A DNA stretch of 35,603 bases from Gallionellaceae bacterium. GTDB taxonomy: Bacteria; Pseudomonadota; Gammaproteobacteria; Burkholderiales; Gallionellaceae. The DNA is taken from positions 1-35,603 of the forward strand of contig JAQTOM010000014.1 in NCBI GenBank assembly GCA_028713345.1. The letters run 5' to 3'. Both the position numbers and the translations under genes were made by a program. The notes below the pieces were generated by a model. It was not told the DNA's origin. It saw nothing but the letters and a program-made list of their open reading frames with translations, and searched no databases. Position 1 is the first letter of the stretch. Every line of letters begins with the position of its first letter. Shown here one piece after another: positions 1 through 35,603 of this stretch.

Positions 1-3
1 TTT

Positions 4-855
4 TTGCACCTGCAAAACGATTATGAGGTGAGGGCGATTTCCCGCCTGCGCGACAAGGTAACAGAACTCGGTACCAAGCTTTATATGCCAAGCGCAGACA
101 CCATTGAAAACTGCGTGGACAAGCAGAAATCTTATGCAATATGGCAGGCATCCGGTGTCCGCGTGCCTGAGACGATTTTATTGAATGACGAAAATGATTT
201 AAAGACGGCCTTTGACAAATTTGGTTCGACCATCTGGGTACGTGCAATTGAGGGCGGTGGCGGGCGTGGTGCGTTGCCAGCTGACAACTATGAGTTCGCC
301 AGGATATGGATTGAACGCTTCAAGGGGTGGGGGACGTTTACCGCATCGGAGCTGCTATCGGAAAAAAGTATTACTTGGCAATCGATTTGGTATGAGGGTG
401 AATTGGTTGTTGCGCAGACGCGCCGCCGCCGTAGCTGGAATTTCGGCAACCGCACACTTTCCGGGGTCACTGGCATAACCGGGGTTGGTGAAACTTGTTC
501 TGACCCTTTAGTGGATCGTATTGCACAAGACTCTATCCTTGCCATAGATAAAAAACCGCATGGGATTTTTTCGGCTGACATGACCTACGACTTTGCAGGC
601 TTTCCCAAGCCAACTGAAATCAATATCAGTCGTTTTTTTACGACGCATTATTTTTTTACCAAGGCGGGATTAAATTTTCCTGAGATTTATTGCAATATCG
701 CACTGGATAATAATTTCCCGGTGCTGGAGAAAAGGATTAATCCGCTACCTGATGGGTTAATCTGGATTCGCGGGATGGATCAAGCACCTGTTCTTACAAC
801 AGCAGATAAACTTGTAGAGTTTGAAAAAGAGTATGCCATTTCCATGGGAGCATAA
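4..855 (+). CDS. ATP-grasp domain protein (5' end probably outside window)
   Basis: ORF reaches the window edge; glycine-rich 'WVRAIEGGGGRGA' and 'ADMTYDFAGFPKPTEINISRF' resemble ATP-grasp/CarB-like folds. Confidence 0.7.
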   Translation: MHLQNDYEVRAISRLRDKVTELGTKLYMPSADTIENCVDKQKSYAIWQASGVRVPETILLNDENDLKTAFDKFGSTIWVRAIEGGGGRGALPADNYEFARIWIERFKGWGTFTASELLSEKSITWQSIWYEGELVVAQTRRRRSWNFGNRTLSGVTGITGVGETCSDPLVDRIAQDSILAIDKKPHGIFSADMTYDFAGFPKPTEINISRFFTTHYFFTKAGLNFPEIYCNIALDNNFPVLEKRINPLPDGLIWIRGMDQAPVLTTADKLVEFEKEYAISMGA

Positions 856-857
856 TT

Positions 858-1574
858 ATGTTGATTGATGAAAAAAAACACGTAGAGCAGGTATCGGGCT
901 GGTATTTAGAGGAACAGTTGGACTTTGACAAACGATTGATTCGTGGACGTTATGAAACATTAAAAAAATATTTAATTGGCCCCAATGGATTGGAGCTTGG
1001 TTCGGCAGATGGTCAGATGACTCGGTTTTTACTGGCAGACTTTGAAAAATTAACTATTGTGGATGGTGCTCCAGAGTTATTGGAAATGATTCCAGAAGCT
1101 CAAAACTTGACAAAGGTCCATAGCTTATTCGAGGAATTTAAGCCAAACGAAAAATTTAACACCATAATTATGGAGCATATATTGGAGCATGTTGAATTTC
1201 CGGTATCGTTGCTCAAGTTGGTGAAAAATTGGCTTGCTCCAAATGGCAGAATGTTACTAGGTGTGCCAAATGGGCACTCTATTCATCGTTTGGTTGCCGT
1301 AAAAATGGGTCTCTTAGAGAATCCATGTCAACTGAATAACCGAGATATTTCTCAAGGTCACCGCAGGGTTTATACGCCGGAAACATTCAGGAAAGATATA
1401 ACCGAGGCGGGTTTGCAGATTGAAACTATGGGGGGAGTCTTCTTTAAACCACTGTCGAATAAACAAATTCAAGATAACTGGACAGAGGAAATGATTCAAG
1501 GTTTCTATGCATTGGGAAAAGAATTCCCGTGGAATGCAGCTGATCTATACGCAGTATGCAGAATAGAACAATAA
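858..1574 (+). CDS. Class I SAM-dependent methyltransferase
   Basis: 'GLELGSADGQMTRFL', 'LTIVDGAPELLEMI', 'TIIMEHILEHVEFPVSLLKLVKNWLAPNGRMLLGVPN' are typical methyltransferase motifs. Confidence 0.85.
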   Translation: MLIDEKKHVEQVSGWYLEEQLDFDKRLIRGRYETLKKYLIGPNGLELGSADGQMTRFLLADFEKLTIVDGAPELLEMIPEAQNLTKVHSLFEEFKPNEKFNTIIMEHILEHVEFPVSLLKLVKNWLAPNGRMLLGVPNGHSIHRLVAVKMGLLENPCQLNNRDISQGHRRVYTPETFRKDITEAGLQIETMGGVFFKPLSNKQIQDNWTEEMIQGFYALGKEFPWNAADLYAVCRIEQ

Positions 1575-2224
1575 AAACGATTATCCTAGATTTGGATGGC
1601 CCGCTACTGGATGGCATGCAGCGGCACTACCAGTGTTATCGCGACATTTTGCTGGAGCATGGTTTTGCACCCATCCCGATGCGGCAATATTGGGAAATGA
1701 AGCGTAACCGGGTGGATCGTAGAAAATTGCTGGCTTTAAGCAATGCCAGCGATTTATACGATGAATTTCTGGCTTCATGGATTCAAAGAATTGAGGCCAG
1801 GAAATATCTTGCTTTAGACAGGCTCCAGAGCCGTGTTGAAGACATCTTGGTCAATTGGAAGAAATCCGGGATACGCTTGTTGCTTGCGACCATGCGGAAT
1901 AATGCAGCCCATCTTCATTGGCAACTTGATAAATTGGGAATTGCTGATTCTCTGGATGAGGTGGTTGTAGTGGGTAGTGGTCAGGCAGGCGCGAGCAAGT
2001 CGGCAGAAATTAAACCGTTGCTAAGTAATAAGCGTTTGGATGAGGTAATCTGGATTGGCGATACAGAGGTCGATATTCATGCTGCGCGTGAGCTGGGAGT
2101 TAAGGTCTGTGTACTGACTTGCGGCCTAAGGGCAGAGGAGTATCTTGCAAGCTTGGCTCCAGATATGATCGAAGAAAATTTAAGTTCCTTCGCCACAAAA
2201 TTAGTTTATCAGGCTGAGAAATGA
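1556..2224 (+). CDS. HAD-superfamily hydrolase (phosphatase-like)
   Basis: 'IILDLDGPLLDG' motif I, 'LLLATMRNN' motif II, 'VIWIGDTEVDIHAARELGVKVCVLTCG' motif IV; overlaps the preceding CDS. Confidence 0.85.
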   Translation: MQNRTIKTIILDLDGPLLDGMQRHYQCYRDILLEHGFAPIPMRQYWEMKRNRVDRRKLLALSNASDLYDEFLASWIQRIEARKYLALDRLQSRVEDILVNWKKSGIRLLLATMRNNAAHLHWQLDKLGIADSLDEVVVVGSGQAGASKSAEIKPLLSNKRLDEVIWIGDTEVDIHAARELGVKVCVLTCGLRAEEYLASLAPDMIEENLSSFATKLVYQAEK

Positions 2225-2228
2225 TTCG

Positions 2229-2627
2229 ATGATTCGATTATTCGATACCGAGTCCACGCGGTTTGTCGTGGCTGGCGGGATCAATACAATTTTTAGCTAC
2301 GTGCTATATCTGCTGCTGTTGCCAATTACGGCATACGTCATAGCGTATTCAATTTCGTTCATCGCGGGTGTCGTCAGTGGCTATACATTAAACACGCTCT
2401 TGGTGTTCAAGCAGCCATGGACGTTAAAAAAATTATTCCAATACCCCTTGGTATATATTGCCCAATATCTTGTCGGCATAGTGCTTTTATCGATTCTCGT
2501 GGGCTACTTGAACATTAATGAAAGATTGGCACCGCTCGTTAATGTTGTTCTGCTTTTACCGCTTACATTTATTTTAAGCAAAAAAATCATTAAACCTGGA
2601 GTAAAGCATGAAACGATCCGTCAATGA
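2229..2627 (+). CDS. GtrA-like family membrane protein
   Basis: 'TRFVVAGGINTIFSYVLYLLLL...SFIAGVVSGYTLNTLLVFK' with four predicted TM segments, GtrA-like pattern. Confidence 0.8.
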   Translation: MIRLFDTESTRFVVAGGINTIFSYVLYLLLLPITAYVIAYSISFIAGVVSGYTLNTLLVFKQPWTLKKLFQYPLVYIAQYLVGIVLLSILVGYLNINERLAPLVNVVLLLPLTFILSKKIIKPGVKHETIRQ

Positions 2628-3045
2628 CTGCGTAATACTCGATTTGCCAAAGATTAGTGATGCACGTGGAAATTTAACCTTCATCGAGGGCAACAGCCAC
2701 ATCCCTTTTGATATCAAGCGGGTTTATTATTTATATGATGTGCCTGGCGGCGCCGAACGAGGCGAGCACGCACACAAAGATTTACATCAGTTAATTGTAG
2801 CCATATCTGGCAGTTTTGATGTTATTTTGAATGACGGCCACGAAGAGCGGAGGTTTCATTTAAACAGGTCTTATTTTGGCTTGTATGTATGCCCCATGAT
2901 GTGGCGTGGCCTCGATAATTTTTCATCAGGTTCTGTATGTATGGTTTTGGCCTCCGATATCTATGATGAAAATGATTATATAAGAGAACGCGAAGTGTTT
3001 TTTCAACTTGCACAAGACGAACAAAATGACCATTCCATTCCTTGA
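2608..3045 (+). CDS. WxcM/FdtA-like sugar 3,4-ketoisomerase (cupin)
   Basis: '[62 protein letters not shown]' is the FdtA/QdtA/WxcM signature. Confidence 0.85.
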
Positions 3046-4129
3046 CATCAAAGCCCAGCATGTCGAAATAAAAGATGCACTAGATGCCGCCTATCACCGC
3101 GTTATCAATTCTGGTCAGTATATTCTAGGTTCTGAGGTTATAGCTTTTGAACAAGAGTTCGCTGCTTACTGCGATACCAAATATTGTGTTGGTGTCAGCA
3201 ATGGCCTGGAAGCGCTGCATCTAGTTTTACGAGCATACGATATTGGCAACGGCGACGAGGTGATTGTTCCTACCAATACCTACATTGCAACATGGCTGGC
3301 AGTGTCGTACTGCGGAGCCAAGCCAATACCCGTCGAACCTGACGAAAAAACATATAACCTTGACCCCGCACTAATTGAGGCGGCAATTACACCTCGCACC
3401 AAGGCGATCATTGCTGTGCATCTATATGGTCAGCCCGCAGATATGGACGCGATAAATGCGATTGCCAAACGCCACAAGCTGAAATTAATTGAAGATGCAG
3501 CCCAAGCGCATGGAGCCTTATACAAGGGGCGAAAAGTGGGCGGCTTGGGCGATGCTGCGGGGTTTAGTTTCTATCCGGGCAAGAATCTCGGTGCTATAGG
3601 CGACGCGGGTGCAATTACAACGAATGATGCGGATATTGCGCATAAGGTAAGTGTGTTGCGTAACTATGGTTCTCAAATAAAGTATCACAATGAAGTAAAG
3701 GGGTTTAACTCACGGCTCGATGAGTTGCAGGCAGCGTTTCTGCGTGAGAAACTGAAAAAACTAGATGAGTGGAATGGGCGGCGTAAACGATTGGCAGTGG
3801 AATATCTTCGCCAATTTACGGGTGGCGATCTCGGCCTGCCCTTTGTCCCGGAATGGGCAGATCCCGTCTGGCATTTGTTCGTCGTGCGATCAGCGCGGCG
3901 TGATGCACTTCAATCGCATCTCGCTGAACAGGGGATCGGCGCAATGATTCACTATCCCATCCCGCCATACCTGCAGGCTGCTTATGCAGAACTGGGTTTC
4001 AGAGTGGGCGATTTCCCTATTGCGGATGTTATCCATAGAGAGGTGTTGAGCTTACCTATAGGGCCGCATGTGAGAAATTGGGAAATAAATATTGTAGTTA
4101 AATCAGTTAGAGATTTTTTGGATGCGTGA
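3026..4129 (+). CDS. DegT/DnrJ/EryC1/StrS family PLP-dependent sugar aminotransferase (FdtB-like)
   Basis: '[35 protein letters not shown]', '[42 protein letters not shown]' (PLP Lys region). ORF track begins at a TTG at 3008; the ATG at 3026 is the more likely start. Confidence 0.9.
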
Positions 4130-4289
4130 GCCTACCCATCGAATACGGATAGCGCCTAATTGAGGCCGTCTCTTGGTGTGCGAGTTTTAAGGAACGCAGA
4201 TTATCCGTCTCGTTCGCCATGCCCATTTTGTATGGCTTGGCACGAGCGAAAAAATCTCTTTTCCTTTGGTTAATCCAGGTGCATAGGGT

Positions 4290-5033
4290 ATGACAGTGCC
4301 GTTGGTGACGATTGCGGTTCCATCTTTTAACCAAGGGCGATTCTTGGACGATGCACTGACTTCTATTTTTCAACAGGAAATACCTGTTGAAGTATTTGTC
4401 CTGGATGGCGGATCGACGGATAACTCCCCGGAGGTTATCCACAGGTGGGAACACCGCCTGGCTGGCTGGCGTAGTCATGCCGATGAGGGGCAGGCGGCAG
4501 CGATCAACGAAGGTGTTGCACGGGGGCGTGCGCCCTATGTGTGCTGGATGAATAGTGACGACTGGTTTTTGCCTTCCGGCTTGGCGAAACTGCTTGCCGA
4601 ACTGGAAAATCATCCTGAAGCGCCTGCTGTGTATGGGCGTGCATGGAATGTGGTGCAAAAATCGGGAAAGCGATATCCGGTCTGGGTGGAGCCGTTCAAC
4701 GAACGCCGCCTAGCTTTGCGCTGCATCATTTCCCAGCCTGCAACCCTGATTCGACGCACAGCCTGGGAGGCCGTGGGTGGCGTGGATGAAAAGTTGCACA
4801 TGGCGATGGACTATGACTTGTGGTGGCGGCTGTTTAAGCGGTTTGGACCATTACATTTTCTGGATGATTTTGTGGCGGTAAATCGGGAGCACGTGGATAC
4901 CAAGACTAAAACCCAGCGTCGTAAACATTATCGGGAGGCAATGGACGTTGTGCGCAGACACTATGGTCGAGTACCATTGAAATGGTGGTTGGCGCAGCCT
5001 TACGCGGTGTGGTTTAAATCAATAGCTGGTTAA
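4290..5033 (+). CDS. Glycosyltransferase family 2
   Basis: 'PLVTIAVPSFNQGRFLDDALTSIFQQEIPVEVFVLDGGSTDNS' and 'CWMNSDDWF' (DxD-like). Confidence 0.9.
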   Translation: MTVPLVTIAVPSFNQGRFLDDALTSIFQQEIPVEVFVLDGGSTDNSPEVIHRWEHRLAGWRSHADEGQAAAINEGVARGRAPYVCWMNSDDWFLPSGLAKLLAELENHPEAPAVYGRAWNVVQKSGKRYPVWVEPFNERRLALRCIISQPATLIRRTAWEAVGGVDEKLHMAMDYDLWWRLFKRFGPLHFLDDFVAVNREHVDTKTKTQRRKHYREAMDVVRRHYGRVPLKWWLAQPYAVWFKSIAG

Positions 5034-5048
5034 TCGGAACAGGATCAC

Positions 5049-6161
5049 ATGCGGGTTCTACATTTCTTTAAGACATCCTTCCCCGATACGATGGGGGGTG
5101 TTGAGCAGGTTATCAATCAGATTGCCAGAGGTGCCACCAAACTCGGTGTCAAGACCGATGTCCTTTCACTTACGCCAGACCGGGTTGCGCGCGCTATCGA
5201 AATCGATGGTTACCTGGCGCATCGTGCTCGTATGGATTTCCAGATTGCTTCGACGGGGTTTTCGGCTTCGGCCTTCTTGCGTTTTGCGCAGTTGGCGCAG
5301 AAGGCGGATGTCATTCATTACCACTTCCCATGGCCATTCATGGATGTGGTGCATTTTGCGACCCGGGTAAAGAGGCCGACGGTGGTGACTTATCACTCGG
5401 ATATCATTCGCCAAAAGTATCTGCTCAAGCTTTATCGCCCTTTAAAGCAAAGGTTTCTGGCAAGCATGGATTGCATTGTCGCCACCTCGCCGAATTATCT
5501 GGCGACCAGCGATGTGCTGGGGAGGTTTTCAGACAAGGTCAGCGTGATTCCGATTGGGCTGGACAAGGCCACCTACCCACAGCCGCTGCCAGATCGTTTG
5601 CAGTTCTGGCGCGAGAAACTCGGCTTGAAATTCTTCTTGTTCGTCGGAGTCCTTCGTTACTACAAGGGTCTCCATGTTTTGATAGAGGCGGCACAAGGAG
5701 CAGACTACCCCATCGTGATTGTTGGTGCGGGTCCGATTGAACAGGAATTGAAGGCGCAGGCCGTGCAGCTTGGTTTACGCAATATTCACTTTCTTGGACT
5801 CTTGCCTGACAGTGATAAAGTCGCGCTACTGACGCTGTGCTATGGGGTGGTGTTCCCTTCGCATCTGCGCTCTGAGGCTTTTGGTATTTCGCTGCTGGAG
5901 GGGGCGATGTACGGCAAGCCGATGATCTCCAGTGAAATTGGCACTGGAACGACTTTTATTAATATCGGCGATGAAACCGGGCTGGTGGTGCCACCCAGCG
6001 ATCCCGTGGCACTGCGGCAAGCTATGTGTTATCTGTGGGAGCACCCCGAGGAAGCTGCCAAAATGGGCAAATGCGCCGAAGAACGGTATTGGAAACACTT
6101 TACGGCAGAGCAGATGGTGAAGTCGTATATGGATTTGTACAGCGGCCTGGTGAGACGATAG
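5049..6161 (+). CDS. Glycosyltransferase family 4
   Basis: 'MGGVEQVINQIARGATKLG', 'FLFVGVLRYYKGLHVLIEAA', 'PSHLRSEAFGISLLEGAMYGKPMISSEIGTGTTFIN'. Confidence 0.92.
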   Translation: MRVLHFFKTSFPDTMGGVEQVINQIARGATKLGVKTDVLSLTPDRVARAIEIDGYLAHRARMDFQIASTGFSASAFLRFAQLAQKADVIHYHFPWPFMDVVHFATRVKRPTVVTYHSDIIRQKYLLKLYRPLKQRFLASMDCIVATSPNYLATSDVLGRFSDKVSVIPIGLDKATYPQPLPDRLQFWREKLGLKFFLFVGVLRYYKGLHVLIEAAQGADYPIVIVGAGPIEQELKAQAVQLGLRNIHFLGLLPDSDKVALLTLCYGVVFPSHLRSEAFGISLLEGAMYGKPMISSEIGTGTTFINIGDETGLVVPPSDPVALRQAMCYLWEHPEEAAKMGKCAEERYWKHFTAEQMVKSYMDLYSGLVRR

Positions 6162-6180
6162 GCTGGGTGGAGGATTTAAT

Positions 6181-7065
6181 TTGCCTAATTCCATTGCATT
6201 ACGCAAGATTATTGTCACTGGCGCGACCAGCATGATTGGACATTTTTTGTTGCCCCGTCTGGTGGAGGCCGGCTATGAGGTGCATGCCATCAGCCGTGGC
6301 TATGTGGCCAATCCAGGAGCGGCATGGGCAAATGTAATCTGGCATCAGGCGGATATTACCCGCCCCGGACAACTGCCAAAACTTGATGCGGTAGCGCTTA
6401 TCCATCTCGGCCCACTATGGTTATTGCCGCCTTTGCTGCCCGCATTGAATTCGCTCAAGGTTGAGCGCGTGATCGGGTTTGGCTCGACCAGCCTCTTCAG
6501 CAAGGCGGTCTCTGCCGACGCGGGTGAGCGCGATTTCGTCGCCCGTCTTGCCGCTGCGGAAGATGCGATCAGGCAGCAAGGTGACAGCCTGGGAATTAAA
6601 TGGACGGTATTCCGCCCGACGCTGATCTACGATGGTGTCCGGGATAAAAACATTACGGTGATTACGCGTTTTGTCCGGCGCTATGGTTTTTTTCCGCTGC
6701 CGGGAAAAGCGGTGGGGCTGCGCCAGCCGGTCCATGCCGATGATCTCGCCGCCGCGTGTGTAAGCTGCCTCAATCATTCATCCACTTTCAACAAGGCATA
6801 CAACTTGAGCGGCGGGGAGACCATGAGCTACCGGCAGATGGTGGAAAGAATTTTCATGTCGCTCGGCAAGCCGCCCCGGTTTGTGCCTGTCCCACTGGGG
6901 TTATTCCGGCTGGCCATCCGCATCGCCTCACTGTTGCCGGGCAAACGTGGATTAACCGGGGAGATGGTCACACGCATGAATGCTGACTTGGCTTTTGACC
7001 ACGCTGACGCAACCCGTGACTTTGGCTTTGCGCCACGTAACTTCAATTTGAATTGCCGCACTTGA
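6181..7065 (+). CDS. NAD-dependent epimerase/dehydratase (extended SDR)
   Basis: 'IIVTGATSMIGHFLLPRLVEAGYEVHAISRG' Rossmann motif; TTG start preceded by GGAGG. Confidence 0.85.
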   Translation: MPNSIALRKIIVTGATSMIGHFLLPRLVEAGYEVHAISRGYVANPGAAWANVIWHQADITRPGQLPKLDAVALIHLGPLWLLPPLLPALNSLKVERVIGFGSTSLFSKAVSADAGERDFVARLAAAEDAIRQQGDSLGIKWTVFRPTLIYDGVRDKNITVITRFVRRYGFFPLPGKAVGLRQPVHADDLAAACVSCLNHSSTFNKAYNLSGGETMSYRQMVERIFMSLGKPPRFVPVPLGLFRLAIRIASLLPGKRGLTGEMVTRMNADLAFDHADATRDFGFAPRNFNLNCRT

Positions 7066-7121
7066 GATGAATCATGTGAATGGCCGTGGAGTTATAGGTT
7101 CGGCACACTTTATCCATGAAT

Positions 7122-7187
7122 CCGTTCGCATTGAGCCTGTCGAAATGTGTACGGATTCATGTGCTTCGACATGCTCAGCACGAACGG
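7122..7187. repeat. REP-like imperfect palindrome
   Basis: CCGTTCGCATTGAGCCTGTCGAA (7122-7144) vs reverse complement of TTCGACATGCTCAGCACGAACGG (7165-7187): 19/23 match. Resembles the widely dispersed 'TTCGACAGGCTCAGCACGAACGG' elements. Confidence 0.8.
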
Positions 7188-7228
7188 TGGTTTAGTTTAA
7201 TCCGTGCCGGATCAATAGTTTTGCATAG

Positions 7229-7270
7229 CCAACTGACTTATTCATCAAACGACGATGAATAAGTCATTGG
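7229..7270. terminator. Candidate bidirectional stem-loop between convergent gene blocks
   Basis: TGACTTATTCATC (7234-7246) and GATGAATAAGTCA (7254-7266), perfect 13-bp stem, 7-nt loop, extended by CCAA/TTGG with one bulge; lies between the + strand epimerase and the - strand YHS gene. No clear U-tract. Confidence 0.5.
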
Positions 7271-7317
7271 TTAACGCCAGCCTGGTCGCTGGCTATCTTC
7301 AAGCGAAAGGGGCAGAG

Positions 7318-7806
7318 TCAGGATCGGTGGCCACTGCAACAGGAAGCCTTATGCACCTCCAGGTTCCCTATCTCGCATTCCTCCTCATAATGCACAAATG
7401 CCCGGCGCAAACGCTCCGCGAAACCCTCGCCGAGCTGTACGCCAATCTCAGCCAGTTTTTCCTCGATCTGCTCCGCCGTCGCCTGGAGCAGGTCATAGGT
7501 GATCGCCACGCTGTCGCCCTCGGCCGAGACGACCTGGATACCCATCATGGCCTGCAACGCATCGCTTAGAGTCTTTGCCTGGCTGGACGATAAAGGCTGC
7601 GCCAAACGCAGGCGTCTTTGCTTGATTACCGAAAGTCCTTCCTGTTTCGGGGCCTTCTGTCCGGGTATGCCGACATACAGGTGGGGGTTGGCCTGGAAAC
7701 GTTCCTGGCATTGTTTGGAGCAGAAGGCATAAGAACCACCACGATACATAATCTGGTTGTCATTGGAATCAACTTGCATCCCGCAAACGTAATCTTTGGT
7801 TAACAT
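7318..7806 (-). CDS. YHS-domain metal-binding protein
   Basis: 'MLTKDYVCGMQVDSNDNQIMYRGGSYAFCSKQCQERFQANPHLYV' is a YHS domain; start set at internal Met of the ORF-track model. Confidence 0.8.
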   Translation of the reverse strand: MLTKDYVCGMQVDSNDNQIMYRGGSYAFCSKQCQERFQANPHLYVGIPGQKAPKQEGLSVIKQRRLRLAQPLSSSQAKTLSDALQAMMGIQVVSAEGDSVAITYDLLQATAEQIEEKLAEIGVQLGEGFAERLRRAFVHYEEECEIGNLEVHKASCCSGHRS

Positions 7807-7860
7807 TTCATTTCTCCTTTCGTTGTCGTGCAGCGCGGTGTAACCCGCCAAATGCCGGAT

Positions 7861-8502
7861 TTAACCAGCCGACCCCATGTGCGGAAAAAATGCGGGGGTC
7901 TTTTGGGCATACCGGATATAGGCATCTCCAAATTCTTCTGTCGCTTCCCGTTCCTCACGCCGCGCCAAGCGCACATACATCCACACCAGCACTGGGAGCA
8001 TCAGCAGCGTCAGGATCGTTGGCCATTGCAACAGGAAGCCGAACATGATGAGCACAAAAGCATCGTATTGCGGATGGCGAACCCTGGCGTAAGGCCCGGT
8101 AGTCGCCAGACGGTGTGCACGTTGCGCCCGATAGAGCACCTTCCATGCGGATGACAGGAGAAAGAATCCGCCGACGATGAATGCCATGCTGAGCAGATGA
8201 AACGGCCCGAAATGTGGATTCGCGCGCCAGCCGAACAGCATTTCAAGCAGATGGCCGGAATCGTGCGCGAACCAGTCCACGCCCGGATAGCGGCTTTGCA
8301 GCCAACCGGAGAGCAGATAGATGGTGAGCGGGAAGCCGTACATTTCGGTGAACAGCGCCACGATAAACGCCGAGAACGCGCCGAACGAGCGCCAGTCGCG
8401 CCGGCTTTGCGGCTTGGCAAAGCTGAAGGCAAAGATGATGAACACCAGAGAGTTGATGATGACCAGCGACCAGAGTCCGTAATCGGGAAACGGTGCGTTC
8501 AT
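7861..8502 (-). CDS. Isoprenylcysteine carboxyl methyltransferase (ICMT)-like membrane protein
   Basis: 'LATTGPYARVRHPQYDAFVLIMFGFLLQWPTILTLLMLPVLVWMYVRLARREEREATEEFGDAYIRYAQKTPAFFP' is the ICMT/PEMT-like C-terminal signature; ATG overlaps upstream stop. Confidence 0.85.
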   Translation of the reverse strand: MNAPFPDYGLWSLVIINSLVFIIFAFSFAKPQSRRDWRSFGAFSAFIVALFTEMYGFPLTIYLLSGWLQSRYPGVDWFAHDSGHLLEMLFGWRANPHFGPFHLLSMAFIVGGFFLLSSAWKVLYRAQRAHRLATTGPYARVRHPQYDAFVLIMFGFLLQWPTILTLLMLPVLVWMYVRLARREEREATEEFGDAYIRYAQKTPAFFPHMGSAG

Positions 8503-8744
8503 TTCGAGTCTCCTTCGGATGGATCATGTTTATGCGTATTCTGGCCGTGACCGCCGTGGTCATGGTGCATGAACAGGTGCATCAGCGGACAGGCCAGCAA
8601 AAACAGGTAAGGTAATATCCCCAACAGGTGCGCGCGGTGTTCGGTAAACAGGAAGAAACCGGCAACCGCAAGAAAGCCGATCAACGCCCAATTGCTGCGG
8701 GGACTTTGTCCGCCATAATTATTCGATTCATTTTCAGGTGCCAT
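8499..8744 (-). CDS. DUF2933-like small His-rich membrane protein
   Basis: 'LPYLFLLACPLMHLFMHHDHGGHGQ' motif; RBS GGAGG upstream of ATG. Confidence 0.75.
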   Translation of the reverse strand: MAPENESNNYGGQSPRSNWALIGFLAVAGFFLFTEHRAHLLGILPYLFLLACPLMHLFMHHDHGGHGQNTHKHDPSEGDSK

Positions 8745-8830
8745 GTTGCCTCCGATAATTTTCTGACGTTTCCTGTAATACGCTTAGTACATCTTGCACC
8801 TGACGCAAACCAATAGCGTGATCGGCTCTG

Positions 8831-10003
8831 TCAACCCTGCTCGTCCAAAGCCGCCGCACCATGCCCGTGGCGACACCAGACGCAGGTGCAATCGACATGG
8901 TCGCAACTGCTATCCTTGCGGCTCGACTGGTAGTGTCTTTGTGCCCAAGGCAACAGTGCGCTATGCCACCATGATGGCGCATATATGCCACGCAGAAAAT
9001 GCCTGACATCCGTTTTTCCTGCCAGTTGGCGCAGCAGGAGCCAGCGGTAGCCCCGGTTACCCAGCGCACCGTAAATCACACGATTGACCACAGAGGCCTG
9101 CAATTGTGATTGCATATTCTGATGCCAGAAGTCATCGTAATTTTTGTTCTCCAGCAGACTGCGTGCAGCCAATATCCCGGAGGTAATGGCAAGGCGCATG
9201 CCAAATCCCCAGAGGGTGTCCTGGAACCCGGCTTGTTCCCCCACCAGCGGGTGGTGCCCGCTGAAAGCGGATGCGGGAATGCGGAAGTTGCCTACCCCGC
9301 CGTGGGCGCGCGGATTCTGCATTTCCAAGCCAACCAGTTCCTGAAAGGCGGCAACCGTCCGCTCCACATAAAGCTTCTCCTGCTTGAATCCGGAAAACAT
9401 GCAGCTCTTGACCGTGCCTTTGCCGTTCATGACCAGAAGATAGGCGTAACCTTTGGGTGCGAGTTCGTCATCGCAGATCGCCCAGAAGCCGTCTTCCATC
9501 GAGGTGTCGAAGTGATAACCCACGCCGATGGCATCCGCCGCCTTGGGGCCGGTGGCGATAATTCCCGCTCCCTCAAGCTGTTCCAGTCGGCTGTTGAAGC
9601 GCACTTCCACACCAAGCCGGAGCGCCTGCCGGAGCAATGCCGAGTCCAGGCTTCCTTCACCCGACCCGCGTTCAACCAGATAAAACAGCGGGACTGGACT
9701 GCTGATCCCATATGACTTGCCCCAGGCATCGAAGGCAACTCCATTTCTGCATGGAATGGCCGCAAAGTCGGTGGAAAGTCCCAGTCCGCGCAGCCATTCC
9801 AGCACATCCTGTTCCGTTGTCCAGTTCTCCAGGCCTTGCAGGTCGCCCTGAAACCGTGAGCCCACCTCTGGCTGCGCCTCATGCACTACCACGCGCTTCC
9901 CGGCCTTGGCCATGATAATGGCCGCCACCAACCCTGACGGCCCCGCCCCGGCAATCTGCACGGTTGCATCTGCTCCGGCTTGCTGTTGATCCAATAGCAA
10001 CAT
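8831..10003 (-). CDS. FAD-dependent oxidoreductase (geranylgeranyl-reductase-like) with Cys/His-rich C-terminal tail
   Basis: 'VQIAGAGPSGLVAAIIMAKAGKRVVVHEA' dinucleotide-binding motif; tail 'SSCDHVDCTCVWCRHGHG'. Start placed at MLLLDQQQ with an upstream GGAGAG. Confidence 0.8.
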   Translation of the reverse strand: MLLLDQQQAGADATVQIAGAGPSGLVAAIIMAKAGKRVVVHEAQPEVGSRFQGDLQGLENWTTEQDVLEWLRGLGLSTDFAAIPCRNGVAFDAWGKSYGISSPVPLFYLVERGSGEGSLDSALLRQALRLGVEVRFNSRLEQLEGAGIIATGPKAADAIGVGYHFDTSMEDGFWAICDDELAPKGYAYLLVMNGKGTVKSCMFSGFKQEKLYVERTVAAFQELVGLEMQNPRAHGGVGNFRIPASAFSGHHPLVGEQAGFQDTLWGFGMRLAITSGILAARSLLENKNYDDFWHQNMQSQLQASVVNRVIYGALGNRGYRWLLLRQLAGKTDVRHFLRGIYAPSWWHSALLPWAQRHYQSSRKDSSCDHVDCTCVWCRHGHGAAALDEQG

Positions 10004-10141
10004 AATTACCTCTCCGCTGCGAAGTATCGGTAAATCGGTCACGTTTTATCCGGGCGAATTCGGACAGTATTCCCTCCGCTTACAACAACTGCTCTTGGCA
10101 ACGCCTTATCAGCCAAGTGTATTGCGCCGGCCTCTCACCGA

Positions 10142-10444
10142 TTACTTGGTATGGGGCTCGCCACAACATTTCCCGTAGCCGCGCTGAGCGGAACCACACA
10201 GGAAAAAGTTGTACAGCGGCACCCAGATCAGCGCCAAATACCAGCCATAGCCGTAACTCTCGGCCAGTCCCAATCCAAAGTCGGACCAACTGATCCACTT
10301 GAATCCCGGTAGCAAGTTACGCCAGACTTCATACATCGCGTGCTGTGGAAAAGCCAGATCGAACGCTACGCACAATATAAAAGTAATCGCCAGAAACAGG
10401 CTGGTCGCATGTCCGAAAGCTGCCAACGAAATTACTTTTCTCAT
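10142..10444 (-). CDS. DUF5676-like membrane protein
   Basis: 'HAMYEVWRNLLPGFKWISWSDFGLGLAESYGYGWYLALIWVPLYNFF' family pattern. Confidence 0.7.
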   Translation of the reverse strand: MRKVISLAAFGHATSLFLAITFILCVAFDLAFPQHAMYEVWRNLLPGFKWISWSDFGLGLAESYGYGWYLALIWVPLYNFFLCGSAQRGYGKCCGEPHTK

Positions 10445-10446
10445 GA

Positions 10447-10704
10447 TTACTCTCCTTCTTTATTTGATTCGGGCTCCAAGGCCATGCCGCATTTCGGGCA
10501 GTTGCCGGGATAGGTCTGGCGAATTTCCGGGTGCATCGGACAGACATGGAAGATGCTGCCAGCCGTCGCGCCGTGCCCGTCATGCCTGGAGTGTTCGCTA
10601 TGATGGTGACCACATCCACCGTGCCCGATGTGAGAGCCGCAACCGAAACGCATCATCAGAAAAAACAGCCCCGCAAACAGCAGTAATGAAAACAATCCTT
10701 CCAT
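10447..10704 (-). CDS. Small membrane protein with His-rich linker and heavy-metal-binding domain (HMBD)
   Basis: N-terminal TM, '[24 protein letters not shown]' and '[27 protein letters not shown]' (HMBD). Confidence 0.8.
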
Positions 10705-10777
10705 GATGACCTCCTCAAGCTAACAAAATTAAAAATGCTGTTTGCGCAGTCGCAACGCATAGCCCTTTCATGTGCAG

Positions 10778-10986
10778 TCATTCATTCAGATAGCATTTCT
10801 TTTGCTCGAACTCCTCGCGTACGATCCCACCTTGTGCATTGCGCTCCTTGAGGATGCCGAGCGCATTTCTCTCCCGTTTACCGCCGCAGCCTGCGGCATA
10901 CCGCACCAGCAGCGCGAAGCCCAAACCAAGCAGTACCCGGACACAAGCATGCCGATACCATCCATACCCCAACCGTAGTCAACCAT
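10778..10986 (-). pseudogene. Probable frameshifted SHOCT-domain small membrane protein gene
   Basis: One frame reads MVDYGWGMDGIGMLVSG; the other reads VLLGLGFALLVRYAAGCGGKRERNALGILKERNAQGGIVREEFEQKKCYLNE (SHOCT-like). Joining them gives one coherent protein; span is 209 nt (3n+2). Confidence 0.55.
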
Positions 10987-11027
10987 AGCACCCACATCAC
11001 ATACCTCCCTTCCTGTAGTGCCGCAAA

Positions 11028-13556
<2,529 letters not shown>

Positions 13557-13625
13557 GGTTGCCTCCTTTATCTCAGTCAATGAAGCCTGTTCCAAGGCGA
13601 TGGCGCTCGGCGCATCCATCGCCCG

Positions 13626-14435
13626 TCATGGTTTTCCCTTTTCCGTCATAAGCGGCTCCCCGCACTTGAGCCTGACCATGTTGCGCAACGTTTCTTCTTC
13701 GGCGATAAACGCCTCGACGGCCACAGGATCGAATTGCGTTCCCGCCATGCGCAAAATTTCCTCGCGCGCCACCTCAAAAGACAGCCCTTTGCGATAGGGG
13801 CGATCCGAAGTCATCGCATCCAGCGTGTCGATCACCGCAAACAGCCGCGCCCACAGCGTAATTTCCTCACCGCGCAGTCCATTGGGATACCCCGTACCAT
13901 CGAAACGCTCCTCGTGGCTCAACACGATTTCTGCGGCAGCCGCTATGAAGGGCACACTGGACAGGATGCGCCGCCCGATTTCGGGATGGGCGTGCATGAC
14001 ACGCCATTCCTCCATGATCAGCGGTTCTTGTTTGAGCAGGATCGCGTCCGGAATGCCGATCTTGCCAATGTCATGCAGCAGCGCGCCCCAGTACACCTGC
14101 TGCAGCAATGCCTCATCCGAAGTGAAGCGCCGCGCCAGCACCAGGGTATGGCAGGCCACACGCTTGGAGTGCAGGCCGGTTTCGTGCTCCCGCGCATCGA
14201 GCGCCGCCGCCAGCGCTTCGGCCAGGGCCAGATAAACTGCGCTGCCGCCTCCTGCCTGCGCCAGGCGATATTCCTCGCGCTTGAGAAAACATCCTTCGCA
14301 ACAGTATGCTGCTCCATCGCGGATGAATGGCGGGGTAGAAACCGGTGCGCCACACATGCCGCATACAACATGGGTGCTCCCTGCGGCGGCCTGCACGCTT
14401 CTGCTTGCCGGATGGTTAGAGGTGTTCATTGTCAT
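13626..14435 (-). CDS. HD-GYP domain phosphohydrolase with N-terminal Cys-rich (TRASH/zinc-ribbon-like) motif
   Basis: 'ALLHDIGKIGIPDAILLK', 'AHPEIGRRIL', 'SHEERFDGTGYPNGLRGEEI' (HD-GYP); N-terminus 'VVCGMCGAPVSTPPFIRDGAAYCCEGCFLKREEY'. Confidence 0.88.
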   Translation of the reverse strand: MTMNTSNHPASRSVQAAAGSTHVVCGMCGAPVSTPPFIRDGAAYCCEGCFLKREEYRLAQAGGGSAVYLALAEALAAALDAREHETGLHSKRVACHTLVLARRFTSDEALLQQVYWGALLHDIGKIGIPDAILLKQEPLIMEEWRVMHAHPEIGRRILSSVPFIAAAAEIVLSHEERFDGTGYPNGLRGEEITLWARLFAVIDTLDAMTSDRPYRKGLSFEVAREEILRMAGTQFDPVAVEAFIAEEETLRNMVRLKCGEPLMTEKGKP

Positions 14436-14531
14436 GTCTCGCCTTCATTTACAAAGCCGGATCAGTTCCTGTGCGGCGGCGTTCCCGGCTCGTGGGTATG
14501 CTGCTTTTTTGGGAGATGCGCTTGCGGTAAA

Positions 14532-14627
14532 CTAGTTCGCCGCCATGCCATGCGCAGCCGCAGTGGTCAGCAGCTCCACGGTGAAATGTACGAAGACCGG
14601 ATGCCAGTTGGGAACGATGCTGATCAT
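14532..14627 (-). pseudogene. Truncated DUF2231-like membrane protein stub (31 aa)
   Basis: AGGAGA RBS then ATG: MISIVPNWHPVFVHFTVELLTTAAAHGMAAN*; the start matches the 'PNWHPxFVHFTVALL' beginning of DUF2231-like proteins, then stops. Confidence 0.5.
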
Positions 14628-14731
14628 GGAAGTTCTCCTGTCTCACAGCTCCCGTTACCGGAGCACCTCATAAACCTGGCCCTTGTCATCCTCGCATTCA
14701 CCGAGCGCCTTGCCATCATTCGGTGCGCCGG

Positions 14732-15106
14732 TCAATGCTTGCAAGCGTCAGCCTTGTCCATCAGCAGATGATGCTCCTCCATCATCTGATCCATCATTTC
14801 CTCCATGAGATTCTGGTGCGCATGGATCCAGCCTTCATGTTCCTGCATACCCATACCTTCCTTGGGCTTCATGGCGCGCATCTTCCCCATATTTTCCTGC
14901 ATCATCTTCATGTGCTCGCCCATCAGCTTCTGCCGCTCAGCGCCCTTGGCCGCCTCGGCTTCTTGCAGTTTCTGCTTCGCCTGCTGGACACGCTGTGTCA
15001 TCTGGCGCTGGAACTCGTCTGGCGCCGCTATCGTGGAAGCCGACATGAGGCCCATGCCGCATATGGTGATAGCGGAGATCATTCTGTTGATAGATTGCCT
15101 TTTCAT
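14732..15106 (-). CDS. Secreted Met/His-rich periplasmic protein
   Basis: Signal-peptide-like N-terminus; 'HMKMMQENMGKMRAMKPKEGMGMQEHEGWIHAHQNLMEEMMDQMMEEHHLLM'. Confidence 0.75.
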   Translation of the reverse strand: MKRQSINRMISAITICGMGLMSASTIAAPDEFQRQMTQRVQQAKQKLQEAEAAKGAERQKLMGEHMKMMQENMGKMRAMKPKEGMGMQEHEGWIHAHQNLMEEMMDQMMEEHHLLMDKADACKH

Positions 15107-15178
15107 GATAAAACTCCTATTTAAATTTGACGGTTTAAAACAATCTGCTCGTCTGATTGCACGGACAGTGTGCTGCTC

Positions 15179-15535
15179 TCAATTCACAGCAGGCAATTTG
15201 GCTCCCTGCGGCGTGATGCGGGTAATCAGCCACTTGCCTGTCTTGGCGTCTTTACCGAGTTCAAATGTCACTGTGTCGCCTCCCTTGATACCGTCCAGCA
15301 ACGCGGCGTCCGCCACGGTGAAATCCATCGTCATGCCCGGCCAGCCTAACGATTTGATCGCCTCGTGCGCCAGCTTGATGCTCAACTTGGCACGATCCAC
15401 GGCCACCACTTTGCCCGTTCCTTGATGAACAGCAGATTTCTCCACGCCTTGTGTAGCCGTGTGGTGGCGTTGTTGGTCGGCCAATGCTGCCGCAGGAATC
15501 AGGCTTGCTGCCAGTAGGTAACATATCCATTTCAT
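15179..15535 (-). CDS. CusF-like periplasmic copper-binding protein
   Basis: Signal peptide plus 'GTGKVVAVDRAKLSIKLAHEAIKSLGWPGMTMDFTV', the CusF W/M-x-M site. Confidence 0.85.
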   Translation of the reverse strand: MKWICYLLAASLIPAAALADQQRHHTATQGVEKSAVHQGTGKVVAVDRAKLSIKLAHEAIKSLGWPGMTMDFTVADAALLDGIKGGDTVTFELGKDAKTGKWLITRITPQGAKLPAVN

Positions 15536-15583
15536 TTTTGCTCTCCTTATAAAAACTGTTTATCAGTAGTGCTGCGCTGGCAC

Positions 15584-16015
15584 TCACTCCACCGAAAATA
15601 CTGTGGGTTTGGTATTACTTTTCGAAATGGCATAGATGACTAACGTGCCGGGTCGCTCCTCGCCCATGCCAGGCGAATGTTGCGGCATGCCAGGTGCGCT
15701 GATGCCGACAATAGCGGGCTTTTCGCGCAGCAACTTGCGGATGGCGCGCACTGGAACGTGCCCCTCAACGGCATAACCGTCGATGATAGAAGTATGGCAA
15801 CTAGCCATGCGCGCCGTGCCATAACGTTTCTTGATGGCATCCATGTTGTCTTCGTTGATGGCCTTCACGGCGAATCCGTTTTGTTCCAGATACTGCACAT
15901 ATTTTTCACAGCACTCACATGCCGGACTTTTGTAAAGAGTGACCGCCGTTGCGGCAAATGCGCTCGCCGCATTAAGCGACAACGCAACGATGCAAATTTT
16001 TATCCACCGGTTCAT
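15584..16015 (-). CDS. DUF411 family metal-associated periplasmic protein
   Basis: 'VTLYKSPACECCEKYVQYLEQNGFAVKAI...MASCHTSIIDGYAVEGHVPVRAIRKLL' is the DUF411 signature. Confidence 0.88.
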   Translation of the reverse strand: MNRWIKICIVALSLNAASAFAATAVTLYKSPACECCEKYVQYLEQNGFAVKAINEDNMDAIKKRYGTARMASCHTSIIDGYAVEGHVPVRAIRKLLREKPAIVGISAPGMPQHSPGMGEERPGTLVIYAISKSNTKPTVFSVE

Positions 16016-16043
16016 GCCTTACCTCCATAAAGAAAATATCGAA

Positions 16044-19000
16044 TCATTTGCCGCCCCTGAATAGCGCCCGCTCCTTGATCAGCGCGTAAATCGCCGGGAT
16101 CACGATCAGGGTGAGAAGAGTGGCAGAGATCATGCCGCCGACCATGGGCGCCGCAATGCGGCGCATCACTTCGGAGCCGACGCCGCTGCCCCACATGATC
16201 GGCAGCAGTCCTGCCATGATCGCCACCACCGTCATCATGATGGGGCGCACACGCAGCAATGTTCCTTGTATGACGGCATCATAGACATCGCCCAAGCCCA
16301 ACTGCTCGCCGGAAGACTGGCGTTTCAAAATGATGGCCTGTAGCGCATGATCCATGTAAATCAGCATGATTACTCCGATCTCCGCAGACACTCCGGCCAG
16401 CGCGATGAAGCCGACCGCTACCGCAACCGACAGGTTGTAGTCGAGCAGCCACATCAGCCACACGCCGCCGACCAGCGCAAAGGGAACCGACAGCATCACG
16501 ATGAGCGCTTCGGTCAGGCGCCGGAAGTTGAGGTAAAGCAGCACAAAAATAATCGCCAGCGTGACCGGAATCACGACCTTCATCTTTGCGGCGGCGCGTT
16601 CCATGTATTCGAATTGCCCGCTCCAGGTCACGTAATATCCCGGCAAAAATTTTACCTGCGCGCGCACCGCTTTCCGGGCATCGGCGACATAGCCGCCGAT
16701 GTCGCGGTCGCGGACGTCCACATAGATGTAAGCCGACAACAGCGCATTTTCGGTGCGGATGGCCGGTGCGCCTTTGGCAATCTCGACCCTGGCCAACTGG
16801 CCGAGCGGAATCATCGCGCCCTCCATGGTCGGCACCAGGATTTGCGTGGCGATCATTTGCGGGGTGGAGCGCAGTTCACGCGGGTAGCGCACCGCGACGC
16901 CGAAGCGTTCCCGGCCCTCCACGGTGGTGGTCACCGTTTCGCCGCCCAGAGCGGTGCTGATCACATCCTGCAAGTCGCCGACCGCGAGACCGTAGCGCGC
17001 CAACTGTTCGCGGTCGGGTTCGATATTGAGGTAAAAACCGCCGGTGATGCGCTCGGCAAATGCGCTGGCCGTACCCGGAACCGCCTTGACGACGGCCTCG
17101 ATTTCTTTCGCCAGCCGTTCCATTTCGTTCAGGTCACGGCCGAACACCTTGATGCCGATGGGCGTGCGGATGCCGGTGGAGAGCATGTCTATGCGCGCCT
17201 TGATCGGCATGGTCCAGGCATTCGCCACCCCCGGGATTTGCAGCGCCGCATCCATCTCGGCAATGAGCTTGTCCAGGGTCATGCCGGGACGCCAGGCGGA
17301 TTGCGGTTTCAGGTTGATCGTGGTCTCGAACATTTCCAGCGGCGCCGGATCGGTCGCGGTCTGGGCGCGGCCCGCCTTGCCGAATACCGACTCCACTTCC
17401 GGGAAACTTTTGATGATCTTGTCCTGAGTCTGCATCAGCTCAGCCGCCTTGGTCACCGGCATGCCCGGCAGGGATGCGGGCATATACAACAGCGTGCCTT
17501 CGTTCAGCGTGGGCATGAATTCGCTGCCGAGTTTTGCCGCCGGAAAAAGACTGGCCACCAGCACCGCCAGCGCCACAACGATGGTCAGTTTCTTCCAGCG
17601 CATGACCCAGGTAATCACCGGCTTGTATATCCAGATCAGCAAGCGGTTCAGCGGATTCTTTGTTTCGGGCATGATCTTGCCGTGGATGAACAGCAGCATC
17701 AGCACCGGCACCAGTGTGATGGAAAGCAGGGCGGCGCCCGCCATGGAGAAGGTCTTGGTGTAGGCGAGCGGCGAGAACAAACGCCCCTCCTGCGCTTCCA
17801 GCGTGAATACCGGCAGGAATGATACGGTGATGATGAGCAGCGAGAAGAACAGCGCCGGGCCGACTTCCTTGCAGGCGGCGATGATGGCATCGCGTCTCAA
17901 ATTTCCGGGCGCTTCCTGGTGCGCCCCCTCACCCCCACCCTTCTCCCGGAGGGAGAAGGGCTTCTCTCCCTTCTCCACTCGGGAGAAGGGCTGGGGATGA
18001 GGGAGCACAGGTTGTTCAACTGCCGGCTCATCCTGTTTCAACCGCTCCAGATGCTTGTGCGCGTTCTCGATCATCACAATTGCCGCATCCACCATCGCGC
18101 CGATGGCGATGGCAATGCCGCCCAGGCTCATGATGTTGGAGTTCATCCCCAGGCCATGCATGGCGATGAACGCGATCAGGATGCCGACCGGCAGCATGAG
18201 GATGGCGACCAGCGCACTGCGCACATGCATCAGGAACAACACGCACACCAGCGCGACTATGATGCTTTCCTCCAGCAGCGTGCTCTTGAGATTGTCTATG
18301 GCGCGGTGGATCAGCTCGGAGCGGTCATACACCGTTTTGATTTCGACGCCCGACGGCAGGCCGCTGGAAATTTCCGCGATCTTGTCCTTGATGTTATGGA
18401 TGACTTCGAGCGCATTCTGGCCGTAGCGCGCCATCGCGATGCCGGCGACCACCTCACCCTCGCCGTTCAGTTCGGTCAGGCCGCGCCGCTCGTCCGGCCC
18501 CAGTTCCACCCGCGCCACATCGCGCAACAGCACCGGCACGCCCCGCTCGGCTTTGACCACCAGTTGTTCGATATCCGTTTTCCCGCGCAGGTAGCCGCGT
18601 CCGCGCACCATGAATTCCGTCTCGGCCATTTCTATCACGCGCCCGCCGACATCGCGGTTGCTGTCGCGGATCACCTGGCTGACCCTCGACAAGGGAATGC
18701 CATAGGATTGCAACCTGCGCGGATCAACCACCACCTGATACTGCTGCACGAAGCCGCCGATGCTGGCTACCTCGGCCACGCCGTGCGCCTTGGTCAACTG
18801 GTAGCGCAGGTACCAATCCTGGATCGTGCGCAATTCGGCCAGCGTGCGCTGCGTCCCGATAACCGCATACTGGTAAACCCAGCCCACCCCGGTCGCATCC
18901 GGGCCGAGCGCTGGCGTCACATTCTTTGGCAATCGGCTGGCGGCAAAATTCAGGTATTCGAGCACGCGCGATCTTGCCCAATAGACGTCGGCGCCATCCT

Positions 19001-19292
19001 CGAAAATGACGTAAACAAAGGAAGCGCCGAAGAAGGAGAAGCCGCGCACCACCTTGGACTTCGGCACCGACAGCATGGCGGTGGTCAGCGGATAAGTCAC
19101 CTGGTCTTCCACCACTTGGGGCGCCTGCCCCGGGTATTCGGTGTAAACGATGACCTGCACATCCGACAGGTCGGGCAGCGCGTCCAGCGGCGTCTTGAGC
19201 ACGGCGTACACGCCCGCCCCGACCACAAATAAGGTTGCCAGCAACACCAGGACGATATTGCGGCTGGACCATTCGATAATCCTGGACAGCAT
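16044..19292 (-). CDS. cusA: CusA/CzcA-type heavy-metal efflux RND permease (carries a repeat-derived insert)
   Basis: 1082 aa; 'MLSRIIEWSSRNIVLVLLATLFV', 'DALPDLSDVQVIVYTEYPGQAPQVVEDQVTYPLTTAMLSVP', and C-terminal TM block characteristic of CusA. Confidence 0.93.
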   Translation of the reverse strand: MLSRIIEWSSRNIVLVLLATLFVVGAGVYAVLKTPLDALPDLSDVQVIVYTEYPGQAPQVVEDQVTYPLTTAMLSVPKSKVVRGFSFFGASFVYVIFEDGADVYWARSRVLEYLNFAASRLPKNVTPALGPDATGVGWVYQYAVIGTQRTLAELRTIQDWYLRYQLTKAHGVAEVASIGGFVQQYQVVVDPRRLQSYGIPLSRVSQVIRDSNRDVGGRVIEMAETEFMVRGRGYLRGKTDIEQLVVKAERGVPVLLRDVARVELGPDERRGLTELNGEGEVVAGIAMARYGQNALEVIHNIKDKIAEISSGLPSGVEIKTVYDRSELIHRAIDNLKSTLLEESIIVALVCVLFLMHVRSALVAILMLPVGILIAFIAMHGLGMNSNIMSLGGIAIAIGAMVDAAIVMIENAHKHLERLKQDEPAVEQPVLPHPQPFSRVEKGEKPFSLREKGGGEGAHQEAPGNLRRDAIIAACKEVGPALFFSLLIITVSFLPVFTLEAQEGRLFSPLAYTKTFSMAGAALLSITLVPVLMLLFIHGKIMPETKNPLNRLLIWIYKPVITWVMRWKKLTIVVALAVLVASLFPAAKLGSEFMPTLNEGTLLYMPASLPGMPVTKAAELMQTQDKIIKSFPEVESVFGKAGRAQTATDPAPLEMFETTINLKPQSAWRPGMTLDKLIAEMDAALQIPGVANAWTMPIKARIDMLSTGIRTPIGIKVFGRDLNEMERLAKEIEAVVKAVPGTASAFAERITGGFYLNIEPDREQLARYGLAVGDLQDVISTALGGETVTTTVEGRERFGVAVRYPRELRSTPQMIATQILVPTMEGAMIPLGQLARVEIAKGAPAIRTENALLSAYIYVDVRDRDIGGYVADARKAVRAQVKFLPGYYVTWSGQFEYMERAAAKMKVVIPVTLAIIFVLLYLNFRRLTEALIVMLSVPFALVGGVWLMWLLDYNLSVAVAVGFIALAGVSAEIGVIMLIYMDHALQAIILKRQSSGEQLGLGDVYDAVIQGTLLRVRPIMMTVVAIMAGLLPIMWGSGVGSEVMRRIAAPMVGGMISATLLTLIVIPAIYALIKERALFRGGK
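17926..18003. repeat. Palindromic repeat element (78 bp) inside cusA
   Basis: CCCTCACCCCCACCCTTCTCCCGGAGGGAGAAGGG (17926-17960) is nearly the reverse complement of 17968-18003 (CCCTTCTCCACTCGGGAGAAGGGCTGGGGATGAGGG). Encodes part of 'LPHPQPFSRVEKGEKPFSLREKGGGEG'. Confidence 0.85.
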
Positions 19293-19294
19293 GA

Positions 19295-20758
19295 TCAGTG
19301 CCCTTTATGTTCGGGGGCGGGGGGATTCCCCCCTTCAGCGAAGGCAGACTGGGGGGGATTTTGCGGCACAACAAATCCCGCATTCCCCCCCTTTGCACCC
19401 GCGATAGGTGCGCCGGCGGGTTCCCCGCTGCTCCGCAGCGACCCTTCCGCAGCCAAAGGGGGGCTACCTTGCGCACCATGCGCGGCATGTTCGCCGAACC
19501 CGCCGACTGCCGCCTTCAGGTTGCTCTCCGCATCAATCAGGAAATTGGCCGCGACGACAACCTTCTCGCCCGCGCCGACTCCTTCCAGCACCTCGACGTA
19601 ATCATCGCTTTGCGTGCCCAGCCTGACCTCCCTCGGCTCGTAACGGCCTTCGGCCAGTGCAATCAAAATAATCTGACGCGTGCCGGTATAAATCACCGCC
19701 GAGACCGGGATGCTGAGCACGTTTTCTTTCCTGCCGCTGCCGGCGGCAATTTCCACGCCGGCGTACATGGCCGGTTTCAGCAAACCGCCCGGATTGGGCA
19801 GTTCGAGGCGGACCGGAACGGTGCGCGTCTGCGGGTTCAGCGTCGGATAAACGTAGGTTACCTTGGCATCGAAATTCTTGTCCGGGTAAGCGTTGATTTT
19901 TACTTTGGCGGATTGCCCGGACTGGACGAAGGGCAAGTCCTGTTCGAATACTTCGACGATCACCCAGACCGTCGAGAGGTCAGCGATCTGATAGAGCATT
20001 TCACCGGGCATGAAGCGCATGCCCTGTACCGCCTTCTTTTCCATGACAATGCCGTTCACCGGGGAACGTAAAGTGAGCGTCCGTCTGGCTTCGCCGGTCG
20101 CATTCAATTGCCGGATTTGCTCATCGCTGATTTCCCAGTTGCGCAGGCGTGTGAGGCTGGACTCGGCCAGTTGCCGCATCCCCTGCTGCGCCTGCGGCTC
20201 CGCTCCACTCATGGATTTCTGCCCGGAAACCGCTATCGCATATTCCCGCTGCGCCGAAACCAGTTCAGGGCTGTAAACGTCCAGCAGCGGCTGATCCTTG
20301 GCGACCGGCTGCCCTGTAGTGTTTACGTACAGCTTGTCTATCCAGCCCTCGAACCGGGGCGCGATGGTGAACATCCTGCGTTCGTCCGCCTCGATCTTGC
20401 CAACCGCACGCAGCACGCGGTGAATTTTCCGCAACGCAACCGTCTCCGTCCTTACACCGAGTTTCTGCACCTTCTCAACACTGATTCCGACCCGTTTGCC
20501 GCCGACATCCGCTTCTTCTTCGCCTTCATACACAGGCACATAATCCATACCCATCGCATCTTTTTTGGGTACAGTCGAGGTATCCGGCAAGCCCATCGCA
20601 TTACGGTAATAGAGTATCTTGCGTTCCTTTTTGGCCGGTGCAGTGGCGGTTGCCTGCTGCGCCATCTCGTGTTTTGCGGAGCCGTAGCGCTGACCTACCC
20701 AGATACCCGCTCCCAGCATTGCCGCCAGCAATATGGCGATGGTCAATTTGGATTTCAT
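19295..20758 (-). CDS. cusB: CusB-like RND periplasmic adaptor (membrane fusion protein)
   Basis: 'ILYYRNAMGLPDTSTVPKKDAMGMDYVPVYEGEE', 'APRFEGWIDKLYVNTTGQPVAKDQPLLDVYSPELVSAQREY'. Confidence 0.92.
   Translation of the reverse strand: MKSKLTIAILLAAMLGAGIWVGQRYGSAKHEMAQQATATAPAKKERKILYYRNAMGLPDTSTVPKKDAMGMDYVPVYEGEEEADVGGKRVGISVEKVQKLGVRTETVALRKIHRVLRAVGKIEADERRMFTIAPRFEGWIDKLYVNTTGQPVAKDQPLLDVYSPELVSAQREYAIAVSGQKSMSGAEPQAQQGMRQLAESSLTRLRNWEISDEQIRQLNATGEARRTLTLRSPVNGIVMEKKAVQGMRFMPGEMLYQIADLSTVWVIVEVFEQDLPFVQSGQSAKVKINAYPDKNFDAKVTYVYPTLNPQTRTVPVRLELPNPGGLLKPAMYAGVEIAAGSGRKENVLSIPVSAVIYTGTRQIILIALAEGRYEPREVRLGTQSDDYVEVLEGVGAGEKVVVAANFLIDAESNLKAAVGGFGEHAAHGAQGSPPLAAEGSLRSSGEPAGAPIAGAKGGNAGFVVPQNPPQSAFAEGGNPPAPEHKGH
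19320..19465. repeat. G/C-tract inverted repeat cluster in the 3' end of cusB
   Basis: CCCCCCTTTG (19386-19395) pairs with CAAAGGGGGG (19454-19463); adjacent 'ATTCCCCCCTTCAGCGAAGGCAGACTGGGGGGGAT'. Translates as a low-complexity Gly/Pro/Ala tail. Confidence 0.55.
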
Positions 20759-22020
20759 AGGTCTTCTCCCAGCAGTTTTTCAATGTCAGCAAGGTGCATC
20801 TGTGCTTCTATTTGCGCCTTCAATGTGTCGAGTCTTGCCTTGCGTATCTGGCGTTGCGCATCCAGCAGGGTCGCGAAATCAACCTTGCCGGTTTCATATC
20901 CGGCAAGGGCCGATTCAAAGGTCAATTCCGCCTGGGGCAGCAGGTTTTTCTGGTTGAGCGATTCGATGCGCAATGCCGACCTAAGCGCAAACAGGCTTTC
21001 AGCCAGGTCGGCCAGCGCCTGGTTTTGCGCCGCTTCACGATGTGCCTTGGCCGCATCGAGCATCGCGCCGGCTTCCCGTTCCTGCGAACGGCGCGTCTGC
21101 TGCTGCAACGGTATGTTGAGTTCAAACATCAACTCCCACTCGTTGAAACGGCTGCGATTCTGGATGGGGGAAATACCCAGTGTAAAATCCGGGTAGCGGT
21201 TCTTGAACACCAGATCGCGGTTCTTTCCCGTGGCAGCAACCTGCGCATCCAGGATAAACAGCTGCGGGTTGTTTGTCCGCAGCCTTTCTTCCAGCGAAGC
21301 GAATTCCAGTCTGGCCGGGGCCGGCAGCGGGCGCAATGCCTGCGGCTCCGCCAGCGGCGCGCTTGGTGCACGCCGCAGCAATGCATTGATGCGAGCCATC
21401 GCATGGTGATGCTCGGTTTCCAGCGTCAGCAGTTCACCGCGCATGGATGTTTGTTCGACTTGGGCGCGGATCACATCCTGCTGCTGCGCCAAGCCTGTCG
21501 CATATCTAGCCTGCGCCGTCTGTTCCAGGCCCGACACCAGATCGAGCAGTTCGCGTGTCAGCTTCTCGCTATGCGCTGCAAGGTAATATTGCGCATAAGC
21601 CGTTTTCACCCTGGCGGACAACTCCGACCAGGTTGCCGCCAGCCTTCCGTTCGCCTGGCTGGCTTCCGCTTCCGCCATTTCTTTTTTCAGGTCGCGCTTG
21701 CCCCAGAAAGGAATGGGTTGCGTGACCAGATAACGTGTGCTTCCCACCTGGTTGGGCAGCAAGCTGGGGGAGTCTGGCGTACCCTTGTTAGTGATGTCGC
21801 GCAGCTCTGTCCGCAACACCGGATCCGGCAATGCACCCGCCGGATAGATACGCTCGGATGCAGCCTCCGCTTCCAGCCGTATGGCTGCCAATTCCGGATT
21901 CTGCTGTCTGGTCAGTTCGATCAGGCTTTCAATATTTGCTCCCGGCATGGTTTCCTCTGCGCTCCATGCCGGAGAAGCAAATAACACTGCACAACATAAG
22001 ATTCTGAATCTGTTTCCCAT
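20755..22020 (-). CDS. TolC-family outer membrane efflux protein (CusC-like)
   Basis: Two OEP repeats, 'NPELAAIRLEAEAASERIYPAGALPDPVL', 'YLVTQPIPFWGKRDLKKEMAEAEA'; stop overlaps the cusB start. Confidence 0.9.
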   Translation of the reverse strand: MGNRFRILCCAVLFASPAWSAEETMPGANIESLIELTRQQNPELAAIRLEAEAASERIYPAGALPDPVLRTELRDITNKGTPDSPSLLPNQVGSTRYLVTQPIPFWGKRDLKKEMAEAEASQANGRLAATWSELSARVKTAYAQYYLAAHSEKLTRELLDLVSGLEQTAQARYATGLAQQQDVIRAQVEQTSMRGELLTLETEHHHAMARINALLRRAPSAPLAEPQALRPLPAPARLEFASLEERLRTNNPQLFILDAQVAATGKNRDLVFKNRYPDFTLGISPIQNRSRFNEWELMFELNIPLQQQTRRSQEREAGAMLDAAKAHREAAQNQALADLAESLFALRSALRIESLNQKNLLPQAELTFESALAGYETGKVDFATLLDAQRQIRKARLDTLKAQIEAQMHLADIEKLLGEDL

Positions 22021-22126
22021 GATGATGCTCCAACACGCACCGCCGCTGGCGGCAAACAATTATGCGAGAGAAGGTAACGCACGACAGGGTGCTCCGCTGT
22101 TGCGGAACGGTCAAGCGCAGGGATGG

Positions 22127-22513
22127 CTAATTCAGAAAAGAGCAGAAGCGGATGGGAATGGGCGGGCCGGTATCCGGCACCGCATGTTCGGAGGAAATCG
22201 CAGGGCGTTCATGCTGTATTTGCGGGAAAGGCACCAGCCAGGCTACCACGCTGACCGGTGCGGCGACTGTCGTATTGTGCTGATCCACGCTGACCTGGCC
22301 GGTCTGGTCGCAATGCATCAGACAGGCATTGGCGTTGGGAATTTCTGTTTCGTGGCACGGCATGACGCCGTCATCCTGGCTCAGGGAATAAGCCTGCACC
22401 GGGCTGGCGTTGGGCGCAACACAGGCGTTCGCGGCGACTATTCCTTGCGCGAACAACAGCAGCCCGAGCATCAACCGGGCCAGCCATTTGATTTTATGTT
22501 GCGTCAGTTTCAT
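22127..22513 (-). CDS. Secreted hypothetical protein of the metal operon (Cys/His-containing)
   Basis: Signal-peptide-like start 'MKLTQHKIKWLARLMLGLLLFAQGIVAANACV'; 'MPCHETEIPNANACLMHCDQTGQ'; C-terminus 'PPIPIRFCSFLN'. Confidence 0.6.
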   Translation of the reverse strand: MKLTQHKIKWLARLMLGLLLFAQGIVAANACVAPNASPVQAYSLSQDDGVMPCHETEIPNANACLMHCDQTGQVSVDQHNTTVAAPVSVVAWLVPFPQIQHERPAISSEHAVPDTGPPIPIRFCSFLN

Positions 22514-22630
22514 CGTAATATTTTGCGGAATCAACTACTCAACTTGGCAAACTATATCTGATCTGCGGGAATTTGGCATCAAAATTGAATTGTGCCACAA
22601 ACAAAGCACAGGCCAGTATGGCTTACCTTT

Positions 22631-22654
22631 CGGCTGCTTGTAGCCAAGCAGCCG
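22631..22654. terminator. Perfect 10-bp stem-loop directly 3' of the small - strand ORF
   Basis: CGGCTGCTTG-TAGC-CAAGCAGCCG; no poly-U so terminator role uncertain. Confidence 0.4.
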
Positions 22655-22655
22655 C

Positions 22656-22814
22656 TTAAATCAGGTAGATCACTATTGCCGCCAATCCGATAATCAGGGC
22701 GCTCAGGATAACGAACGGTGCGTACTCCGCATACGTCAATTTTCCCTGTGGAATCGGCCTTATTCTGAGCGTAGAGTCCATTTCATCACGCAATACCCCA
22801 TGAAGGAATTTCAT
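22656..22814 (-). CDS. Small tail-anchored-like membrane protein (52 aa)
   Basis: Not in ORF track; ATG preceded by GGAGA: MKFLHGVLRDEMDSTLRIRPIPQGKLTYAEYAPFVILSALIIGLAAIVIYLI*. Confidence 0.55.
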   Translation of the reverse strand: MKFLHGVLRDEMDSTLRIRPIPQGKLTYAEYAPFVILSALIIGLAAIVIYLI

Positions 22815-23067
22815 TTTATTCTCCAATCTGCACTATTGTTCATGTGTGCGTAGACACATTATCAGTAATTTGGTTGCATACCCAAGCTCACGCATCTGTT
22901 TTTGGGTATAAGAATGAAAGGTGCCATAAATCAGATGAACGGTTGATTCGGATGGGCAAATGGCCGGTGAGATTGAGTGCGCTACACAGCACTACGGGGA
23001 TAGTGCGGGCTTTATTGAGGCGTGCTATCCAGTTAGTCAGGATAACCGGAATATTTATAACGAGAGG

Positions 23068-23583
23068 TCAAGCAGGTTTTCTAAGGGCGATCATTGCCGC
23101 CCATGCGCCGAGCAATACATACCAGACCAGCGACCATTCCGGAATGCCGAGGGTGAGAAATGTCCAGCCTTTGGCGGCACATTCGCCGGAACCATGCATC
23201 AGTTCCTGCAAGACTTCGGTCATGGGGAAGTTTTCCAGCATGTAATCCAGGCCGGGGCCGCAGGCGGGTACCTGATCCTTGGGCAGGTGTTGTATCCAGA
23301 TGTGGCGGCTGGCCACGCCCACGCCGCTTAGTGCGAGCAAGCCTATCAATACGGCGTACCCTTTAGCCCCCGCACGTTCCGGGTTGTGCAGCGTGGCAAC
23401 GGCGAACACCACCAGCATGGCGATGAAGATGACGCGCTGAATCATGCACAGCGGGCAGGGATCCTGACGCAAGACATGCTGCAAATAGAGTGCCGCACCG
23501 AACAGCACGGAAATTACCAGTACACCAGGCAGATACAGCCAGCGGTTGGCAAGCGAGCGCCACAATGCCAACAACTTGCCCAT
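23068..23583 (-). CDS. dsbB: Disulfide bond formation protein DsbB
   Basis: 'QDPCPLCMIQRVIFI' CxxC and 'KDQVPACGPGLDYMLENFPMTEVLQELMHGSGECAAKGWTFLTLGIPEWSL'. Confidence 0.92.
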   Translation of the reverse strand: MGKLLALWRSLANRWLYLPGVLVISVLFGAALYLQHVLRQDPCPLCMIQRVIFIAMLVVFAVATLHNPERAGAKGYAVLIGLLALSGVGVASRHIWIQHLPKDQVPACGPGLDYMLENFPMTEVLQELMHGSGECAAKGWTFLTLGIPEWSLVWYVLLGAWAAMIALRKPA

Positions 23584-23585
23584 AC

Positions 23586-23780
23586 CTACTCCACCTCGTC
23601 TATCCACGCCATCTGGATGGCTTCCAGAACTTTCTCTCCGCCATGATTGTGATCGTCGTCAAAGTCTTCAAGCTCCACCACCCAGTTGTGCAAATCGGTG
23701 AAACGAACGGTCTTCGGGTCGATTTCCGGATGCGCTTCCGCCAACTCAATGGCGATCGTACTTACATCAGTCCATTTCAT
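23586..23780 (-). CDS. iscX: Fe-S assembly protein IscX
   Basis: 'MKWTDVSTIAIELAEAHPEIDPKTVRFTDLHNWVVELEDFDDD...EAIQMAWIDE' is full-length IscX. Confidence 0.95.
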   Translation of the reverse strand: MKWTDVSTIAIELAEAHPEIDPKTVRFTDLHNWVVELEDFDDDHNHGGEKVLEAIQMAWIDEVE

Positions 23781-23781
23781 T

Positions 23782-24120
23782 TCAGTGTCCTTCTTTCGCC
23801 ATGTTGATGGTGTACTTGGGTATCTCGATGACCAGGTCTTTATCGCCCACCAGCGCCTGGCAACTCAGGCGCGAACTCGGCTCCAGCCCCCATGCCATGT
23901 CCAGCAAATCCTCTTCTGTTTCTTCTGCGGGTGCAAGCGAATTGAACCCCTCGCGCAGGATGACGTGGCAGGTGGTGCAGGCGCAGGATTTTTCGCAGGC
24001 ATGTTCGATTTCCACATCGTGCTGCAACAGCGCGTCACAGATGGAAACACCCGGCGCAGCGTCGAACACCACGCCCTTGGGGCACAGTTCTTCATGCGGT
24101 AACACGATAATCTGCGGCAT
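23782..24120 (-). CDS. fdx: ISC-type [2Fe-2S] ferredoxin
   Basis: '[52 protein letters not shown]'. Confidence 0.95.
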
Positions 24121-24121
24121 T

Positions 24122-25987
24122 TCAGGTCTCCAGATCGGTTAATTTACGCCCGCCCAGCACACGCGACACGCTCTTGTCCATGCGTGCCTGGGCGAAGGTT
24201 ACGGTGGCATCGTTCAGCTGGGTGACAGAACGCTTGATGGCATGATGGTCGGCAGTTTGCAGCACCGCGCGCAATCCGTCCATGCAGGCGAGGATATGCG
24301 CCTCCTCGTCCTTGTTCAGCAGGGCCGCATCCTGCGCCAGCGCATTCTGCACCGCCTCCAGCAATTGCTCAGCCTCCACCTGCTGTTCGCGCAGCGCGCG
24401 CGCCTGCATGTCGTCCTGTGCATGCTGGTTCGAATCCTGCAACATGCGCGTGATTTCCGTATCGGACAGGCCGTATGAAGGCTTCACGGTAATGTGCGCC
24501 TCCACCCCGCTGCCTGTCTCGCGCGCGGAGACATCCAGCAGCCCGTCCGCATCCACCTGGAAGGTAATGCGGATACGTGCCGCCCCCGCCACCATGGGCG
24601 GAATGCCGCGCAATTCAAACCTGGCCAGCGAGCGGCAATCGGCCACCAGTTCGCGCTCCCCCTGCACCACATGCACGCTCATCGCAGTCTGCCCATCCTT
24701 GAACGTGGTGAACTCCTGCGCGCGCGCGGTGGGAATCGTGCTGTTGCGCGGGATGATTTTTTCGGTCAGGCCGCCCATGGTTTCGATACCCAGCGACAAC
24801 GGGATCACATCGAGCAGCAGCCAGTCGTCGGCGCTGCGGTTGCCCGCCAGCACATTGGCCTGTATCGCCGCGCCCAGCGCCACGACCTTGTCCGGGTCAA
24901 GGTTGGTGAGTGGAGTCTGCCGGAAAAATTCCGCCACGGCACGCTGCACCTGCGGCATGCGCGTGGCGCCGCCCACCATCACCACCCCCTTGATATCCGT
25001 AACCGCAAGCCCCGCATCACGCAAGGCACGGCGCACAGGCTGCAAGGTATGCTCCACCAGGTTCTGGCTCATGTCATGAAAATCCTGCCGGGCCAACACG
25101 GTATCAATCGTCTCGCCGCTACGCAGGATGGCAGTCACACGCGTTTCGTCATGTTCGGTCAATTCTTCCTTGGCGGCGCGCGCACGCGTTAGCAGCAGCC
25201 GCGTATCCGCTGCACCCAGCGCAGAAAGATTATTCTTTTCCAGCAGCCAGCAGTAGATGCGATGGTCGAAATCGTCGCCGCCCAGCGCAGAATTGCCATT
25301 GGTGGCAAGCACTTCAAACACGCCTCTCGACAGCTTCAGGATGGAAATATCGAATGTTCCACCGCCCAGGTCATACACCGCGTACACCCCCTCGGCGGCA
25401 TTATCCAGCCCGTAAGCGATGGCGGCAGCAGTGGGTTCGTTGAGCAATCGCAACACATTGAGCCCCGCCAGCTTGGCCGCATCCTTGGTAGCCTGGCGCT
25501 GTGCGTCGTCAAAATAGGCCGGTACGGTAATTACCGCACCGACCAGTCCACCGCCCAGCGCTTCTTCGGCGCGCGCGCGCAGCACCCTGAGAATTTCCGC
25601 CGATACTTCGACCGGACTTTTTACCCCGGCGACGGTGCGCAACTGCACCATGCCGGGTGCGTCCACGAAATGGTAATGCAACCCGCTGGCGTTGCCGATA
25701 TCCGACAAGCCGCGCCCCATGAAACGCTTGGCCGAGACGATGGTGTTGGTCGGGTCTTCGCTCTGCATTGCTTGCGCGGCCTCGCCTGCCTGCACACTGC
25801 CGTCGGCAAGGTAGCGCACCACCGAGGGCAGCAGTGCGCGGCCTTGCTCATCGTTCAGCACCACGCTGATGCCGTTGCGCACCGTCGCCACCAGTGAATT
25901 GGTGGTGCCCAGGTCTATGCCCACCGCCAGCCGGTGTTCGTGCGGTGCGGCACTCATGCCGGGTTCGGAGATTTGTAGTAGAGCCAT
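24122..25987 (-). CDS. hscA: Fe-S assembly chaperone HscA (Hsp70 family)
   Basis: '[18 protein letters not shown]', '[38 protein letters not shown]'; overlaps hscB. Confidence 0.97.
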
Positions 25988-26571
25988 CAGTTGTCTATCG
26001 CATCAAAAGCGGAATTGATTTCTTCCGCAAGTTTTTCCAGGAATTTCAGTTTGCGCACGCCTTCGGTTGCCGCAGCATAGTCGCGCTCGATGTCAATTTG
26101 GTCGGCAAGCTGCTGTTGCAATACATGCACTTCATGCTGCAGGCGCAATTTCAGTTTGTCCAGTTCACCGGCATCGCGCGCTTCCTCGGCTTCCTGAATG
26201 GCTTCGTGCCATTCCATCTGCTCCATCAGGAAACCCGCCGGCATTATGGTATTGGTTTCTTCCTGAGTATCCACGCCGCGCAAGGAGAGCAGATAGCGCG
26301 CGCGCTTGATGGGGTTGTTCAGGGTCTGGTAGGCCTCATTCACCCGGGTAGCCCATTGCATGGACACACGGCGCTCGGCCTCGGAAAGATGGGAGAATTT
26401 GTCCGGATGAACCTGCACTTGCAGCGCGTGATAATGCTGGTCGAGCTGGGTATGGTCAATCCGGTAGCTTGTTGGCAGGCCGAACAGTTGAAAAAAATCC
26501 TGCTGAAAACGAGATTCGTCGAAGACAAATCGAGTTTCGGCACTGCCAAAATCGGAAACAGCGGCCTGCAT
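25987..26571 (-). CDS. hscB: Fe-S assembly co-chaperone HscB
   Basis: J-domain '[48 protein letters not shown]' (HPD). Confidence 0.96.
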
Positions 26572-26576
26572 CAGGG

Positions 26577-26900
26577 TTAAACGCTAAAGCTCTCGCCGCA
26601 GCCGCACTCGTTCTTCACATTGGGGTTTTTGAACTTGAAACCTTCGTTCAAGCCCTCGCGCGTATAGTCCAACACCATGCCATCGACATAGGCCAAGCTC
26701 TTCGGATCAATCAGAACCGTAACGCCGTCGCTGGTAAACTGGATATCATCGTCACCCACTTCATCGGCAAACTCCAGCTTGTAGGACATACCCGAACAAC
26801 CGCTGGTACGTACGCCTACGCGCAGGCCGACGCCCTTGCCGCGTTTGGCCAGAAAATTCTGTACATGCCGTGCCGCACTTTCAGTCAATGTGATAGCCAT
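26577..26900 (-). CDS. iscA: Iron-sulfur cluster assembly protein IscA
   Basis: '[46 protein letters not shown]...[12 protein letters not shown]'; start trimmed to this Met. Confidence 0.96.
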
Positions 26901-26904
26901 TGTC

Positions 26905-27327
26905 TTATCCTTTGCAACTTTCCTTGCAGGCAGGCGCTTCCACCATTGCACCGTGCTTGCTCTTGTAATCCTGCACCGCCGCCTTGATGGCATCCTCCGC
27001 CAGAATCGAGCAGTGTATCTTCACCGGCGGCAGCGCCAGCTCTTCGGCAATCTGGCTATTCTTGATGAGCAAGGCCTCATCCACCGTCTTGCCCTTGACC
27101 CACTCGGTCACCAGAGAACTCGACGCAATCGCCGAACCGCAACCGTAAGTCTTGAACTTCGCATCCTCGATGATGCCGTCCTTACCCACCTTGATTTGCA
27201 GCTTCATCACATCGCCGCAGGCCGGTGCGCCCACCATGCCGGTGCCCACGTCATCATCTTCCTTGCCGAAGGATCCGACATTGCGCGGATGTTCGTAGTG
27301 GTCTAAAACTTTTTCACTGTATGCCAT
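26905..27327 (-). CDS. iscU: Fe-S scaffold protein IscU
   Basis: '[47 protein letters not shown]', '[26 protein letters not shown]'. Confidence 0.97.
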
Positions 27328-27360
27328 TTGGTGCTCCTTTCAGTCGCAGAGAAGGGGAAA

Positions 27361-27455
27361 ATCAGAGAAGGAGGAAGAGAGAAGGGGGAAGGGTAAAAAC
27401 CGCATCCCGCTTTTGACGTTACCCTTCCCCCTTCTCCCTTATCCCTTCCCCGCTT
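27361..27455. repeat. Palindromic repeat, copy A (between iscS and iscU)
   Basis: 18-bp perfect stem GAGAAGGGGGAAGGGTAA (27379-27396) / TTACCCTTCCCCCTTCTC (27419-27436), 22-nt loop; homologous to the reverse complement of copy B at ~30018-30112. Confidence 0.85.
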
Positions 27456-28670
27456 TTAATGTGCCGCCCACTGCACGCTATTCAAATCAATCCCGTCCTT
27501 ATACATCTCCCACAGCGGAGACAGGTCGCGCAGCTTGCCGATCTTGTCCTTCATCAATGCCACGGTGTAGTCCACTTCTTCCATGGTGGTAAAGCGTCCC
27601 ACGCTGAAGCGGATCGAACTGTGCGCCAGCTCATCGCTGCGTCCCAATGCGCGCAGCACATAGGACGGCTCCAGGCTCGCCGAGGTGCAGGCGGAGCCGC
27701 TGGATACCGCGATATTCGTGACCGCCATGATCATCGATTCGCCTTCCACAAAGTTGAAGCTGACGTTCAGGTTGTGCGGCACGCGCTGTTCAAGATCACC
27801 ATTCAGGTGTACTTCCTCCATGCTCGACAGCCCTTGCCACAGGCGGTCGCGCAGCATGCGGATACGCTCGTTTTCGGCTGCCATTTCCTGTTGCGCGAGA
27901 CGGAATGCCTCACCCATGCCGACGATCTGGTGCGTGGGCAAGGTGCCCGAACGCATGCCGCGCTCGTGCCCGCCGCCATGCATCTGCGCTTCCAGGCGCA
28001 CGCGCGGCTTGCGCCGCACATACAGCGCGCCGATGCCTTTCGGACCATAGGTCTTGTGCGCGGAAAACGACATCAGGTCAACCTTCAGCTGTTGCAGGTC
28101 TATCGCCACCTTGCCGGTTGCCTGCGCCGCATCGACATGGAACAGGATGCCCTTTTCACGGCAGATTTCGCCTATCGCTGCGATGTCCTGAATCACGCCG
28201 ATCTCGTTGTTCACCGACATCACCGAAACGATGATGGTATCGGGGCGCAATGCCGCCTTGAGTTTTTCCAGATCGAGCAGGCCATTCGCTTCGGGAGCCA
28301 GATACGTGGCGGAAAAACCCTGCCGCTCCAGTTCGCGCACGGTATCCAGCACCGCCTTATGCTCGGTCATCATCGTAATGATGTGCTTGCCCTTGCCCGA
28401 ATAGAAATGCGCCGCACCCTTCAGTGCCAGGTTGTTGGACTCGGTTGCCCCAGAAGTCCACACGATCTCCTTGGGGTCGGCGTTCACCAATGCCGCCACC
28501 TGTTCGCGCGCACGCTCCACCGCCTCATCTGCCACCCACCCATAGGAATGGGAGCGGCTGGCCGGGTTGCCGAACTTCTCGGTCAGGTAGGGAATCATCG
28601 CTTCCGCCACGCGCGGGTCAACCGGTGTGGTGGCCGAATAATCCAGATAAATTGGAAAGTGCAAACTCAT
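27456..28670 (-). CDS. iscS: Cysteine desulfurase IscS
   Basis: '[24 protein letters not shown]', '[24 protein letters not shown]', '[21 protein letters not shown]'. Confidence 0.97.
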
Positions 28671-28685
28671 GTCAGTTACCTATTT

Positions 28686-29159
28686 TCAAACCGAGGCAAT
28701 CTCCGGCCTCGTGATGCGTTTATTGAGGGTCACCGGCATTACACCAGCCTTGGGCTTGCCGTGACCATCCACTAATTGCTGCAAATTGACCGCTGCCAGA
28801 TGGCGATATAAAGCGTCATTCAATCCCATCCACAAATCATGCGTGATGCACTGCTGGTCGTCATGGCAATCACCCTTGCCGCCGCACTTGGTCGCATCCA
28901 TCGGTTCGTCCACCGCCACGATGACATCTGCGACCGAAATTTCCGAACTGGGACGTGCCAGATAATAACCGCCGCCGGGGCCGCGCACGCTTTCCACAAT
29001 GTGGTGCCTCCTCAGCTTGCCGAACAACTGCTCGAGATAAGACAGGGAAATCTTCTGCCGCTCGCTGATGCTCGCCAGTGTGACCGGATCCTTACCGCCG
29101 CGAATTGCCAGATCAACCATTGCCGTAACGGCAAAACGTCCTTTCGTTGTGAGTCGCAT
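28686..29159 (-). CDS. iscR: Fe-S cluster regulator IscR (Rrf2 family)
   Basis: 'MRLTTKGRFAVTAMVDLAI' and cluster ligands C-x5-C-x5-C-x2-H in 'CGGKGDCHDDQQCITH'. Confidence 0.97.
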   Translation of the reverse strand: MRLTTKGRFAVTAMVDLAIRGGKDPVTLASISERQKISLSYLEQLFGKLRRHHIVESVRGPGGGYYLARPSSEISVADVIVAVDEPMDATKCGGKGDCHDDQQCITHDLWMGLNDALYRHLAAVNLQQLVDGHGKPKAGVMPVTLNKRITRPEIASV

Positions 29160-29239
29160 GACTTGCCCCTCTCAAATTCAATCCGTGAACCCAGCCGCTT
29201 ACCCGATTTCTTGTTGCGGAAAACTTGCTTACAAAATAC

Positions 29240-29272
29240 ATAATAAAATACCCAAACGTTTTAATCAACTAT
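29240..29272 (-). promoter_or_regulatory. Predicted iscR promoter with IscR type-1-like operator
   Basis: Minus strand: ATAGTTGATTAAAACGTTTGGGTAT (29272-29248) matches 21/25 of the E. coli type-1 consensus ATASYYGACTRWWWYAGTCRRSTAT; -35 TTGATT (29268-29263), 17-nt spacer, -10 TATTAT (29245-29240). Confidence 0.75.
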
Positions 29273-29989
29273 TTTATTCAGGTAATTTGGATCGAATTTG
29301 TCGGCCGTGGCGCGCTCTTCTTCGACGTTCACGCCCATTTTTTCCAGTTGTTCGAGAATGCGGTTGATGCGCTGATCCACCACCATGCTGTGCCCGAGCA
29401 GGCCGTGGATGGCCTTGGACAATGGGTCGTTCTGGTCATTGCCGATGCCGTAAGCATTGAAGCCCCCGGCCTTCTTCGCCTCATCCAGGATGCGTGCCGG
29501 TATACCGGCAGCCGTCGCGCCCGCCGGAACATCCTTCACCACCACCGCGTTGGAACCGATCTTGGCACCGTCGCCGATAGTAATCGGCCCGAGGATTTTT
29601 GCCCCGGCGCCCACCACCACACCGTTGCCCAGCGTGGGATGGCGTTTGCCTTCTTTCCACGAGGTACCGCCCAGCGTCACGCCGTGGTACAGCGTCACAT
29701 CATTGCCGATCTCGGCGGTCTCGCCGATCACCACGCCCATGCCGTGGTCTATGAAAAAGCGTCGCCCGATGGTCGCACCCGGATGGATTTCGATTCCGGT
29801 GAATGCGCGCCCCAAGTGCGAGAGGAAACGCGCCGGCCATTTGAGGTTGGCGTGCCACAGTCCATGCGCCATGCGATGGATGATGCGCGCATGCAGGCCG
29901 GGGTAGCAAGTCACCACCTCGAATGTACTGCGCGCCGCCGGGTCACGCGAAAATACGCTGCTTATGTCTTCCCTGATCGCATCAAACAT
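29261..29989 (-). CDS. cysE: Serine O-acetyltransferase
   Basis: Hexapeptide repeats '[80 protein letters not shown]'. Confidence 0.95.
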
Positions 29990-30017
29990 CGTTCACTCGT
30001 TCTTTAATCCAGCAAAA

Positions 30018-30112
30018 AATGGAGAAGGGTTAAGGGAGAAGGGTAAAATCCGGAGTGCTGAGAGGTTTTACCCTTCTCCCTTCCCTCTTCTCTCTTCCTC
30101 TTTTTCTGATTC
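30018..30112. repeat. Palindromic repeat, copy B (overlaps 3' end of trmJ)
   Basis: 17-bp perfect stem AAGGGAGAAGGGTAAAA (30032-30048) / TTTTACCCTTCTCCCTT (30066-30082); reverse complement aligns with copy A ('AATCAG.GAA..GAGGAAGAGAGAAG.GGGA...'). Confidence 0.85.
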
Positions 30113-30856
30113 ATCTTTCTTAAGCTGCGCATTGTACCAAGTCGTGGCGCTCAGAATACCCCGCAGGATGTTGATCTCCTCCTGCTCCAGCCGCGCACGC
30201 GCATACAGGCGGCGCAGTTTCTGCATCAGCTTGTTCGGATGCTTGCTGTTGAAAAACCCGATCTGCCTCAGCACCTGTTCGAGGTGCACAAACAGTCTTT
30301 CCACTTCTTCATGCCTGGCCGGCTCCACCTCGACCTGCCGCAAACTCAGGCCCGCGTATTGCATCGCCACACTCAATTCGTAACATGCCACCTGCACCGC
30401 CGCGGCGAGGTTCAGCGAGCTGTATTGCGGGTTAGCCGGGATGCGTACCAGTACATGGCTCTTGCCCATTTCTTCGTTGGTCAGCCCGGCCATCTCGGTG
30501 CCGAACAACAGCGCCACCCGATCCCGCGCGGCGTGTTGCGCCAGCAGCGGCATCGCCTCGCGCGGCGTCAGCACCTCGTGCGAGATGTCGCGCAGCCGCG
30601 CCGTCATCGCCGCGACAAATACCGTGCCCTGCAAAGCCTCGTCAATCGAGCCGCACACCGCAGCCTTGCGCAACACATCTTCCGCGCCGCAAGACATGGT
30701 ATCCGCCTGCGGGTCGGGAAAGTGGCTGGGATTGACCAGATACAATGACTCCAACCCCATGGTCTTCATTGCCCGCGCAGCCGCGCCGATATTGCCCGGA
30801 TGGGTGGTGTGGCTGAGCACTACGCGCACATTGGTTAAAATTTCCGGTTTATACAA
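30068..30856 (-). CDS. trmJ: tRNA (cytidine/uridine-2'-O-)-methyltransferase TrmJ
   Basis: 'VRVVLSHTTHPGNIGAAARAMKTMGLESLYLVNP', 'ALLFGTEMAGLTNEEM', 'NPQYSSLNLAAAVQVACYEL' (SPOUT/TrmH). Confidence 0.93.
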   Translation of the reverse strand: MYKPEILTNVRVVLSHTTHPGNIGAAARAMKTMGLESLYLVNPSHFPDPQADTMSCGAEDVLRKAAVCGSIDEALQGTVFVAAMTARLRDISHEVLTPREAMPLLAQHAARDRVALLFGTEMAGLTNEEMGKSHVLVRIPANPQYSSLNLAAAVQVACYELSVAMQYAGLSLRQVEVEPARHEEVERLFVHLEQVLRQIGFFNSKHPNKLMQKLRRLYARARLEQEEINILRGILSATTWYNAQLKKDESEKEEERRGKGEG

Positions 30857-30918
30857 AGCTCAATTCACACTAAAATACGCAACCGGAATTTTCCGACCGC
30901 TCATTAAAAAGGTTTGTT

Positions 30919-31716
30919 ATGCATCCCATGCTCACCATCGCGGTGAAAGCCGCGCGTCGTGCCGGAAACCTGATCCACCGTGCCGCCGACAACCTGGACC
31001 ATCTCACCGTCACCAGAAAATCGCATTCCGATTATGTCAGCGAGGTGGATCGCGCAGCCGAGCAGTCCATCATTACCACCTTGCTGGATGCCTACCCGAA
31101 CCATGCGATTCTAGCAGAAGAGAGCGGTGCCCAAGGCGACTCGGAATTCGTGTGGATCATTGATCCGCTCGATGGCACCACCAATTTCCTGCACGGCTTC
31201 CAGCAATACGCCGTATCCATCGCGCTGCAACACAAAGGCGTGCTCACCCAGGCAGTGGTCTATGATCCGACCAAGAACGAGCTATACACCGCCACGCGCG
31301 GGCAAGGCGCTTACCTCAACGACCGCCGCCTGCGCGTGAGCAAGCGCAAGGAATTGGCCGATTGCCTGATCGGCACCGGTTTCCCCTATACCCGGTTCGA
31401 GCATATCGACGCCTACATGGCGATATTCCGCGACATGATGCAAAAGACCTCCGGCCTGCGCCGTCCCGGCTCTGCCGCGCTGGACTTGGCTTACACCGCC
31501 GCCGGGCGTTACGACGGCTTCTTCGAGTTGGGGCTCAAGCCGTGGGACATCGCCGCCGGATGCCTGCTGATTACCGAGGCGGGCGGCTTGGTGGGCGACC
31601 TGCAAGGCAACGACACCTACCTCAAGACCGGCAACCTGTGCGCGGGCAGCCCCAAGATATTTGCGCAAATGTTGCAGGTGATGGCGCCGCACCTGGCCGA
31701 TGAATTGAAAAGCTGA
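30919..31716 (+). CDS. suhB: Inositol monophosphatase family protein SuhB
   Basis: '[26 protein letters not shown]', '[23 protein letters not shown]'. Confidence 0.95.
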
Positions 31717-31950
31717 ATCTCAATGGCATCTTGGGCTATAGATTCGGTACGAATTAAACCCGGCGTGCATTTCCAGACTCACCAAAGTAAGCTTCCCACG
31801 GGATTTCGTCTTCCAAGGGTGATGCCGCCATCAGCCTTTTTGCAGGACTTCGTTTTTTCCTTACCGCTGCATCGCTCAGCTTTATGGCTCACCTCTGGCG
31901 GGTAGGTTTTCTGCTGTGGGTTGATCGCAATAGACGGGAAATACGGCATG

Positions 31951-31991
31951 AAACAAAAAACCCGCGCATCACAAGGATAATCGCGGGTTTC
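31951..31991 (-). terminator. Rho-independent terminator downstream of tRNA-Ser
   Basis: Minus strand AACCCGCG-attatccttgtgatg-CGCGGGTTTTTTGTTT: GC stem plus T-run. Confidence 0.85.
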
Positions 31992-32024
31992 GTGTACTGC
32001 TCTGGACAGCATAAGACAGTGTTT

Positions 32025-32114
<90 letters not shown>

Positions 32115-32163
32115 GTAGTTCTGTATTTTACCAGCAATGCATAAAATCAGGCAGAATGTTCAC

Positions 32164-33555
32164 ATGGATAAGCTGGTGCATTCATTGTTTGTCCCATTTG
32201 TGTGGCTGGGCATTGCCTTGCTTGCCGCATGCGCACCTGCCGACCCGTCCAATAATCCGCTCAAGAAACCGTGGCGTGAGGAACTGGTAATTGTCATTGC
32301 ACAGGGCGAGAATAACGTGGATGCGGAATTCGAATCGCAACTTGCCGCACTGTTCGCCAAACAGCTGCAGGTAAAAGCCAGATTGCTGCCGTTGCCGCCG
32401 GACAAGATTACACCCTCCTTGATGACAAACAGTGCACATATTGCCGCTGCTGGTTTGCGCAGCAATGGGAACGGCGGGTTGCGCTTTGCTCCCTCGTACC
32501 AAACGGTAAGCGAGCAGGTGGTATGCGATGCCGCGCCGCGCCGCATGGACGGGTTGGTCGCCAAAACTGTTGCCATAGTGGCTGACTCCGCGCAGGAAGA
32601 TGCCTTGCGCGAAGCACAGCAGAAACTGCCTGCATTGCACTGGGAAAAACGCCACGGAAAAACTGCCGCCGACCTGTTGGCAGAAGTGGCTGCGGGCAAG
32701 CTGGAGTGTACTGTCGCCAACGAAGAGCAATTGGCGTTGGCACGCAATTACAACCCGAACCTGAATGCGGCCTTCGACATCGCCGCGCCTTCCCGGCTGG
32801 CTTGGGCATTTGCGCCCAATGGTGATGAGGCATTGTTTGCAGAAGCGCAAAAATTTTTCACCCTCATCAAGCTGGATGGCACGCTACATCGCCTGCTTGA
32901 TCGCTACTATGGGCACAACGAACGGCTGGAACCCATAGACTCGGTTACCTTCATCACCAAGACGCAGACCGACCTTCCGTATCTACGGCACCTGTTCAAG
33001 GAAGCGGAAATGTTGACCGGGATAGACTGGCGGCTGCTGGCGGCCATCGGCTATCATGAATCGCACTGGAATCCGCTCGCCACCTCTCCCACCAACGTGC
33101 GTGGTTTGATGATGCTGACCGAAGAGACGGCCGACCGCATGAAGGTGACGGACCGGCTGGATCCGCGCCAAAGCATTCTGGCGGGCGCACGCTACCTGCA
33201 ACTATTGGAGGAGCAACTGCCGCTGCGCATTGCAGACGAAGACCGCACCTGGCTGGCGCTGGCTGCCTACAATCAGGGTCCTGGTCATCTGGAAGATGCG
33301 CGTATCCTGACCGCACACGCCGGACTCAACCCGGATACCTGGGGAGATGTAAAAAAGATAATGCCGCTGCTGATTCAGCCCCAGTATTTCGAGCAGGTCA
33401 AATTTGGCCGCGCACGGGGAGGCGAAGCAGTCGTTATGGTCGAAACGGTGCGCCTGTATTACGACATGTTGAAACATCTCCCCGCGCATGAAATACCCGG
33501 TTCGCAGCCATCGCCGTTCCATTTGAAACTGCCGGGCGTTACAGGTTTGCCTTAG
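32164..33555 (+). CDS. mltF: Membrane-bound lytic murein transglycosylase F-like lipoprotein
   Basis: Lipobox 'LLAACAP'; SBP-like N-terminal domain; 'LLAAIGYHESHWNPLATSPTNVRGLMMLTEETADRM' catalytic region. Confidence 0.9.
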   Translation: MDKLVHSLFVPFVWLGIALLAACAPADPSNNPLKKPWREELVIVIAQGENNVDAEFESQLAALFAKQLQVKARLLPLPPDKITPSLMTNSAHIAAAGLRSNGNGGLRFAPSYQTVSEQVVCDAAPRRMDGLVAKTVAIVADSAQEDALREAQQKLPALHWEKRHGKTAADLLAEVAAGKLECTVANEEQLALARNYNPNLNAAFDIAAPSRLAWAFAPNGDEALFAEAQKFFTLIKLDGTLHRLLDRYYGHNERLEPIDSVTFITKTQTDLPYLRHLFKEAEMLTGIDWRLLAAIGYHESHWNPLATSPTNVRGLMMLTEETADRMKVTDRLDPRQSILAGARYLQLLEEQLPLRIADEDRTWLALAAYNQGPGHLEDARILTAHAGLNPDTWGDVKKIMPLLIQPQYFEQVKFGRARGGEAVVMVETVRLYYDMLKHLPAHEIPGSQPSPFHLKLPGVTGLP

Positions 33556-33689
33556 CCCTTGTGTTGGCATCCAAGCGGTCAAGTGCATGCCTATGCCTTT
33601 TGGCACAGATATGTTTTTAACCGTGTGAGGCGGGTGGTTTTCTGGCAAATTGAAAGTGGTGTGTTTTGTATTCCTCTCTTGTAGTTTGC

Positions 33690-35603
33690 TCAGACATTTC
33701 TGACCGCACGCCGCATGGCGCGTAGTACTTCCGGCTTCATCCGCTCCGTCATTGAATGGGGCGGACCATAGCGCAAGGCAACATAATGCGCGGTGATATC
33801 CGCAATGGCAGGAGCCAGTTGCGGTTTCATCTGCGCGGCGCGAGCGGCGAAATCCTGTGCCCCCTCGTGTGCAGCGCGCACGATGCCTTCCTTGGCCAGC
33901 TTGCGGCAGAACTTCAGGTACAGGCGTTGCGCCGCGTCGGTATCGCGCACATACAGGCGGCGCAGCATGAGCAGGGCAAACAGCCCAACCATTAGCGCCA
34001 CCCCGCCCAGCATGTTGAGCGCCATCTTCTGCCAGGTAATTGATTCCATGCCCAGCCGGGTGAGGAAAGCAAATTGCCGTTCCGGGTCGTAGCCCAGCAC
34101 CCATTGGTTCCACTGATTCGTGATGGCGTCAATGTTGAAGCCCAGGCTGCGCAGCCAGGCTGATTGGGTGCGTGCCAGAAACGGCAGCGCGGTACTGTCC
34201 GGCAGCGCAGCAGCCAAGCCGCCTTGCACGCGCGCCGGAGCGATGGCGGCGGTGGGGTCGATGCGTATCCAGCCGCGCTCGCGCAACCATATCTCAGCCC
34301 AGGCATGGGCGTCGGACTGACGCACGATATAGTAATTGCCGAGGTCGTTGTATTCTGCACCCTGATAGCCGGTCACCACCCGCGCCGGGATACCTGCCGC
34401 GCGCATCAGGAACACGAAGCTGGAAGCGTAGTGTTCACAGAAACCCCTGCGCGTCCCAAACAGGAAATCGTCCACCGTATTGCTGCCGAGCAGCGGCGGC
34501 TCCAGCGTGTACTGGAATTGCTCGTGGTTGAAATAAGTGAGTGCCGCACGTATCACTGCATCGTCGCTGTGCAAACTTGCGCGCCAGTCGGCGGCAAGCT
34601 GCTGTGCACGCGGATTGAGGTGGCGCGGGATGGCCAATGCGCGTTGCAACTGGTGCGGCTCTTCTTCGGCATTGGCGCGGTAGCCCAGCTGCGAGCGTGC
34701 GGTATAGCGCAGGCGCTTGGATACATTGGATTTTGCAAGCACCTGAAAATCGTAGGTCATCCTGGATGGAATCGAAATCTGTGCAGGCATTTCCAGCGCA
34801 AACAGCCAGGCCTTGTTGTGCGGCTCCAGCGTTACCGTGTAATCAACCGGGCTGGCCTGGTTGTCGATCTCGGGAATTCTGGTACGCGTCGTCATGCCCG
34901 GCATCCAGGTGCGCCCGTCAAATTCCCATAGCACCGGCCCGCGCCAATACATTTGCTCGCGCAGCGGCGGCTTGCCGCTGAAGGTCACGCGGAACGCCAC
35001 GGCGCTGGACAGCGAAAGGCGGCTCAGGCTGCCGGGCGCCATCTTGTCGTCCAGGCCGCTGCTGGCGTAGGCATCTTGCGGCAAGCCCCACAGCGGCCCC
35101 TGCACGCGCGGGAACAGGATGAACAGGATCAGCATCAGCGGTATTGCCTGCAGCAGCAGCATGGCAGCGATGCGCAGGCGCGGGCGCAGGTTCAGCGTGC
35201 CGGATTGCAGGTGCACCCAGGTTGCCATTATGGCCAGCAGCGTGGCGAACATGAACAGCGCGGTGGGAATGCTTTGCGAATAAAAGAAGTTGGTGATGAC
35301 GACGAAGCAGGCCAGATAAATCACGATTGTTGCATCGCGTGCGGCGTGCAGTTCCAGCAATTTGAGTGCGGAGAGCAGGATCAGCAGGGTGACGCCGACC
35401 TCGCGCCCGAACAGCGTGTGGAAGCCGATGAAAATTCCGCCCACGCTGCCTGCGGTGATGGCAAGCAACAGCCAGCGCGGCGGCAACGGAGTGCCGCTGT
35501 AGGCCAGATAGAAACGCCATCCCAGCAGCATGGCGCTCAGTGCGCTGACCCACGGCGGCAGGTGGTCGGTGTGCGGCGCGCTGACCAGCAGGATGCAGGT
35601 GAG
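33690..35603 (-). CDS. TgpA-like transglutaminase-domain membrane protein (5' end truncated by window)
   Basis: 'RGFCEHYASSFVFLMRAAGIPARVVTGYQGAEYNDLGNYYIVRQSDAHAWAEIWLRERGWIRIDPTAAIAPARV'. Frame stays open upstream of the listed Met ('LTCILLVSAPHTDHLPPWVSALSAMLLGWRFY') to the window end. Confidence 0.93.
   Translation of the reverse strand, partial: LTCILLVSAPHTDHLPPWVSALSAMLLGWRFYLAYSGTPLPPRWLLLAITAGSVGGIFIGFHTLFGREVGVTLLILLSALKLLELHAARDATIVIYLACFVVITNFFYSQSIPTALFMFATLLAIMATWVHLQSGTLNLRPRLRIAAMLLLQAIPLMLILFILFPRVQGPLWGLPQDAYASSGLDDKMAPGSLSRLSLSSAVAFRVTFSGKPPLREQMYWRGPVLWEFDGRTWMPGMTTRTRIPEIDNQASPVDYTVTLEPHNKAWLFALEMPAQISIPSRMTYDFQVLAKSNVSKRLRYTARSQLGYRANAEEEPHQLQRALAIPRHLNPRAQQLAADWRASLHSDDAVIRAALTYFNHEQFQYTLEPPLLGSNTVDDFLFGTRRGFCEHYASSFVFLMRAAGIPARVVTGYQGAEYNDLGNYYIVRQSDAHAWAEIWLRERGWIRIDPTAAIAPARVQGGLAAALPDSTALPFLARTQSAWLRSLGFNIDAITNQWNQWVLGYDPERQFAFLTRLGMESITWQKMALNMLGGVALMVGLFALLMLRRLYVRDTDAAQRLYLKFCRKLAKEGIVRAAHEGAQDFAARAAQMKPQLAPAIADITAHYVALRYGPPHSMTERMKPEVLRAMRRAVRNV

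Follow-up and report, generated by a model that had tools for sequence, protein, structure and literature searches.

We found that cusA, a copper-efflux pump gene of a betaproteobacterium (Gallionellaceae), contains a dispersed hairpin repeat that is read in frame as protein, and that the same loop of CusA holds different repeats in related genomes. These observations probably reflect the scattering of non-autonomous hairpin repeats, with survival limited to copies that are in frame and lie in dispensable loops; the loop in CusA would be a safe site that is used recurrently. All positions refer to the window, by which we mean the whole stretch of DNA analysed, 35,603 nucleotides in length.

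The cusA gene and its expanded loop

The minus strand of the window encodes a copper-export cluster that comprises a CusC-like outer-membrane factor, CusB, CusA and a copper P-type ATPase. The cusA gene (16044 to 19292, minus strand) is an intact, uninterrupted open reading frame for a heavy-metal efflux RND pump of 1082 amino acids, which scored 1227 bits against TIGR00914 (CusA/CzcA; cut-off 701) and matched the E. coli CusA structures at E=0. When aligned with these solved structures, residues 2-423 and 466-1072 of the window protein matched continuously, and the 42 residues between them (424-465) faced 8 residues of E. coli CusA (434-441), to which they did not align. The first-pass annotation had stated that E. 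coli CusA has no equivalent of this segment. That is right as regards length, because 42 residues face 8, but the loop itself is present in E. coli. We take the expanded segment to be the cytoplasmic TM4-TM5 loop, following the topology known from RND pumps. The commonest empty loop is 23 amino acids long (e.g. locus L059), and relative to a loop of this type the window carries an expansion of 126 nt, or 42 codons (17898 to 18023, minus strand).

The window pump looks functional, because M604, M654 and M703, which align with what we take to be the methionine triad of E. coli CusA (M573, M623 and M672), are invariant in 43 homologues, as is D402. In an AlphaFold model of the full protein, the insert was the stretch of lowest pLDDT and had no secondary structure, and it was flanked by intact helices (387-417 and 463-491). 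The model suggests a disordered insert, with the weak support that its modest quality allows (pLDDT 62.8), modest because the alignment was shallow. In the neighbouring CusB, a repeat of another type (gggggattcccccc...gggggggatttt...caaatcccgcattcccccc), which resembles group D of some CusA loops (see below), encodes the C-terminus (about residues 420-487; window 19298-19500), a part of the protein that the family match does not reach.

Within the expansion lies a 90-nt hairpin (17920 to 18009, minus strand) that is made of two inverted REP-like units placed head to head, with 40 base pairs and a 7-nt loop, and whose arms pair right to their ends. It codes for the peptide VLPHPQPFSRVEKGEKPFSLREKGGGEGA, which sits in frame between ENAHKHLERLKQDEP and CKEVGPALFFSLLIITVSF. 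Two palindromic units are nested in it (repeat D6, plus strand), CCCTTCTCCCGGAGGGAGAAGGGCT at 17938 to 17962 and CCCTTCTCCACTCGGGAGAAGGGCT at 17968 to 17992, the second being 84% identical to the first. The first reading of this DNA had already placed an inverted repeat with nested palindromes at 17926-18003 and had noted that the gene stays open through it, all of which held. Its estimate of an insertion of exactly 78 nt (26 codons) had to be revised to a paired region of 90 nt and an expansion of 126 nt, the 78-nt palindrome being only part of the sequence added to the loop.

The hairpin is far beyond chance. The RNA fold of the element reached -80.5 kcal/mol against a mean of -42.7 for shuffled sequences (z -9.7; none of 200 shuffles was as good), and the DNA fold gave z -7.1. 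Four of the six reading frames are open through the element against 2.9 in shuffles, which is not remarkable, and we rejected the idea that the element is unusually open in all frames. An internal terminator was also rejected, no terminator-like site being found at the hairpin, as was membership of a known RNA family, for which the only hits were weak ones to miRNA models, far below gathering scores and best read as chance matches to a hairpin.

Copies in the host genome and in relatives

A search of the host genome (1.96 Mb in 122 contigs, 89.7% complete) gave 46 matches to the element at E<=10, with good scores at about 25 separate places. The copies come as singlets of about 34 nt and as doublets of 78-90 nt. 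About half of them are intragenic, and about 11 lie in frame inside conserved genes, the carriers being CusA, a DprE1-like oxidase, HemD, MurG, NnrD, a glycolate-oxidase-like protein, GatB, OppDF, PurL, GlnE and MlaF. The glycolate-oxidase-like FAD/Fe-S protein, named from the appearance of its sequence (no NCBIfam match), holds two copies, and the copy in MlaF is near the N-terminus. The cusA case is accompanied by inserts in some ten other conserved host genes and in about half of the CusA genes of the family.

Empty sites were found in relatives for hemD, murG, gatB, glnE, mlaF, oppDF, nnrD and purL. The loops were short in all relatives compared for OppDF (7/7, at both ATPase-domain inserts) and HemD (5/5), and in most of those compared for MurG (4/5), GlnE (3/5) and GatB (3/4). 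In some relatives the same loop held another insert, namely in GatB (G010), GlnE (G004 and G009), NnrD (G009) and PurL (G010 and G005). Loops with different repeat families across genera were seen in purL (L028 and L133), glnE (L174 and L175), gatB (L171) and nnrD (L159). Aligned CusA homologues likewise include short-loop orthologues that lack the segment. With these and the further copies in the host genome, neither of the observations that would have refuted the first-pass annotation was made.

The element was found in 32 of 60 genomes of the family, covering 14 of 15 genera, and among the best matches the copies in relatives are mostly intergenic. One doublet of the window type lies in frame in an apparent cysteinyl-tRNA synthetase (L218, G057). 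In the host genome (loci L003, L006, L007, L008, L009, L017, L020 and L024), some copies belong to a longer element of MITE type. Its imperfect terminal repeats are rich in AT (ATTATTGA...TGACAGT), it encloses a GC-rich core similar to the CusA element, and it is mostly intergenic. Elsewhere in the window, iscS and a TrmJ-like gene have polypurine inverted repeats at their 3' ends (27358-27457 and 30015-30111), and the C-terminus of the TrmJ-like protein, KKDESEKEEERRGKGEG, appears to be repeat-encoded.

We looked for a Y1 transposase (Y1_Tnp/RAYT) as the mobiliser of the element. None was present in the host genome at its 89.7% completeness, and none of 20 Y1_Tnp loci in relatives adjoined a listed element. 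RAYT was consequently rejected as a demonstrated mechanism, although it may still be involved.

It is very improbable that the inserts are an artefact of assembly or of strain mixture in a metagenome bin. The fragmentation of the host genome would fit such an artefact, and gatB is present in two near-identical copies that lie on separate contigs and each carry the insert (L025 and L026), which does hint at strain mixture or assembly duplication. However, an artefact is disfavoured because single-contig genomes (G064, G057, G165 and G012) carry inserts at the same CusA loop, in G064 and G057 of the same element family, and the frame is intact throughout.

The CusA loop across the family

We then took a census of the loop with a profile that allows for a long loop, applied to 158 genomes of the family of the window, which appears from the names of its tree neighbours to be Gallionellaceae, and obtained 111 CusA loci. 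Of these, 59 had a loop of baseline length and 51 a loop longer by 4 to 81 codons, all of them open; single loop lengths are approximate because three of the loci run off the end of a contig. Most CusA loops of named genomes are 23-29 amino acids long, and longer loops, unrelated in sequence, occur in Sulfuricella, Gallionella, Sideroxydans and some other betaproteobacteria. Among 43 full aligned CusA sequences, the TM4-TM5 loop was the sole loop with insertions or deletions of more than 5 amino acids. In other families of the order, 28 CusA loci were compared; a clear expansion was seen in 4, which all belong to a single family, f15.

The inserts were sorted at the DNA level into groups A to H. 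Group A is the window type and is also found in G064, G044, G057 and G048; the others are group B (CCCCTTGTCAGGGGAGG), group C (CCGTTCGTCCTGAGCTTGTCGAAGG), group D (CCCCCCTTTGAAAAAGGGGGG), group E (CCCTCTCCCGCTGGCGGGAGAGGG), group F (CCTCCCCTTCAAGGGGAGGG), group G (GTCATTCCCGCGAAAGCGGGAATCC) and group H (GGGGTCAGATCCCAATT). Only A with E and B with F are similar, if short and weak similarity among certain GC-rich arms is set aside, and the inserts therefore comprise at least six sequence-unrelated groups of hairpin repeats. In the five groups checked (B, D, E, F and G), the repeat is multi-copy in the genome whose CusA bears it; group G has more than 40 copies, among the matches listed, in one genome of 1.3 Mb. 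For group C in G053, the CusA copy was the only one among the matches listed.

Most inserts fold with z between -3 and -9.4, and empty loops give values near 0. This raised the question of whether the hairpin at this loop is favoured for a function, the mRNA hairpin slowing the ribosome between TM4 and TM5 as a translation pause for membrane insertion, or the charged linker regulating the pump, so that unrelated mobile repeats were recruited and domesticated again and again at one site. Strong hairpins in most inserts regardless of sequence would agree with such a role, as would the concentration of expansions in CusA (50 of 111 loci in this comparison, against 1 of 38 metal-pump paralogues found by the same profile in mostly the same genomes; Fisher p about 2e-7, with relatedness ignored). 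We nevertheless consider a function unlikely. The 59 CusA genes of baseline length do without an insert, the added length ranges over the whole span given above, the short inserts of L082, L291, L313 and L317 have no strong hairpin, the insert peptides have no common motif, and the loops of PurL, GlnE, GatB and NnrD have been struck likewise. The sole expanded paralogue (G152:C35:110151-111179) is longer by about 80 codons in this loop.

History of the loop

On a quick tree built from the loop-less CusA core, long and short loops interleave, with 27 changes of the loop-length label against 39.8 when labels were shuffled; well-supported branches force only 3 changes. Among near relatives (86-93% DNA identity in the flanks), CusA holds group C, group A, group C or nothing. 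Long-loop alleles across genera have a common downstream junction, R(A/S)xAIL, unlike the ESRFEAML of short alleles.

These data leave some room for a different history, in which a long-loop allele originated a single time long ago and was passed on by descent or recombination. Its content would have been replaced later, and the original coding loop would seldom have received an insertion. We regard this history as possible but as the less probable one. The common junction, the clustering of the loop-length label on the tree and the composite fillings of L277, L287 and L144 point towards it. On the other hand, at least six unrelated repeat groups would each require an insertion of their own even then, alleles with long and with short loops are intermixed on the quick tree, and the junction itself may be ancestral because the short 26-amino-acid loops of other betaproteobacteria also have RAxAM. 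Since the long alleles share the R(A/S)xAIL junction, refilling of an older long loop is inseparable from fresh insertion, and some of the present inserts may have replaced earlier ones in a single ancient allele with a long loop. Whether by fresh insertion or by refilling, the unrelated groups require about six or more insertion events.

Discussion

The reading that we prefer is that of scattered repeats retained at safe sites. The segment in the window cusA gene would be a non-autonomous, REP/BIME-like hairpin repeat of two inverted units of about 34 nt, belonging to a dispersed family whose copies insert widely across the genome in a transposition-like manner. For a genic copy to be kept, the net length added would have to be divisible by three, the GC-rich element would have to be free of stop codons in that frame, and the peptide would have to lie in a surface loop that the protein can spare, where it may be neutral. 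The ribosome would then read through the element and turn it into a Pro/Gly/Glu/Lys-rich, presumably disordered linker. The TM4-TM5 loop of CusA would be such a safe site, and unrelated repeats would have entered it time and again in Gallionellaceae and in a neighbouring family.

The behaviour of the element resembles that of the Rickettsia palindromic elements, the precedent named in the first-pass annotation: both are dispersed, multi-copy palindromic repeats found in frame in unrelated, conserved and apparently functional proteins whose orthologues lack them. The likeness drawn here is one of behaviour. The host here is a betaproteobacterium of a free-living group, its nearest CusA genes and relatives being those of Gallionellaceae and other betaproteobacteria, and here one loop is struck by several unrelated families. 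Nor is Rickettsia the sole precedent, as intragenic GTAG/CGTC REPs have been described in Opitutus, Thauera, Xanthomonas and others, over several phyla (Di Nocera 2013, PMC3733652). These are palindromes of 20-40 nt, single or in inverted dimers, some of which lie in open reading frames and code for 20-30 amino acids, and in one case, Xanthomonas recB, different REPs occupy about the same site (PMC3733652).

Our element is like REP and BIME sequences in its short palindromic units and in its occurrence as singlets and inverted doublets. We did not file it under the GTAG/CGTC REPs because it has no such tag, the host copies that were read starting with CCCTCA and finishing with TGAGGG, and because the host genome, as far as it is complete, has no RAYT. 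The sharing of a site also differs in scale: of 111 CusA loci about half are involved, with six or more groups of repeats. The enterobacterial RU repeats, MITE-like sequences of 103-168 bp that are read as parts of proteins (Delihas 2007, PMC2759123), are similar in being small MITE-like repeats translated within proteins, but they are unrelated in sequence, and the insertions described here are mostly in inner loops of conserved proteins. The novelty lies in the bacterial group that hosts the repeats, in the coding nature of these repeat families, and in the extent to which they converge on a single loop. A limited literature search returned no paper on coding repeats of this kind in Gallionellaceae, which is weak evidence of novelty.

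For annotation, these data carry a warning, in that database peptides such as PHPNPLPEGEG are repeat DNA. The inserts also mark natural insertion-tolerant sites in CusA, PurL, GlnE and GatB. Palindromes that code for protein are commonly presented as a peculiarity of Rickettsia, and here they occur on a large scale in environmental betaproteobacteria. Because the loop of a single protein occurs there both with and without inserts, and with several repeat families side by side, it becomes testable how repeats enter proteins without breaking them and whether they ever become useful. In this freshwater family of the iron-oxidising type, mobile-looking hairpin repeats appear routinely to become protein without breaking working genes.
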